From an uncultured delta proteobacterium (GTDB lineage: Bacteria; Myxococcota_A; UBA9160; JAFDET01): a stretch of DNA of 64,000 nucleotides. Below the pieces are notes generated by a model. The model did no database searches and had not been told where the DNA came from. It saw only the letters and a list, made by a program, of their open reading frames with translations. Location of the stretch: assembly GCA_947259215.1 (NCBI GenBank), contig CAMYLJ010000018.1, positions 1 through 64,000 on the forward strand, read 5' to 3'. Of this stretch, positions 1 through 64,000 are shown piece after piece (the first letter of the stretch is position 1; the number at the start of each line of letters is the position of its first letter). A program made the position numbers and the translations under genes.

Positions 1-1
1 G

Positions 2-64
2 CGGAAGAGCGAAGTATTCCAGGTCACCTTTCTCTTTGCGGGCGCTGTTGCACTTACTCTGTGA
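2..64 (+). CDS. C-terminal end of the preceding cassette gene (partial)
   Basis: An open frame enters from the left edge and stops at TGA 62-64, nine bases before the first attC core. The 20 visible residues end in a hydrophobic stretch (FLFAGAVALTL). Position and orientation fit the tail of a cassette-borne gene, but too little is visible to say what it encodes, and a chance frame of this length is quite possible. Confidence 0.35.
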   Translation, partial: RKSEVFQVTFLFAGAVALTL

Positions 65-73
65 ATCCGCGCC

Positions 74-202
74 GCCTAACAAGCGCTTGCAGCTGACCGA
101 GCCTAGCCAGGCGAATTCGGTCCTTGGTACCCTGGGGACCAACTCAGGCGCGTTCCCGCTGCTCGGGGCCGGCCCGACAGCTGAAGCGCCAGACCGTTAG
201 GC
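74..202 (+). other. attC recombination site 1 (129 bp)
   Basis: The left core GCCTAAC is at 74-80 and the right core GTTAGGC at 196-202. These are exact complements and match the RYYYAAC/GTTRRRY consensus. Inside them, CTTGCAGCTG (left) pairs with the complement of CAGCTGAAG (right), leaving one unpaired G on the left arm. That extrahelical base sets strand choice in attC hairpins. An inner GGTCC/GGACC pair lies in the variable part. The recombination point is expected between G196 and T197. Confidence 0.85.
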
Positions 203-222
203 CGCGCCCACTGGAGTACCCT

Positions 223-1011
223 GTGCTCACGCTGTACGACAATCCGTTCAGCCCCTTCGCCCGAAAAGTGCGGATGGTGCTTCGCTTCAAGGGCCTGCAG
301 TATGGCTCGGTCGACGCCTTGGCCTTGGCCGAGCACGACCGTCTCGTCCATGTCAATCCGCGCGCTGAGGTGCCTGTCCTCGTCGACGGTGGCGTCACGG
401 TGACGGATTCGGCCGACATCGTCTCCTACCTGGAGGATCGATTCCCGAATCCCGCAGTTCTTCCCATCGGCCCCGAACTCCGTGCGAAGGCACGGCGGTG
501 GCAACGACTCTCCGACACGCTGCTGGATGCGATCATCCACGACATCTCTATCTGGACTTGGCCTAGCCACCATCGATCAGATCAGCCCCCCAGGGTGCTG
601 CTCGAGGCAGGTCGACGGGAGTTGCACCAGATTCTGGTCGATCTCGAAAGCTCGATCGATGTCTCCGGCTTCGTGTGCGATCAGCTGTCCATCGCTGACT
701 TTTCGTTGTTTCCTCATGTTTCGTCACTGAAGCCACTTGCGGTTCTCCTCGAAGAGGCAGCGTACCCGAAGCTTCTACGCTGGAATCGGACGATGCGGAT
801 GCAGTTAGCTGTGCAAGAAGATCTCGAATACGTGAAACGGAGTGCGATCGAGAAGTTTGGCTCGGGCCAATCGCCCTACGAAGACGAGAAGATCGTGTGG
901 CGAGGGGACCGGATCGAGTGGCTCCTGGCCCATGGATTTCAAGACTGGTTTGTCTCGGAGCTCTCACGCGGCCGCGCCATCGTTCCGAATCCGGTGCAAG
1001 GCGCGGCCTAA
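223..1011 (+). CDS. Glutathione S-transferase family protein (integron cassette gene)
   Basis: Predicted soluble glutathione-dependent enzyme of 262 residues. The N-terminal thioredoxin-like domain starts LTLYDNPFSPFARKV, with the Ser/Cys-site segment SPFARKV, the cis-Pro motif VPVL near residue 50, and the glutathione-contacting TDSADI about 12 residues later. The C-terminal helical domain includes IADFSLFPHVSSL. I chose GTG 223 because a TGGAG Shine-Dalgarno-like sequence lies 6 nt upstream and the start is 21 nt after the cassette boundary; the frame is also open from ATG 124, but that would run through attC. The stop codon TAA (1009-1011) lies inside the left core of the next attC, as is common in cassettes. 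Substrate unknown; GSTs on cassettes may serve detoxification. Confidence 0.85.
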   Translation: MLTLYDNPFSPFARKVRMVLRFKGLQYGSVDALALAEHDRLVHVNPRAEVPVLVDGGVTVTDSADIVSYLEDRFPNPAVLPIGPELRAKARRWQRLSDTLLDAIIHDISIWTWPSHHRSDQPPRVLLEAGRRELHQILVDLESSIDVSGFVCDQLSIADFSLFPHVSSLKPLAVLLEEAAYPKLLRWNRTMRMQLAVQEDLEYVKRSAIEKFGSGQSPYEDEKIVWRGDRIEWLLAHGFQDWFVSELSRGRAIVPNPVQGAA

Positions 1012-1139
1012 CAAGGCACTGCAGCTGCCGTGGCACAGCGCGTTTCAATCGAGCTTTGATAGAGTTTGGCAATGAACTTGGGTGCCTCAGCGGCCGTCGG
1101 CGGCCTGTGCCACGCAGCTGAGCGCCCGGTCCGTTAGGC
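1006..1139 (+). other. attC recombination site 2 (134 bp)
   Basis: Left core GCCTAAC 1006-1012, right core GTTAGGC 1133-1139. The arms pair over an unusually long stretch: CTGCAGCTGCCGTGGCACAG on the left against the complement of CTGTGCCACGCAGCTGAG on the right, with unpaired G and C on the left arm. Core spacing and arm sequence resemble site 1 closely, so the two sites belong to one family, as in sedentary chromosomal integrons. Expected recombination point is between G1133 and T1134. Confidence 0.88.
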
Positions 1140-1161
1140 AGCGCCACGGGGCCAGGTACTC

Positions 1162-2067
1162 ATGAAGATCGCCCTACGTGGGATGGGCTCCCGCGAACTG
1201 CTCGACGAGATGGAAGAATCCGGCGCGAGCGAACTGGTTGGCGGGATCCACAACGGGCTGTTCTTCGACTCTTTCTGGCCGAATTCTCGCCTGGACGACT
1301 TTCTTCGGGAAGCGGCGAGCCGAGGTTCACTCGACCTCAATCCGTGGATGGAATTTGACCGAAAGGAGATCGAGCAATCTGACTTCCTACGCGTGCGCTC
1401 CCGCAAGGTGGTCTCGGACTCTCCTGCCGACTACGAGCGCATGCGCGCCGACGTGGACCGTCTTCCGTGGATTGGGGACGATCCGAAGCGCCGTTTCCGC
1501 CTTCCGGATCGCCTTTCTCTTTCGAAGATCCGGTTGAAGCCCAACCAGATTGCGGGCGTCGGCCAGTGGACCTCGGAGTACGTGATTCCAAGAGGCGTTC
1601 GAATGCTCTCTGAGGACGCTCGATTCTCGGGGATCGAATTTCGACCGATTTTCGAGACCCGAACCGGTGCTCCGTTCGATGAGTATTTCCAACTCTATTC
1701 GGATCAGATTCTCGGATTTCGAGAGCTAGACGTTGCATCCCCTGAGGTTCGCTCGCCTCACCCCGAGGAACAGGGATATGACGCTCTAGGCTGCCTCTGC
1801 TACGACACCAAGACATTAGAAGAAGCTCTGGATTTCAACCGAACTGGCGAGCATCTTGTGAGCTTCGAGTTTCCCGACTGGATTGTTCGCTCGTCCGTGC
1901 GAGACTGGTTTCGCAAACACAAGCTTCGGGGTTGGGCCTTCGAACCGGTCCTAGAACTTGGTACGCGATCCTACGAGGAATACTTCGAACTTTGGTCTTC
2001 GCTGTACCGCCTGCTCGATGAATGTGGTGGACACACAATTAGGTGCCAGAGGCTCGGCGCTACTTAG
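1162..2067 (+). CDS. Uncharacterised cassette protein with internal duplication
   Basis: 301 residues, no signal peptide or membrane segment, acidic and rich in Arg, Glu and Trp. The family is not recognised. Two related segments are visible: GIEFRPIFETRTG followed by EYFQLYSD near residues 155-180, and WAFEPVLELGTRSY followed by EYFELWSS near residues 255-280, which suggests two copies of a module. A third, weaker copy may be LNPWMEFDRKEIEQSDFLRV near residue 60. The pattern of a helix followed by G-x-x-F-x-P-hydrophobic recalls small myxobacterial immunity-like families, but that is only an impression. ATG 1162 is 22 nt after the cassette boundary with AGG seven bases upstream. No attC with complete cores follows the gene. 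Confidence 0.75.
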   Translation: MKIALRGMGSRELLDEMEESGASELVGGIHNGLFFDSFWPNSRLDDFLREAASRGSLDLNPWMEFDRKEIEQSDFLRVRSRKVVSDSPADYERMRADVDRLPWIGDDPKRRFRLPDRLSLSKIRLKPNQIAGVGQWTSEYVIPRGVRMLSEDARFSGIEFRPIFETRTGAPFDEYFQLYSDQILGFRELDVASPEVRSPHPEEQGYDALGCLCYDTKTLEEALDFNRTGEHLVSFEFPDWIVRSSVRDWFRKHKLRGWAFEPVLELGTRSYEEYFELWSSLYRLLDECGGHTIRCQRLGAT

Positions 2068-2660
2068 CTTCACATTTGAAGCGCAACGTTCTCTAGGCTG
2101 CATGGAAGCGCTCCTCCGGGGTGTCGTAGTCATACCTCTTTCGGGGCCGGGCATCGGAGCCCAACGCATGAACCCGGCGATGAGGCAGAAATCCCGACTA
2201 CGGTGCGCGTCAACGGCACCGTCGGATGGCCTGTCGTTCCCGAGAACTCGGACTGCGCGGCAATCTTGAGGATTGCTCGATCAGCCCGCTATCCCTCGTC
2301 CTCGATGGCTACGGCCCTTCGCGCCCTGCCCTTGACGCTGCCAACCATCAGCCGCGCGAACCGCAGTCCCAAGAACGAGCAAGCCGATGACCATGGGATC
2401 CAATTGCTGGCCTTCGTTGTTGCCCGAGGAACTTCGAGGCAACTCGAGCTCACCTAGTCCTCAAGGCGCACAGAAATGCGAGCGCAGTCGAAGAGTGGAG
2501 GCTCACCAGGCGACTGGTAGGCGGCGGGCCAGCGCGTAGCGTCGCCTAGCTCCTTCGAGGTCGCCGGTCCCTTCGATGACGCGCCCGATCCAGAACTGGG
2601 TGGAGGCACAGTCGAGCTCCCGCCCGAGCTCTACGGAGCGGCGGCGCTCCGCGGGCCGGC
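2068..2660. other. Gene-poor stretch at the end of the cassette array
   Basis: No convincing complete gene. An isolated GCCCAAC (2159-2165) resembles an attC left core but has no GTTRRRY partner downstream. On the minus strand, a frame of about 55 codons (2503-2670) without a usable start encodes VELGRELDCASTQFWIGRVI followed by EGTGDLEGARRRYALARR, which reads like the last helices of a TPR protein and may be a gene remnant. The rest shows nothing recognisable. Confidence 0.4.
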
Positions 2661-3473
2661 TCAGTCCTTACGGCGACTCCTTCCGAGGGTCGTCTCCCGG
2701 TAGCGGCTCGACGCGGCGAGGGACTCGGGATCCAGCACGGCGCCGAGCAGCACGTCGCCGTCCGCAAAGGCCGTCAGCCCTGCGCCCATGCTGCGCGCGA
2801 CGGCGTTGACGTGCTCCTTGGTGACGATCACGGGAACCGTGGGCTTTGCCGCCAGCTCCGCTGCCAGGGCGGAAACCTCTCCCGCGAGGGCATCGGCAGC
2901 CACTACGCGGTTGACCAGACCTGCGGCCTTCGCTTCGGCGGGAGTGAAGCGTCGGCAAGTCATCACCAGCTCCTTCGTGAGCGCGGGACCGATCTCCCGC
3001 ACGAGACGCGGGATGCCCCCCCACGCGAGCGGAATCCCGAGATCCACCTCGGGGATCGAGAACACCGCATCCTCCGCGGCGACACGCAGGTCGCAGGCCA
3101 CCATCAACACGAGCCCGCCGCCCACGGCGTAGCCGTGGACCTGGGCGATGGTCACCGCCCGCATCTGCTCCACGGCATCGGCCATGCGCAGTCCGAGCTG
3201 GCCTACCTCACGCCGCTCGGACCACGCGGGGCCGCCCTCGCGCGGCACCGCCCCGGCCACCGGCGGGTCCTTGAGGTCCGCCCCGGCCGAGAATGCCCGC
3301 CCGGCGCCGCTCACCACGACGACCCGCACCTCCGCCTGCCGGTCGAACCAAGCGGCTGCGTCGCGGATCTCGCGCATCATGGTCGCCCCCAGGGCGTTCA
3401 GTCGCTCCGGGCGGTTCAGGGTGAGATGGCCCACAGCGCCATCGGTATCTGCGCGAATGGTCTCGAACTCCAA
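2661..3473 (-). CDS. Enoyl-CoA hydratase/isomerase family protein
   Basis: Crotonase-fold enzyme of 270 residues, expected to hydrate or isomerise an enoyl-CoA in the cytoplasm. Visible features are the N-terminal LTLNRPERLNALG, the oxyanion-hole segments SGAGRAFSAGADLKDPP (near residue 60) and VHGYAVGGGLVLMVACDLRV (near 115), and the PEVDLGIPLAWGG loop. The Glu usually found one turn after the second segment is replaced (PEVDLGIPLAW), so hydratase activity is uncertain. The start is TTG 3473: GAGGAG lies 8 nt upstream, inside the end of the upstream selenoprotein gene, and no ATG fits. The two genes are 2 bases apart and probably co-translated. The open frame continues far upstream, but that part is a shadow of the neighbour. 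Confidence 0.85.
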   Translation of the reverse strand: MEFETIRADTDGAVGHLTLNRPERLNALGATMMREIRDAAAWFDRQAEVRVVVVSGAGRAFSAGADLKDPPVAGAVPREGGPAWSERREVGQLGLRMADAVEQMRAVTIAQVHGYAVGGGLVLMVACDLRVAAEDAVFSIPEVDLGIPLAWGGIPRLVREIGPALTKELVMTCRRFTPAEAKAAGLVNRVVAADALAGEVSALAAELAAKPTVPVIVTKEHVNAVARSMGAGLTAFADGDVLLGAVLDPESLAASSRYRETTLGRSRRKD

Positions 3474-3475
3474 GA

Positions 3476-4360
3476 TCAGATCTCCTCTGGCGCGAATGCA
3501 CGGGGTCCTCGCGCCGGCGACGAGCCGCGGTTCGGCTTCCCGTCCGGAGCGGTCGGCGTATGCTCCGGCGTGTAGGCACGCAACTCCCAGCCGGCGTCGC
3601 CCGGCCAGCGCCAGGGCAGCGGGCAGATCTGCCCGGGTCGCTGAATCGCGAGACCGGCTTCGAGGGCCGCGCGAACGATGGCGCGCTGACCCTCCGCGTC
3701 GCCCGGCGCGCCGGTCTGATGGCCAAGGGGCGCATGCACGTAGACGGAACGCGGCGGCGCCACCGCCTCGGTGATGTCCCACGCGGAGGTCATGGATACG
3801 GTTGGCACGCCGGCGGCCTCGATCTCTCTCGCGATCAGTCCCACGGACTGATGGCAGACGGGTCAGGCGGGCACCAGGTAGGCGAGGTCCGCTTCCTGTC
3901 GCAGCACCAGGTCGCGAAGTCGCGGCGCGAGCTCCTCCCGCACACGACGCGCAGAGTAGATCCCGCCCATGAACGAGAGCGCCGGACCCGCAAAGCCGCC
4001 CAACACGCCCTCGGCGATCAGCTCGCGCAGCGCGCGCAGCGGAAACACACAGCCGGGATCGCGGGCTGCATCGCGAACGTCGTACCCGAAGTGGGAGACA
4101 CGCAGGCGCGCTGCCGGAGTGTCCGGCGGCAACTCCCGGTGCGACGTGTCGTTGCGAAAGTGGAAGGGCTCCTGGTCGTCGCGATGGACGCCGCCCGAGG
4201 CGATCAACGCCACTCTCGTGGCTGCGAGCGGGCGCTCGACCGGCGTCCAGGGCGTGGGCTCGCGCGCCGGGTCGTGTTCGACCCAGCGGTAGGGCGCCTG
4301 GCGCGCGTAGAGCCGACGCGTGCGTTCGATGTAGGGGACGGTGTTGGACGGCCTGACCAT
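3476..4360 (-). CDS. GrdB-like (glycine/sarcosine/betaine reductase family) selenoprotein
   Basis: A 294-residue protein if UGA 3865-3863 is read as selenocysteine. The halves on either side of the UGA are both in frame and both clearly family-like. Before it: MVRPSNTVPYIERTRRLY, VALIASGGVHRDDQEPFHF, SHFGYDVRDAARDPGCVFPL, FAGPALSFMGGIYS, DLAYLVPA. After it: PVCHQSVGLIAREIEAAGVP. The UGA gives a U-P-V-C redox motif at residues 166-169, where relatives carry U-x-x-C. A SECIS-like hairpin follows at the correct distance. ATG 4360 is preferred to the in-frame ATG 4393 because it gives the usual N-terminus. The cellular substrate is unknown: family members without GrdA/GrdC next to them are not proven glycine reductases. 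No sel genes are in the window. Translation is linked to the downstream enoyl-CoA hydratase. Confidence 0.82.
3834..3852 (-). promoter_or_regulatory. Bacterial SECIS-like hairpin
   Basis: In the mRNA, ten nucleotides after the in-frame UGA there is a perfect 8-bp stem, AUCAGUCC / GGACUGAU, closed by the loop GUG. Two further G-C pairs lie outside one mismatch. The loop begins 18 nt after the UGA and its first base is G, both as in known bacterial SECIS elements bound by SelB. The stem lies inside coding sequence, as bacterial SECIS elements must. Confidence 0.75.
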
Positions 4361-4369
4361 GCCCCGCCA

Positions 4370-4375
4370 ACGATA
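4370..4375 (-). promoter_or_regulatory. Possible -10 box of the selenoprotein gene
   Basis: TATCGT (read on the minus strand) lies 9 nt before ATG 4360. It resembles the close-set -10 hexamers found before other lead genes in this window. No clear -35 is visible. Confidence 0.3.
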
Positions 4376-4502
4376 CCTCAGCGGCCCGGGCACGTGTTGC
4401 CCAGTGGCCCAGCCGTTGACATTGCCAGCTGGCGTCGACCCGAAGAAGGCCTCGACCTCCCAGCGCTCGCTGCGGCCGGGTCACGCAGTCGAGGCGGCGG
4501 CG

Positions 4503-4754
4503 GCAATTTTCCGCACCGACATCGTGAACTCACCCGCTGAGCAGAAACGGCGCGGCGATACCGCCCGGAAGAGCCTGTTGGAGGCGCACCACGCCGACGC
4601 CCAACGCGTCGTCGCTCAGTCCGGCGGGCGCGTTGTGGAGGTGCTGGGTGAGGGCGTCCTGGCGGAGTTCCCGGTTCCCGGGGAGGCGCTGCGGGCAACG
4701 CGCCTGCTGGGCGATGCTGCGGGCAGCCAGGGTCTGCGGATCGCCGGGCTCCAC
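4503..4754 (+). pseudogene. Fragment of a class III adenylate/guanylate cyclase domain
   Basis: An open frame from 4341 to 4988 contains about 84 residues that look like the first half of a class III cyclase: AIFRTDIVNS (first metal-binding Asp), LLEAHHADAQRVVAQSGGRV, VLGEGVLAEFPVPGEALR (second metal site with Glu where Asp is usual), then LRIAGLH. The similarity ends where the G-E-V/T segment should follow, and the rest of the frame is unlike any protein I know. There is no plausible start or upstream domain. I read it as a decayed gene; the cyclase at 7765 could be a relative. Confidence 0.55.
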
Positions 4755-5198
4755 TTCTCACGCTTGGGCTCCAGGTCTCGGAGTCAACCGTCTCCAAGTA
4801 CTTGCCTCGCCGACGGAAGCCGCCCTCCCTGGGCTGGGTCGGTAGGGGCGTTGTCGTTTTGCTCACTCGCGGCGAGACGTCTTGTCTCCCCGCGGGTGGA
4901 GGCTGCGGCGGCTCCTCGAAAGCTCCGCGACACCCAGCCGAAGTCGGCTCACCGACACCGCGTTCTCGATCCCCCACCGACGGGCTAGGGCCATCAGACT
5001 AGGGCGAACTTCCTCAGTCTTCGGCTCCTGCGACACAACGCCGCGTTGCCCTGTCAAGCAGCCGACACCGAAGCGTGCCATTCGTGTAATTCCTCACATC
5101 TTGAAGTCCGACGGCCGGCATCGCGCTTGCACTGAGTTCGGCGGGACATACCAACGGATTGCACGGAGGGGAGGGAACTTGTCCGGGGGCGGTGAAAA
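4755..5198. other. Non-coding stretch upstream of the esterase gene
   Basis: Overlapping frames exist on both strands, but none has a start with a ribosome-binding site or family-like sequence. I see no RNA gene. The promoter of the downstream esterase presumably lies near its right end. Confidence 0.4.
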
Positions 5199-5210
5199 AG
5201 GAGCAGATCC

Positions 5211-7673
5211 ATGCATGCGGCTCGCTTCCTACAGGATTTGAATATCGGTCTTCGGCTCCTTCCCCTGGCTCCACGGGTTGGAGCGATTTTGGTGATGGGG
5301 ATCCTCCTGTCGCCCTTGAGCCAGGCATGGGCGGGAGGGGTGTGCCCCGACGATGTTCCCGCACAGGTGGACATCCCAGCTCACACCGGCGCGAACCCCA
5401 GGTTCTCGACCAGCTCAGCCCACGCAACGCTTACCGCCACGCCCGCGTCCTCCCATTGCTTGGTCGAAGGAAGCATAACGACCGACAGCGCACCCGACGC
5501 GACGCCGATCCGGTTCAACCTGTTCCTGCCCAATACCGGCATCGGCCTTCCCCCCATCGGTAGGCTGCTCCTTCTTGGCAACGGCGGCTTTTCCGGAGTT
5601 TTGAGGGGTGCCGACGCCAGAGTTCGAAGGGCACTTAGCGCAGGCTTCGCCGTCGCAGACACCGATTCTGGCCATAGCGGCGAGGATCGCTCCGGGCACC
5701 GCGCCGGTTGGGCGAGTGGCGCACCCGAAAAGCGGAGGAACTACCACTACCAAGCCATGCACGTCGTGACGGTCGCGGCCAAGGCCATCGTCGATACCTA
5801 TTACACGCCTTCCACGGAGGGTGACCTGCCCACGTTTACGTACTTCGAAGGCTGCTCCAACGGTGGACGGGAAGGATTGATCGAGGCGCAAGAGTTTCCG
5901 GACGACTTTGACGGCATCATCGCAGGGGCCCCCTCGATCGGCAGGTCCGACCGAATGCTTTCGTGGATTATCGCGGTCGACCAGGCAGCGTATAAGGATG
6001 GGTACCTGTCGCCGGCGGAGTCTCCCTTGTTCGGTTCGATCTTCGGCGCGCCGCTGCAGAAGGACAGTGTCCTTCCTTTTCCGTCGCGCATCTTCAATCC
6101 CCCCGGTTTGCCTTTCTTGGTGGGAGTAATCCCTGGGAAGTTCGAGGCCCTCAGCGACACCGTACTCGACCTGTGCGATGGATTGGACGGGATCGTCGAT
6201 GGCATTCTGGACGATCCTCGCACCTGCCCGGTGGAGGCGATTCTCGGCGCGTTGCCGAGGGGCGAATGTCCGGATTGCTTCACCGATCCAGAGATCGAGA
6301 TCGTTCGCCTCATTTACGCGCCATCCGACAACGTTCCTGGCGCAGAAGACACGCCGCTCCGAGGGTGGGACGGTGGTGGTATCGACGCAGATTTTCCCGA
6401 CGGCCCGTTCGTACCGTTGGGCCTGCGAGATCCGCGATCGGGTCAACGCCTCCCGACGCTTCCGTCCCCCCTGCAAGTCTGCTCTGTACCGCCCTCCTCT
6501 TATCCGCCCTCCTTCTGTTCTGGCCCGGACGGACTCGCGAACCTCATTCCCCTTCTTCCTGATGGAGCTGGAGACTTCCCGTTCTTCGAATCAATCCTGA
6601 GATACTTCGTCTTCGACACGGACCCGCTTGCGCCGGTCTCGCAGGAAGATCAGCGACGCTTCATCTTGGACTTCGACTTGACCAACGAAGCCGATGTCGA
6701 ACTGGCTCGAGCCCGAATGGCGGATGGCGACGGGATGAACCCTGACCTGAGCGAGTTCCGTGACAACGGTAGCAAGCTGATCATGTACGTCGGCTGGGCG
6801 GATCTGGGGGTCGGGCCGATGCGGACGCTCAACTACTATAGGGACGTTGCCCGGACGACCGGCGGAAACACGCAGGATTTCGCTCGGCTCTTCATGGTGC
6901 CCGGAATGCATCATTGCATCCCCGGCCCAGGGGCCTTGGATCCGGGTCCGGTGCCCAAGGCATCCGATATCTTTGCAGCGCTGATCAGCTGGGTGGAGTC
7001 TGAGGTTCCGCCCAATTCATTTGCTGGCGAGACCGTTGTTCCCGCCCGCCCGTTCACCCGTGACGGTATCACCCGGCCCATATGCGCCTATCCACAGGTA
7101 GCGAGGCAAATCGATCCTGACGGCAGCGAAACTGAGGCCGCGAATTTCCACTGCGTGAACAGCGTGTTTCCGGTCGGCATCGACATCAAGCCCGGCAGCG
7201 ACGTTCCTATCAACCTAATGCGCGACGACTTCATTCCGGTGGCCATCCTCGGCTCCGACACCTTCGACGTGGCGGACGTGGACGTGACCACGCTGGCCTT
7301 CGGTCCCACCGGCGCTGCACCTGCGCACGAGGACGGCGGGCACCCGAAAGACGTCAACGAAGACGACTTTACGGACCTCACATCCCACTACCAAACGCAA
7401 GAGACGGGGATCGCCTTTGGGGATGAAGAGGCGTGCGTCACGGGCGAGCTGCTCGATGGCACGCCGTTCGAGGGCTGCGACGACATCAGAACCGTGCCAG
7501 CCTGCGCCGATGAGTACGACAACGACGAAGACGGCCTCGTGGATTTCCCCGCGGACCCCGGGTGTGAAGACCTCTTCGACAAGAGCGAGGTCGGCGGGGA
7601 GTGCGGCCCCGGCTTCGAGCTGGCCCTGATCATGCCGGGACTGATGTGGCTGGGGCGGAGGCGGCGGCACTAG
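5211..7673 (+). CDS. Secreted tannase/feruloyl-esterase family hydrolase with C-terminal anchor
   Basis: 820-residue exported protein. A Sec signal peptide (about residues 1-43, ending PLSQAWA-GG) is followed by a tannase-family alpha/beta hydrolase (about 60-610): nucleophile motif GCSNGGREG near 205, acid residue in YVGWADLG near 530, and GMHHC near 565 with the catalytic His and disulphide Cys. These enzymes cleave phenolic esters; the exact substrate is unknown. After it comes a module [10 protein letters not shown]...[18 protein letters not shown] (about 645-755), common on secreted proteins of these bacteria, then an Asp-rich [16 protein letters not shown] calcium-loop-like segment. The last residues, [14 protein letters not shown] followed by GRRRRH, form a hydrophobic helix plus Arg cluster like PEP-CTERM/MYXO-CTERM sorting signals. 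An AAGGAG box lies 6-7 nt before ATG 5211. Confidence 0.88.
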
Positions 7674-7764
7674 ACTCCTTCGTGCAGCCGCGTCCACACC
7701 CGGTTCCCCAGCGGCCATACGGGAGCGGCAGGCAGAGTGGATAGGGGGACCCACAGGCGGAAGG

Positions 7765-10700
7765 ATGAGCTTCATAGAGACCGTGCGCCGAGCTCGGGAG
7801 TTTCTGCGGGATGAAGGCCGGATCAGCCTCCGGGGCCTGAAGCGTGAGTTCAATCTCGACGACGAGGCTCTCGACGAGTTGGTCGAGGAACTCGTTGACG
7901 TGCAGCAGGTTGCCGCTCGCGAGGGCAAGGTGGTGTCGTGGATAGGCCCAGCGGGCGGCGAGCCCGAGACACGGCCAGTAGCCGTCCCCACCACCCCTGA
8001 GCCGGAGCCAGCGGCCGAAGCCGAGCGCCGGCAGCTCACCGTGCTGTTCTGCGACCTGGTCGATTCAACCCGACTGGCAGCTGGGCTCGACCCCGAGGAC
8101 TGGCGCGAGGTGATGCGCGGCTATCAGGAGGCCGCGACCCAGGTCATCGAACGCTTGGACGGCCACGTGGCACAGTACCTGGGCGATGGGCTCCTGGTCT
8201 ACTTCGGCTGGCCGCGCGCCCACGAGGACGATGCGGAGCGGGGGGTGCGCGCAGGGCTCGGGATCGTCGAGGCTGTGACCGCGGGCAACGATGCGCTCGA
8301 CGCGAAGCACGGCCTCCGTCTCGCGGTGCGGATCGGCATCCACACCGGCCCGGTCGTGGTCGGCGAGATGGGCAGCGGCGAGCATCGCGAGACGCTCGCC
8401 CTGGGCGACACGACGAACCTGGCGGCGCGCCTCCAGGGGGTCGCCGAGACCGACACGGTGGTGGTGAGTGCCGCGACCCTGCGTCTCGTGCGCGGGATCT
8501 TCATCACGGGTGACCGGGGCTCGTACATGCTGAAGGGCTTCGCCGAGCCCGTGGCCGTGCACCGCATCGTGCGGCCGAGCGGCGTTCGCAGCCGCCTCGA
8601 CCTGGCGGCCGGGAAGCTCACCCCCTTCGTCGGCCGGGAGCAGGAGGTGGACCTGCTGCTGAGCCGCTGGGAGCAGGTCCAGGAGGGCCACGGGCAGGTA
8701 GTGCTGGTGGACGGCGACGCGGGCATCGGGAAGTCGCGCCTTGTGCAGCTGCTGCACGCGCGGCTGGCCGAGGAGCGGCACAGCTGGCTCGAGTGCTGCT
8801 CCTCTCGCTACCACCGAAGCAGCGCCTTCCGTCCCATCATCGAGTTGCTGGAGGAGGCGCTTCGCTTCTCGCCCGAGGACGCCCCCGAGGCGAGGGTGGC
8901 CCTGCTCGAGGCGGCGCTGGGCCGCGCGGTATTCGACGCGTCCCAGACCCTGCCGCTGCTCGCCACCCTACTCTCCCTCCCCCTTCCCGATCGCTATTCA
9001 CCGCTGTTCTTGAGCCCGGAGGCCCAGCGCCACCAGACCCTCGAGCTGCTGGCCAACTGGCTGTTCAGCCTGACGGAGCAGCAAGCGATGGTGCTCGTCA
9101 TAGAGGATCTGCAGTGGGCCGATCCCTCGACCCTGGAGCTCCTGGGACGGCTGGTCGAGCAGGTGCCCACGGTGCCGCTGCTCCTGGTGCTGTCCGCCCG
9201 GCCCGAGTTCACGGCTCCGTGGGGAACGCGCTCGCACCTGCTGCACCTGACCTTGAGCCCGCTCACGCGCCCCCAGATGACGACCATGGTGGACGCGATT
9301 GCCGGAGAGCGGGCGCTGCCGGGCACGGTGGTCAAGGAGGTGGTTACGCGGTCCGATGGGGTGCCGCTCTTCGTGGAGGAGCTGACGAAGAGCGCCCTGG
9401 AGAGCGACCGGCTCGAGGGGCTCGAGATTCCCGCGACGCTCCAGGATGCGCTCATGGCGCGGCTCGACCGGCTCGGTGCGGCCAAGGAGGTCGCGCAGCT
9501 GGCGTCGGTGCTGGGTCGCGAGTTCCCCCACGCGCTGCTCGCGGCCGTCTCCCCGCTCGAGGCCCCGGGGCTCGAAGCCGCAATCCGCCGACTCCTGGAA
9601 GCCGAGATCCTCTACCAGCGGGGCGCACCGCCGAGCGCCACGTACCATTTCAAGCACGCGCTGATCGAGGATGCGGCCTACAGATCGCTGCTGCGGAGCG
9701 CGCGGCAGCGACATCACGAGCGGGTCGTTCGGATTCTCCAGGAGCACTTCCCGGGGCGCGTCGCGTCCGAACCCGAGCTGGCGGCGCACCACTGTGCGGA
9801 GGCGGGCCTCGTCGCGGAGGCGATCACCTACTTCCAACAGGCCGGCGAGGCTGCGTATGCCCGGTCGGCCCAGGTCGAAGCGGTCACGCATCTGACGAGT
9901 GCGCTGGATCTGCTCGACGGGCTTCCTGAATCGGCCGAGCGCGATCAGCGTGAAGCCACGCTCCAGCTCGCGCTCGGCGCGTCCCTGATCGCCGCCAAGG
10001 GCTACTCCCATGAGGACGTCGAGCGGGCCTACGGACGCGCTCGAGAGCTCTCCCGGAGCCTTGGGGACGAGCCGCAGCTCTTCCAGGCCGTCCACGGGCT
10101 CCGCGCCCTCCACACGACGCGGGGGGAGTTGCAATCCGCCCGGGAGCTTGCGGAGCAGGCCCTCCGCCTCGCCCAGCAGTCCGGAGAACCGGCCCAGCTG
10201 CTCAACGCCTTCATCGGTGCGGGCAGTGTCCTCAACTTCCTAGGAGAATGGGCCGGCTCCGTCGACCATTTCGAGCAGGCGGTTGAGCTGTGCGATGCTT
10301 CGGGGCACGGGTCGCTATGGGAAAGTAAGACCTCACGAAGGCACCCACTCGATCCAAGGGTTGGCTCGCGGGCCTTCCTCCCCACGTCCCTCTGGGTGCT
10401 CGGATATCCGGAGCGCGCCCTTGCGCGATGCCGGGAGCTGGTGGAGGCGGGGCGGGAGAGCGACCACCCTTTTAGCCTAGCGTTCGCTGTCTTTTGGGTG
10501 GGCCTGTTCCATCTGGCCCGTGGAGAGCGCAAGCCGACCCGCGCGTGGGCTGAGGAAGCCATCGCGATCTCGGAGCAGCAGCGGTTCCCCCTTTTCTTGC
10601 AGATCGGAAGGATCTTGCGAGGCTGGGCGCTGGCGGCCTCACCGCGCGGGGAGCGGGGACTCGAAGAACTCCGCCAGGGGCTGGCGGAGCTTGCCGGAGA

Positions 10701-11124
10701 GGGGGCCTCAGGTCTGGGAAGCTTTGCGCTGTGGATGCTCGCCGACGCGTCCCGAAGGGTCGGCCGCCTGGATGATGCACTGGGGGCCTTGAACGCCGCC
10801 TTCGCCTTGTCGCAGCAGAAGCACAGCGTCTTCTGGGACGCGGAGATCCATCGACTCAAGGGAGACATCCTTCTCGAACGGCACCCGGCGGTACAGGAGG
10901 AAGCCGAGGCTTGCTTCCGACGGGCCCTCGAGGTGGCGCGCGAGCAGCAGGCCAGGTCCTTCGAGCTCCGCGCCGCTACCTCCCTCGCCCGCCTCTGGCA
11001 GCGCCAGGGCAAGTGCACCGAAGCCCGCGAACTCCTCCAGCCCGTCTACGACTGGTTCACGGAAGGGTTCGACACGCCGGACCTGAAGGATGCGAAGGCG
11101 CTGCTGGAGGAGCTGGGGTCGTGA
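7765..11124 (+). CDS. Class III adenylate/guanylate cyclase fused to AAA ATPase and TPR repeats
   Basis: 1119-residue cytoplasmic signalling protein. Residues about 1-60 (SFIETVRRAREFLRDEGRIS) form a small helical domain; about 90-270 is a class III nucleotide cyclase with metal Asp residues in VLFCDLVDST and YLGDGLLVYFG; about 285-560 is an AAA/STAND-type ATPase with Walker A DGDAGIGKSRL and Walker B MVLVIEDLQWADPS; about 640-1119 is TPR-like helical repeats. Such proteins are thought to make cAMP or cGMP under control of the ATPase and repeat domain; the ligand is not known. ATG 7765 follows GGCGGAAGG. The stop codon overlaps GTG 11121, the start of a decayed copy of the same kind of gene. 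Confidence 0.9.
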   Translation: MSFIETVRRAREFLRDEGRISLRGLKREFNLDDEALDELVEELVDVQQVAAREGKVVSWIGPAGGEPETRPVAVPTTPEPEPAAEAERRQLTVLFCDLVDSTRLAAGLDPEDWREVMRGYQEAATQVIERLDGHVAQYLGDGLLVYFGWPRAHEDDAERGVRAGLGIVEAVTAGNDALDAKHGLRLAVRIGIHTGPVVVGEMGSGEHRETLALGDTTNLAARLQGVAETDTVVVSAATLRLVRGIFITGDRGSYMLKGFAEPVAVHRIVRPSGVRSRLDLAAGKLTPFVGREQEVDLLLSRWEQVQEGHGQVVLVDGDAGIGKSRLVQLLHARLAEERHSWLECCSSRYHRSSAFRPIIELLEEALRFSPEDAPEARVALLEAALGRAVFDASQTLPLLATLLSLPLPDRYSPLFLSPEAQRHQTLELLANWLFSLTEQQAMVLVIEDLQWADPSTLELLGRLVEQVPTVPLLLVLSARPEFTAPWGTRSHLLHLTLSPLTRPQMTTMVDAIAGERALPGTVVKEVVTRSDGVPLFVEELTKSALESDRLEGLEIPATLQDALMARLDRLGAAKEVAQLASVLGREFPHALLAAVSPLEAPGLEAAIRRLLEAEILYQRGAPPSATYHFKHALIEDAAYRSLLRSARQRHHERVVRILQEHFPGRVASEPELAAHHCAEAGLVAEAITYFQQAGEAAYARSAQVEAVTHLTSALDLLDGLPESAERDQREATLQLALGASLIAAKGYSHEDVERAYGRARELSRSLGDEPQLFQAVHGLRALHTTRGELQSARELAEQALRLAQQSGEPAQLLNAFIGAGSVLNFLGEWAGSVDHFEQAVELCDASGHGSLWESKTSRRHPLDPRVGSRAFLPTSLWVLGYPERALARCRELVEAGRESDHPFSLAFAVFWVGLFHLARGERKPTRAWAEEAIAISEQQRFPLFLQIGRILRGWALAASPRGERGLEELRQGLAELAGEGASGLGSFALWMLADASRRVGRLDDALGALNAAFALSQQKHSVFWDAEIHRLKGDILLERHPAVQEEAEACFRRALEVAREQQARSFELRAATSLARLWQRQGKCTEARELLQPVYDWFTEGFDTPDLKDAKALLEELGS

Positions 11125-11420
11125 GCCTCGTCGAGACCATCCGCCGTGAGCGAATTGACTCAGGTGGTTACTCCCGCTCAGCCCCTCACAATCGCAGTCA
11201 CTCGTTCCCGGGACCTCGTCGCCAATGGCCGGCCGAGGACGAGCACGAACCTACCGACCCCGCACCTAAAGACAGCTGCGCCCAGGAGCTACCTCCCGCT
11301 GCTTCCAGCCTGCTTCCAATTCGGAGCCGGCGCGAAACCGGAAAAACCAGCGGCATGCCGGTTTACTCCAGCGTTCGCCCGGCTGCGCTGGCGTGCGACC
11401 GGCTGCCCGAAGCCGCGTAG
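11121..11420 (+). pseudogene. Start of a truncated second cyclase paralogue
   Basis: GTG 11121 overlaps the stop of the upstream cyclase gene (GTGA). It starts VSLVETIRRERI, which matches the N-terminus of that protein (MSFIETVRRAREF) position by position for ten residues. After about 12 codons the similarity is lost and the frame runs, without recognisable protein features, to TAG 11420. The simplest reading is a former tandem pair of coupled cyclase genes, the second of which has been almost wholly deleted. Confidence 0.6.
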
Positions 11421-11490
11421 GCTTTCTCGACTGGAAATCGGGATCAGGGACACGAAATCCCTGACTCAGGCGCGCGTAAGTGCTTGATTC
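11421..11490 (-). terminator. Hairpin downstream of tRNA-Cys
   Basis: TCAGGGA (11444-11450) and TCCCTGA (11458-11464) form a perfect 7-bp stem with a 7-nt loop, about 27 nt beyond the 3' end of the tRNA on the minus strand. It may stop tRNA transcription. No run of T follows. Eleven bases of this arm (GGGATCAGGGA) are also present in the tRNA gene itself. Confidence 0.35.
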
Positions 11491-11564
11491 TGGAGGCGCC
11501 GCCCGGATTCGAACCGGGGATCAGGGATTTGCAGTCCCGTGCCTTACCACTTGGCTACGGCGCC
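11491..11564 (-). tRNA. tRNA-Cys (GCA anticodon)
   Basis: 74-nt gene including an encoded CCA. The acceptor stem GGCGCCG pairs with CGGCGCC, with discriminator U as expected for Cys. The anticodon arm reads GGGACTGCAAATCCC, with GCA in the loop. The T arm is CCCCGGTTCGAATCCGGGC, with some non-canonical pairing at its base. The 3' end points left, towards the accessory region. Confidence 0.95.
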
Positions 11565-11670
11565 TGGAGAACGGGAGCCGGGCGCGGCTCCCGGGGAGGG
11601 AGAGGGGTACCGCGCGCCGGTCGCGGCGTCAAACCCCGAGTGAAGACGACGAGTTGGGCGGGCGGAGGCG

Positions 11671-13068
11671 CTAGGCCAGGCCGCGCCGCGGCGAGTCCGC
11701 CACCCGCGTGGCGAGTCCCCGGATCATGCGCACGGCGAGGGCGGGGTTGCAGGTCACGAGCTGCTCCAGCTCGGCTTCGTTGAAGATACAGGCCCACACG
11801 GTGGTGGAGGCGCGCAGGGTCACCTCCTGGGCCGCGCCGGTCAGGGTCGAGACGTGGCCGAGGAAGGTGCCCTCCTGGTTCTCCTCCTCCACGGTCTCGC
11901 CGTCGCGCTCGACGCGGATGGTGCCGGAGAGGAGCACGTAGGTGTGGTGGGTCTGGACGCCGCTGCCGCAGATCACCTCGCCCGGGTCGAACTTCACGAT
12001 GTAGCGCTCGAAGCCGGGCGCGCGGCAGAGCGACGCCCACAGCGGGTCCACCAGCGAGGCGACGAGCTGCGCCACCTCTTCCGAGCTGGCGTTCGCGCTG
12101 TGCGCGGCCGCGACGGTGATCGCGTCGAAGCCGAGACCCTCCGCGGCGGAGCGGAGGCGCGCCATCACCTCGGCCGCGCCGCCGGGCCGGAGCGCGGGGT
12201 CGATGGCGAGCAGGCCCATCACCAGCTCCTCCAACAGGCGGGGGCAGTGCAGGCGCACCTCCGAGAGCGACGGCAGGCCGTAGACGTTGCCCGCCTGCTT
12301 GCGGCGGGTCTCCGGGCGCTTGTTGAGGTCGATCCCGGTGTAGAGCGCCCAGGCGGTGGCGCCCACGCCGAAGAGGTCCGTGCGCATGTCGTAGGCGCCG
12401 CCACCCTTGCCCTGCTCGGGGGCGCGGTAGCCGTGGGTGCCGGCGCCGACCAGCAGGTGTCCCAGCTGCATCTGGCCCGGCGTCATGCGCGCGGCCTGGG
12501 CGACACCGAAGTCGGTCAGCACGAAGCCGCCGTTGCCGTCGAGCAGCACGTTCGAGGGCTTCACGTCCAGGTGCAGGATGCCCGCGCGGTGCGCGGCCGT
12601 GAGGGCGGCGAGCAGGTCCGACAAGAGGCGCCAGGTCTGCTCCTCGTCGAAGCGGCCGATGAAGGGCCAGGCATCGGCCAGGCTCCCGGCCGGGAAGTAC
12701 TCGAGGGCCGCGAAGGTCGGGGCGCCTGCCAGGCTCCAGTCGTAGAGGCGCGGGATGCGCTCGTTCTGGATCGCCAGCAGCGCCGCCAGCTCGCGCTTCA
12801 AGGTGCTCTTGGCGTGGGGCGTGTCGGCGCCGCGCAACACCTTGACGGCCACCTGCTCGGGCGGGGCGTTGCCGCTCGAGCCCGGGTTGAGACAGCGCGC
12901 CAGGAAGACCGAGCCGAAGCCGCCCTTTCCCAGCCGCCGCTGCAGCTGGTAGCGATAGCCCCAGCGGCCCTGGAGGATGTCTCCGGGCTGGGGCGCGACG
13001 ACCTGCGCCTCCTCGGACGAGGAAGCGCGCTCGGTCGCCGAGTCCGAGATCGCCGAGCCGCTGGAAAT
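11671..13068 (-). CDS. Serine/threonine protein kinase with C-terminal cyclic-nucleotide-binding domain
   Basis: About 465 residues. The eukaryotic-type kinase domain (about 35-300) has the glycine loop LGKGGFGSVFLA, the lysine in VAVKVLRG, the catalytic loop ILHLDVKPSNVLL (HLD in place of HRD), DFG in LTDFGVAQ, and GYRAPEQ. The C-terminal part (about 330-460) looks like a cNMP-binding domain: FDPGEVICGSGVQTHHTYVL, SGTIRVERDGE, GTFLGHVSTLTGAA. The protein could couple cAMP/cGMP (a cyclase is encoded nearby) or another effector to phosphorylation; this is inference. No transmembrane segment is seen. No ATG, GTG or TTG exists in frame in the plausible start region. ATT 13068 has GGAGGAAGG ending 5 nt upstream and is proposed. 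The in-frame ATG at 13515 would overlap the divergent phosphatase gene. Confidence 0.8.
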   Translation of the reverse strand: MSSGSAISDSATERASSSEEAQVVAPQPGDILQGRWGYRYQLQRRLGKGGFGSVFLARCLNPGSSGNAPPEQVAVKVLRGADTPHAKSTLKRELAALLAIQNERIPRLYDWSLAGAPTFAALEYFPAGSLADAWPFIGRFDEEQTWRLLSDLLAALTAAHRAGILHLDVKPSNVLLDGNGGFVLTDFGVAQAARMTPGQMQLGHLLVGAGTHGYRAPEQGKGGGAYDMRTDLFGVGATAWALYTGIDLNKRPETRRKQAGNVYGLPSLSEVRLHCPRLLEELVMGLLAIDPALRPGGAAEVMARLRSAAEGLGFDAITVAAAHSANASSEEVAQLVASLVDPLWASLCRAPGFERYIVKFDPGEVICGSGVQTHHTYVLLSGTIRVERDGETVEEENQEGTFLGHVSTLTGAAQEVTLRASTTVWACIFNEAELEQLVTCNPALAVRMIRGLATRVADSPRRGLA

Positions 13069-13181
13069 GGCCGCCTTCCTCCCCTGCCCGGGTCTATCGG
13101 CCGCCCGGCGGGCCGGTTTCAGCCCTTCCCCCGGGGGAGGCCAATTCGGAGGATCGTCCTCGCAGGCGTTCGCGGGAGCCC

Positions 13182-13187
13182 TAGGCT
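13182..13187 (+). promoter_or_regulatory. Possible -10 box, leaderless start of the phosphatase gene
   Basis: TAGGCT lies 6 nt before GTG 13194, a spacing that would put the transcription start at or next to the start codon. No Shine-Dalgarno sequence sits between them. Confidence 0.4.
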
Positions 13188-13193
13188 CCCCGC

Positions 13194-14243
13194 GTGCTCC
13201 GTGGACCCGCCATTGTGCTGGGGGGCGCGATCGCCGGCGCGTCGCTGCTCTGCCTCGGCGGCGGCTGCGCGCCCCGCGACGCCGGGGGCGCCCCCGACCC
13301 GGCGGTCCGCTTCTCGCTGCTGGCGGTGGGCGACACCGGCGAGCCCCCGGGCTGGTGGAAGATCTTCGAGGGCCGCCTGGCGGTCGCCCGGGGCCTCGCG
13401 GCCGAACACCGCCGCCAGCCCGCGAGCGCCTTCGCCCTGCTCGGCGACAACTTCTACCCGAAGGGCGTGTCCCCGGACGACCTGCTCGAGCGCGTTCGAC
13501 ACAATGTCGTGTCACCCTACTGCCCCTTCGTCGCGCTCACCCCCGACGCCCCGCCCGGCCTGCACGGGGCCTGCCCGGAGCCCGGCGCACCGGGCCCGCT
13601 CTTCGCGGTGCTGGGCAACCACGACTACGGGCGCAGCGCGAGCCCGCGCCTCCAGCGCGAGGCCATCCCGGAGTGGCTGGGCAACTGGACCATGGCGCCG
13701 GACGCGGTCGCTCTCCACCGGCCCGCGGAGGGCGTGGACGTGATCCTGGTGGAGACCGAGGAGTTCCTCGAGTCGGGCTCCCACCGGCGCCCCCTCGTCG
13801 AGGCGCTGCGCGCGAGCCGCGGCCCCTGGCGCATCCTGATCCTGCACCGTCCGCTGGCCTTCGGGCCGCGCGGCACGGGCGCGATCGCAGAGAGCGCCCT
13901 GAAACGCGTCGAGGAGGCCATCCTCCGGGCCGGCGTTCCGATCCACGTGGCCCTGTCCGGCGACGACCACAACCTGGCCCTGGTGCGCATGGACGCCCCG
14001 GGGCCGCTGCTGAACGTGGTCGCCGGGAGCGGCTCCAGCGTGCGCGCGGTCCGCGAGCCCCACGAGCGCATGCTCTTCGCATTGGCGGACTACGGCTTCG
14101 CCCGGGTGGATCGGGTGGTGGACGCGGCCGGGGATCGGCTCGTGGTGTCGCTCTTCCGGGTGTCGCGCTTTCCGCGCTACGGCGAGCCGCAGCGGGTGGC
14201 GCGCTGGGCGCTGGCTCCGGATGGGACGCTGCGAGAGGAGTGA
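13194..14243 (+). CDS. Lipoprotein metallophosphoesterase (acid-phosphatase-like)
   Basis: 349-residue predicted lipoprotein. The signal sequence MLRGPAIVLGGAIAGASLLC ends near a lipobox (LGGGC, Cys at about 25). The calcineurin-like phosphoesterase domain has the metal-binding motifs VGDTGEPP, LLGDNFYPKG, LGNHDYG, LILHRPLAFG and SGDDHN. The arrangement resembles tartrate-resistant purple acid phosphatases, with HN replaced by DDHN in the fourth motif. It probably hydrolyses phosphomonoesters at the cell envelope. Start GTG 13194 follows a close -10-like sequence. It is divergent from the kinase gene, with about 125 bp between them. Confidence 0.85.
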   Translation: MLRGPAIVLGGAIAGASLLCLGGGCAPRDAGGAPDPAVRFSLLAVGDTGEPPGWWKIFEGRLAVARGLAAEHRRQPASAFALLGDNFYPKGVSPDDLLERVRHNVVSPYCPFVALTPDAPPGLHGACPEPGAPGPLFAVLGNHDYGRSASPRLQREAIPEWLGNWTMAPDAVALHRPAEGVDVILVETEEFLESGSHRRPLVEALRASRGPWRILILHRPLAFGPRGTGAIAESALKRVEEAILRAGVPIHVALSGDDHNLALVRMDAPGPLLNVVAGSGSSVRAVREPHERMLFALADYGFARVDRVVDAAGDRLVVSLFRVSRFPRYGEPQRVARWALAPDGTLREE

Positions 14244-14275
14244 GCCCAGCGGCCGGCTCCCCCCGTACGCGTGCG

Positions 14276-14737
14276 TCACTCCAGGGCGACGGGCACGCGA
14301 CGTCCGGCGACCGGGAGCACGAAGCCGTTCTCCCCTGCTTCCACCTGCGCCAGCAATTCCGCCTGGGGCTGCTGAAGGAAGCGTGCGGGAAGACCCTCGG
14401 GCACCAGGTCGCGCTTCACGCTGCAGACCAGCGCACCGTCGCGCGCGGACGGGCGCAGGCTGTGGGCGTCGAGGACCTCCTCGCTGCGGTCGGAGAGGCG
14501 GATCGTGCCGCGGTCGAGGTCCACGTCCGTCACGAAGAAGCCCGTTTCCTCCACCTCCACCTCGCCGCGGAAGCGGCCCACCTGCACGATGTACTTCCCC
14601 TCGTCGGGCAGGAAGCGCACCGCGCGATCGAAGCGTTCGCGCAGCTTGCGGTTCTTGAAGGGGACTCCCTCGTGGGTCCAGCGACCGTCCCGGTGCAGGA
14701 CCAGGCCGAAGGGAAGGAGCGGAGGAGGCCCGGGCAC
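14276..14737 (-). CDS. DUF1285-like protein
   Basis: 153 residues, cytoplasmic. The N-terminal part GLVLHRDGRWTHEGVPFKNR and the following LRERFDRAVRFLPDEGKYIV resemble the DUF1285 family, whose function is unknown. Later strands (VEVEETGFFVTDVDLDRGTI) fit the same beta-rich fold. GTG 14737 is 2 nt after the stop of the upstream small gene, so translation is probably coupled. It is the last gene of the nuoICD operon; this linkage, and nothing in the sequence itself, suggests a respiration-related accessory role. Confidence 0.6.
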   Translation of the reverse strand: MPGPPPLLPFGLVLHRDGRWTHEGVPFKNRKLRERFDRAVRFLPDEGKYIVQVGRFRGEVEVEETGFFVTDVDLDRGTIRLSDRSEEVLDAHSLRPSARDGALVCSVKRDLVPEGLPARFLQQPQAELLAQVEAGENGFVLPVAGRRVPVALE

Positions 14738-14739
14738 GC

Positions 14740-14991
14740 CTAGCTGCCGGGCAGGGGCTCCGGCTCGGCGGAGCCGTCGGGCGCCACGCGGAAGGCGCCG
14801 AGGAAGTCGTAGCGGTTCCACAGGACGACGCGCGTCTCGTCGCCGTCGTCTCCGCGGTAGACCCACTTCTCGTTCCACTTCACGCCGTGCTCCTCGTGGG
14901 TGCGCGGGTCGTTGACGCTCCCCAGCTGGTCCGTGGGCGCGCCCAGGAGCTTCCAGACCCGGCCCCGATCGATGCGTGCGTCGTCGGCCAT
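14740..14991 (-). CDS. Small uncharacterised protein of the nuo operon
   Basis: 83 residues, hydrophilic, no cysteines, signal peptide or membrane segment. Visible sequence includes WKLLGAPTDQLGSVNDPRTH and KWNEKWVYRGDDGDETRVVL. I do not recognise a family. ATG 14991 is 4 nt after the nuoD stop codon, and the downstream DUF1285-like gene starts 2 nt after this stop, so all three are tightly co-translated. A role in complex I assembly or stability is possible but unsupported. Confidence 0.65.
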   Translation of the reverse strand: MADDARIDRGRVWKLLGAPTDQLGSVNDPRTHEEHGVKWNEKWVYRGDDGDETRVVLWNRYDFLGAFRVAPDGSAEPEPLPGS

Positions 14992-14995
14992 GGCG

Positions 14996-16240
14996 CTAGC
15001 GGTCACACTCCCCGCCGATCATGTTGACGAAGTCGAAGGTGGGGATGATGTCGGCGAGCAGGCAGCCCTTCAGCATCTCGGGCATGGGCTGGAGGTTGAG
15101 CAGGCTCGGCGGCCGGCAGCGGACCTTCACCGGCACGGCCGAGCCGTCGGACACCAGGTAGAAACCGAGCTCGCCGTTGGCGCTCTCCACCACCGAGTAG
15201 GCCTCGCCCGCCGGGACCATGGGCCCCTCGGTCACGGCCTTGAACTGCTGGATCAGCTCTTCCATGTGGTTGAAGACGCGGCCCTTGGCGGGCCAGCGCA
15301 CGCGCGGGTCGAGCACGTTCACCGGGCCCGGGCCGAGCTTCTCGAGGCGCTCCAGGCACTGCTCGATGATCCGCAGGCTCTGGTGCATCTCCTCCACGCA
15401 GACGAGGTAGCGGTCGTAGTTGTCCCCGACCTCGCCCACCGGCACGTCGAAGTCGAGCTCGGCGTAGGTGAGGTAGGGCTCGTCCTTGCGCACGTCGAGC
15501 GGGACGCCGGCGGCGCGCAGCAGGGGCCCGGTCACCCCGAAGGCGATGAGCCGCTCCTTGTCGAGCACACCGGTTCCGCGCATGCGGTCGATGAAGATGC
15601 GGTTGGCCGTGATCACGGCGTCGAAGTCCTTCAGCAGCTCACGGATGCGGGCGATGTGGTCGCGGCACTGCTCCGGGAAGCCCGCCGGCATGTCGTGCTT
15701 CACGCCGCCGATGCGGATGTAGTTGGTCGTGACGCGGGCACCGCAGAGCGCCTCCGTCAGGTCCCAGGTCAGCTCGCGGGCCTGGATCCCGTACAGGAAG
15801 GGCGTCATGGCCGCGAGCTCCAGGCAGGCGGCGCCGCAGCGGGTCAGGTGGTCGGCCAGGCGCGAGAGCTCCGAGCCCATCACCCGCTGCCACTGGCAGC
15901 GCTCCGGCGTCTCGAGCCCGAGCAGCTTCTCCACGCCCAGGCAGAAGCCCAGGTTGGCCAGGATGGCGGAGTTGTAGTTCAGGCGGTCCGTGTACGGGAT
16001 GCACTGGTACCAGGAGCCGCTCTCGCACTCCTTCTCGAAGCCGCGGTGCAGGTAGCCCACCTGGATGTCGAGGTCGACGATGCTCTCGCCGTCGAGCTCG
16101 ATCAGGAATTTCACCGTCCCGTGCGTGGCGGGATGGGAAGGCCCCATGTTGAGGATCTGGTGCTCGGTGTGGAGGTCGCGGTCGAAGTCGTCGTCCGACG
16201 TTTCACGCTCGCGATAGGTCAGCCACTGATCTTCGGCCAT
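14996..16240 (-). CDS. nuoD: NADH-quinone oxidoreductase subunit D
   Basis: 414-residue 49-kDa subunit of respiratory complex I, in the peripheral arm at the quinone site. Visible features: LNMGPSHPATHGTVKFLIEL (with the conserved quinone-site HPATHG), DIQVGYLHRGFEKECE, MGSELSRLADHLTRCG, and the C-terminal PSLLNLQPMPEMLKG...DIIPTFDFVNMIGGECDR, which ends in the usual G-E-C/V-D-R. Length is normal for stand-alone NuoD. It follows nuoC by 14 bp. Confidence 0.95.
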   Translation of the reverse strand: MAEDQWLTYRERETSDDDFDRDLHTEHQILNMGPSHPATHGTVKFLIELDGESIVDLDIQVGYLHRGFEKECESGSWYQCIPYTDRLNYNSAILANLGFCLGVEKLLGLETPERCQWQRVMGSELSRLADHLTRCGAACLELAAMTPFLYGIQARELTWDLTEALCGARVTTNYIRIGGVKHDMPAGFPEQCRDHIARIRELLKDFDAVITANRIFIDRMRGTGVLDKERLIAFGVTGPLLRAAGVPLDVRKDEPYLTYAELDFDVPVGEVGDNYDRYLVCVEEMHQSLRIIEQCLERLEKLGPGPVNVLDPRVRWPAKGRVFNHMEELIQQFKAVTEGPMVPAGEAYSVVESANGELGFYLVSDGSAVPVKVRCRPPSLLNLQPMPEMLKGCLLADIIPTFDFVNMIGGECDR

Positions 16241-16254
16241 CCCGCGGTCTCCGC

Positions 16255-16749
16255 TCAGTTCTCGGGGCCGACGAGCGGCTGGCGCCGCTCCTTGGCGTAG
16301 TCCTTGCGCAGGGGGTGTCCCTCGAACTCCTCGTACAGCAGCAGCCGGCGCAGGTCCGGGTGACCGTCGAAGCGGATGCCGTAGAGGTCCCAGACCTCGC
16401 GCTCGAGCCAGTTGGCGCCCGGCCAGACCGGAATCGCGCTCGGGACCGTGCAGTCGTCCTCCGGCACGCCGACCTTCACGCGCAGGCGGTGGTTCTTCTC
16501 GAGGGAGTAGAGGTGGTAGACCACCTCGAAGCGCGGATTCCCGTCCTGCTCCAGGTGGTCCACGGCGCACAGGTCCGTGAGCATCTGGAAGGCGCACTCC
16601 GGGTCGTCGCGCAGGAAGTGCAGCGCATCCGGCAGGCGCGCGCGTTCCACCACCGCCGTGGCGTCGCCGTGCTGGGCGTGGGTGGCCGTGACGGCGTCGC
16701 CGTGGGCGTCCAGCAGGCGCCGCAGGGCCGCGGAGCCGAAGTCCTCCAT
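16255..16749 (-). CDS. nuoC: NADH-quinone oxidoreductase subunit C
   Basis: 164-residue 30-kDa subunit of complex I, which packs against NuoD in the peripheral arm. The signature is at VWPGANWLEREVWDLYGIRF (about 105-124), followed by HPDLRRLLLYEEFEGHPLRKD. ATG 16749 overlaps the nuoI stop codon by one base (TGATG), so the two are translationally coupled. It is a separate gene, not fused to nuoD. Confidence 0.95.
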   Translation of the reverse strand: MEDFGSAALRRLLDAHGDAVTATHAQHGDATAVVERARLPDALHFLRDDPECAFQMLTDLCAVDHLEQDGNPRFEVVYHLYSLEKNHRLRVKVGVPEDDCTVPSAIPVWPGANWLEREVWDLYGIRFDGHPDLRRLLLYEEFEGHPLRKDYAKERRQPLVGPEN

Positions 16750-17318
16750 CAGGACTTCCCGGCCGGCGCGGACTGGCGGTCGTACTCGGCACGCAGGAAG
16801 TCGAGGCGGCGCTTCAGCAGGTGCTCCGGCACCAGCAGCTGCTCCTTGTGGAAGTTCATGGCGCCGCGCTCGTAGGTGGAGATCTCGCACTCCCGCGACA
16901 GCACGATGGCCTCCTCGGGGCAGGCCTCCTCGCACAGGCCGCAGAACATGCAGCGCGACATGTCGATGTCGAAGACCTCGGGGTAGCGCTCGATGCCGGA
17001 GCCCGCGAGCTCGCCGGGCAGGATGCTGATGCAGTCCGTGGGGCACGCGAACTCGCACAGGCCGCAGGCCACGCACTTGGGCTGGCCGTTGTCGAGCGCC
17101 ACCAGCACGGGCATGCCCCGGAAGGCGTCGGCGTAGTCGACGCGCTCCTCCGGGTACTGCACCACGAAGTCGGTGCGATCGCCGGTGATGAAGCCCCGCA
17201 TGTTGCGGAAGAAGTGGCGCGAGGCCGTGGCGAAGCCCTTCACGATCATGGGGACGTAGAGGCGCTCCAGGAACCCCAGGTTCTCGTGGCGCTTCACCTT
17301 CACGACGCGGACCGGCAT
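16749..17318 (-). CDS. nuoI: NADH-quinone oxidoreductase subunit I (two [4Fe-4S])
   Basis: 189-residue ferredoxin-like subunit of complex I that carries electrons towards cluster N2. Two complete Cys motifs are present: CVACGLCEFACPTDC (about 75-90) and CMFCGLCEEACPEEA (about 118-132). The N-terminal part GFATASRHFFRNM is the amphipathic membrane-facing helix. ATG 17318 has no Shine-Dalgarno sequence but a TATACT hexamer 8 nt upstream, so the transcript may be leaderless. Having nuoI first, before nuoC and nuoD, is an unusual order; nuoB lies 11 kb away and the remaining subunits are outside the window. Confidence 0.95.
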   Translation of the reverse strand: MPVRVVKVKRHENLGFLERLYVPMIVKGFATASRHFFRNMRGFITGDRTDFVVQYPEERVDYADAFRGMPVLVALDNGQPKCVACGLCEFACPTDCISILPGELAGSGIERYPEVFDIDMSRCMFCGLCEEACPEEAIVLSRECEISTYERGAMNFHKEQLLVPEHLLKRRLDFLRAEYDRQSAPAGKS

Positions 17319-17326
17319 CGGCGCCG

Positions 17327-17332
17327 AGTATA
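17327..17332 (-). promoter_or_regulatory. Probable -10 box of nuoICD (leaderless)
   Basis: TATACT on the minus strand, 8 nt before ATG 17318. This is close to the sigma-70 consensus TATAAT. A weak TGGTCA lies about 16 nt further upstream. Confidence 0.5.
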
Positions 17333-17415
17333 GGCAAGCGGGCCCGGCTGACCAGAGCTGCAGGCCGGTAACTCCCCGATTCAAGCGGGAAATCCGGCGT
17401 CGGGCCGGGCGGCGA

Positions 17416-18228
17416 CTAGGCCGGCTCGCCGGCCCGCGCCATGGCGGCCCGTGCGCGGGCGAAGCGCTGATCCAGCACCGCCGCGAAGGCGTCGTCGCTG
17501 AAGATGTAGAGGGCATCCTCGCGGATCCCGCGCACGGCGTGGCGGGCCACGGCCTCCGGGGTCGCACCGACGGCCATGCCGACCTCGATCGTCTCCATCC
17601 CGGGCTTCGCCTCGCCCAGCTCCGCCGGCCGGTTGCGCGCCGCGAGGTGCAGGTTGGTCTGGGTGAAGGAGGGGCACAGGACGCTCACGCCGATGCCGTG
17701 GGGCGCCAGCTCCCCGGCCAGCGCCTCGCTGTAGCCCACCACGGCGTACTTGGTCGTGCTGTACATCCCGAGGGCTCCGCCGGAGAGGAACCCGCCCACC
17801 GACGCCGTGTTCAGGATGTGCGCCGGCTCGCCCTGGGCCACCAGCCGCGGCCCGAAGACGTCGCAGCCGAAGCGCACCCCGTGGAAGTTCACGCCCAGGA
17901 GCCACTCCCAGTCCGCGTCGGTCGTGTCGAGGAGCGAGCCGCCCTGGCAGACCCCGGCGTTGTTGCAGACGAGGTGGGCCCCGCCGAGCTCGGCCCATAC
18001 CGTGTCGGCCAGGGACTCGACCTGCTTGCGGCGCGAGACGTCCGCCCGCACCACGATGGCTTCCGCCCCGCCGGCGCGCAGCTCCTCGGCCAGGGCCGAC
18101 ACCGGGCCTTCCTCGACGTCCACCAGCGCCAGGCGCATGCGCTCGCCGGCGAGGGCGCGGGCCAGGCCTGCGCCGATGCCACTGCCGGCACCCGTGACCA
18201 CCGCCACCCTGCCGGCCAGCTCCTTCAC
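17416..18228 (-). CDS. Short-chain dehydrogenase/reductase
   Basis: 270-residue classical SDR, an NAD(P)-dependent alcohol/ketone oxidoreductase. Rossmann motif TGAGSGIG at about 12-19, an Asp after beta-2 (LALVDVEEG), which favours NAD, CNNAGV near 90, catalytic Ser in ILNTASVGGF, and YSTTK with the Tyr-x3-Lys pair near 160. GTG 18228 overlaps the stop of the upstream flavin-dependent oxidoreductase gene (GTGA), so the two are co-translated. Substrate unknown; the partner suggests a catabolic or detoxifying pathway. Confidence 0.9.
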   Translation of the reverse strand: MKELAGRVAVVTGAGSGIGAGLARALAGERMRLALVDVEEGPVSALAEELRAGGAEAIVVRADVSRRKQVESLADTVWAELGGAHLVCNNAGVCQGGSLLDTTDADWEWLLGVNFHGVRFGCDVFGPRLVAQGEPAHILNTASVGGFLSGGALGMYSTTKYAVVGYSEALAGELAPHGIGVSVLCPSFTQTNLHLAARNRPAELGEAKPGMETIEVGMAVGATPEAVARHAVRGIREDALYIFSDDAFAAVLDQRFARARAAMARAGEPA

Positions 18229-19343
18229 GCGTCGCCCCGTTCGAACTCGGGGATCACGTACTTCCCCATCAGCTCGATGGTCTGCATCACCTTCTCGTGG
18301 GGGATCTTGTACGGGTTCACTAGGCAGAGCAGCAGATCGGCTCCGGTCGCCTCGTAGGCCTTGCAGCGCTCGATCACCTCGTCGGGATCGCCGGCAATCA
18401 CGGCGTTCATGGCCAGCAGCGCGTCCAGGGAGGCCAGCTCGTGCAGGCGCTTCTCCACGGCCTCGCGAGCCTGCTCCAGGTAGTCGTAGGTGCCGTCGGC
18501 CTCGGCCTTCAGCTCCTCGAGCCAGAGCGGCACCGACGAGACCAGCTCTGCGGAGGTCTTGGCGTACCACGCGAAGGACTCGCGCGAGACGTCGTACGAC
18601 TCCTGCTGGCTGGGCGCGCAGTTCACCATGGTGAAGCAGGCGGCCCGGTTGTTCACCACGGCGCCCACGGGCTTCTCGCAGGCGACCTGGCCGGCGCGGT
18701 AGAGATCGATCCGCTCCTTCAGCTCCGCAGGCGGCGTGCCCACGCTGAAGGAGAGCAGGCCAAGTCCCAGCTGGCCCATCATGCGGTGCCCGTCCGGGCT
18801 GCCCGTGGCGCCCCAGATCGGCGGGTGCGGCTTCTGGAGGGGCTTCGGCTGCACGCGCCGGCGCGGCATGCTCCAGTGCTCGCCTTCGAACTGCGCGTAC
18901 TCCTCGGTCCAGCAGGTGACGATGTGCTCCACCGCCTCGCGCCACATGCCGCGGGTCTCGTTGGGATGGACGCCGAAGCCCTCCATCTCGATGCGGGTGC
19001 TGGAGCGGCCGGTGCCGAACTCCACGCGCCCGTCGGAGAGCAGGTCGAGCACGGCCGCCGACTCGGCGGAGCGCACCGGGTGGTTGTAGGGCTTCGGGCC
19101 GAGTCGCACGCCGTAGCCGATCTTGATGCGCTCCGTGCTCGCGGCGATGGCGCCGTACAGCACCTCCGGGTTGGAGCAGTGGGAGTACTCCTCCAGGAAG
19201 TGGTGCTCGACGGTCCAGACCGAGTCGAAGCCCGCCGCCTCGCCGGCCACGGTCTGCGCGAGGGTGTTCTTGAAGGCCTCGTGCTCGCTGTGCTCGCCCC
19301 AGGGCCGCGCGACCGGAATCTCGTAGAACAACGCGAACTTCAT
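18225..19343 (-). CDS. LLM-class (luciferase-like) flavin-dependent oxidoreductase
   Basis: 372 residues, TIM-barrel luciferase-like monooxygenase family using FMN or F420. Visible features: FALFYEIPVARPWGE, FDSVWTVEHHFLEEYSHCSN, IKIGYGVRLGPKPYNHPVR, LDLLSDGRVEFGTGRSS, and PHPPIWGATGSPDGHRMMG. The start ATG 19343 follows GGAGGCGA. The substrate is not evident; relatives include alkanal and sulfonate monooxygenases. It leads a two-gene unit with the SDR. Confidence 0.88.
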   Translation of the reverse strand: MKFALFYEIPVARPWGEHSEHEAFKNTLAQTVAGEAAGFDSVWTVEHHFLEEYSHCSNPEVLYGAIAASTERIKIGYGVRLGPKPYNHPVRSAESAAVLDLLSDGRVEFGTGRSSTRIEMEGFGVHPNETRGMWREAVEHIVTCWTEEYAQFEGEHWSMPRRRVQPKPLQKPHPPIWGATGSPDGHRMMGQLGLGLLSFSVGTPPAELKERIDLYRAGQVACEKPVGAVVNNRAACFTMVNCAPSQQESYDVSRESFAWYAKTSAELVSSVPLWLEELKAEADGTYDYLEQAREAVEKRLHELASLDALLAMNAVIAGDPDEVIERCKAYEATGADLLLCLVNPYKIPHEKVMQTIELMGKYVIPEFERGDA

Positions 19344-19405
19344 GACTCGCCTCCAGAGCGCGGACGCTAGCTATGGGTGCGAGGCTCGGCCAGCCGGCCG
19401 GACCC

Positions 19406-20473
19406 CTACACGCCGTTCAGGGCCTCGGCCGCATCCAGTACGCCCCCGATGTCGTGGAAGTCCACCGTGACGAAGTTCGGGATCTGGGCCTGGATGTCGC
19501 GGCACAGGAAGGCGCGCTCCGTCAGGGCCGGCCCGTGGTTCGCCAGGTCGGCGAGGATCGGACTCCCCGCGGTGGCCGTGATGAAGTGGTTCAGGATGAA
19601 GAGGTCCGCTCCCGGATCGCCCCGGTTGTCGACGCAGCCCTCCGGGCCGAAGAGACGCGCGGTCAGGACGTCGAGAGGATCGTCGAACAGGCTGAAGTCG
19701 AAGTCCGTCTCGAACGCGAAGTCCCACACGTAGTGATGCCACGGCAGGCTGGCAGCGGGATCGTCGGTCAGCACCACGAGCCGGCGTCCGGCGCGGATCA
19801 TCTCGCGCAGGCTCGGCCAGGGCTCGCCCGGAACCTGGACGTGCGCGTGCGCCAGCAGGCCGCTGGCCGCGAAGGCCGCGGCGGTGTCCGTCTCGCTGAT
19901 GTACGCCTCGAAGATGATCGTCACGACCTCCGTGGGGTGCGCCTCGAGGAAGGCTCGGATCCAGCCCAGCCCCTCCACCAGGTCGATGCGCCCCAGGTCC
20001 TGGCCTCCGAGCTGGCAGGAGCTGTGGCAGAGCCAGCTGGCGCCAGCCTCGTAGTGGGTGTCGAGCATCAGACCGCGCATCCCGTCGACGAGCTGCTGGC
20101 GCAGGCTCGCGGTGTGGTTCGCCACCAGCGGGTCGAAGCCGTCGTCGAGAGCCGACATGGCGTTGTGGGAGGTGGCGTAGGCCAGCTGGTTGTAGGCGCG
20201 GTCGCAGATCGGGGCGTCGTTGCAGAGGAGCTCTTCCTGGGAGGAGACCACCTGGCCCTGGTCCACGAGGTCCACGTCGCCGTCGCGGTCGACGTCGGCC
20301 GCCAGACACTCGACCGCTTCGTCCGGATCCACGCCCAGGCAGGCGGAGACCGCCTCCACGTCGGCCGCGTCCACGACCCCGTCCCCGGTGACATCGCCGG
20401 ACGGGGGCAGACAAGCGAGCGTCAGGGCCAGGAGGGAGCCGGTGAGGCGGCACGCAGCAAGCTTCCAGCGCAT
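19406..20473 (-). CDS. Lipoprotein with dockerin-like repeats and a PI-PLC X-like domain
   Basis: 355 residues. The signal MRWKLAACRLTGSLLALTLAC has a lipobox (LTLAC). Two calcium-loop segments follow, GDVTGDGVVDAADVEAV and ADVDRDGDVDLVDQGQVV, as in type I dockerins. The rest resembles phosphatidylinositol-specific phospholipase C: YATSHNAMSA (first catalytic His), GMRGLMLDTHYE (second His), and FLEAHPTEVVTIIFEAY. Expected at the outer membrane or cell surface, with phosphodiesterase activity on lipid head groups; the real substrate is unknown. ATG 20473 is preferred over 20491 because it starts the signal peptide; TATGGT lies 8 nt upstream of it. Confidence 0.82.
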   Translation of the reverse strand: MRWKLAACRLTGSLLALTLACLPPSGDVTGDGVVDAADVEAVSACLGVDPDEAVECLAADVDRDGDVDLVDQGQVVSSQEELLCNDAPICDRAYNQLAYATSHNAMSALDDGFDPLVANHTASLRQQLVDGMRGLMLDTHYEAGASWLCHSSCQLGGQDLGRIDLVEGLGWIRAFLEAHPTEVVTIIFEAYISETDTAAAFAASGLLAHAHVQVPGEPWPSLREMIRAGRRLVVLTDDPAASLPWHHYVWDFAFETDFDFSLFDDPLDVLTARLFGPEGCVDNRGDPGADLFILNHFITATAGSPILADLANHGPALTERAFLCRDIQAQIPNFVTVDFHDIGGVLDAAEALNGV

Positions 20474-20481
20474 CGGATGCC

Positions 20482-20487
20482 ACCATA
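20482..20487 (-). promoter_or_regulatory. Possible -10 box, leaderless start of the PLC-like gene
   Basis: TATGGT on the minus strand, 8 nt before ATG 20473, with no Shine-Dalgarno sequence between them. Confidence 0.42.
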
Positions 20488-20516
20488 CCACGCGGGCAGC
20501 GGGTCGCCCGGAGCGG

Positions 20517-21398
20517 CTACTCCTCGGCGCGGGCTTCGGCCAGCCGGTCGGCGTGGTAGGAGCTGCGGACCAGGGGACCGGCGGCTGCGTCGCGGAAGCC
20601 GAGCTCGCGGGCGCGCTCGGCCCAGGCGTCGAAGGCCTCGGGCGCGACCCAGCGGTCCACCGGGAGATGATCCGGCGAAGGCCGGAGGTACTGACCCAGG
20701 GTGACGAGGCGCACGCCGTGGGTGCGCAGGTCGCGCAGGGTCTGGTCGATCTCGAGGTCCGTCTCGCCCAGGCCCAGCATGATCCCGCTCTTGGTGGGAA
20801 TCTCCGGCGCGAGCTTCGCGGCCCGGGCCAGCAGCCCGAGCGAGCGCGCGTAGCGACCCGCCTTGCGCACGGACCGCTGGAGTCGCTCGACCGTCTCGAG
20901 GTTGTGGTTCAGCACGTCCGGCCTCGCGTCGAGCACCGTCCGCAGGTCCCGCTCGCAGCCCTTGTAGTCCGGGATCAGCACCTCGATCCCGGTGCCGGGG
21001 CAGCGCTCGCGGATGGCGCGCACCGTGGCCGCCATCTGACCGGCGCCGCCGTCCGCGAGATCGTCCCGCGCCACCGCGGTCACGACGGCGAATCGCAGCC
21101 CCAGCTCCGCCACCGCCTGCGCGACGCGCGCGGGCTCGCCCGGATCGAGCGCGCCGGGCCGCCCCGTCGCCACGTCGCAGAAGCCGCAGGCGCGCGTGCA
21201 AGTGTTGCCGCCGATCATAAAGGTGGCCGTGCCGCGCGACCAGCATTCGCCGAGGTTGGGGCAGGCCGCCGAGAAGCAGACCGTGTTCAGGCGCTGGCCC
21301 TCGACGAGCTGCTGGACGCGTTCGAACTCCGGGCTCGCGCGCAGGCGCACCCGCAGCCACGGGGGCCGCTCGCGGCCGACCTCCGGGGCGGCGCTCAC
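20517..21398 (-). CDS. lipA: Lipoyl synthase
   Basis: 293-residue radical-SAM enzyme that inserts two sulfurs into protein-bound octanoyl groups. Both iron-sulfur motifs are present: the auxiliary cluster CFSAACPNLGEC (about 47-58) and the SAM-cluster CTRACGFC (about 73-80). Also visible: VLNHNLETVERL, TKSGIMLGLGET and the C-terminal RSSYHA with the Ser ligand. GTG 21398 overlaps the lipB stop codon (GTGA). It acts on the E2 proteins encoded just upstream. Confidence 0.96.
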   Translation of the reverse strand: MSAAPEVGRERPPWLRVRLRASPEFERVQQLVEGQRLNTVCFSAACPNLGECWSRGTATFMIGGNTCTRACGFCDVATGRPGALDPGEPARVAQAVAELGLRFAVVTAVARDDLADGGAGQMAATVRAIRERCPGTGIEVLIPDYKGCERDLRTVLDARPDVLNHNLETVERLQRSVRKAGRYARSLGLLARAAKLAPEIPTKSGIMLGLGETDLEIDQTLRDLRTHGVRLVTLGQYLRPSPDHLPVDRWVAPEAFDAWAERARELGFRDAAAGPLVRSSYHADRLAEARAEE

Positions 21399-22054
21399 GC
21401 GAACCTCCGGCGCAGCGCCTCGCCGACGGCGACGCGCGCGCGTGCGGAGAGGTCCGCCGGGGCGCCCTCCCCGAGCTCCCGGGCCAGCGTCGTCATCGTC
21501 ACCCCGTGCAGACCGCAGGGCACGATGGCCCCGAAGCCAGCCAGGTCCGGCTCCACGTTGAGCGCGAAGCCGTGGCAGGTCACCCAGCCGCGCAGCCCCA
21601 CCCCGATGGAGGCGAGCTTGCGCGGCGGGTCGGCGGCGGCGGCGAAGACACCGGTCATTCCGTCCACGACGGTAGCCGTCACGCCCAGCTCGGCCACGGC
21701 CTCCACCAGCGCGGCCTCCAGGTCGCGCAGGTAGCGATGCACGTCGCGGCGGTCCCGAGCGCCGAGGTCGAGGATCGGATACCCCACGAGCTGCCCGGGG
21801 CCGTGCCAGGTGACGTCGCCGCCGCGCGCGACCTCGTGCACCTCGACGCCGCGCCGCGCCAGGGCGGCCGGCGACTCCAGCAGGTGCTCCGTGCGCGTGC
21901 TGCGCCCGAGGGTCACGACCGGCGGATGCTCGAGCAGCAGCACCACTTCGGGCCTCGACCCGCTGCGGACGCCGTCGAGACACTTGCGCTGTCGCTCCAG
22001 GCCCTCGGCGTAGGGAACGGCGCCGAGCCACTCGATGCCGAGCTCAGTCGGCAT
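21395..22054 (-). CDS. lipB: Octanoyl-[acyl-carrier-protein]:protein octanoyltransferase
   Basis: 219 residues. Transfers octanoate from ACP to lipoyl domains, the step before LipA. Motifs: RGGDVTWHGPGQLVGYPILD near 78-97, the catalytic Lys in KLASIGV, TCHGFALNV, and the catalytic Cys in IVPCGLHGV. Its ATG lies 11 nt inside the end of pdhC, so expression is tied to that of its substrate protein. Confidence 0.96.
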   Translation of the reverse strand: MPTELGIEWLGAVPYAEGLERQRKCLDGVRSGSRPEVVLLLEHPPVVTLGRSTRTEHLLESPAALARRGVEVHEVARGGDVTWHGPGQLVGYPILDLGARDRRDVHRYLRDLEAALVEAVAELGVTATVVDGMTGVFAAAADPPRKLASIGVGLRGWVTCHGFALNVEPDLAGFGAIVPCGLHGVTMTTLARELGEGAPADLSARARVAVGEALRRRFA

Positions 22055-23543
22055 CGCCCTCGTCCGCCAGCAGCTCCTGGGGCTGCTCGAGTACGCGCTT
22101 CAGCTCCGCCAGGAACTGCGCGGCCTTGGCGCCGTCCAGCACCCGGTGATCCACCCCCAGGCCGAGCATGATGCGGCGTCCCAGGGTCAGCTCGCCGCCG
22201 TCGACCACGGGCACCTCGCGCATGCCGCCGACGGAGAGCACCGTCGCCTGGGGCGGCGTGATGATGGCGTAGAAGAAGTCGACGCCGAACATGCCCAGGT
22301 TCGAGATCGTGAAGGTGCCGTCGCTGTAGTCGTCCGGCGAGAGCTTCTTCTCCCGGGCCTTCTGGATCAGGGAATCGGTGGACTCGGCCAGGTCCGCCAG
22401 GGAGCGCCCCTGGCAGTCCTTCACCACCGGCGCCACCAGCTCGTCGCCCACGGCCACGGCCACGCCCACGTTCACCGGCTGGAAGAGCACGATGCGATCG
22501 TCGCGCCAGGTGGCGTTCACCTCGGGCTGCCGGCCCAGGGTCACGGCCGCCGCCTTCACCAGCATGTGGGTGTAGGTGATGCGCTGCCCGTCGGCCTTCA
22601 GACGCTCGCGCAGCGCCTGCATGGGCGCCGCGTCCACGTCCATGGAGACGTAGAAGTGGGGCGTCGACTGCTTGCTCTCGGTCATCTGGCGGATCAGGAA
22701 CTTCCGCTTCTGGGAGAGCTTGATCTCGTCGCCGTAGAGCGCCTCGGCGCGGTCGGAGCCGCCGGCCTGCTCCCGCTCCAGGTGCTTGCGCAGGTCACGC
22801 TTGGTGACGCGTCCGCCGGGTCCGGTGCCCGTCACGCGAGAGAGATCGATTCCCATCTCGTCCGCGATGCGGGCCGCCACGGGGGTGACCGGCACGTCGC
22901 CCTGCGCGGGCTGGGCCATCTCCTCCAGCGCCTTGGCGTAGCCCTCCACGTCGGAGACCAGCACCGCGCCCTCGGGGCCGCTGCCGCCGATCTCGCTCAG
23001 GTCCACGCCGCGCTCGCCCGCCACCACCCGGGCCCGGGGCGTGGCGCGCACCCGGTCCGGGTCCGGCAGGAAGAAGGCCAGCCGCGATTCGCGCGCTGGC
23101 AGCGCCAGGGCGGAGGGCGCCGGTGCGGCCGGCGCCGCGGGTGCGGGCACAGCGGCCGGGACCGGTGCCGCTACCGGAGCGGGCGCCGGCGGCGGTGCCT
23201 GGGGAGACGCGGACGGCTCCGCGGACGGGGCTGCTGCCGGCGCTGCGACCGGCGTCCCCGCCGCGAGCCCCGCCACCAGCGCCGCCACGTCCTCGTCGCT
23301 GTCGGACTCGAGCCGCACCACGGCGATCGGCGTCCCGACGGAGACGGTCTCGCCCTCGCGCACGAGGATCTTCACCAGCGTGCCGGAGACGTAGGCCTCG
23401 TACTCCATGTCGGCCTTGTCCGTCTCCACCTCGAGCAGCACCTCGCCCCGCTGGATCGCGTCGCCCTCGCGCTTGCGCCAGACGTTGACGGTGCCCTCCT
23501 CCATGGTGTCGGAGAGCTTCGGCATCTTGATTTCGCGGGGCAT
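22044..23543 (-). CDS. pdhC: Pyruvate dehydrogenase E2, dihydrolipoyl acetyltransferase
   Basis: 499 residues. The N-terminal lipoyl domain (about 1-80) carries the lipoylated Lys in VETDKADMEYEA. An Ala/Pro-rich linker follows (about 90-165). Two peripheral-subunit-binding-like segments are then visible: TPRARVVAGERGVDLSEIGG (about 170-205) and TPVAARIADEMGIDLSRVTG (about 220-255). Most E2 proteins have one. The catalytic domain (about 275-499) ends with the HxxxDG motif in GVDHRVLDGAKAAQF. It makes acetyl-CoA as the core of the complex. It lies 18 bp after pdhB and overlaps lipB. Confidence 0.94.
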   Translation of the reverse strand: MPREIKMPKLSDTMEEGTVNVWRKREGDAIQRGEVLLEVETDKADMEYEAYVSGTLVKILVREGETVSVGTPIAVVRLESDSDEDVAALVAGLAAGTPVAAPAAAPSAEPSASPQAPPPAPAPVAAPVPAAVPAPAAPAAPAPSALALPARESRLAFFLPDPDRVRATPRARVVAGERGVDLSEIGGSGPEGAVLVSDVEGYAKALEEMAQPAQGDVPVTPVAARIADEMGIDLSRVTGTGPGGRVTKRDLRKHLEREQAGGSDRAEALYGDEIKLSQKRKFLIRQMTESKQSTPHFYVSMDVDAAPMQALRERLKADGQRITYTHMLVKAAAVTLGRQPEVNATWRDDRIVLFQPVNVGVAVAVGDELVAPVVKDCQGRSLADLAESTDSLIQKAREKKLSPDDYSDGTFTISNLGMFGVDFFYAIITPPQATVLSVGGMREVPVVDGGELTLGRRIMLGLGVDHRVLDGAKAAQFLAELKRVLEQPQELLADEGDAD

Positions 23544-23561
23544 CGCGTCCTCCCCCGTGAC

Positions 23562-24542
23562 TCAGGTACAGATCTTCAGCGCCGCGCGGAACAGGTCCTC
23601 GGCGCTGGGCAGGGCGGCCTGCTCCAGGTTTCTGGCGTAGGGCGTCGGCACGTCCGCCGCCCCCACGCGCTGGACCGGCGCGTCGAGCTCGTGGAACAGG
23701 TGCTCCTGCAGGCGCGCGGCGATCTCGGCGCCGACGCCGAGCGTGCGCCAGCCCTCCTCGGCCACCACGCAGCGCCGGGTGCGTGCCACCGAGGCGTAGA
23801 GGGCGTCCCAGTCGAACGGATCGAGGGTACGCGGGTCCCAGACCTCGGCCTCGATGCCCTCTTCCGCCAGCGCCTCCGCCGCCTTCAGCGCGTCGTGCAC
23901 CATGAAGGACCACGCCACCAGGGTGACGTCGCGCCCCGGGCGCTTCGTCTCGGCCTGGCCGAGCGGGATCAGGAGCTCCTCGGACTCCTCGGGCACGGGC
24001 CCCTTCACCGAGTAGAGCCGCTCGTGCTCGACGAAGAGCACCGGGTCGTCGCAGCGGATCGACGTCTTCAGCAGGCCCTTGGCGTCGTGGGGCGTGGAAG
24101 GGATCACGACCCGGATGCCCGGGGCGTTCACGAACCAGGACTCGATCGAGTGGGAATGCTGGGCGCCCTTCTGGGTGCCGCCGCCACCCGGCGCGCGGAT
24201 CGTCAGCGGCAGGTCGAACTGCCCGCCGAACATGTACCGCATCTTCGCCACGTGGTTCACGATCTGGTCCATGGCCACGATCGCGAAGTTCATGGTCATG
24301 AGCTCCGGCACGGGACGCAGCCCGCCGAAGGCCGCACCCAGCGCCAGCCCCACGATGCCGGCCTCGGCGATCGGCGTGTCGCGCACGCGCCGCTCGCCGA
24401 ACTCCGCCATCAGCCCCTCGGTGGCCCGGAAGGTGCCGCCGAAGAGCCCGATGTCCTCGCCCATCAGGAAGACGCGCTCGTCGCGGCGCATCTCCTCGGC
24501 CATGGCCTCGATCAGGGCCTCGTAGAAGCGGATCTCACGCAT
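23562..24542 (-). CDS. pdhB: Pyruvate dehydrogenase E1 beta subunit
   Basis: 326-residue beta subunit of the thiamine-diphosphate-dependent E1. Visible: MREIRFYEALIEAMAEEMRR, FLMGEDIGLFGGTFRATEGL, DTPIAEAGIVGLALGAAFGG, PGGGGTQKGAQHSHSIESW, and the C-terminal VQRVGAADVPTPYARNLE. It overlaps pdhA by 8 bp. The assignment as pyruvate rather than branched-chain E1 rests on sequence resemblance and on the neighbouring acetyltransferase. Confidence 0.94.
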   Translation of the reverse strand: MREIRFYEALIEAMAEEMRRDERVFLMGEDIGLFGGTFRATEGLMAEFGERRVRDTPIAEAGIVGLALGAAFGGLRPVPELMTMNFAIVAMDQIVNHVAKMRYMFGGQFDLPLTIRAPGGGGTQKGAQHSHSIESWFVNAPGIRVVIPSTPHDAKGLLKTSIRCDDPVLFVEHERLYSVKGPVPEESEELLIPLGQAETKRPGRDVTLVAWSFMVHDALKAAEALAEEGIEAEVWDPRTLDPFDWDALYASVARTRRCVVAEEGWRTLGVGAEIAARLQEHLFHELDAPVQRVGAADVPTPYARNLEQAALPSAEDLFRAALKICT

Positions 24543-25518
24543 GGGGATCGCTCGGGTAGCGCTCGCGGAACATGTGCTCGTAGAGCATCTCGGGTCCGGG
24601 CTCGGGGCTCTCGTCCGCGAAGCGCACGGCCTCTTCGACCTGGGCCTCGATCTCGCGCTCCATCTCGTCCAGGCGCTCCTGGGTCACGACCTCCGCATCC
24701 AGCATCTGCCGGGCCAGACGCGGGATGGGATCGCGCTTGCGCCAGAGCTCCTCCTCGGCCCGGGCGCGGTAGCGGCCGGGGTCGGTCATGGAGTGGCCCT
24801 GGTAGCGGTAGCAGCGGGCCTCGATCAGCGCGGGGCCGGCCCCGCCGCGCACCAGGCGCACGACCTCCTCGCAGCGCTGGCGCACCTCCATCACGTCCAT
24901 GCCGTCGATCAGGTAGCCGGGGATGCCGTAGCCGGCGGCCTTCTTGTGCACCTCGGTGAATGCCGACGACAGGCGCACGTCGGTGCCGATGCCGTAGAAG
25001 TTGTTCTCGCACACGAAGATGACGGGAAGGTTCCAGATCGTGGCGAAGTTGAGCCCCTCGTGCCAGACGCCCTGGTTGGTGGCGCCGTCGCCGAAGAAGG
25101 CCATGGTGATGTGGTCGTCTTCGCGGTAGGCGGACGCCAGCCCGAGACCCACGGCGATGGGGATGGAAGCACCGACGATGCCCGTGCCGCCGAAGAAGTA
25201 GTGCTCGGCGTCGGCCAGGTGCATGGAGCCGCCCTTGCCCTTGCAGCAGCCCGTGACGCGCCCGAAGAGCTCCGCCATCAGGGCCTTGGGATCGCCGCCG
25301 CGCACGAGGAAGTGGCCGTGATCGCGGTAGGTGTCGATCACGTTGTCGTCCTGGTTGAGCGCGTTGATGGCGCCGACCGCCACCGCCTCCTGGCCGATGT
25401 ACAGGTGGGTGAAGCCGCCGATCTTGCCCTCGCCGTAGCACTCGGCGATGCGCTCCTCGATCCGGCGGATCAGCAGCATCTGCCGGTACATCTTGATCTG
25501 GTCGGTCGGCGAGATCAT
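24535..25518 (-). CDS. pdhA: Pyruvate dehydrogenase E1 alpha subunit
   Basis: 327 residues. Decarboxylates pyruvate using thiamine diphosphate. The cofactor motif runs from GDGATNQGVWHEGLNFATIW to CENNFYGIGT (about 158-190). Also visible: GFTHLYIGQEAVAVGAINAL and the phosphorylation-loop-like YRYQGHSMTDPGRYR. ATG 25518 lies 17 bp after the second E2 gene. Normal length for a heterotetrameric E1 alpha. Confidence 0.94.
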   Translation of the reverse strand: MISPTDQIKMYRQMLLIRRIEERIAECYGEGKIGGFTHLYIGQEAVAVGAINALNQDDNVIDTYRDHGHFLVRGGDPKALMAELFGRVTGCCKGKGGSMHLADAEHYFFGGTGIVGASIPIAVGLGLASAYREDDHITMAFFGDGATNQGVWHEGLNFATIWNLPVIFVCENNFYGIGTDVRLSSAFTEVHKKAAGYGIPGYLIDGMDVMEVRQRCEEVVRLVRGGAGPALIEARCYRYQGHSMTDPGRYRARAEEELWRKRDPIPRLARQMLDAEVVTQERLDEMEREIEAQVEEAVRFADESPEPGPEMLYEHMFRERYPSDPHA

Positions 25519-25535
25519 GCGGCCTCCCGGCTTGG

Positions 25536-26801
25536 CTAGAGGGTGTACTCCGCCTCTTCCAGCAGCTCGCGCACGCGATGCAGGAAGCCGTTGGCGGGCG
25601 CGCCGTCCACGGCGCGGTGGTCGTAGGACAGGGCCAGGTGCATGGTGGGGCGGATCACGATGGCGTCCTCGCCGTCGAGCTCGCGCACCACCGGGCGTTT
25701 GGCGATCTCGCCCATGCGCAGGATGCCGACCTGCGGCTGGTTGATGATCGCGAAGCCGTAGAGGTTTCCGTGACGCCCGGGGTTCGAGACCGTGAAGGTC
25801 CCTCCGCGCAGCTCGTCGGGCGAGAGCTTCTTGCCGCGGGCGCGGCCCGAGAGGTCTTCGATGGCCGCCGCCAGTCCCGCCAGCGAGAGGCGGTCCGCGT
25901 GGCGCACCACCGGCACCACCAGCCCCTTGTCGGTCTCCACCGCTACCCCGATGTGGACGCCCTGCTTCTCGACGATGGCGTCCTCCACCACCGACGCATT
26001 CAGGCGCGGGTATTCGCGCAGGGCGCGCACCGTCGCGTGGACGATGAAGGGCAGGAAGGTGAGCGAGTAGCCGTTGGCCTCGCGGAACGCCCGCTTGTGG
26101 CCATCGCGGAAGCGCGCCACGCCGCCCATGTCCACCTCGGCCACGGTGCCGACGTGGGGGCTCGTCTGCTTCGAGAGCACCATGTGCTCCGCCACGATCC
26201 GGCGCAGCGGGGTCATGGGAACGACCCGGTCACCCTCCTGCAGCTCGTAGTGCATGTAGGCCGGCAGCTCGCCCCGTGCCGCCGGAGCCCGCGGCGCCGC
26301 AGGCGCGGCAGCGGCCGCCGGAGGAGCGGACGGCGCGGCGACGGCGGCGACATCGCGCTTGGTCACCCGGCCCGAGACGCCGCTGCCGGCCACGTCGCCC
26401 AGGTCGACCTGGGAGTCCTCGGCCATGCGTCGGGCGACGGGCGTGGCCCGGGCCTCGACCGCGGCTGCCGACGGCGCCGCCGCGGGAGCCGCTGCTGCGG
26501 CGGCCGGTGCCGCGGCCGCAGCCGGCTCGACCGGAGCCGGAGGCGCGGCCGCCGCCTCGGCGCCGGGCGCGATCTGCGCCAGCACGCTGCCCACGGGCAC
26601 GGTCTCGCCCTCGGGAACCAGGATCTTCTCCACCACGCCAGCGGTCGGCGACGGGATCTCGGCGTCCACCTTGTCGGTGGTCACCTCCACCAGGGGCTGG
26701 TCCACCCGGACCACGTCGCCCTCCTTCACCAGCCAGCGCGACACGGTGCCCTCGACGACGCTCTCGCCCAGGGCGGGTAGTTCGACTCCGACAGACGCCA
26801 T
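25536..26801 (-). CDS. Second 2-oxoacid dehydrogenase E2 (branched-chain/2-oxoglutarate-like)
   Basis: 421 residues: lipoyl domain with Lys in VEVTTDKVDAEIPSP, Ala/Pro linker, a subunit-binding domain ATPVARRMAEDSQVDLGDVA, and a catalytic domain ending SYDHRAVDGAPANGF. The N-terminus (VGVELPALGESVVEGTVSRW) is closer to branched-chain and 2-oxoglutarate E2s than to the acetyltransferase downstream. No matching E1 gene is beside it. It may serve a distant E1, or the local E1 may work with both E2s. It sits between lpdA and pdhA in the same run. Confidence 0.88.
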   Translation of the reverse strand: MASVGVELPALGESVVEGTVSRWLVKEGDVVRVDQPLVEVTTDKVDAEIPSPTAGVVEKILVPEGETVPVGSVLAQIAPGAEAAAAPPAPVEPAAAAAPAAAAAAPAAAPSAAAVEARATPVARRMAEDSQVDLGDVAGSGVSGRVTKRDVAAVAAPSAPPAAAAAPAAPRAPAARGELPAYMHYELQEGDRVVPMTPLRRIVAEHMVLSKQTSPHVGTVAEVDMGGVARFRDGHKRAFREANGYSLTFLPFIVHATVRALREYPRLNASVVEDAIVEKQGVHIGVAVETDKGLVVPVVRHADRLSLAGLAAAIEDLSGRARGKKLSPDELRGGTFTVSNPGRHGNLYGFAIINQPQVGILRMGEIAKRPVVRELDGEDAIVIRPTMHLALSYDHRAVDGAPANGFLHRVRELLEEAEYTL

Positions 26802-26832
26802 GCTCGCTCCGCTCGCGCGACGCCGCGCGCCG

Positions 26833-28233
26833 CTAGAAGTTGATGCCGCGGCCCTCGGCCAGCAGCGCCGCCTCGTGGATGGCCTCCGCCAGCGTGGGAT
26901 GCGCGTGGGTGGTGGCCGCGATCTCGGCGGTGGTGCACTCCAGGGTCATGGCCAGGCCGATCTCGGCCACCAGCTCCGTGGCGCCCGCCCCTACCAGGTG
27001 CGCCCCTACGATCTCGCCGTACCTGGGCTCGGCGATGAGCTTCACGAAGCCGGCGGAGTGCGCGGCGGCGATCGCCTTCCCGGACGCGGTGAACGGGAAG
27101 GACCCCACCCGGATGCCGTCGCCGAACTCCTCGCGTGCCTCGGCCTCGCTGCGGCCGATCCAGGCCACCTGGGGCTGGGCGTAGATGCAGCCGGGAATCG
27201 TGCGGTGGTCGAGGGGCGGCCGCTTCATGCCGGCCATCCACTCGGCCACGGCCGTGCCCTCGTGGGACGCCTTGTGGGCCAGCAGCGGCCCCCCGATGAG
27301 GTCGCCGATGGCCCAGACCCCGGCCGCGGTGGTGCGCAGCTCGGCGTCCACGCGCACGAAGCCCTTGTCGTCGGTCTCGACGCCGACGCTCTCGAGCCCC
27401 AGGTCCTCGGAGAGGGGGCGGCGGCCGATGGCCACCAGCACCTGATCGGCCTCGATCTCCGCCTCTTCGGCGCCGGAGACGCGCACCCGCAGGCCGCCGT
27501 TCGCGCGCTTCAGCTCCTCGAAGCGCGTGCCCGTCTTCACCTCGATGCGCTTGCGCCGATACTCGCGCTGGAGCGTCGCCGCCACGTCGTGGTCGGCGCC
27601 AGGCAGCATCTGCTCGGCCATCTCGATCATCGTCACCTGGGAGCCGTAGTTCGCGTAGATGTAGGCGAACTCCACGCCCACGGCGCCGGCGCCGATCACG
27701 ACCATGCGCTCGGGCACCGTCTTCGACTCGAGCGCCTCGCGCGAGGTCAGGACCCGCTGGCCGTCCACCTCGATCCCGGGCGGGACCCACTCCGTGGAGC
27801 CCGTGGCCAGCAGGATGCGCTCGGCGCGGACCTCGCCCGCATCCTCGCCCGTCACCTGCACCGCTCCGGGCCCGGCCAGGCGCCCGCGGCCGGAGACCAG
27901 CGTGACCGCGTTCTTGCGGAAGAGCGAGTGCACGCCCTTGCACAGGCGATCGGCGGTCTTGCGGCTGTGGTCGATCGCCTTGCCGTAGTCGAGCACCAGG
28001 CCCTGGGGCGTCACGCCGAACGTGTCGCCGTGCAGGCGCAGGGTCTCCACCAGCTCGGCGCCGGTCAGCAGGGCCTTGGACGGAATGCAGCCCCAGTTGA
28101 GGCACACCCCACCGGGCCGATCCTCCTCGATCACGGCCACCTGCATGCCGAGCTGGGCAGCGCGGATCGCCGCCACGTAGCCGCCGGGACCGGCCCCCAC
28201 GACGGCGAGATCGAACGTGCGCGCAGCGCTCAC
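26833..28233 (-). CDS. lpdA: Dihydrolipoyl dehydrogenase (E3)
   Basis: 466-residue FAD enzyme that reoxidises dihydrolipoamide and makes NADH for both E2s. FAD motif VVGAGPGGYVAAIRAAQLG near 10-28, redox-active disulphide GGVCLNWGCIPSK near 41-53, NAD motif VVIGAGAVGVEFAYIYANYG near 175, and the C-terminal HAHPTLAEAIHEA carrying the catalytic His/Glu. First gene of the lpdA-E2-pdhABC-lipBA run; the gaps are 31, 17, -8, 18, -11 and -4 bp, so a single transcript is likely. Confidence 0.96.
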   Translation of the reverse strand: MSAARTFDLAVVGAGPGGYVAAIRAAQLGMQVAVIEEDRPGGVCLNWGCIPSKALLTGAELVETLRLHGDTFGVTPQGLVLDYGKAIDHSRKTADRLCKGVHSLFRKNAVTLVSGRGRLAGPGAVQVTGEDAGEVRAERILLATGSTEWVPPGIEVDGQRVLTSREALESKTVPERMVVIGAGAVGVEFAYIYANYGSQVTMIEMAEQMLPGADHDVAATLQREYRRKRIEVKTGTRFEELKRANGGLRVRVSGAEEAEIEADQVLVAIGRRPLSEDLGLESVGVETDDKGFVRVDAELRTTAAGVWAIGDLIGGPLLAHKASHEGTAVAEWMAGMKRPPLDHRTIPGCIYAQPQVAWIGRSEAEAREEFGDGIRVGSFPFTASGKAIAAAHSAGFVKLIAEPRYGEIVGAHLVGAGATELVAEIGLAMTLECTTAEIAATTHAHPTLAEAIHEAALLAEGRGINF

Positions 28234-28319
28234 CGAGGCCCTCCTCCCCGAGCGTCCGTGTCGGAACGCCGGAGACGTTTCTTTAGCCCGGTGGACAGGT
28301 TAGCGCCGGGAGGTACCGC

Positions 28320-28360
28320 CGCCTGAGAGGTGGGGAAACGTCCCGGAATCGCCTCAGGCG
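28320..28360 (-). terminator. Inverted repeat at the nuoB 3' end
   Basis: CGCCTGAG (28320-28327) and CTCAGGCG (28353-28360) are perfect complements around a 25-nt centre that holds a smaller GGG/CCC pair. The repeat overlaps the nuoB stop codon. It could end transcription between nuoB and lpdA, but no T-run follows. Confidence 0.3.
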
Positions 28361-28929
28361 ACGGGCTTTTCCACCACCGGCAGCTCGAGCTCGGCGGTCT
28401 CCCGGTGGCGGCCGTCGGCCGGGATGGGCTCCGCCTGGACCCGCTCCTGGAGCTTGATCAGCCCGTCCAGGACCGCCTCCGGCCGCGGCGGGCACCCGGG
28501 GATGTAGACGTCCACCGGGATGATGGTGTCGATGCCCTGCACCACCGCGTAGTTGTTGTAGGGACCGCCCGAACAGGTGCAGGCGCCAAAGGCGATCACC
28601 CACTTGGGCTCCGCCATCTGGTCGTAGACCTTCTTCAGGATCGGCGCCTGGCGGTGGGTGATGGTGCCCACCACCATGAGCAGGTCCGACTGCCGGGGCG
28701 AGAAGCGCGGCAGCGCGCAGCCGAAGCGGTCCAGGTCGTAGCGGGGGCCCGCGACGCTCATGAACTCCATGCCGCAGCAGGCGGTCACGAACGGATAGAG
28801 GAACATCGAATACTTGCGGCCCCAGTTCAGGACCGCTTCCGCGCGCGTCGTCTGGAAGCTGTCGCCTCCCTGCCGCAGCAGCTCGAGCTGGCGCCGGGCG
28901 GCCTGGTACGGCGCGGCGTCGTAGGACAT
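28354..28929 (-). CDS. nuoB: NADH-quinone oxidoreductase subunit B
   Basis: 191 residues, the complex I subunit that holds cluster N2. The four Cys ligands are visible in FVTACCGMEFMSV (adjacent pair), FGACTCSGGPYNNY and IPGCPPRPEAVLDGL. Also VVGTITHRQAPILKKVYDQM. ATG 28929 has GAGGAGGAAG directly upstream. The gene stands alone, separated from nuoICD by 11 kb and from any other nuo gene. Confidence 0.95.
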   Translation of the reverse strand: MSYDAAPYQAARRQLELLRQGGDSFQTTRAEAVLNWGRKYSMFLYPFVTACCGMEFMSVAGPRYDLDRFGCALPRFSPRQSDLLMVVGTITHRQAPILKKVYDQMAEPKWVIAFGACTCSGGPYNNYAVVQGIDTIIPVDVYIPGCPPRPEAVLDGLIKLQERVQAEPIPADGRHRETAELELPVVEKPVA

Positions 28930-28980
28930 GCTTCCTCCTCGGCAGCGAGGGTAGCGCCTCTGGTATCCTTCGCCCTCCGC

Positions 28981-29703
28981 ATGAGCGACCTTCCGCACAG
29001 CGCATCCCCCGGCCTCTCGGGGCGCCGCGTCTTGCTGGCCTGGGGCGTGCACCTGCTCACGGCCAGCGGCGCCGTCGTCGGTGCAGTCGCCCTGGCCGCC
29101 ACGGCGGCGGGCGCGTTCAGCGCCGCCGCGCTCTGGATGCTCGTGGCCCTGGCCATCGACTCCGTGGACGGATCCTTGGCGCGCGCGGTGCGGGTCAAGG
29201 AAGCGGTGCCCCGCATCGACGGCCGCCGCCTGGACGACGTGGTCGACTTCCTGAACTACGGGATCGTGCCCGCGGTCTTCATGCTGGCGGCGGGGAATCT
29301 CCTGGCACCCGGCTGGATCGCGGCTCCGATCCTGGCCAGCGCCTACCAGTTCTCCCAGGTCGAGGCCAAGACCGAGGACGATTTCTTCCTCGGGTTCCCG
29401 TCGTACTGGAACGTGGTGGCGATCTACCTGTGGCTGCTCGGAATCGGTCCCGCGCTGGGAACCGCGATCGTGTGCCTGTTCTCGGTCCTGGCCTTCGTGC
29501 CCCTGAAGTACCTGTATCCGAGCCACATGGGTGTCGGCCGGCGCGGGATGGCGGCCGCCTCGGTGATCTGGATCATCGCACTGGCGGTGGCCTGCGCCTG
29601 GCCCGAGCCGGCCGCGCGTTGGCGCCTGCCGGAGATCACCCTGGCGCTTCCGGCGGGGTACCTGGCGGCGTCGTTCTGGCTCGGCGGGATTCACCGCGCC
29701 TGA
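28981..29703 (+). CDS. pcs: Phosphatidylcholine synthase
   Basis: 240-residue integral membrane CDP-alcohol phosphotransferase with about seven or eight hydrophobic helices. It condenses CDP-diacylglycerol with choline. The active-site motif D-G-x2-A-R-x8-G-x3-D-x3-D reads DSVDGSLARAVRVKEAVPRI followed by DGRRLDDVVDF. DFLNYGIVPAVF, TEDDFFLGFPSYWNVVAIYL and PLKYLYPSHMG point to Pcs rather than phosphatidylserine or phosphatidylglycerophosphate synthases. TATCCT lies 11 nt before ATG 28981. It converges with the response regulator gene, overlapping by 13 bp at the 3' ends. Confidence 0.85.
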   Translation: MSDLPHSASPGLSGRRVLLAWGVHLLTASGAVVGAVALAATAAGAFSAAALWMLVALAIDSVDGSLARAVRVKEAVPRIDGRRLDDVVDFLNYGIVPAVFMLAAGNLLAPGWIAAPILASAYQFSQVEAKTEDDFFLGFPSYWNVVAIYLWLLGIGPALGTAIVCLFSVLAFVPLKYLYPSHMGVGRRGMAAASVIWIIALAVACAWPEPAARWRLPEITLALPAGYLAASFWLGGIHRA

Positions 29704-30761
29704 AGCAGCTTCACCAGGTCGGCTGCCCGCCACGGCTTGCGCACGAAGCGGTCCACCCCGAGCTTCGCGAACTCCTCGCTGCGCTCGAAGGCGCTGTTGC
29801 CGAGGATCGCGATCTCCGGTCGCAGCCGACGGATGCGCTCCACCAGGGACCCGATCTCCACGCCCGGGATCTCGAAGTCCAGGATCACGCTGCGGATGCC
29901 CTCGTCGTGCTCGAGCAGGCGCAGGGCCTCGACGTCGTCCCCAGCGGCGTAGCAGCCGGCGCCGGCGCTCTCCAGGATGGCCCGGGCCACGTGGCGGAAG
30001 AGCTCGTCGTCGTCCACCACCAGCACGCGCCCGTCCCACGGCCAGCGCAGGTCGAGCGGCTCCTCGACGCCGAGAACCATCTCCACCAGCGGCACGTGCG
30101 TGCGTTCGCCGCGGCGGCGCAGGATCCAGAGGCGCGTGCCCGCCCCATCCTCGGGGTGGGTGCGGACCTCCCAGATCGAGCGACGCCGGCTCGCGACAGC
30201 CACCGTCGCCCAGCCGCGGACGGCCGCCTGCGGATCCGGGAGCCGGCCCTCGGCGAAGGCGTCGGCGAAGCGCTCCGCGTCGGGGCCCGCCTGCGTCTCC
30301 CCGAGCAGCACGCGCGCCGCCGGGTTCGCGTAGCGGATGCGCCCGTCCGCGTCCGTCTCGACCAGCGCCAGGGACGCGCCCGCCGCGCTGGCGCCGCTAC
30401 GCCCCAACGCCGCCACCGCCACCGCCTCGCGGATCTCCTCCACGTCGAAGGGCTTCTCGACGAAGCGGAAGATCCGCGCCCGCTCGGCGGCCGCCTTGAG
30501 GTCGCCCGAGGGGAATCCGGTGATCAGGATCGAGGCCATGTCCGGCCGGATGGCAGACAGGGCCTGGGCGACGTGCAGACCGTGCACGTGGTTCTTCAGC
30601 ATCCAGTCCACCACCAACACGTCCGGCCGGAAGCGCACCCCGATCTCCAGGCCCTCGCGTCCGGACTCCGCCACCCGCACCTCGTGCCCATCCCGGGCCA
30701 GGAAGCGCCCCAGGTACTCGCGGTAGCTCTGCTCGTCGTCGACGACCAGCACCTTGCTCAT
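29691..30761 (-). CDS. Response regulator with two receiver domains around a PAS domain
   Basis: 356 residues. The first receiver (1-120) has the acidic pair in VLVVDDE, the phosphorylated Asp in VLVVDWML, and the Lys in VEKPFD. A PAS-like middle (about 130-225) contains ALVETDADGRIRYANPAARV. The second receiver (about 235-356) has VLVVDDDE, Asp in VILDFEIPG, and Lys in FVRKPWRA. No DNA-binding or enzymatic output domain is present, so it probably relays phosphate or signals by protein contact. ATG 30761 overlaps the stop of the histidine kinase gene (ATGA), making a coupled two-component pair. Confidence 0.88.
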   Translation of the reverse strand: MSKVLVVDDEQSYREYLGRFLARDGHEVRVAESGREGLEIGVRFRPDVLVVDWMLKNHVHGLHVAQALSAIRPDMASILITGFPSGDLKAAAERARIFRFVEKPFDVEEIREAVAVAALGRSGASAAGASLALVETDADGRIRYANPAARVLLGETQAGPDAERFADAFAEGRLPDPQAAVRGWATVAVASRRRSIWEVRTHPEDGAGTRLWILRRRGERTHVPLVEMVLGVEEPLDLRWPWDGRVLVVDDDELFRHVARAILESAGAGCYAAGDDVEALRLLEHDEGIRSVILDFEIPGVEIGSLVERIRRLRPEIAILGNSAFERSEEFAKLGVDRFVRKPWRAADLVKLLQAR

Positions 30762-33154
30762 GAACTCTCCTCGGCCGAGCGGCCCGGGCAGAGCGGCAGC
30801 TCGACGGTCAGCGTCGTGCCGCTTCCCGGCTGGCTCTCGACCCGGATCGCCCCTCCGTGATCCGTCACGATTCCGTGTGAGATGCTGAGACCCAGACCCG
30901 TCCCGCCTTCCGCGCGCCGCGTGCTGTAGAACGGATCGAACAGGAAGGTCTTCTCCTCGACGCTCATACCCCGGCCGCGGTCGCGCACCGAGACGCGCGC
31001 GACGCCGGGACCGGCCTCGGTCCAGACCTCGACCACGCCACCCGCCTCGCCCGCCTCGACGGCGTTGCGGATCAGGTTGAGCAGAACCTGCTCGACGCCC
31101 GTTCGGCTGACCCGGACCGGCAGCGGCTCGGGGGCGGCGCGGAACCGCACCTCGGCGCCCGCCGGCTCCGCCATGTGGCGGGCGAGGTCGCGGACGCCCT
31201 CCACGCAGGCCTCGAGATCGCAGGGCTCCGGGGGTGGCGCCTCCTGTCCGGCGAACTGGAGCACACTCTTCACGATGCGGGCGCAGCGGTGAGCGTGCGT
31301 CACCACGTCCTCGATCCCCCGGCGCTCGTCCTCGTCGGCGTCGCGCTCACCCATGGAATCCTGCAGGTAGCGGGACGCCAGCAGGATCGAGCCGATCGGG
31401 TTGTTGATCTCGTGGGCGATGCCCGCCGCCAGGGTGCCGATGGAGGCCAGGCGCTCCGCGCTCTGCAGCCGCTCCTGCGCTCGCGCCAGGTCCGCCTCGG
31501 CGCGGCGCTCCTCGCGGATGTCCTCGAACATCGCGATGCCGTAGCGGGGCGCGCCGTTGTCGTCGCGGATCAGGGTCCCGGTCACCCGCACGGGAAGGGC
31601 CTCGCCTTCCGCTCCCAGGACGCGCTTCTCGAGGGTGAAGCTCTGGATCTCGTCGCGGTCGAGCTGGCGCAGCAGCTGCTTGTCGCGCGCCACGTCGTCC
31701 GGGTGTGTGAGATCGAGGAACTTCCGCGAGCACAGATCGTCGGCGCCGCTGCCCAGCATCCGGGCCAGCGTGCGGTTCACCTTCAGCAGGCGCAGGTCCG
31801 CACCCACCAGGGCCATGCCGAGGGGGCCTTCCTCGAAGATCAGGCGGAAGCGCTCCTCGCTGTCGCGCCGCGCGTCTTCGGCGGCGCGGCGCTCGCTGAC
31901 GTCGCGAACGATGGCCAGGATCTCGTCGTCGCCCGTCGGCACCAACCGGGTCTCGTAGGTGTCCACCTCGCCTGTCGCGCGCTGGTGGGTGTACTCGACC
32001 AGCTCCAGCCGGCCGCTGGCGCAGGTCCGATCCAGCAGGCCGAGCGCCCATGCGAGCCGCTCCGGGGACAGGAACTCGGCCAGCGGGCGGCCCACGAACC
32101 AGGGGGGCGCGAAGCGGACGCGCAGGTCCGCCCCGGCGTGCACGTCGAGCAGCGTCCCATCCCGAGCGATCCGGATCAGGCTGTCGGGGGAGCCCTCGAG
32201 CAGGGCGCGCTGGCGCGCCTCGCTGCGCCGGAGCGAGTCCTCGGCCTGCTTGCGCTCGCTGATGTCGCGCAGGAGCGCCAGCACCTCGGCCTTCCCGCTC
32301 GGGACGAAGCGCACCTCCACCTGGCGCGGACCCTCCGGCGTCGGGATCTCCACTTCGACGCTCTGCGAGCGACCACTGCGGCAGATGCGCGCGACCAGCC
32401 GCGGTCCTGCCTCCGCCATTTCCGGGGGCAGCACGTCCGCGAGCGTGCGACCCACCACGTCGCGGCGCAGAAGCGACGCGTAGAGCGGACCCGTGTGCAG
32501 GTCCAGGATGGTCCCGTCGGCGGCGATCCGTCCCAGCAGATCCGGCGTGGCCTCGACCAGCGCGCGGTGTCGCTCCTCGCTGGCGCGGAGCTCCGCCAGG
32601 GCGCGCGAGAGGTCTTCGGTGCGGCGCGCCACGCGCTCTTCCAGCGACCGCTGCATCGCCCTCAGCGCGCGCTCGGCCCGCTTGGCGGCGGAGACGTCGC
32701 GCACCACCACCTGGACCGCCGGCTTCCCCTCCCACTGGATCACCCGCTCCACGGACTCGACCTCGAGCTCGCGGCCGTCGGGCGCCGTGACCCGGTTCTC
32801 CACCAGCTCGAGAGGCGTCTCGCCGGCGCTCACCCGCGCCAGCTGGTCCTGGGACAGCGCGCGCTGCTCCGGATGCACGAAGTCGAGGACGTGGCGGCCC
32901 ACCAGATCGCGGGGCTCGAAGCCGCCGCCCGCCAGGCGCACCGCGGCGTGATTCGCGAACAGCAGGACGCCGTCCCGGTGCACCACGACCGGCTCCGGGC
33001 ACTGATCGATCAGCTCCCGGTAGCGGGCCTCGCTCTCGCGCAGGGCGCTCTCGGCCTCCAGACGGGCGAGGCGCTCGCGCTCCAGGGCAGCGACCCGGGC
33101 GCGAAGACGTCCGATCTCCAGGTCGAGATCCGACCTCGTTGGGGGGGCTGTCAT
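30758..33154 (-). CDS. Multi-PAS sensor histidine kinase
   Basis: 798 residues, no membrane helix, so cytoplasmic. It begins with a short coiled coil (1-40). Four PAS domains follow at about 40-155, 195-300, 315-430 and 440-550, each opening with E-x-R-(Y/H/F/Q)-(R/L) and ending D-(I/V)-(S/R)-E-R. The HisKA segment has the phospho-acceptor His in AAGIAHEINNPIG near 570. The ATPase domain has LNLIRNAVEAG (N box), DRGRGMS (G1), FLFDPFYSTR (F) and GGTGLGLSI (G2). Signal unknown. The partner regulator overlaps downstream. Confidence 0.92.
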   Translation of the reverse strand: MTAPPTRSDLDLEIGRLRARVAALERERLARLEAESALRESEARYRELIDQCPEPVVVHRDGVLLFANHAAVRLAGGGFEPRDLVGRHVLDFVHPEQRALSQDQLARVSAGETPLELVENRVTAPDGRELEVESVERVIQWEGKPAVQVVVRDVSAAKRAERALRAMQRSLEERVARRTEDLSRALAELRASEERHRALVEATPDLLGRIAADGTILDLHTGPLYASLLRRDVVGRTLADVLPPEMAEAGPRLVARICRSGRSQSVEVEIPTPEGPRQVEVRFVPSGKAEVLALLRDISERKQAEDSLRRSEARQRALLEGSPDSLIRIARDGTLLDVHAGADLRVRFAPPWFVGRPLAEFLSPERLAWALGLLDRTCASGRLELVEYTHQRATGEVDTYETRLVPTGDDEILAIVRDVSERRAAEDARRDSEERFRLIFEEGPLGMALVGADLRLLKVNRTLARMLGSGADDLCSRKFLDLTHPDDVARDKQLLRQLDRDEIQSFTLEKRVLGAEGEALPVRVTGTLIRDDNGAPRYGIAMFEDIREERRAEADLARAQERLQSAERLASIGTLAAGIAHEINNPIGSILLASRYLQDSMGERDADEDERRGIEDVVTHAHRCARIVKSVLQFAGQEAPPPEPCDLEACVEGVRDLARHMAEPAGAEVRFRAAPEPLPVRVSRTGVEQVLLNLIRNAVEAGEAGGVVEVWTEAGPGVARVSVRDRGRGMSVEEKTFLFDPFYSTRRAEGGTGLGLSISHGIVTDHGGAIRVESQPGSGTTLTVELPLCPGRSAEESS

Positions 33155-33276
33155 GGATTCCTCGCGGGTCGGCGGACACGGGGCTGGCCGCCGATGGGAT
33201 CAGCATGTAAGGAGCCGACGGAAATGGGAAGTGGTGAAAGACCTCCAGGCATTCGCCCACTTGCCGGTTCGTGAGC

Positions 33277-33282
33277 CATACT
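33277..33282 (+). promoter_or_regulatory. Possible -10 box, leaderless start of hemH
   Basis: CATACT lies 7 nt before GTG 33290. The intervening bases (TGCCCCC) contain no ribosome-binding site. Confidence 0.42.
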
Positions 33283-33289
33283 TGCCCCC

Positions 33290-34336
33290 GTGCTGCGCGA
33301 CGAGCGACCCACCGGCGTCCTGCTGATCAACCTGGGCTCCCCCGACGCCCCCGAGACGGGCCCGGTGCGCCGGTACCTGCGCGAGTTCCTGTCGGACCCG
33401 CGGGTGCTGGACCTGCCGCAGCCGCTCCGGGGACTCCTGCTCTACGGGGTCATCCTGCCCTTCCGGCCCCGACGCTCCGCGGCCCAGTACCGCAGCATCT
33501 GGACCCCGGACGGCTCGCCACTGGTCGTGAACGGCCGCGCCCTGGCGGACGCCCTGGCCAAGGAGCTGGGCGACGGCTTCCGGGTCGCCCTGGCGATGCG
33601 CTACGGGGGACCGTCGCTCCCGGACGCCCTGGCGACGCTCGCCGCGGAGGACGTGGCGCGCATCCGCGTGCTGCCGCTCTTCCCCCAGTACGCCTCGGCC
33701 AGCAGCGGCTCGGCCCTGGCCCGCGCCTACGAGCTGGCGGGAGCCATGAACAACGTCCCCGCGCTCGACGTGGTGTGCACGGACTTCTTCGACGACCCCG
33801 GCTTCGTGGCGGCCACCGCGGAGGTGGCGCGGCCGCAGCTCGCGGCCTTCGATCCGGACTTCGTGCTGCTGAGCTACCACGGGCTGCCGGAACGGCAGGT
33901 GCGGGCCAGCGAGACGCGCGCCGGCCACTGCCTGGCTTCGGCCGGCTGCTGCGACGCGGTCGCCCACGCGAACCGCTGGTGCTATCGCGCCCAGTGCTTC
34001 GCCACCAGCCGCGCGCTGGCGGCGGCGCTCGACCTCGAGCCGGAGCGTCACGCCACCGCGTTCCAGTCGCGCCTGGCCGGAGACCGCTGGATCGAGCCCC
34101 ACACGGACAAGCTCCTGCCGGAGCTGGCCGCTCGCGGCGTGCGGCGCCTGGCCGTGCTCTGTCCGTCCTTCGTGGCCGACTGCCTGGAGACCCTGGAGGA
34201 GATCGGCGTGCGCGCCCGCGATCAGTGGCGCGACGTGGGCGGCGAGGCCCTGGAGCTCGTCCCCTGCGTGAACGCCCACCCGACCTGGGTGCGCAGCCTG
34301 GCGGACCGGGTGCGCGGGACGCCGGGGGCCGGCTAG
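33290..34336 (+). CDS. hemH: Ferrochelatase
   Basis: 348 residues. Inserts Fe(II) into protoporphyrin IX as the last step of haem synthesis. Motifs: LLINLGSPDAPE, YRSIWTPDGSPLV, the catalytic-His loop SYHGLPERQ near 200, SRLAGDRWIEPHTDKLL near 265, and LCPSFVADCLETLEEIG. A Cys-rich stretch, GHCLASAGCC then NRWCYRAQC (about 210-240), replaces the simple loop of E. coli HemH and could hold an iron-sulfur cluster, as reported for some bacterial ferrochelatases. Its stop overlaps by 4 bp the stop of the convergent sulfotransferase gene. Confidence 0.94.
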   Translation: MLRDERPTGVLLINLGSPDAPETGPVRRYLREFLSDPRVLDLPQPLRGLLLYGVILPFRPRRSAAQYRSIWTPDGSPLVVNGRALADALAKELGDGFRVALAMRYGGPSLPDALATLAAEDVARIRVLPLFPQYASASSGSALARAYELAGAMNNVPALDVVCTDFFDDPGFVAATAEVARPQLAAFDPDFVLLSYHGLPERQVRASETRAGHCLASAGCCDAVAHANRWCYRAQCFATSRALAAALDLEPERHATAFQSRLAGDRWIEPHTDKLLPELAARGVRRLAVLCPSFVADCLETLEEIGVRARDQWRDVGGEALELVPCVNAHPTWVRSLADRVRGTPGAG

Positions 34337-34962
34337 GCGCCGCCGGCGCGGCTCCGGTTGCGGTAGAGCGAGGCGTCGACCGCCTCGCGCATGGCCGCCT
34401 CGTCGAAGCCGCCACCCAGGAACGCGTTCACGGCGCGGGCGGTGGCGGCCGGGTCCTCGATCGCCACGCGGTAGTGGACCTCGATCAGCTCGAAGTTCGC
34501 CCGCTTCTTGCACAGCAGGCGGGTGCGCACGATGTCGTTCCGGTACGCCTCCTTCATCGCCTCCTGCTCGGCGCTCGTGTCGCCCTGGTCGAGGCGCGCG
34601 ATCATCTTGTCCTGGCTGGCCAGCACCTCGTCCAGGTCGCGGCGCATGAAGATCACGCGGTAGTCGTTGTCGTCCGGAAGATCCTTGATCAGGAAGGAGA
34701 TGGCCTTCACCGCCTTGCCGCGGCCTTCCCGCAGGTAGGACTTGTCCGTCTCCTTCTCCAGGTCCTTGATGCGCTCGAGCTCGAAGTAGCCCTTCGGGTT
34801 GTCCACGTCCGCGCTGCGCACGCCGTCGCTCAGGATCGGGACGCCTCCCGCCTCGAGCATCTTCATCATCATCGAGGTACCCGAGCGCGGCAGCCCGCTC
34901 ACGATGACGATGGGCTCGCCCTGGCGACTCCCGAACAGCCTGCGGCGGAGGGATTCGAGCAC
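34333..34962 (-). CDS. Sulfotransferase family protein
   Basis: 209 residues, soluble. The 5'-phosphosulfate-binding P-loop is IVIVSGLPRSGTSMMMKMLE (about 17-37), and the 3'-phosphate strand-helix segment YRVIFMRRDLDEVLASQ comes near 105. The fold suggests PAPS-dependent sulfate transfer, but the acceptor cannot be read from sequence. Last gene of the five-gene envelope operon; ATG 34962 lies 10 nt after the membrane-protein gene. Some proteins of this P-loop group are not proven sulfotransferases. Confidence 0.8.
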   Translation of the reverse strand: MLESLRRRLFGSRQGEPIVIVSGLPRSGTSMMMKMLEAGGVPILSDGVRSADVDNPKGYFELERIKDLEKETDKSYLREGRGKAVKAISFLIKDLPDDNDYRVIFMRRDLDEVLASQDKMIARLDQGDTSAEQEAMKEAYRNDIVRTRLLCKKRANFELIEVHYRVAIEDPAATARAVNAFLGGGFDEAAMREAVDASLYRNRSRAGGA

Positions 34963-34972
34963 GGCTGGGCTC

Positions 34973-35791
34973 CTAGATGGTCACGCCGAAGAGGCCCTTG
35001 ACGGCGAACCCGGCGGCGAGCGAGAGCACGAGCGCCCACAGCACGACTCCCCCCTCTCCGTCGGGGAGCGGCCCCAGGGCGCGCGGATGGACGCCGAGCT
35101 CCATCGACAGCACCGGGCCGCCGGCGGGCAGCGCGGTCTCTCCGGGGTAGAGGATGGCCTCGAACCCGCGCAGCCGCTTGAGTGGCACCTTGCGCGGCTC
35201 TCCGCCGACCGCCCAGCCCTTGGGGAAGGTCTCGTCGCCCACCGTCAGGGCCAGCACGTGATCGCCGGCCTCTTCGGCGCGCAGCCGCCAGAAGACCTGG
35301 TGGTCGGCGGTCTGCACCGGCGGCGCGTCGAGCACGATTCCGTCGGGCAGCGTCAGCGCCACGTCCCGGGTCGAGACGCCGGCGTCCGGGTCGAGGGTCA
35401 CGTGCAGCAGCTCGACGGACCCCTTGGGCGACGGGTCGTAGGCGTAGTTCGCGACCAGCTGCGCCAGGATCACCACGAAGGGCCCGATCATCACGACCAT
35501 GGGGATCATGTGGTTCCCCAGGTAGACGACGTTCTTTCCCAGGATGGCGCCGGTGGACTTCAGCACCTGCAGGATATCGTGGCTGAAGAGCCGGATCTCC
35601 AGCAGCCGCATGCTGATCTGGCTCTTCACGCGGGCGAGCGCCTTCTGGTTCGAGACGGCCTTGTAGACCAGGATCGCCAGCAGGCCCATCAGGGCCGGCC
35701 AGAGCACCAGGTCGAACGCCGCCGGCCCGTGCCCGAAGGGCGCGAGCACGACATCGAAGGCCGCGGAGGAGACGCTGTTGAAAGTCTGCAC
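34973..35791 (-). CDS. Conserved membrane protein of the phosphatase-sulfotransferase operon
   Basis: 272 residues. Three hydrophobic segments: about 25-45 (DLVLWPALMGLLAILVYKAV), about 93-115 (HMIPMVVMIGPFVVILAQLV), and the C-terminus at about 250-270. Between the first two is a basic amphipathic stretch SNQKALARVKSQISMRLLEI, and after the second a beta-rich domain of about 130 residues, probably periplasmic. The paired helices with a basic helical hairpin vaguely recall Oxa1/EMC3-type insertases, but I cannot confirm this. It lies 18 bp after the RHH gene and 10 bp before the sulfotransferase gene. Confidence 0.75.
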   Translation of the reverse strand: MQTFNSVSSAAFDVVLAPFGHGPAAFDLVLWPALMGLLAILVYKAVSNQKALARVKSQISMRLLEIRLFSHDILQVLKSTGAILGKNVVYLGNHMIPMVVMIGPFVVILAQLVANYAYDPSPKGSVELLHVTLDPDAGVSTRDVALTLPDGIVLDAPPVQTADHQVFWRLRAEEAGDHVLALTVGDETFPKGWAVGGEPRKVPLKRLRGFEAILYPGETALPAGGPVLSMELGVHPRALGPLPDGEGGVVLWALVLSLAAGFAVKGLFGVTI

Positions 35792-35809
35792 GAAACGAAA
35801 GCTTCGGGG

Positions 35810-36010
35810 CTAGGAGATGTAGCCGAGTCCCTTGAGGCGGTCCCGGATGTCGTCGTCCGAGCCCGCGTCCTCGAAGTGCAGCATCTCCTTCTCGAGGACG
35901 TGGGTGATGAACTCCTCGGCGGTCGCGTAGCCCGCCACGTCGGCCACCTTGCGCAGGCGATCGTGGAGGTCGCGATCGATCTTGACCTTGATGCTGTTTC
36001 CTCTGAGCAT
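35810..36010 (-). CDS. Small ribbon-helix-helix protein
   Basis: 66 residues. The N-terminal strand SIKVKIDRDLHDRLRKVADV followed by GYATAEEFITHVLEKEM fits a ribbon-helix-helix (CopG/MetJ-like) DNA-binding fold, so it may control its own operon. The tail ends DDIRDRLKGLGYIS. A similar ending, EMLKSLGYVQ, closes the divergent lipoprotein encoded at 40466. ATG 36010 has GGAGAA upstream and lies 29 bp after the phosphodiesterase gene. Confidence 0.75.
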   Translation of the reverse strand: MLRGNSIKVKIDRDLHDRLRKVADVAGYATAEEFITHVLEKEMLHFEDAGSDDDIRDRLKGLGYIS

Positions 36011-36039
36011 CGAACGTTCTCCTTGTCGGCGGCTCGGGC

Positions 36040-38048
36040 CTACTGGATCGGCTGCCCGACCATGCCGGGCAGCGGCTCGACTCCGTAGTGGGCCAGCAGG
36101 GTGACGGTCAGGTCCGTGAGGTCGTAGCCACTCCCGCTGAGGGTGCGGTTCACGAGCAGGATGCCGGGTACGACGTCCGGCGACATCAGGTGGTTGCCGG
36201 ACCAGCGCGACAGGTTGTCGGCAAAGACCTCTTCGGTGATCTCGCCGAGGGTCGAGTCGTCCGAGGCGCCGTAGCCGGCGTCGTAGCCCACCACCAGATC
36301 CGGCCCCTCGTCGCGGCGCTCCTCGCTGTAGACGTCCGCACCGCGGTCGACGCGCAACACCACCTGCTTGCCGTTCTTCGGGTCGCGCAGCGCTTCGAGT
36401 CTCCCGGAGATCTCCGCGGCGAGCGCGTCGGCCTCTTCCGGCGCGACGCTGCCTTGCCCTTCGCGACCGGCCAGATTCAGGTAGAGGCCGTTGAAGCCGA
36501 GGCCGTACGCCCGGGTGCGCGACCAGTCGACGTCGCCCGCCACGATCTGGCCCGTGCGCGCGCCGTCGGTCAGCACCAGGTAGCCCGCGTCGCGCAGCCA
36601 GGCGTTCAGGTGGAGCTGGCGGGTGTAGGTCTGGAAGCCGTGGTCGCTCATCACGATCAGCAGCGTGTCGGGCGGAAGCCGCTTGCGGACCTCGCCCAGC
36701 TGGCGGTCCACGTCGCGGTAGAAGCGCTCGACGTCGTGGGCGTGACGGCCTGCGACGGCGGGGTCCTGGGCGGGATGGGGCGGTGCACCGGGGTGCTTCG
36801 GGTCGGCGTGGCGCCAGAGCATGTGGCACTGGAGGTCGATGTCCGACAGGTAGACGAAGGTGGCGTCGCCCGGCTCGAAGCGATCGAGCGCCAGGCGCAC
36901 CAGCTTCTGGTTGTCCTCCTGGACCAGCGCCACCTGCTTCAGGTAGTCGTCGTCGTCGAAGACGCCGTCGGAGAGCGCATCCGTCTCCTCCGGCATCCCC
37001 TGGGTGTAGTACGGGCCGACCGCATCGAAGAGCTCGATCGCGAACTCGTCGGGGCTCGTGAGGGGCACCGCCGGGCCGGCGGGCGAGATGTTCACCGGCG
37101 ATGCGTAGACCTGGAACCCCGGCGAGAGCTCCTTCGCGTAGAAGCGCAGCGTGCCCGCGATGGACGAGAGGCCCAGGGGCAGCGCCTCGAACTCGACCTC
37201 CAGCCACTCCGACCACTCGCCCTCGCGGAGAAGCGCGCGCTGCCCGCCGACCTCGACCACCATGGCCTTGCGGTCGGCGCCCAGGTGGAAGGTCACGCCG
37301 AGGGTCAGGTAGTCGGCCTTCGACGGCAGCTGGCCGGGCTCGAGGCGGAACTGGTCGGGCGGACCGCGCAGGACGCCGCGGACCGTCTCCGGCGTGCCGT
37401 CCAGGTCGAGGTCCTGCACCCGCACCAGCTCGATGTCGCCCTTGGGATCCTCGTCCTCGACGGGGCGGTCGCTGTAGAAGGTGTAGGTGCCGAAGCCGCC
37501 GCGGACGTCCACGGTCCCCATGCCGCCCAGCACCCGGGCGTCGGAGGGGGGCGTCGGGAAGTTGCCCGGAACGCGGTAGACCTCGACGTCCACGCCGCGA
37601 TCCTCGAGGACGTCCCACCACGGCACGCCGCCGCGGTTGTTCACCACCTCCGGGGTCGAGATGGGAATCACGTAGCCGAAGAAGCGGACCGCCGAGCCCG
37701 GGTCGTCGACGGGCGGCGTCGCCGAGGAGATGGGCTTGTAGGTCGCGGGATCACGGTGGATGAAATCGAAGATCCCGTGTCCACCGGGATTCATGCCCGT
37801 CACGAAGTTCGACCACGCGACGGGGCTCTGGGGCGGGACCGACGTGCCCAGGGTCTGGAGGCTGCCCTCGGCGCGCAGCGCCGCGAAGTTCGGCATCGCG
37901 CCTTCCGCGAGCAGCCGCTCGAGGATCACGGGATCCATGCCATCGACGCCCACGACGAAGACGCCGGCGCGTTCGGGGGCCGCCTGGGCTGGGGAGCAGA
38001 AGAGGAGGACCGGCAGCAGGAACAGGGTCCGGGGCCAACGCAGGGTAC

Positions 38049-38052
<4 letters not shown>
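36040..38052 (-). CDS. Exported alkaline-phosphatase-superfamily phosphodiesterase (short form)
   Basis: 670 residues with a Sec signal peptide (cleavage after PAQA). The type I phosphodiesterase/phosphoglycerate-mutase-like core has all expected metal sites: VVGVDGMDPVILERL, nucleophile region PPQSPVAWSNFVTGMNPG, DIDLQCHMLWRHADPKHP, IVMSDHGFQT and SGNHLMSPDVVPG. A beta-rich insert (about 150-330) separates the nucleophile from the rest. It probably hydrolyses phospho- or phosphonate esters in the periplasm. ATG 38052 overlaps the stop of the upstream paralogue (ATGA). The pair share about the same domain order, consistent with an old duplication. Confidence 0.85.
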
Positions 38053-40304
<2,252 letters not shown>

Positions 40305-40465
40305 CGTCTGCGGCTTCCCTCCCGCGGGGGGTTCGAGGCTGGCCCGGATTCGAGCGACCCGTAACAATAGGGTACCCCTCAGGAACGGACAGGTTATGGC
40401 GCGAGGGCGCGGGGATCCGCTTCATTTCCCCGGGTCGCCTGCAAGCTGCGTCCGCTGGAGCCCTT

Positions 40466-40939
40466 ATGAGACCCTTCTGCGTGTTCGTGATCTGCCTGGC
40501 GCTCGCCGCCTGCTCGGCGAGCCCGCGCGAGTCACTGGACGAGGCGCGCCAGGCGCTGGCCGAGTCGCGCTACGCGGACGCCGTCGCGGCCGCGGACGCG
40601 GGCCTCGGCGGGACTGCCGACGACGTGACGGTCTGGGGCCTCGAGCTGGTGAAGCTCGAGGCGCTGGCGCGCGCCGGGCGCGGGGACGAGACGCTGGCGC
40701 AGCTCCAGCTCTTGGCCGCCGCGCGTCCCGAGCAGATCCCGGCCTCGCAGTACACCGCCACGGCCGGCCAGCTGCGCGCCGCCGAGCAGGCCGTGGCCGC
40801 GATCCAGGTCCTGGACCTCGGCCTCCAGCGCTTTCCCGACGAGCCGACCCTGGTGGCCCTGATCGAAGAGGCCAAGGCCGCGCCGGCCCCGGGGAGCGAC
40901 GAGCTCGAGATGCTGAAGTCGCTCGGCTACGTCCAGTAG
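40466..40939 (+). CDS. Small lipoprotein with TPR-like helices and LKSLGY tail
   Basis: 157 residues. Signal MRPFCVFVICLALAAC with lipobox ALAAC. The mature part is all-helical: SLDEARQALAESRYADAVAA and AIQVLDLGLQRFPDEPTLVA look like TPR helices. The last ten residues, EMLKSLGYVQ, resemble the end of the ribbon-helix-helix protein of the facing operon. ATG 40466 is preceded by CTGGAG. Function unknown; position and shared tail tie it to the phosphodiesterase operon. Confidence 0.75.
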   Translation: MRPFCVFVICLALAACSASPRESLDEARQALAESRYADAVAAADAGLGGTADDVTVWGLELVKLEALARAGRGDETLAQLQLLAAARPEQIPASQYTATAGQLRAAEQAVAAIQVLDLGLQRFPDEPTLVALIEEAKAAPAPGSDELEMLKSLGYVQ

Positions 40940-40975
40940 CCCCGGATCCGCCCCCGGGGGGCTTCGCGCCCGGCG

Positions 40976-42328
40976 CTAGCCCAGGGCGTCGGCAGCGCGC
41001 AGCCCGGACGCCATGGCGTCCGCGACCGCGACGCCCTCGACGTAGCCGCCCGCCAGCGCCAGGCCGGGCAGCCGCGCGACGCGGGCCCGGGCCTCCCCGA
41101 TGCGCGCAACGTGGTGGCGATCCGGCTGCGGCACGGCCCGGGACCAGCGCACCACCGCCAGGGTCTCGGGCAGGGTGGCCAGCCCGAGGATGGCGTCGAG
41201 CTCGTCGATCAGGCCGGCGACCAGCTCCGCGTCGGGCACGTCCACCAGCTCGGGCCGACGCGCGCCGCCGAGCATGCAGGTGAGGAGAGCACGGCCTTGC
41301 GGAGCCCGGTCCGGAAAGAGCTGGCTCATGAAGAGGCAGCCGAGCAGGCAGATCCCCGCGGCGCGCGGGACCAGGAAGCCGAAGCCCTCGAGCGAGGTGC
41401 GCACGCGGGCCGGGTCGACGCCCAGGTGCACCACTACCAGCGGCGCGTACGCCACGCCTCCCAATGCCTCCGCGACTTCCGCGTCCACGCCCTTCAGGAG
41501 CGCGGCGGCTTGGGGCGCCGGCACCGCCAGCACCAAGCGACCGACCCGCAGCTCGCGCTCGCCGTCCGGTCCCGCGAGCGCCACACGCCAGACGTCGTCG
41601 TCGCGCGCGAGCCCGACGGCGCGGGTCCCGGGCCGCAGCCGCTCGCCCAGCCCCGCCGCCAGGCCCGCAGCCAGGCCGCCGAGCCCGTCCCGGGTGGAGT
41701 GGATCCCCGGCAGACCGCGCGGCGCGGCGCGGTCGCGGGCGGACGCGAGCGCGCCGCGCGCGATGGAGCCGTGGCTGCGCTCGAACCCGACGAGCGACGG
41801 GAAGACCGCCTCGGCGCCGAGCTGGCGCTCATCGCCGGCGTACACGCCGGTCAGGAAGGGACCCACCAGGCGCTCCGCCACCTCCGCACCCAGGCGCCGC
41901 CCCGTGAACTCGGCCACGGACTCGCCGGCGGCGTCGCCCCGGCGCACGAAGGGCTCGGCCAGCAGCCGGAGCTTCCCGCGGAGCGACAGCAGCGGCGTGC
42001 GCGCCGCGGCGGCAAGCCCGGTGGGAAGCGGCTCCAGGCGGCCGGCGTGGAGCAGGAAGCGGAGCCGATTGGCCGGCGTCGCGGCGACGAGCGCATCGTG
42101 TACGCCGGCGCGCTCGAGCAACGCGCGGGCCGCGGGCTTCACCGCCAGCGTGTTGGGCCCGTGCTCCACCAGGTAGCCAGCGGTGCGCTCGCTCTGCATC
42201 ACGCCGCCGGGTCGCTCGCCGGCGTCGACTACCAGGACGTCGCGCCCGCGCTCGCGGAACGTCTGCGCGGCGGCCAGGCCCGCCGCACCCGCGCCCACCA
42301 CCAGCGCCTCCACGTCGGTCCCCGCCAC
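40976..42328 (-). CDS. hemG: Protoporphyrinogen oxidase (FAD-dependent, HemY type)
   Basis: 450 residues. Oxidises protoporphyrinogen IX using oxygen. FAD motif ALVVGAGAAGLAAAQTFRER near 10-29, PGGVMQSERTAGYLVEHGPN near 43-62, TRDGLGGLAAGLAAGLGERL, and the C-terminal LPGLALAGGYVEGVAVADAM. The product is the substrate for HemH, encoded 8 kb away. Start GTG 42328 is 2 nt after the hemE stop; GTG 42313 is an alternative. The symbol hemY is used for this type in some genomes. Confidence 0.9.
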   Translation of the reverse strand: MAGTDVEALVVGAGAAGLAAAQTFRERGRDVLVVDAGERPGGVMQSERTAGYLVEHGPNTLAVKPAARALLERAGVHDALVAATPANRLRFLLHAGRLEPLPTGLAAAARTPLLSLRGKLRLLAEPFVRRGDAAGESVAEFTGRRLGAEVAERLVGPFLTGVYAGDERQLGAEAVFPSLVGFERSHGSIARGALASARDRAAPRGLPGIHSTRDGLGGLAAGLAAGLGERLRPGTRAVGLARDDDVWRVALAGPDGERELRVGRLVLAVPAPQAAALLKGVDAEVAEALGGVAYAPLVVVHLGVDPARVRTSLEGFGFLVPRAAGICLLGCLFMSQLFPDRAPQGRALLTCMLGGARRPELVDVPDAELVAGLIDELDAILGLATLPETLAVVRWSRAVPQPDRHHVARIGEARARVARLPGLALAGGYVEGVAVADAMASGLRAADALG

Positions 42329-42330
42329 CG

Positions 42331-43353
42331 TCAGAGCGCCTGGGCGGCCCGGACGAAGGCGCGCACCCCTTCGACGGGCGTGTCGGGGAGGATGCCGTGG
42401 CCCAGGTTCAGGATGTGGCCGCGCGCGGCCGCACCGGCCTCCGCCAGCCCGCGCACCAGCTCGGCGATGCGTTCGGGCGGCGCGGCGAGGGCGCACGGAT
42501 CGAGATTCCCCTGCACGCTGGCACGCCCGCCCGCGCGTCGCGCGGCGTCCGCCAGGTCGACCCGCCAGTCGAGGGAGATGACGTCCGCTCCCGCCTCGAG
42601 CATCTCGTCCACCACGTGGGCGCCGTCGTTGACGTACAGGATCAGGGGCGCGGCGTCGCGGTCGAGCTTGGACGCGATCTCCCGGTGCACGGGCAGCACC
42701 CACGTGCGGTACTCCTCGGGCCCGAGGAGCCCCGCCCAGGTATCGAAGAGCTGCACCACCTGGGCGCCCGCCTCGATCTGCGCGTTCAGGTAGGCGACCG
42801 TGAGCGCGGTCAGGCGGTCGAGCAGCGCCCGCAGGACCTCGGGCTCGCGGTGCAGCATGCGCTTCAGCGCCCCGAAGTGGCGCGAGCCGGAACCCTCGAC
42901 CAGGTAGGCGGCCAGGGTGAAGGGAGCGCCGGCGAAGCCGATCAGCGGCACGCGCGCGGCCGCCAGCTCATCCCGCAGCCGGTGCAGGATCTCGAAGACG
43001 TAGGGCACGGCATCGCGCGGGTCCGGCACCCGCAGGCGCTCCACCTGCGCGCGCGTGCGCACGGGCTCGGCCAGGGTGGGCCCGGGCCGGAAGTCCACCT
43101 CGACCCCCATGCCGAGCACGGGGACGAAGATGTCGGAGAAGAGGATCACCGCCTCGGTTCCGACGAGCTCGAGCGGCTGGAGCGACACCTCGACGGCGCG
43201 GTCCACGTCGCGGCACAGCTCCAGGAAGGAGACCTGCTCCCGCACGGCGCGGTACTCGGGCAGGTAGCGTCCGGCCTGGCGCATCAGCCAGACCGGCGGG
43301 CGGTCGACCGGCTCGCCGCGGCAGGCCGCGAGCAGCCGCTGGCTCCGGTCCAT
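42331..43353 (-). CDS. hemE: Uroporphyrinogen decarboxylase
   Basis: 340 residues. Removes four acetate carboxyls from uroporphyrinogen III. Signatures: PPVWLMRQAGRYLPEYRAVR near 19-38, VILFSDIFVPVLGMGVEVDF, and GFAGAPFTLAAYLVEG near 140; C-terminal RGHILNLGHGILPDTPVEGV. ATG 43353 overlaps the stop of the upstream acyl-CoA dehydrogenase gene by one base (TGATG), an odd but clear coupling of fatty-acid and haem genes. Confidence 0.96.
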   Translation of the reverse strand: MDRSQRLLAACRGEPVDRPPVWLMRQAGRYLPEYRAVREQVSFLELCRDVDRAVEVSLQPLELVGTEAVILFSDIFVPVLGMGVEVDFRPGPTLAEPVRTRAQVERLRVPDPRDAVPYVFEILHRLRDELAAARVPLIGFAGAPFTLAAYLVEGSGSRHFGALKRMLHREPEVLRALLDRLTALTVAYLNAQIEAGAQVVQLFDTWAGLLGPEEYRTWVLPVHREIASKLDRDAAPLILYVNDGAHVVDEMLEAGADVISLDWRVDLADAARRAGGRASVQGNLDPCALAAPPERIAELVRGLAEAGAAARGHILNLGHGILPDTPVEGVRAFVRAAQAL

Positions 43354-44477
43354 CAATAGCCCCGCAGCCGCGCCCAGCGCTCCCGGTGCCAGCCCGCATC
43401 GCCGAACGTCTGCTGGGCGACCCTCGCGCGCTTCAGGTAGAAGCCGATGTCGTACTCGTCGGTCATGCCGACTCCGCCGAACATCTGCACCGCCTCGTTG
43501 GCGGTCAGCAGGGCGGCGTCCGAGCAGCGGGCCTTGGCCAGGGACACGAGCTCGGCAGCCTCGGCGTCGCCGGCGTCGACGGCGCGCGCCGCCGCCATCA
43601 CCGCCGAGCGGCAGAGCTCGATCTCGATGTAGACGTTGGCCGCGCGGTGCTTCAGCGCCTGGAAGCTCCCGATGGGGGCGTCGAACTGCTCGCGGCTCTT
43701 CAGGTGCTCGAGGGTCAGCTCGAAGGCCCGGGCCATGGAGCCCAGCATCTCGCCCGTGAGCCCGACGCTGGCGTAGTCCACCACCTCCTCGAGCAGCGCG
43801 CCGCCGGCGTCCGGAGAGCCGAGCGCAGCGTCCTGGGACACGTCTACGTCGTCGAGCTTCACCAGGGCCGCGTTGCGGTGGTCGATGCGGGTCTGCGGGA
43901 CCACCTGCACGCCCGTCGCGTCGGACGCCACGAGGAAGAGACCGATGCCGCCGCCGCAGCGCGCCGCCACCACCAGCAGGTCGGCGCCGACGGCGTCCAG
44001 GACCTGGATCTTCTGGCCCGAAAGCCGCCAGCCCGACCCGCGGGGCGCCGCCGTCGCCTCGATCCGCGTCGGGTCGTAGCGCGACCCGGCCTCCTGGTAG
44101 GCGAGGGCCGCCACCACGTCGCCGGATGCGATCCGCGGCAGCCAGGCGGCCTGTTGCGCCTCGCTTCCGGCGCGCTGGATCGCCCGGCCCGCCAGCAGCA
44201 CGCAGCCGAGGAACGGCTCGGGCGCCAGTCCCCGGCCCAGGGCTTCGAGCACGCAGACCAGCTCCGCCAGCCCCATGTCGGCGCCGCCGTGCTGCTCGGC
44301 GAACGGGATCCCCACCCAGCCGAGCTCGGCCATCTGGCGCCAGAGGTCGCGCGAGTAGCCGATCGGGTCCCGGGCATCGCGCAGCGCGCGCACCCGCGAC
44401 ACCGGCGCGTGCTCGGCCGCGAAGTCGGCCGCGGTCTTGGCCAGAAGCTCCTGATCTTCGCTGAGGACCAGCTGCAT
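43353..44477 (-). CDS. Acyl-CoA dehydrogenase, second subunit-like
   Basis: 374 residues, FAD-binding acyl-CoA dehydrogenase fold: GWVGIPFAEQHGGADMG, LAYQEAGSRYDP, SREQFDAPIGSFQALKHRAA, and MFGGVGMTDEYDIGFYLKRA. The E-G-T/G motif that carries the catalytic Glu in the partner (IEGGTSEIQ) is absent; the equivalent place reads QQTFGDAGW. Together with tight linkage to a complete dehydrogenase, this resembles alpha2-beta2 FadE pairs, such as those of sterol side-chain breakdown, in which each subunit supplies part of the site. Substrate unknown. Confidence 0.88.
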   Translation of the reverse strand: MQLVLSEDQELLAKTAADFAAEHAPVSRVRALRDARDPIGYSRDLWRQMAELGWVGIPFAEQHGGADMGLAELVCVLEALGRGLAPEPFLGCVLLAGRAIQRAGSEAQQAAWLPRIASGDVVAALAYQEAGSRYDPTRIEATAAPRGSGWRLSGQKIQVLDAVGADLLVVAARCGGGIGLFLVASDATGVQVVPQTRIDHRNAALVKLDDVDVSQDAALGSPDAGGALLEEVVDYASVGLTGEMLGSMARAFELTLEHLKSREQFDAPIGSFQALKHRAANVYIEIELCRSAVMAAARAVDAGDAEAAELVSLAKARCSDAALLTANEAVQMFGGVGMTDEYDIGFYLKRARVAQQTFGDAGWHRERWARLRGY

Positions 44478-44486
44478 GCAGTTCTC

Positions 44487-45683
44487 CTAGTCCGGCAGAC
44501 CGAGCACGTGCTTGGCGATGATGTTGCGCTGGATCTCGGAGGTGCCGCCCTCGATCGAGTTGCCGCGGGAGCGCAGCCAGTCGCGGGTCAGCTCGCGCTC
44601 GAAGTCGTCGAAGCCCTCCCCTTCCCAGCCAAGGCCCTGGGGTCCCAGGATCTCCACCAGCAGCTCGTGCCGGCGCATGTTGAGCTCCGTGCCGTAGACC
44701 TTGAAGATCGAGCTCTCGGGGCCGGGCTGGTGACCCGCCTTGGCGGCGTCGCGCGTGCGCTGCACGGTCAGCATGAACGCCCGCGCGTCCATCTCGGCCT
44801 GGACGACGCGGTCGCGGACGCGGGGGTCGGCGATGCGCCCCTGGTCCTCGCCCAGATGGTCCCGCGCCACGTCCGGCAGGCCGCGTCGCGACGATGCACC
44901 GCCCGCGGAGCCGAAGGCGTCGGCGATCATGCTGCGCTCGTGGCCCAGGAGCGCCTTGGCCACGGTCCAGCCGCCGTCGATCGTGCCGAGTACGTTGCGG
45001 ACGGGAACGCGCACCCCGTCGAAGTGGGTCTCGCAGAAGGGCGACGACCCGCTGATCAGGAGGATGGGCGAGACCGAGACGCCCGGGGAATCCATGTCGA
45101 TCAGCAGGAAGGTGATGCCCTCCTGCTTCTTGCCGTCGGCCTTGGTGCGCACCAGCGCGAAGATCCAGTCGCACTGGTCGGCGTAGGAGGTCCAGATCTT
45201 CTGGCCCGTCACTACGAACTCGTCGCCTTCGCGCAGCGCGCGGGTCTGGAGCGAAGCCAGGTCCGAGCCCGCGCCGGGCTCCGAGTAGCCCTGGCACCAG
45301 CGGATCTCGCCGCGACCGATGCGCGGCAGGTGCTCGCGCTTCTGCTCCTCGTCGCCGAACTGGAGCAGGGTCGGGCCGATCATGGTCAGGCCGAAGCCGA
45401 TCAGCGCCGGCGGGATCCGCAGCGACCGCATCTCCTGGGCCAGCACCTTGGCCTCGGCGGGCGAGAGGCCGCCGCCGCCGTACTCCCGCGGCCAGCTGGG
45501 CGCCGTCCAGCCCCGCTCGGCCATGCGCTCGAGCCAGCGCTTGCGGTCGGGGTCCGAGAAGGTCCACTTGCGCCCGCCCCAGACGCCCTCCAGTGGATTC
45601 GAGCCGCGCCCCACCAGTCCGGGCGGACAGTTCTGCTCGAGCCAGGCGCGCGTGTCGGCGCGAAATTCCGCGATGTCGGCCAT
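44487..45683 (-). CDS. Acyl-CoA dehydrogenase, catalytic subunit-like
   Basis: 398 residues. [40 protein letters not shown] (FAD contact) and [18 protein letters not shown] are typical of large-chain dehydrogenases. The C-terminal [20 protein letters not shown] contains the probable catalytic Glu. ATG 45683 follows GGAGGAGCACG. It leads a unit of two dehydrogenases, hemE and hemG with gaps of 9, -1 and 2 bp. Confidence 0.92.
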
Positions 45684-45744
45684 CGTGCTCCTCCGGCACC
45701 GGATTCTACCTCCCGGGGCGCGCACCCGCCCGCGGGGCGAGTGC

Positions 45745-45750
45745 TACCTT
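45745..45750 (+). promoter_or_regulatory. Possible -10 box, leaderless start of ispH
   Basis: TACCTT lies 7 nt before ATG 45758, without a ribosome-binding site between them. Confidence 0.4.
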
Positions 45751-45757
45751 GCACGGC

Positions 45758-46696
45758 ATGCGGATCGTGCTGGCCAGTCCCCGCGGCTTCTGCGCGGGCG
45801 TGGATCGCGCCATCGAGATCGTGGAGCTCGCGCTCGAGCGCTTCGGTCCTCCCGTCTACGTGCGCCACGAGATCGTCCACAACCGCCATGTGGTCGACCG
45901 CCTGCGCGAGAAGGGAGCCGTCTTCATCGAGGACCCGGCCGACGTGCGCCCGGGTGCGCTCCTGATCTTCAGCGCCCACGGCGTCTCGCCGGCGGTGCGC
46001 GAGGCGGCCGAGCGCCGCGAGCTGCGCACCATCGACGCCACCTGCCCGCTCGTCACCAAGGTGCACGTGGAGGCGGCGCGCTTCGCCCGCGAGGGCTACG
46101 AGATCGTGCTGATCGGCCACGCCGGCCACGTGGAGGTGGAGGGCACCATGGGCCACGCGCCGGGGCGGATCCACCTGGTGGAATCTCCCGACGACGTCGC
46201 GGCACTCGAGGTCGAGGACCCGCAGAAGCTCGCCTGCGTGACGCAGACCACGCTCTCGGTGGACGACACGGCGGACGTGATGCACGCCCTGCGCGCGCGC
46301 TTCCCCGAGATCCGGCTGCCGCGCAAGGACGACATCTGCTACGCGACCCAGAATCGCCAGAACGCGGTGAAGGCGCTGGTGGAGGAGGCCGACGTGGTGC
46401 TCGTCGTGGGTGCGCCGACGTCCTCCAACAGCAACCGGCTGGTGGAGATCGCCGCCAAGTCCGGCGCCCGCGCCCACCGGGTGGAGAGCGCCGACGACAT
46501 CCGAGCCGAGTGGCTGGAAGGCGCGGGCTGCGTCGGCGTCACCGCGGGCGCGTCGGCCCCCGAGGTGCTGGTCAGCCAGGTCGTGGAGCGTCTCCAGACA
46601 CTGGCGGACGGCAACGCCCAGGTGGTGGCGTCCCCCGTGGTCGACGAGGGCGTCGTGTTCCAGCTTCCGGCGACGCTGCGCGAGGCTGCGCGATAG
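45758..46696 (+). CDS. ispH: 4-hydroxy-3-methylbut-2-enyl diphosphate reductase
   Basis: 312 residues. Last enzyme of the methylerythritol phosphate route to isoprenoids. The three cluster-binding Cys are Cys12 in [14 protein letters not shown], one in [13 protein letters not shown] near 96, and one in [12 protein letters not shown] near 195. Also [21 protein letters not shown], and [13 protein letters not shown]. Normal length. ATG 45758 gives the standard N-terminus. It is divergent from the acyl-CoA dehydrogenase unit. Confidence 0.97.
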
Positions 46697-46734
46697 CCCC
46701 ACACCCGACCCTCGGGTACCGTCGCCTCCCTCCC

Positions 46735-48207
46735 ATGTCCCCCGCCCCCCCGGACGACGACCCCTCCCACGAGGTGGAGGAGGAGGTCGAGGCCCTCGGC
46801 GATCCCGAGACCTCCTCCCCGTTGCCGAGCGGGGCCCTGGCCGCCGGCGCGGCCGTGCGCCCGTCGGACGCGCGCCGGACCGCCGACCGCGAGATCTGGG
46901 GCCTGGCCTGGCCGGTGATCCTGTCCCAGGTGCTCGTCAGCTTCTCGTCGCTCCTCGACATCGCCATGGTGGGGCGCCTCTCCCGGGACGCGGTGGCGGC
47001 GGTCGGCTATGCGACCCAGTACCAGTGGCTCACCCAGTCGCTGCTCTTCGCCGTCGGCATCGCGTGCGTGGCGCTCATGTCGCGGGCGATCGGCGCCGGC
47101 CAGCCGGCGCGGGCGCGGCAGGCCCACGCGGCATCGGTGATCGTCGCCACCGGCCTCGCCCTGGTCGTGACGGCCGTGTCCCTGGCCCTGCCCGGCAGCC
47201 TCCTGCGCCTGCTCAACGCGCAGCCCGAGGTCGTGGCGCTCGGCATCCCGTACCTCCAGCTCACCCTGGGTTCGACCCTGCTCCTGTCCGTGGCGATCGT
47301 GGTGGAGTTCGCGCTGCGCGCGGACAAGGACACGCGCACCCCGATGCGGATCGCCTTCGTCGCCAGCCTGGTGAAGATCGCGTTGAACGCGCTCCTGATC
47401 TTCGGCCTCTTCGGGCTGCCGCGCCTCGAGCTGGTGGGCGCGGGCCTGGCGACGGTGGCCTCCCAGGCCGTCGCGCTCGCGCTCTTCGTGGCGGTCTCGC
47501 GCCGCGCGCGCGCGGCATCGCCGGTGCGGCTGGGCAGCCGCGACCTCAGGAGCGCCGGGCCCCGGATCGGCGAGGTCGTGCGGCTGGCACTGCCCGCCGT
47601 GGCCGAGCGCGTGGTGATGAACGGGGCCATGATGGCCTACTTCACCTTCATCGGGACCTACGGCACGGCCGCGATCGCGGCCTACACCATCGGGATCCGC
47701 GTGCTCTCCTTCTCCTGGATCCCGGGGATCGGCTTCTCCACCGCCGCCTCCACCCTGGTGGGCCAGGCCCTCGGCGCCAGCGACCCCGACGGCGCCAGGC
47801 GTGCGGGCTGGCGCGCGGTGCAGCTGGCGCTGGCGGTGTCGATCGTGCTGGGCGGGCTCTTCGCCGCAGGCCGGGTGGAGCTGGCGCAGCTCTTCACCAA
47901 TGATGCGGGCGTCGTGGACGAGCTCGGACCCTTCATGCTCGTGCTGGCGCTGTCCCAGCCCTTCATGGGTCTGCACTTCACCCTGGGCGGCGCCCTGCGC
48001 GGCGCCGGGGACACGGTGACGCCTCTCGCAGCCGTCACCCTCGGCAACTGGGCGCTGCGGGTGCCGGTGGCCTTCGCCTGCGCCACGATCCTGGAAGCGC
48101 CGGTGCTCTGGCTGTGGGGCGCGATGATGCTCGACCATCTGGCGCGCGCCGTCTGGATGCTCGTGGCGTTTCAGCGAGGTCGCTGGCAAGAACGTCTCGG
48201 CGTCTAG
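46735..48207 (+). CDS. MATE family multidrug/cation antiporter
   Basis: 490 residues. A hydrophilic acidic N-terminal tail of about 50 residues is followed by about twelve membrane helices in two related halves: ILSQVLVSFSSLLDIAMVGR in the first and IGIRVLSFSWIPGIGFSTAA, with ALGASDPDGARRAGWRAVQ, in the second. Probably exports organic cations in exchange for Na+ or H+. ATG 46735 is chosen as the first start after ispH; a later start near the first helix is possible. Faces a convergent phosphatase gene across two hairpins. Confidence 0.88.
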   Translation: MSPAPPDDDPSHEVEEEVEALGDPETSSPLPSGALAAGAAVRPSDARRTADREIWGLAWPVILSQVLVSFSSLLDIAMVGRLSRDAVAAVGYATQYQWLTQSLLFAVGIACVALMSRAIGAGQPARARQAHAASVIVATGLALVVTAVSLALPGSLLRLLNAQPEVVALGIPYLQLTLGSTLLLSVAIVVEFALRADKDTRTPMRIAFVASLVKIALNALLIFGLFGLPRLELVGAGLATVASQAVALALFVAVSRRARAASPVRLGSRDLRSAGPRIGEVVRLALPAVAERVVMNGAMMAYFTFIGTYGTAAIAAYTIGIRVLSFSWIPGIGFSTAASTLVGQALGASDPDGARRAGWRAVQLALAVSIVLGGLFAAGRVELAQLFTNDAGVVDELGPFMLVLALSQPFMGLHFTLGGALRGAGDTVTPLAAVTLGNWALRVPVAFACATILEAPVLWLWGAMMLDHLARAVWMLVAFQRGRWQERLGV

Positions 48208-48214
48208 GGCTGTT

Positions 48215-48236
48215 GCCCTGACCGGTGCGTCAGGGC
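48215..48236. terminator. Hairpin between convergent genes (proximal)
   Basis: GCCCTGAC and GTCAGGGC form a perfect 8-bp stem with a 6-nt loop, 7 bp after the MATE stop codon. No T-run on either strand. It may act on both converging transcripts. Confidence 0.5.
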
Positions 48237-48259
48237 ACGCGAGGCTGAGGCCGCAAGCG

Positions 48260-48276
48260 CGGGCCCTCCGGGCCCG
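48260..48276. terminator. Hairpin between convergent genes (distal)
   Basis: CGGGCCC-TCC-GGGCCCG, a perfect all-GC 7-bp stem with 3-nt loop, 38 bp beyond the phosphatase stop codon on the minus strand. No T-run. Confidence 0.45.
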
Positions 48277-48314
48277 GGTGCGCAGCGAGCCGCAGGCGAG
48301 CGGAGTTCATCGAA

Positions 48315-50086
48315 CTAGCACCCAGGCTTCGTGATCTGGAAACGGTCCCTCAGCCAGCCACGCAGATTGACGAAGCGGCCGTCGAGGGTGCAGCCGTCCA
48401 CGTCGAGGACCAGCGAGCCGAGCTCGCGCAGGGACACGGCCATGGCGGGGTGGTCCAGGGGCGCATCGCCGATCTGGCCCGACGAGCCCGCCACCACGAA
48501 GACGGCGCCCTCCCGGCCACGCTTCGAATAGGCGCCGTCGCCCTCCGGATCTCCGTCGCCGGCGTCGAGCGCGCCCGTGCGCGCCCGGGCGGGGTCGCCG
48601 CCCGTCGGCCCGAGCAGCCGCGAGCGCTCGTAGCCGTGGCTGTGGCCGGCGAGCACCAGGTCCACGCCCGCCTCCTCGAGCAGGGGCAGCACGTCGGCCT
48701 GGAAGGGGTGGCGGCGCGCGTCGGCGGCGTCGTCGGCGCTGGTGCCGCGGGAGTAGATCGGCCGGTGCCAGTAGGCCACGAGCCAGTCCGAGCGCACCGC
48801 CGCCAGGTCGCGCCGCAGCCAGTCGACCATGACCCTGAGCTTGCTGCCCTCGGTGTCGAGAGCCACGAAGTGCACGTTGGCGTGGTCGAAGCTGTAGTAG
48901 GCCTCGCTGCCGGACGGAACCCCGCCGGCCTCGCCGGCGGCGGGCAACGCGAAGGCCTGGAAGAAGGGGCCACGCTGGCGGCGGGTGTCGGAGCTCTTGG
49001 AGTCGTGGTTCCCGACCACGGGCCAGAGCGCCGTCTGCCGCAGGAGCTCGGGGTACATCTCGAACACGGCGCGCTGGTGCTCGGGCTCGGAGCCGGTCGG
49101 GTAGGCGTTGTCTCCGAGCATCAGCCAGACGTCGGGGAGCCGGCCGTCTGCGAAGCGCAGGTAGCCGTCGCGCACGGCACGGGGCCGCCAGTCGGCGGTG
49201 CCCGAGTCGCCCAGCACCCAGATGCGCGCGGGGGACCGGCTGCCCGCGGGCGGTGGCACTCGGAACGCGTAGGGCCCGCCGCCCTCCAGCAGCTCGCCGT
49301 CGGCCGCGACGGCGTAGTGGACGGTCGCGCCGGGCTCGAGCCCCTCGAGCACCACCTCGTGGGAAGAGCCGGGGACCGAGGCGGCGCTGCGGGTCAGCGC
49401 GTCCGGAGATGAGCCGTAGCGGACCTCGCCGGCCACGGGGCGGTTCGTGCCCCAGAGCACGACCGCGCTGGTGGGCGCCAACCGCTGCACGTAGGGCGCT
49501 CGCAGGAGGCGCAGCGGCGCGTCGGCCGGCAGCAGGGCCAGCTCGAGGTCGAAGTAGAGCGCCCCGCGCTCGCGCCAGTGGGAGCGCAGGTCCACGGACA
49601 GCACGTTCTCCCCACTGCGCAAGGTGTCCGGATCGAGCCACAGCTCCCGCCGATCGTCCGACGGAGAGGTCGCCGTCGCGGCGGGGAGCTCCGGGTCGAG
49701 CGGGGCATGCAGCACGTTGCTGCGCGCGATCTCGCGCCCGTTCAGGAACACCACCGCCCCGTCGTCGCGCACCAGGGAGAGGCGAATCCGGGCCACCGCC
49801 GAGGGATCGCCCAGCTCGAAGGCGTGGCGCAGGGCGGTGGAGCGATCGTCGTCCTCGCGACCGAGCGCGTCGGGCAGCCGGGTACGCACGCCGCTGCGCC
49901 CGAAACCGATCGGGGCCGGACCCTCCGCCCAGCCGGCGTCGTCGAATCCGGGCTCCCGCCAGCCCTCGGAGGAGACGTCAGCGTAGCGCCAGACGGAGCC
50001 GGCGGGGATCACCACCCGCGCGTCGTCCGCGCGCGGAGCGCACGCCACGACCAGCCCGATACCCAAGAGGAGGCGGAGCGCGGTTC

Positions 50087-50090
<4 letters not shown>
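48315..50090 (-). CDS. Purple-acid-phosphatase-like lipoprotein
   Basis: 591 residues if started at CTG 50090. That start gives MRTALRLLLGIGLVVAC, a good lipoprotein signal, and overlaps the clpA stop (CTGA). No ATG, GTG or TTG lies upstream in frame; the only alternative is TTG at the middle of the signal. Residues about 20-200 are a beta-sandwich with sugar/lipid-binding-like look, about 205-295 a fibronectin-like domain (APTSAVVLWGTNRPVAGEVR), and about 300-580 the metallophosphoesterase: VLGDSGTAD, LMLGDNAYPTG, VVGNHDSK, YWHRPIYSRG, LAGHSHGYER. Likely anchored at the envelope. Linked to clpS-clpA by coupling only; no functional link is evident. Confidence 0.8.
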
Positions 50091-52338
<2,248 letters not shown>

Positions 52339-52342
<4 letters not shown>

Positions 52343-52635
52343 TCGGGCTCGACTCCCGCGCGCAGCGGGAAGCCCCGGTCCTCGGCCGCGCCGTGGACGG
52401 CCGACACCTTGGTCTCGGCCACCTCGAGCACGTAGACGCCGGCCACGCCCGCCCCGTTTTGGTGCACGTGGAGCATGATCTGCGTGGCCTCGGCCGGGCT
52501 CTTCTCGAAGATCTGCTCCAGAACTCCCACCACGAACTCCATGGGCGTGTAGTCGTCGTTGAACAGGATCACCTTGAACCGCGGTGGGCGCGCCAGCTTC
52601 CGTCGCGTCTCGGTCGCGACGTCGCCCTCGTGGAT
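52339..52635 (-). CDS. clpS: ClpS adaptor of the N-end rule
   Basis: About 98 residues. Delivers N-degron substrates to ClpA. The core is RFKVILFNDDYTPMEFVVGV, IMLHVHQNGAGVAGVYVLEV, and the substrate-pocket residues N-D-D-x-T. No ATG, GTG or TTG is correctly placed. ATC 52635 gives MHEGDVATETRRKLARPPRF, a usual ClpS N-terminus, and GGAGGGGGAG ends 5 nt before it. GTG 52707 is in frame but its ribosome-binding site would abut the start. Couples to clpA downstream. Confidence 0.88.
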
Positions 52636-52739
52636 GGGATCTCCCCCTCCGGGCTGCCGCGGAGGCCCGCCGGGGCCGACGCCGCGAATCCGAGGGAGGC
52701 TCCCCACCTCCCTAGGATAGGACGCGACCCCGCGGTCGC

Positions 52740-52745
52740 TACACT
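52740..52745 (+). promoter_or_regulatory. Possible -10 box, leaderless start of the FemAB-like gene
   Basis: TACACT lies 7 nt before ATG 52753, with no ribosome-binding site in between. Confidence 0.4.
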
Positions 52746-52752
52746 GGCTGCG

Positions 52753-53907
52753 ATGCCGCAGTTCGAGCTGCTCGAGGGGGTGGCGTCGCTTCCGCCCCAC
52801 GAATGGAACGCGCTGGTCGGCGGCGACTCGCCGTTCCTGGAGTGGGAGTGGCTGGCGTCCCTGGAGGAGGCAGACGCCGTGGGCGAGGCCTGCGGCTGGG
52901 CCCCGCGGCCCCTGGTGGCGCGCGAGGGCGGCCGGCTGGTGGCCGCCTGCCCGCTCTACGTGAAGGGCCACAGCGAAGGCGAGTTCGTCTTCGACTGGGG
53001 CTGGGCCGACGCGGCCGAGCGCGCCGGGATCGCCTACTACCCGAAGCTGCTGGTGGGCGTCCCCTTCACGCCGGTGACGGGCAACCGCTTCCTGGTGGCG
53101 GCGGGCGAGGACCGCGACCGCTGGATCGCCGGCCTGGCAGGCGCCCTGCGCGAGCTCTGCGGCGGAAACGGGCTCTCCGGGGTGCACGTGAACTTCTGCC
53201 GCGAGGCCGAGCTCGAGCCCGTGCGGGACGCGGGCTACCTGCTGCGGGTGGGCCTGCAGTACCACTGGCACAACGCCGGCTACGCGGGCTTCGAGGACTG
53301 GCTGGCGCGCTTTCGCAGCAAGCGCCGCAACCAGATCCGCCGGGAGCGGCGCTCGCTGGCAGACCACGACGTGTGCATTCGCGTGCTCGAAGGCGACGAC
53401 CTGGGCGCGGACCACGCCGAGGCGCTGCACCGGATCTACCGCGCGACGATCGACAAGAATCCCTGGGGCCGGCGCTACCTGAACCGGCGCTTCTTCGAGC
53501 TGCTGGTCGAGCGCTTCCGCCATCGCCTGTGCGTGCTGCTCGCGACCCGCGGCGACGAGCTCGTGGCGGGCACCATCAACGTGCGCAAGGGCGAGGCACT
53601 CTACGGCCGCTACTGGGGCTGCCTGCGCGAGATCCCCCACCTGCATTTCAACCTCTGCTACTACGCGGCGATCGAGCACTGCATCGGCCAGGGGCTCCAG
53701 CGCTTCGAGCCCGGCGCGGGAGGCGACTACAAGCAGGTCCGCGGCTTCGACGCCCAGCCCACCTACAGCCTGCACTACCTGGCCGACTCGCGGCTGGCGC
53801 AGGCCGTGGAGCGCTTCCTCGAAGCCGAGCGCGCGGAGGCCCACGACGCCATCGACTGGCTGCGCGACCGCAGCGCGTACAAGGACGGCGCCCTACCCGG
53901 GAGCTAG
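52753..53907 (+). CDS. FemAB/GNAT-like N-acyltransferase (PF04339 type)
   Basis: 384 residues, soluble. Segments SPFLEWEWLASLEEADAVG, PLYVKGHSEGEFVFDWGWAD, YYPKLLVGVPFTPVTGNRFL, RSKRRNQIRRERR, and RFEPGAGGDYKQVRGFDAQP are those of the DUF482/PF04339 family. Related FemAB enzymes attach amino acids in cell-wall synthesis; this branch is uncharacterised. Stop overlaps the DUF1003 gene stop by 4 bp (convergent). Confidence 0.82.
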   Translation: MPQFELLEGVASLPPHEWNALVGGDSPFLEWEWLASLEEADAVGEACGWAPRPLVAREGGRLVAACPLYVKGHSEGEFVFDWGWADAAERAGIAYYPKLLVGVPFTPVTGNRFLVAAGEDRDRWIAGLAGALRELCGGNGLSGVHVNFCREAELEPVRDAGYLLRVGLQYHWHNAGYAGFEDWLARFRSKRRNQIRRERRSLADHDVCIRVLEGDDLGADHAEALHRIYRATIDKNPWGRRYLNRRFFELLVERFRHRLCVLLATRGDELVAGTINVRKGEALYGRYWGCLREIPHLHFNLCYYAAIEHCIGQGLQRFEPGAGGDYKQVRGFDAQPTYSLHYLADSRLAQAVERFLEAERAEAHDAIDWLRDRSAYKDGALPGS

Positions 53908-54734
53908 CCGCCGGAGTCCGGGCGTGCGCCCCTCGTGCGCAGCTCCTCGCGCAGCTCGTCCATCTTCCCGTGCAGCCGCTGGAGCATCAGCTCCGACTTC
54001 ACGCCCGACATGTAGTCGAGGTCGGCCTTCAGCCGGTCCTTCTTGGCGGAGCGGTTCTGGCTCATCATGATGACCGGCGCCTGGATCGCGGCTAGGCACG
54101 AGAGCACCAGGTTCAGGAAGATGAAGGGGAACTCGTCGAAGGGCAGGAACCAGAACTGGAGCATGTTCAGGCCCATCCAGCCGAACAGCACCACTGCGAA
54201 GGCGAAGATGAAGCTCCAGCTCCCGCCGAACTCGGCTACCTGGTCCGCCACGCGCTCGCCCAGGCTCATGTGCCCCTCGAGCTCCTCGTTCACGTTCTTG
54301 GAGGTGAGGGAGAGGATCAGCTCGTTGGTGGAGCGCAGGCGCTTGCCCATCTCGCCCAGCATCGAGATCGCCACGCCGGGGCGCTCCTGGAGGAAGCGCA
54401 TGAAGTCGTCGCGAGACATCTCGCGCAGCTCGGTGTCCTCGGACGCCCGGGCGGTGGCGGTGCGGGGCATGCCCGAGAGCAGGGCCAGCTCGCCCACGAA
54501 CTCGCCGGGGCCGAGCTTGCTCACCACCACCTCGCCCACACCGACCTGGGCGGGGATCATCACGTTCACGGAGCCGGACTCCACCAGGAACATCGAGTCC
54601 CCGGGATCGCTGCGGTGGAACAGGATCTCGCCCGCCGCGATCGAGCGGTGGTGCCACAGCTCTTCGACCACCGCCGCGTCTTCCGGCTTCAGGTCCTCGA
54701 AGATGGGGATCCGGGCCAGCAGTTCCTGGGACAT
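53904..54734 (-). CDS. Cyclic-nucleotide-binding domain plus DUF1003 membrane protein
   Basis: 276 residues. Residues 1-120 form a cNMP-binding fold: IFEDLKPEDAAVVEELWHHR, GEILFHRSDPGDSMFLVESG, LGPGEFVGELALLSGMPRTA (phosphate-binding cassette with Arg). Two helices follow (FIFAFAVVLFGWMGLNML, FIFLNLVLSCLAAIQAPVIM) and the basic DUF1003 tail SQNRSAKKDRLKADLDYMSG, then a coiled coil. The intact cassette suggests real cAMP or cGMP binding. Its function is unknown; DUF1003 proteins have been linked to membrane responses. ATG 54734 follows GGGGGAGAG. Confidence 0.88.
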   Translation of the reverse strand: MSQELLARIPIFEDLKPEDAAVVEELWHHRSIAAGEILFHRSDPGDSMFLVESGSVNVMIPAQVGVGEVVVSKLGPGEFVGELALLSGMPRTATARASEDTELREMSRDDFMRFLQERPGVAISMLGEMGKRLRSTNELILSLTSKNVNEELEGHMSLGERVADQVAEFGGSWSFIFAFAVVLFGWMGLNMLQFWFLPFDEFPFIFLNLVLSCLAAIQAPVIMMSQNRSAKKDRLKADLDYMSGVKSELMLQRLHGKMDELREELRTRGARPDSGG

Positions 54735-54762
54735 GGGCTCTCCCCCGAGGGTTCGGCGCATT

Positions 54763-57700
54763 CTATCCATCGGCCGCGTCTGGAGCCACCACGCGTCCCT
54801 GGGGGGGCTGGACCCCCGACCCGCCCCCCCGCAGGAGCCGACGGACACGGTCGATGCCGTCGTCCAGCACCAGGTAGAAGACCGGCACGATCACCAGGGT
54901 GAGGATCGTGGAGGAGAACATGCCAGCGGCCGTGGCCACGGCCATGGGCTGCCGCGACTCGGCCCCGGGGCCCACCCCCAGGGCGGCGGGCAGCACCCCG
55001 AAGATCATCGAGATGGCGGTCATCAGGACCGGCCGCATGCGCACGGGGGCCGCGGTGCGCATGGCCTCCACCTTCTCCATCCCGCGCTCCCGCAGCTGGT
55101 TGGCGTAGTCCACCAGCAGGATCGAGTTCTTGGTGACGAGGCCGAAGAGCAGGATGATCCCGATCAGGCTGAAGAGATTCAGGGTCATGCCGGGGCGCCC
55201 GAACTGCGCCAGCACGAAGAGGCCGCCCAGGGCCCCGGTCATGGCCAGGGGCAGCGCCAGCATCACCGTGAGCGGGTGCAGCCAGCTCTCGAACTGGGCG
55301 GCCAGGACCATGTAGATCACGAGGATGGCCAGGCCGAGCAGCAGCCCGAACTGGCGCGCGCTCTCCATCATCTGCTCGGCTTCGCCCGAGAAGTCGAGGG
55401 TCACACCCTCGGGCAGCGCGCCGCGGGCGATCTCCTGCACGTCGGCCAACGCTGCGGCCATGGCCTTCCCCTCGAGGTTCGAAGAGATCGTGACGCTGCG
55501 CTGGCGGCCGGCGCGGGTGATGGCCGAGGGCGCGGCGCCGGTCTCGATCTCCACCAGGTTGCGCAGCTCGATCAGCTCGCCGCCGCGGCCGCGCACCGAG
55601 AGGCCCAGGATGTCCTCGGGCCGGGAGCGGTCGGCCCGGTCGAGGCGCACGCGGATGTCGTAGCCGTGCCCGGCCTCCTTGAAGGTGGCCACGTCGAGAC
55701 CGCCGATCATCGCCTGCACCGCCGACGCCACCGACGCGGCGTCGATCCCCAGGGCGGCCGCCTTCTGGCGGTCCGGCAGGACCCGCACCTCGGGCAGGCC
55801 GAGCTTCAGGCTCTTGCCCAGGTCCACGAAGCCCTCGCGGGCCTCGAGCTCCCGGATCATGCGGTCGGCCAGCGCGTCGAGCTGGGCCAGGGAGAGGTTG
55901 CCCTGGAGCTGGAACTCGAAGCTGGCGGCGCCGCCACTGGCCGGCGACATGTCGAACACGTTCACGCTCTGGCCCGGGATCTTCTTCAGGGCGTCGCGTG
56001 CGTCGGGCATCAGGTCCTTGGTGCTGCGGCGCCGCTCGGCGCGCGGCTTCAGGGTGACGAACATCAGGCCGACGTTGGAGGCGCCCTCGGGCGAGTCCGG
56101 CCCGGCGATGCCGACGCCGGCGAACACCCCCTCCACCTCCGGCTGGGCCAGGACCCAGTCCTCGCCCCGCTCCAGGATCTCGAGGGTCGATTCCCGGGCA
56201 GTTCCCGGCGGCGTTTCGATCGTCACCATGAAGTGCCCGCGGTCCTCGGGCGGGAAGAACTCGCCGTCCAGGAGCCCGCCGAAGACCAGAGCCATCACGA
56301 AGGAGACGCTCGCCAGCCCGAGCACCGCCCGGCGGTGCGCCAGGGACCAGTCGAGCAGCTGCTGGTAGCCACGCTCGAGCCACTGGAAACCCCGCTCGAG
56401 CCGGTGGTAGATGCTGCCGTGGCCCCGCTCGGCCGGCGGCGGCATGCGCGCGGCCAGCATGGGCGTGAGGGTCAAAGCAACGAAGAGCGACACCATCACC
56501 GCACTGGCCACGGTGATCCCGAACTCGCGCAGGAAGTTCCCGACGATGCCTTCCGCGAACGCCACCGGCAGGAAGACCGCGGCGATGGAGACGGTGGCCG
56601 CGGTGGCGGCGAAGGCAATCTCGTTGGCGCCGCGGGAAGCCGCCTCGAAGGGCTCCTCGCCCGCCTCCCGGTGCCGTTCGATGTTCTCCAGCACCACGAT
56701 GGCGTCGTCGATCACCACCCCCACGGCCAGGGTCAGCCCGAGCAGGGTCATCACGTTCAGGGTGAAGCCGAGCAGCCACATCACGCCGAACGTGGCGATG
56801 ATCGACAGGGGAATCGCCGAAGCCACGATCAGGGTCGGGCGCGTGCGTCTCAAGAAGACGAACACCGTGAGCACGGCGAGCACCGCACCGAACAAGAGCG
56901 CGAAGAGGGTCTCGTCCACCGCCTCGCGGATGGCGAGGGTGAAGTCGATGGTGTTGTTGCCGAAGCGGATGTCGGAGGGCATGCCGTCCTGCATGCCTGC
57001 GATTCGCAGGTACGCCTCGTCGGCGATCGCCACGCTGTTTCCATCGCGCTGCTTCAGGATCCCGATCGCGGTACAGCGCTCGCCGTTGTAGCGGGCGATG
57101 ACCTCGACGTCCTCCGCCCCGTCCTCCACCCGGGCCACGTCGCGCAGATGCACCGGGGCGCCTTCCTGCCATGCGACCACCAGTCCCTCCAGATCCTCGA
57201 TGGAGCGGAACTGCGCGTCGGTCTTCACCGCGTAGTCGAGACGGCTGCTCTCGACCCGGCCGCCAGGGACGTCCACGTGCTCCCGGTGCAGGGCGGCGAT
57301 CACGTCGCTGGCCGCCAGGCGCCGCGCGCGCAGCGCCTCCCCGTCGAGCCAGATCCGGATGTTGCGCTCGAGGGCGCCGAAGATGGGCGCGGCACCGACG
57401 CCCTCGATGGTCTCGAGCCGCGGCTTGACGCTGTACTTGAGGTACTCGGTGTTCTCGACGATGTCCCGCTCGCTCATCATCGGGAACCACAGGATCGGGA
57501 AGTCCCCCATCGAGAACTTCTGGACGAGTGGCGGCTCCACGTCTGCGGGCAGGCCGTAGCGCGCCTGGGCCACCTTTTCGCGCACGTCCTGGGTGGCCAC
57601 GTCCAGGTCCACGCCGAGCTCGAAGGTGACGGTGACGACGCTGATACTGGCCTGGCTAACGGACTCGACGCTGCGCACCCCGGAGACCGTGTTGACGAAC

Positions 57701-57906
57701 TCCTCGATGACGTCCGTCACGTCCTCTTCCATCACCTCCGGACTGGCGCCCTCCAGGGTGGCCTGGACCTGGACCACGGGGAACTCCATCCGCGGGAACT
57801 GATCCACGCCCAGGCGCGCGTAGCCGAGCAGGCCGAAGACGACCAGCGAGAGGGTGAGCATCCAAGTGAAGACCGGACGCCGGATGCAGAGGTCCGGCAG
57901 GCTCAC
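54763..57906 (-). CDS. RND efflux transporter (AcrB/HAE1 type)
   Basis: 1047 residues, normal for the family. Twelve membrane helices; helix 4 carries the proton-relay Asp pair in GVVIDDAIVVLENIERH. Also CIRRPVFTWMLTLSLVVFGL at the N-terminus, PRMEFPVVQVQATLEGASPE, and FSLIGIILLFGLVTKNSILL near the C-terminus. Pumps drugs, metabolites or lipids across the envelope. ATG 57906 overlaps the adaptor gene's stop (ATGA). No outer-membrane TolC-type gene is in the window. Confidence 0.94.
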   Translation of the reverse strand: MSLPDLCIRRPVFTWMLTLSLVVFGLLGYARLGVDQFPRMEFPVVQVQATLEGASPEVMEEDVTDVIEEFVNTVSGVRSVESVSQASISVVTVTFELGVDLDVATQDVREKVAQARYGLPADVEPPLVQKFSMGDFPILWFPMMSERDIVENTEYLKYSVKPRLETIEGVGAAPIFGALERNIRIWLDGEALRARRLAASDVIAALHREHVDVPGGRVESSRLDYAVKTDAQFRSIEDLEGLVVAWQEGAPVHLRDVARVEDGAEDVEVIARYNGERCTAIGILKQRDGNSVAIADEAYLRIAGMQDGMPSDIRFGNNTIDFTLAIREAVDETLFALLFGAVLAVLTVFVFLRRTRPTLIVASAIPLSIIATFGVMWLLGFTLNVMTLLGLTLAVGVVIDDAIVVLENIERHREAGEEPFEAASRGANEIAFAATAATVSIAAVFLPVAFAEGIVGNFLREFGITVASAVMVSLFVALTLTPMLAARMPPPAERGHGSIYHRLERGFQWLERGYQQLLDWSLAHRRAVLGLASVSFVMALVFGGLLDGEFFPPEDRGHFMVTIETPPGTARESTLEILERGEDWVLAQPEVEGVFAGVGIAGPDSPEGASNVGLMFVTLKPRAERRRSTKDLMPDARDALKKIPGQSVNVFDMSPASGGAASFEFQLQGNLSLAQLDALADRMIRELEAREGFVDLGKSLKLGLPEVRVLPDRQKAAALGIDAASVASAVQAMIGGLDVATFKEAGHGYDIRVRLDRADRSRPEDILGLSVRGRGGELIELRNLVEIETGAAPSAITRAGRQRSVTISSNLEGKAMAAALADVQEIARGALPEGVTLDFSGEAEQMMESARQFGLLLGLAILVIYMVLAAQFESWLHPLTVMLALPLAMTGALGGLFVLAQFGRPGMTLNLFSLIGIILLFGLVTKNSILLVDYANQLRERGMEKVEAMRTAAPVRMRPVLMTAISMIFGVLPAALGVGPGAESRQPMAVATAAGMFSSTILTLVIVPVFYLVLDDGIDRVRRLLRGGGSGVQPPQGRVVAPDAADG

Positions 57907-59030
57907 GGTCGGGCCGTCTGCTCGTCCCTCGGGCCCCCGGCCACGCCGGTGGCGAGCTTGCCGTCGGGAGTGCGCGGCTCGACCCGGGCGCCGTTCACCA
58001 GCGAGTAGTGCCCGCGCACCACCACCCGATCGCCCGCCTCGAGGCCGCTCCGCACCTCGACGCGGCCGTCGCGGTGGAGACCCGTCTCGATCAGCAGGCG
58101 CTGCACGCGCTGGTCGGGACCGAGCCGGAAGACCACCTCGCCGTCGGCCCGCTGGAGCACCGCCTCCTCGGCGATCATCGGCACCCCGGAACGCTGCGAG
58201 ACGCCCAGGTCCACGCGTGCGAAGAGGCCGGGACGCAATCGGCCGTCGGCATTGTCGAGAGCCGCTCGCACCAGCAGGGTGTGGCTCCGCGGATCGATGG
58301 TGGGCGACACGAACCGCACCACCGCGGCGAAGACCGCGTCGGGGTACGGCGCCACCCGCACCGCCACCTGCTGCCCCGTCCGCACCCGGGAAGCGTCCGC
58401 CTCGGGCAGGTGGAACTCCGCGTCGATGGGGTCCATGGCCACCAGCCCGAAGAGATGGGTTCCGGGCTGTACGAACTCGCCCTTCGACACCCGACGCACC
58501 GCCACCACCCCGTCGAAGGGCGCCACCACCGAGGCGTCCTCCCGGGCGTGCTCTGCCACGCCCAGGCGCGCGCGGGCGCCGTCGCGGCGCGAGCGCGCCA
58601 GGTGGAGCTCGGTCTCGGTCTGGTCGAGCCGTGCCTGGGAGGCCACGCCGCGGCCGTGCAGGGCGCGGATGCGCCCGACCTCCCGCTCCGCCTCGGCCAG
58701 GGACGCCTGCGCCTCGGCGAGCCGGGCGCGGGCGTCGTCCACCTCCAGGCTGCGCCGCTCGGGGTCGATCGTGAGGACGACCTCGCCCTCCGCCACGGGA
58801 CTGCCCTCGTCGCGCAGGATCTCGGTGACCTGGCCGCCCACCTCCGCCGCCACCAGGGCCTGGTTGCGGGCGACGAGCTCGCCGGTGGCCTCGATGCGCT
58901 CGTCCAGATCGACCACCTCGACCGCCGCCACCACGACCGGCGGCAGGTCCTCTCCCGGCGCCACCTCCTGGCCGCAGCCCGCGGTCAGGAGCCCGGCCAG
59001 AGCGAGCGCGAGCGCGCCTGCCCGTCTCAT
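57903..59030 (-). CDS. RND periplasmic adaptor lipoprotein (membrane fusion protein)
   Basis: 375 residues. Signal MRRAGALALALAGLLTAGC with lipobox. Lipoyl-like domain VAAEVGGQVTEILRDEGSPV, a coiled-coil hairpin (about 105-165, LAEAQASLAEAEREVGRIRA), the second lipoyl half APFDGVVAVRRVSKGEFVQP, and the beta-barrel domain. Links the RND pump to an outer-membrane channel. ATG 59030 overlaps the TetR stop. Confidence 0.93.
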   Translation of the reverse strand: MRRAGALALALAGLLTAGCGQEVAPGEDLPPVVVAAVEVVDLDERIEATGELVARNQALVAAEVGGQVTEILRDEGSPVAEGEVVLTIDPERRSLEVDDARARLAEAQASLAEAEREVGRIRALHGRGVASQARLDQTETELHLARSRRDGARARLGVAEHAREDASVVAPFDGVVAVRRVSKGEFVQPGTHLFGLVAMDPIDAEFHLPEADASRVRTGQQVAVRVAPYPDAVFAAVVRFVSPTIDPRSHTLLVRAALDNADGRLRPGLFARVDLGVSQRSGVPMIAEEAVLQRADGEVVFRLGPDQRVQRLLIETGLHRDGRVEVRSGLEAGDRVVVRGHYSLVNGARVEPRTPDGKLATGVAGGPRDEQTARP

Positions 59031-59644
59031 GCTTCCCTCTCGGGGGCGGGCGCGGAGGCGTCCCGCACGAGGCCCAGCAGCATGCCGTCCACGGCGACGT
59101 CGATCAGGTCCGGCGCCCACTCCACATCGGCGCGGCTGGTCCGCAGCGAGATGAGACCGTGACAGAACGTCCAGATCGCCTGCAGCACCACCTCGACGTC
59201 CGGTGCGCCCAGCCGCCCGGCCCGGAGCAGCTCCGTCAGGGGAGCGTCCAGCAGGCTCCGCACCTCGTCGGTGGCGGGCGGCTCGCCGCCCTCCTGGAGC
59301 GTGGCGACGAAGAGCTGGTAGTGGGCGGGGTTGTCCAGGCCGAACGCGAGCCAGGCGCGCAGCATGGCGCGCACGCTCGCCACTGGATCGGGCCGCGCGG
59401 CGGAGCGCAGGAGCGCCGCCACCTCCCGGAACAGGTCGTCGAGCACGGCCTCCACCAGACGGCGCTTGTCGCCGAAGTGGTGGTAGAGCGTCGGCAGCGC
59501 ATAGCCGGAGCCGGCCGCCAGGCGTCGCATGGAAAGGCCCTCGACCCCCTCTTCCGCGAGCAGGGCCTCGGCGGCGTCCAGGATGGCGCGGCGTGTCTCG
59601 TCGCGCTGGCGCTGGCGGCGCTGTTCGGAAGGGCTGAAAGCCAT
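59027..59644 (-). CDS. TetR-family repressor of the RND operon
   Basis: 205 residues. The helix-turn-helix is AILDAAEALLAEEGVEGLSM followed by RRLAAGSGYALPTLYHHFGD. The C-terminal ligand domain includes YQLFVATLQEGG and FCHGLISLRTS. First gene of a three-gene operon coupled by ATGA overlaps, so it probably represses itself and the pump through the palindrome 19 bp upstream. Confidence 0.92.
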   Translation of the reverse strand: MAFSPSEQRRQRQRDETRRAILDAAEALLAEEGVEGLSMRRLAAGSGYALPTLYHHFGDKRRLVEAVLDDLFREVAALLRSAARPDPVASVRAMLRAWLAFGLDNPAHYQLFVATLQEGGEPPATDEVRSLLDAPLTELLRAGRLGAPDVEVVLQAIWTFCHGLISLRTSRADVEWAPDLIDVAVDGMLLGLVRDASAPAPEREA

Positions 59645-59662
59645 GGGGAGACCCCGGATCTG

Positions 59663-59690
59663 AACGCTGTTCTGCAGCCTGAACGGCGTT
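59663..59690. promoter_or_regulatory. Probable TetR operator
   Basis: Half-sites AACGCTGTTC and GAACGGCGTT (9 of 10 positions complementary) are separated by 8 bp, centred about 33 bp before the TetR start. TATAAC lies next to it on the minus strand and could be the -10 box. Confidence 0.55.
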
Positions 59691-59780
59691 ATAGCCCAGC
59701 AGGCCGTACGCGCCAGCAAGGCGGCGGTGCGAACGACCCTTTCTCCCCGTAGGGGAAGCCAAGGAGACGACGAATCCCGC

Positions 59781-61058
59781 ATGGACCCCATTGCCCACCT
59801 GCTCGTGATCGTTGCCTGCCTGCTGCTCTCGGCCTTCTTCTCCGGCAGCGAAACCGCCCTGCTCCGCCTGCGCCAGGAGGAGATCGACCACGGAGCCCGG
59901 GAGGGCTCCGGCCCGGCCGGGGTGGCCGTCCGGAGCCTGCTGGACTCCACCTCGCGACTGCTGGTCACCATCCTGCTCGGCAACAACGTGGTGAACATCC
60001 TGGCGGCCTCGGTGGCCTCTGCCATGGCCGTCTACTACCTCGGCGAGCAGCTCGGAATCGCGGTCGCCACCATCACGCTGACCCTGATCGTGCTCATCTT
60101 CTGCGAGGTGATTCCGAAGGCGTGGGCCGCGCACAATCCGCGGCCTTTCGCCCACCGGGTGGCCCTGCCCCTCTACCTGCTCCACCAGGGGCTGCGGCCC
60201 CTGCACCTGTTGTTCGACCGGCTGGTCGAGCCCCTGGTGCGCTCGATCGCCGGAGAGACGACGGACGCGGACGGCCCTGCCTCCAGCGAGGAGATCCTGC
60301 GCATGGTCGAGCGCGCCCGGGAGGGCCAGCCCCAGGGCTCGGCGCTGGCGATCATCGGATCGGCCGCCGACGCGGCGGACACCAACGTTGGGGAGATCAT
60401 GGTGCCGCGCACCGAGATGACCGCCTTCCCCGTCGACACGCCGCCGGCGGAGCTGCTGGACCGCCTGCTGGAGGGCCGCTACACGCGCCTGCCCATCTAC
60501 GAGGGCTCGATCGACCACGTGCTCGGAATCGTGCACCTGAAGGACCTGATCGTCCACGTGCACGAGAAGGCGGCCGATGTGCGACCGATCCTGAAGCCCC
60601 TGCTGCGTGTCCCGCCGCGCAAGCGCATCCTGCCCCTGCTGCGCGACATGCAGCGCAGCTTCTGCCACATGGCGGTGGTGAAGGACGAGTTCGGGGTGAC
60701 GGAAGGGCTCGTGACCCAGGAGGACATCCTGGAGGAGCTGGTGGGCGAGATCCGGGACGAGTTCGACCGCGACGAGCTGCTGGAGATCCAGGCGCTCGAC
60801 CCCGAGACCTTCCAGGCCGTGGGCCGGGTCAAGGTGCAGGACTTCAACCGCGAGACGGGCTGGGAGGTGCCGGCGGAGCCCGGGGACACCCTCGGCGGGC
60901 TGGTCTTCAACGCGTTGGGGCGCTCGCCCCAACGCGCCGACGCCGTGGCCCTGGAGGGCTACCGCCTGGTGGTGGCCGGCCTCTCGGGCGCTCGCATCAC
61001 CCAGGTGCGGGTGGAGCGCGTCCCGCCGCCGGCGCAGCGCAAGCAGCAGGGCGCGTAG
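59781..61058 (+). CDS. CNNM/CorC-type membrane protein with CBS domains
   Basis: 425 residues. DUF21 membrane domain (about 1-175) with SAFFSGSETALLRLRQEEID, NNVVNILAASVASAMAVYYL and EVIPKAWAAHNP. Two CBS domains (about 205-325: MVPRTEMTAFPVD, GRYTRLPIYEGSIDHVLGIV), then a CorC_HlyC domain. Relatives take part in Mg2+ or Na+ transport; older annotations call them haemolysins. ATG 59781 follows CAAGGAGA at a slightly long spacing. Confidence 0.88.
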   Translation: MDPIAHLLVIVACLLLSAFFSGSETALLRLRQEEIDHGAREGSGPAGVAVRSLLDSTSRLLVTILLGNNVVNILAASVASAMAVYYLGEQLGIAVATITLTLIVLIFCEVIPKAWAAHNPRPFAHRVALPLYLLHQGLRPLHLLFDRLVEPLVRSIAGETTDADGPASSEEILRMVERAREGQPQGSALAIIGSAADAADTNVGEIMVPRTEMTAFPVDTPPAELLDRLLEGRYTRLPIYEGSIDHVLGIVHLKDLIVHVHEKAADVRPILKPLLRVPPRKRILPLLRDMQRSFCHMAVVKDEFGVTEGLVTQEDILEELVGEIRDEFDRDELLEIQALDPETFQAVGRVKVQDFNRETGWEVPAEPGDTLGGLVFNALGRSPQRADAVALEGYRLVVAGLSGARITQVRVERVPPPAQRKQQGA

Positions 61059-61178
61059 GGGCGCCTCGGCGGCCGGGAGGGGTCCGATCGAACCCCCGAG
61101 GTGGCGCGAGCGACACGCCCCTTTGAAGTTCCGATGACTTCCGGCCCGGGCGGAGTCCCGCGCCCCCGTGGGCTCCAG

Positions 61179-61184
61179 TATCCT
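61179..61184 (+). promoter_or_regulatory. Possible -10 box, leaderless start of phoB
   Basis: TATCCT lies 6 nt before GTG 61191; no ribosome-binding site is present. Confidence 0.42.
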
Positions 61185-61190
61185 CTCGCC

Positions 61191-61871
61191 GTGGCAGAGC
61201 GAATCCTCGTCGTGGACGACGAGCCGGATCTGCTGGAGCTCGTCCGCTTCAACCTGGACCAGGCCGGCTACCGCGTGGACACGGCCCAGTCGGGGCGTGA
61301 GGCCATGACGATGCTGCGGCGCTCGGCGCCGGATCTGATGGTGCTGGACCTGATGCTGCCGGACCTCTCGGGCGAAGACGTCTGCCGCCAGCTGCGGGCC
61401 GACCCCCGGCTGGCGCACCTCCCGGTCATCATGCTGACCGCCAAGTCCGAGGAGGTGGACCGGGTCGTGGGCTTCGAGCTCGGCGCCGACGACTACGTCA
61501 GCAAGCCCTTCAGCCCCCGGGAGCTGGTGCTGCGCATCCGCGCGGTGCTGCGACGGGGAAGCGGAGCACCGCCGTCGGAGGGGCCGCTCGAGCGGGGCGC
61601 GCTGCGGCTCGACGCCGAGCGCCATCGTTGCACCGTGCAGGACCAGGAGATCACGCTCACGGCCAAGGAGTTCCAGCTGCTGGAGTCGCTCATGCGGCGG
61701 CCGGGCCGGGTGATGAGCCGTGAGAAGCTGCTGGACGAGGTCTGGGGCGCCGACATCGCGGTCACCACCCGCACCATCGACACCCACCTGAAGCGCCTGC
61801 GCGAGAAGCTCGGGGTCGCCGCCGACCTGATCGAAACCGTGCGCGGGGTGGGCTATCGCTTCGCCGAGTAG
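61191..61871 (+). CDS. phoB: Phosphate-regulon response regulator (PhoB-like)
   Basis: 226 residues. Receiver domain: acidic pair in ILVVDDEPD, phosphorylated Asp in LMVLDLMLPDLSG, Thr in VIMLTAKSEE, Lys in YVSKPFSPREL. The OmpR/PhoB winged helix contains LTAKEFQLLESLMRRPGRVM and TRTIDTHLKRLREKLG, then VRGVGYRF. GTG 61191 gives the usual short N-terminus. Followed 33 bp later by the PhoR-like kinase gene. Assignment to phosphate control rests on sequence type, the partner and the Pho-box-like repeats downstream. Confidence 0.88.
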   Translation: MAERILVVDDEPDLLELVRFNLDQAGYRVDTAQSGREAMTMLRRSAPDLMVLDLMLPDLSGEDVCRQLRADPRLAHLPVIMLTAKSEEVDRVVGFELGADDYVSKPFSPRELVLRIRAVLRRGSGAPPSEGPLERGALRLDAERHRCTVQDQEITLTAKEFQLLESLMRRPGRVMSREKLLDEVWGADIAVTTRTIDTHLKRLREKLGVAADLIETVRGVGYRFAE

Positions 61872-61904
61872 CGCGCGGCGGTCCGCGCGCCCGGGAGGCG
61901 GCCC

Positions 61905-63677
61905 GTGACCTCCATCCAGCTCAAGCTCCTGTGGGTCCTGGCGGCGCTCGTCGCCGTGACGGTGGCCGGCCTCGCCTGGACCGCCGAGCGCAGCCTGCGC
62001 GCCCGGGAGCTGGAGCGGATCGAAAGCGCCCTGCTGGCCCGCAGCGAGCTGGTACGCGAGCAGGTGGGCGCGACTCCGCTGCTACCGGCCTACACGCCCG
62101 AGCTCGACGCCCTGGCCCGGCGCGCCGCTGCCGCCGCCCGGGCGCGGGTCACGCTCGTCGCCGCGGACGGCAGCGTGGTGGCCGACTCCGACGTCCCGCC
62201 GGACGCGGTGCCCCGGGTGGAGAACCACGCCGGACGTCCGGAGATCGAGGCCGCCCTGGCGGGCCGGGTGGGCGTGAGCTCCCGGCGCAGCGCCACGGTG
62301 CTGCGGGAGCTGCTCTACCTGGCCGTCCCGATGCCGGCGGGCGGGGCCACGCGGCTGGCGATGGACCTGGCGGAGGTGGACGCCGCCGTCGCCGACCTGC
62401 GCCGGAAGCTCGCCGTGGCGAGCGCCGTGGCCTTGGCCGGCGCCCTGCTGCTGGCCCTGGCGATCTCGTCCTACGTCGTGCGCCCGCTGCGCATGATCCT
62501 GGGGACGTTGCAGCAGATGACCGACGGCAACCTCGAGGCACGCGCGCCGGCGCACTCGCGCGACGAGCTCGGGCGCATCGGGCGGGCGCTCAACGCCATG
62601 GCGGACCAGCTGCGCCAGCGCCTGGCCCAGATCACCGCCGAGAAGGACCGGCTCGACGCGGTGCTCGAGAGCATGGTGGACGGCGTGCTGGTGCTCGACA
62701 CCCAGGGGCGGGTGAGCCTGGCCAACCCCCGCGCGCGGGAGCTGCTCGAGCTCTACGGGCCCGTCGAGGGACGCACCCTGCTCGAGGTCGTGCGCAACCC
62801 CCAGATCGACCAGAGCCTGCGCGCGGCGGCGGAAGCGACCGCGCCCGTGGTGAGCGAGGTCGAGATGACCGCGCCCGGCCACGCGCCGCGCACCCTGCTG
62901 CTGCACGCGGTGAGCTTCCCCGCCGACGGCGCGCGCATGGGCACGGTGGCCGTCTTCCACGACCTGACCGACCTGCGGCGGCTCGAGAACGTGCGCCGCG
63001 ACTTCGTCGCCAACGCCTCCCACGAGCTGCAGACGCCGCTGACCGCCATCCGCGGCTTCGCCGAGACCCTGCTGGCCAGCCCCATCGAGCCCCCCGAGGC
63101 CCGCTCCCAGCTCGACGTCATCCTGCGCAACGCCGAGCGCCTCGCGGAGCTGATCCGGGACATGCTGGAGCTCTCCCGGATCGAGAGCCGGCGTGCGCCG
63201 CTCCAGCCGAGCGAGCTGGACCTGGAGCGGCTCACGCGCATCGTGCTGCGCGACATGGAGCCCCGCATGAAGGAGCGGGCTCTCGACGTGGCCCTTCACG
63301 ACGAGGAAGCCGCGCCCGCCTGGGCCGACCGTCGGGCCGTCGAGCAAGTGCTGACCAACCTGCTCGACAACGCGGCCAAGTACACGGACCCCGGGGGCTC
63401 CGTGCGCGTGGAGATCACGCGCCGTGAGGGCGCCGTGCGCGTGTCCGTGGGCGACACCGGGATCGGCATCCCGAGCGAACACCTGGGTCGCATCTTCGAG
63501 CGCTTCTACCGGGTGGACAAGGCTCGCTCCCGGGCCCTGGGGGGCACGGGCCTCGGTCTCGCGATCGTGAAGCACCTGGTCCAGGCCATGGGCGGCGAGA
63601 TCTTCGTCGAGAGCGAGCCCGGGCGCGGAACGATCTTCCACTTCACCCTTCCGAGCGACGAACCGCGCTCCACCTGA
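61905..63677 (+). CDS. phoR: PhoR-like sensor histidine kinase
   Basis: 590 residues. Membrane helix 1 at about 8-27, periplasmic sensor (about 30-165), helix 2 near 170-190, HAMP (RPLRMILGTLQQMTDGNLEA), PAS (about 250-360), HisKA with His in VANASHELQTPLTAIRGFAE, and ATPase with LTNLLDNAAKYTDPG, GDTGIGIP, FERFYRVDKARSR, GGTGLGLAIVKHL. GTG 61905 follows GGGAGGCGG. Its layout fits PhoR enzymes that have an extended sensor domain. Confidence 0.88.
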   Translation: MTSIQLKLLWVLAALVAVTVAGLAWTAERSLRARELERIESALLARSELVREQVGATPLLPAYTPELDALARRAAAAARARVTLVAADGSVVADSDVPPDAVPRVENHAGRPEIEAALAGRVGVSSRRSATVLRELLYLAVPMPAGGATRLAMDLAEVDAAVADLRRKLAVASAVALAGALLLALAISSYVVRPLRMILGTLQQMTDGNLEARAPAHSRDELGRIGRALNAMADQLRQRLAQITAEKDRLDAVLESMVDGVLVLDTQGRVSLANPRARELLELYGPVEGRTLLEVVRNPQIDQSLRAAAEATAPVVSEVEMTAPGHAPRTLLLHAVSFPADGARMGTVAVFHDLTDLRRLENVRRDFVANASHELQTPLTAIRGFAETLLASPIEPPEARSQLDVILRNAERLAELIRDMLELSRIESRRAPLQPSELDLERLTRIVLRDMEPRMKERALDVALHDEEAAPAWADRRAVEQVLTNLLDNAAKYTDPGGSVRVEITRREGAVRVSVGDTGIGIPSEHLGRIFERFYRVDKARSRALGGTGLGLAIVKHLVQAMGGEIFVESEPGRGTIFHFTLPSDEPRST

Positions 63678-63738
63678 GCCGGAGGCGGCGCGCGCAGCCT
63701 CCACGCCGCGCGACACTGCGCGCCTTCACTTCCTGCGC

Positions 63739-63767
63739 TCGTGATAGCCTCGTCACGCGATCGTCAC
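63739..63767 (+). promoter_or_regulatory. Pho-box-like triple direct repeat
   Basis: TCGTGAT-agcc-TCGTCAC-gcga-TCGTCAC: three 7-bp repeats spaced by 4 bp, the same 7+4 geometry as E. coli Pho boxes (CTGTCAT repeats), sharing the GTCA core in two of three. Ends 60 bp before the start of the next gene, directly downstream of phoB-phoR. Confidence 0.6.
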
Positions 63768-63827
63768 CGGCGGCTCGTAGCGTGCTCGCCGGATGACATT
63801 CCCGCGCAATCCACAAGGAGGGGGCTC

Positions 63828-64000
63828 GTGAGAGCGTCACGATTCGTTCCGTTGGGGCTGGCGTTGGCAGCGCTGGTCCTGTTCGCATCCGGAGAGACCC
63901 GTGCTGACGACGTGGGAGACGCCAGCGAGGTCGGCGGCGCGGCCACTCGGCGCCCCGCGCCGGAGGCGAAGGAGACCGCCTGCAGCGGCCCGGCCTGCGA
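63828..64000 (+). CDS. Secreted protein, 5' part only
   Basis: 57 codons are visible before the window ends. GTG 63828 has AAGGAGG about 7 nt upstream. The signal peptide MRASRFVPLGLALAALVLFA ends ETRA-DD; the mature start is acidic, then Ala/Pro-rich, with CSGPAC near residue 53. Too short to identify. Position after phoBR and the Pho-box-like repeats suggests a phosphate-starvation protein such as a phosphate-binding protein, porin or phosphatase. Confidence 0.7.
   Translation, partial: MRASRFVPLGLALAALVLFASGETRADDVGDASEVGGAATRRPAPEAKETACSGPAC

What the first reader, a model, noticed from the sequence alone, without database searches (positions are those of the whole stretch)
3476..4360. 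Selenoprotein hidden by an in-frame UGA, with SECIS-like hairpin
Standard gene calling would split this gene into two short frames. They meet at UGA 3865-3863, exactly where the GrdB-like family has U-x-x-C (here U-P-V-C). A perfect 8-bp hairpin with a GUG loop starts ten nucleotides later, inside known limits for bacterial SECIS elements. The gene is coupled to an enoyl-CoA hydratase and has no grdA/grdC neighbour, so its role may differ from glycine reduction.
Basis: partly seen in the sequence, partly recalled or inferred. Interest (0 to 1): 0.8.

Follow-up and report, generated by a model that had tools for sequence, protein, structure and literature searches.

The report
Real selenoprotein, orphan PrdB-like family
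This gene contains a genuine UGA codon read as the rare amino acid selenocysteine; it belongs to a widespread, already catalogued family of selenoproteins (related to D-proline reductase subunit PrdB) whose role in bacteria lacking the rest of that enzyme is still unknown.

Summary
The observation and the core of its interpretation are confirmed. The minus-strand frame 4360-3476 is broken only by TGA 3865-3863. Homology runs through it (79% identity before, 80% after, to the nearest relative). An 8-bp hairpin with a GUG loop starts 10 nt later and meets the published limits for a bacterial SECIS. Among 84 aligned rows the column is TGA in 82, TAG in one (Blastococcus, whose tRNA-Sec anticodon is CUA) and TGC in one, which has also lost the hairpin. 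Synonymous positions are bent to keep the stem: one Gly codon is GGA in 91 of 102 homologues against 14.6 expected. The host genome has selA, selB, selD (itself with an in-frame TGA) and tRNA-Sec(UCA), plus two Sec paralogues. The protein is closer to PrdB (E=5e-45) than to GrdB but far below the PrdB cut-off, and no PrdA/GrdE-type partner or GrdA was found in the genome. It is an orphan PrdB-like selenoprotein, a kind known from ocean metagenomes since 2005. The enoyl-CoA hydratase link is limited to a few close relatives. GST and MAPEG neighbours in two other clades hint at thiol chemistry. New member of a known kind; reaction unknown.

The parts
3476..4360 (-). PrdB-like selenoprotein gene, ATG 4360 to TGA stop 3478-3476, 294 aa with Sec at residue 166
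   Evidence: Read-through frame; TIGR04483 E=5e-45 over residues 34-251, spanning the UGA; homologues aligned on both sides of the UGA; AlphaFold2 mean pLDDT 92.6 for the read-through chain
3863..3865 (-). Sec codon UGA
   Evidence: TGA in 82 of 84 aligned rows, TAG 1, TGC 1
3854..3856 (-). Cys169 codon (TGC), second redox residue of the U-P-V-C motif
   Evidence: Sequence; Cys at this column in at least 90% of 70 homologues
3834..3852 (-). SECIS-type hairpin, 8 bp stem, GUG loop
   Evidence: Fold; 95.2% of cells paired in 44 homologues, 13 double-sided changes, 0/500 shuffles reach the covariation score; codon bias for GGA, 91/102 against 14.6 expected
2661..3473 (-). Downstream enoyl-CoA hydratase gene (TTG start 2 nt after the selenoprotein stop); probable co-transcription, not a conserved partner
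   Evidence: Pfam ECH_1 E=1.2e-46; adjacent homologue only in L024 and L025

Best explanation
The gene encodes a stand-alone PrdB-like selenoprotein. Shown by comparative evidence (about 0.97): UGA 3865-3863 is decoded as Sec by the host's own SelA/SelB/SelD and tRNA-Sec, directed by the hairpin at 3852-3834 inside the coding sequence. Inferred (about 0.5): the Sec, at the start of a helix after a core strand in a U-x-x-C motif, is the nucleophile of a reductase with Cys169 as resolving thiol. Because no PrdA/GrdE-type (PF09338) subunit and no GrdA were found in the genome, it is unlikely to do D-proline or glycine reduction in the known way; it most likely uses cellular thiols directly to reduce or cleave an unknown small substrate (an electrophile, thioether or disulfide).
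For: Frame and motif. Homology on both sides of the UGA, from 79%/80% with L023 to 40%/40% with the paralogue L021. TGA in 82 of 84 rows, TAG in Blastococcus whose tRNA-Sec reads CUA, TGC once with hairpin lost. In 91 genomes of the class, 69 have the family, and every listed match without a TGA is a fragment that does not reach the Sec column. SECIS rules met; stem kept by synonymous choice and paired changes. selB, selA, selD and tRNA-Sec(UCA) in the same genome. Two Sec paralogues in the genome. GrdA and PF09338 not found in the genome; PF09338 absent from 35 of 36 homologue genomes, with one strong positive that serves as control. Single confident domain in the read-through model. Thiol link: GST and MAPEG genes on the same strand near the gene in two separate clades with different gene order.
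Against: No protein-level evidence (75Se, mass spectrometry). The catalytic role is inferred from the motif and from distant characterised relatives. Neighbourhoods are otherwise mixed. The GST/MAPEG link was noticed after the fact, is absent from most loci, and the host's own MAPEG genes are on other contigs. The GrdA search has no positive control. The genome is 95.7% complete, so a missing partner could lie in a gap.
Confidence: 0.75

Rival explanations
1. It is a true D-proline reductase (PrdB) or glycine/sarcosine/betaine reductase (GrdB-type) subunit working with a pyruvoyl partner encoded elsewhere.
For: PrdB is the best family hit, E=5e-45 across the Sec; U-x-x-C motif shared.
Against: 153.7 bits against a cut-off of 300; none of 91 class genomes passes it. 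GrdB models match only their C-terminal part. No PF09338 or GrdA found in the genome; 35 of 36 homologue genomes lack PF09338 while the same search rings at E=9e-96 in one.
Confidence: 0.04
2. The UGA is a real stop: a pseudogene or two separate genes, and the downstream homology is decay or re-initiation (GTG 3844).
For: A mechanical ORF caller sees two frames.
Against: The same codon is kept in well over a hundred homologues across at least seven labelled phyla, with SECIS constraint; Cys in one homologue; TAG matched by the tRNA anticodon in Blastococcus; equal identity on both sides.
Confidence: 0.01
3. It is functionally part of a beta-oxidation-type module with the adjacent enoyl-CoA hydratase.
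For: 2-nt spacing here; same neighbour in L024 and L025 at 36-38 nt. ECH_1 is the most frequent neighbour family, 6 of 139 proteins.
Against: No adjacent ECH in L023, L026 or L100 of the same clade; other ECH hits near family members are distant paralogues (about 30-34% identity), mostly on the opposite strand.
Confidence: 0.1
4. The protein works with glutathione-type conjugation enzymes: a Sec reductase that cleaves or reduces thiol adducts made by GST/MAPEG proteins. This is a specific form of the best explanation.
For: GST, PrdB-like and MAPEG genes on one strand in two separate clades, in orders GST-PrdB-MAPEG (L029, L031, L037) and GST-MAPEG-PrdB (L054, L064, L071, L098). MAPEG genes are scarce, 1-3 per genome, so their proximity is unlikely by chance.
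Against: Found after the fact; absent in most loci. GST genes are numerous, 10-29 per genome. Actinobacterial members live in hosts that as a rule lack glutathione (own knowledge). The window has a GST at 124-1011 but on the other strand about 2.5 kb away, and no MAPEG nearby.
Confidence: 0.2

Closest known systems
D-proline reductase subunit PrdB (TIGR04483; Clostridium sticklandii type)
   Same: Homologous over residues 34-251, U-x-x-C at the same place, Sec encoded by UGA
   Different: Half the required score, no PrdA-type partner found, host not a Stickland-fermenting Clostridium
Proline reductase PrdB-type selenoproteins of the Sargasso Sea and GOS metagenomes (PMC1088965, PMC2398784)
   Same: UxxC selenoproteins assigned to PrdB, among the most abundant marine selenoprotein families (42 and 235 sequences); very probably the same orphan family
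   Different: Those papers use the proline reductase name and do not discuss a missing PrdA in the passages read; sequences not compared here directly
Glycine reductase selenoprotein B, GrdB (PF07355, TIGR01917)
   Same: Distant homology of the C-terminal part, UxxC motif
   Different: E=1e-8, 34 bits against a cut-off of 602; family of about 430 aa; no GrdA or GrdE found in the genome

Membership tests
Bacterial selenoprotein gene | In-frame UGA aligned with Sec or Cys of homologues | tested here: met
   82 TGA, 1 TAG (matching tRNA-Sec CUA), 1 TGC of 84
Bacterial selenoprotein gene | SECIS: 3-9 nt loop, 4-16 bp stem, G in first two loop positions, 16-37 nt from UGA, MFE at most -7.5 kcal/mol | tested here: met
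   3 nt, 8 bp, GUG, 18 nt, -15.5 kcal/mol (limits from PMC13188914)
Bacterial selenoprotein gene | selA, selB, selC, selD in the genome | tested here: met
   All four above curated cut-offs; anticodon UCA
Bacterial selenoprotein gene | Selenium in the full-length protein | not testable with these tools
   Needs 75Se labelling or mass spectrometry
PrdB (D-proline reductase) | NCBIfam equivalog score of at least 300 bits | tested here: not met
   153.7 bits; 0 of 91 class genomes over cut-off
PrdB (D-proline reductase) | UxxC motif with Sec | tested here: met
   U166-P-V-C169
PrdB (D-proline reductase) | Pyruvoyl-forming partner subunit PrdA in the genome | tested here: not met
   PF09338 (GrdE/PrdA-type family; that it covers PrdA is own knowledge) absent in own genome; positive control
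PrdB (D-proline reductase) | D-proline to 5-aminovalerate activity | not testable with these tools
   Needs enzyme assay
GrdB (glycine reductase protein B) | TIGR01917 score of at least 602 bits | tested here: not met
   34.3 bits
GrdB (glycine reductase protein B) | GrdA in the genome | tested here: inconclusive
   No PF04723 match, but no positive control rang in that search
PF07355 (GRDB family of Pfam) | Score over the Pfam gathering cut-off | tested here: met
   22.1 against 22.0 bits, E=1.1e-4: marginal

The most novel reading that the evidence does not exclude
Orphan PrdB-like proteins are a separate, nearly Sec-obligate enzyme family of mostly environmental bacteria, with a fold not represented in the PDB, working without a pyruvoyl partner on thiol adducts (GST/MAPEG-linked), so that their annotation as proline or glycine reductase is wrong.
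Probability: 0.25. Interest if true: 0.55.

Novelty: new member of a known kind. Interest (0 to 1): 0.33.

Why it matters
It adds a well-supported selenoprotein, and two paralogues, in an uncultured Myxococcota-like genome and shows that ordinary gene calling can hide it in two ways. More generally, a common selenoprotein family carries the name of an enzyme whose other subunit is missing in 35 of 36 genomes checked, so its real reaction is an open and testable question. In the class sampled here no Cys form was seen, which suggests chemistry that needs selenium.

Tried and rejected
PDB sequence searches with the protein and with a 70-sequence profile gave nothing meaningful. Foldseek of the confident model against the PDB gave no match at E<=0.001 (best E=2.7e-3, TM 0.31), so structure gave no functional inference. 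Clustering of neighbouring ORFs was swamped by antisense ORFs of near-identical Holophagales; it was replaced by selected neighbours scanned with Pfam, which showed no common operon. A literature search for PrdB-like/GrdB-like found only Synergistota fluoroacetate work; one for selenoproteins in Myxococcota found nothing. Pseudogene and sequencing-error readings were rejected because the codon is kept in many independent assemblies.

Full report
Observation. The minus-strand frame 4360-3476 is open for 294 codons apart from TGA 3865-3863. An ORF scan splits it into 3863-4393 and 3476-3844, and also lists a 607-aa ORF at 2661-4484 in another frame that covers the whole gene and includes the downstream enoyl-CoA hydratase. 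The hairpin AUCAGUCC-GUG-GGACUGAU lies at 3852-3834, ten nucleotides after the UGA. Its loop of 3 nt begins with G and is 18 nt from the UGA, the stem has 8 pairs, and the 37-nt stretch folds at -15.5 kcal/mol, z -2.6. Published limits for bacterial SECIS are loop 3-9 nt, stem 4-16 bp, G in the first two loop positions, spacing 16-37 nt and MFE at most -7.5 kcal/mol (PMC13188914); all are met. Only 0.6% of the 1019 TGAs in the window, both strands, are followed by a perfect stem this long under these rules.

The codon is selenocysteine. A search of one genome for each of 84,980 species, with peptide patterns that avoid the UGA position, brought 80 loci. Counting those, the window and its duplicate fetch, and the two paralogues, the column holds TGA in 82 of 84 rows, TAG in one and TGC in one. 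The TAG is in Blastococcus tunisiensis; the tRNA-Sec in that genome has anticodon CUA, in line with the published UAG-Sec code of Geodermatophilaceae (PMC5330540). The TGC homologue (L096, Desulfobacteraceae) has lost the hairpin and part of the HQSVGLIAR sequence that encodes it. In 91 genomes of the window's own class, 69 hold the family; the matches listed without an internal TGA are fragments (profile 26-117, 15-118, 150-233, 20-118, 17-90) that do not include the Sec column at about profile position 148. Identity is about as high after the UGA as before it: 79/80% with L023, 56/55% with L027, 40/40% with the paralogue L021.

The hairpin is selected as RNA. In 102 distinct homologues the Gly codon of the 3' arm is GGA in 91 against 14.6 expected from the codon usage of the same genes. 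The wobble base at stem position 15 (mostly His) tracks the first base of the paired Ile/Val codon (T with A in 65, C with G in 26, C with A in 11), and the Gln wobble tracks the Leu first base (CAA only with TTG). In 44 aligned sequences 95.2% of cells pair, with 13 double-sided changes against 3.0 in shuffles, and no slid register comes close on pairing.

Machinery. The host genome (5.7 Mb, 95.7% complete) has selB just after a seryl-tRNA synthetase-like gene, selA, selD with its own in-frame TGA, and a tRNA-Sec with anticodon UCA. It has two more members of this family, each with one in-frame TGA.

What protein it is. The best named family is PrdB (TIGR04483, E=5e-45, residues 34-251), but the score is half the equivalog cut-off; GrdB models match weakly over their C-terminal part, and Pfam GRDB is marginal. 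All 70 aligned homologues match TIGR04483. Invariant or nearly invariant residues include G57, D71, R75, H90, P164, U166, P167, C169, R178, E181, R204 and Q225 (residue 166 is printed as C there). AlphaFold2 gives one confident domain (pLDDT 92.6) in which the Sec stands between a strand (159-163) and a helix (167-182). No solved structure resembles it by sequence or fold.

Partners. PF09338, the GrdE/PrdA-type subunit family, was not found in the genome. That search lacked a positive control, so it was repeated on 36 homologue genomes: it rings in one (E=9e-96) and in none of the others. GrdA was not found, without a positive control. The enoyl-CoA hydratase sits 2 nt downstream; orthologues (81-84% identity) follow the gene in L024 and L025 at 36-38 nt, but not in L023, L026 or L100 of the same clade. 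Other neighbours are mixed. One suggestive pattern: a GST and a MAPEG gene lie near the gene on the same strand in two separate clades with different order, although MAPEG genes number only 1-3 per genome. GST genes are common, 10-29 per genome. I treat this as a lead only, because it was found after the fact.

Known or new. PrdB-assigned UxxC selenoproteins were the third commonest selenoprotein family in the Sargasso Sea set (42 genes, PMC1088965) and had 235 Sec and 110 Cys forms in GOS (PMC2398784); [quoted passage not shown] The present gene is therefore a new member of a known kind. What stays open is the reaction, since the partner that defines D-proline reductase is missing. Sec insertion is near certain (about 0.97); the stand-alone thiol-linked reductase role is inference (about 0.5).

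Noticed in passing
L063:5472-5474 and L133:1501-1592: Blastococcus tunisiensis carries TAG at the Sec column of the PrdB-like gene and a tRNA-Sec with anticodon CUA. The UAG-Sec code of this family is known for FDH, UGSC and AhpC proteins; this adds a PrdB-like case. ARAGORN labels the tRNA tRNA-Pyl.
   Followed up: yes
window 2661-4484 (-): A 607-aa ORF in another frame spans the whole selenoprotein gene and runs into the real enoyl-CoA hydratase, so a gene caller could extend the hydratase over the selenoprotein and lose it.
   Followed up: partly
L029, L031, L037 and L054, L064, L071, L098: GST and MAPEG genes lie on the same strand close to the PrdB-like gene in two separate clades, in different order.
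   Followed up: partly
L101: A MAG titled Klebsiella pneumoniae carries a PrdB-like gene that branches beside Acidobacteriota on a long branch; probably a mislabelled bin.
   Followed up: no
own genome C2:27397-28017 and C14:38133-38900 (L021, L022): Two divergent Sec paralogues; the L022 type has a UPDCCRSVGLVAR motif and forms its own clade, shared across the order.
   Followed up: partly
L132:1471-2247 (-): A family member with U-P-L-D in place of U-x-x-C, that is Sec without the resolving Cys.
   Followed up: no
window 124-1011 (+): Glutathione S-transferase-like gene (GST_N_3 hit at 232-453) about 2.5 kb from the selenoprotein gene, opposite strand.
   Followed up: partly
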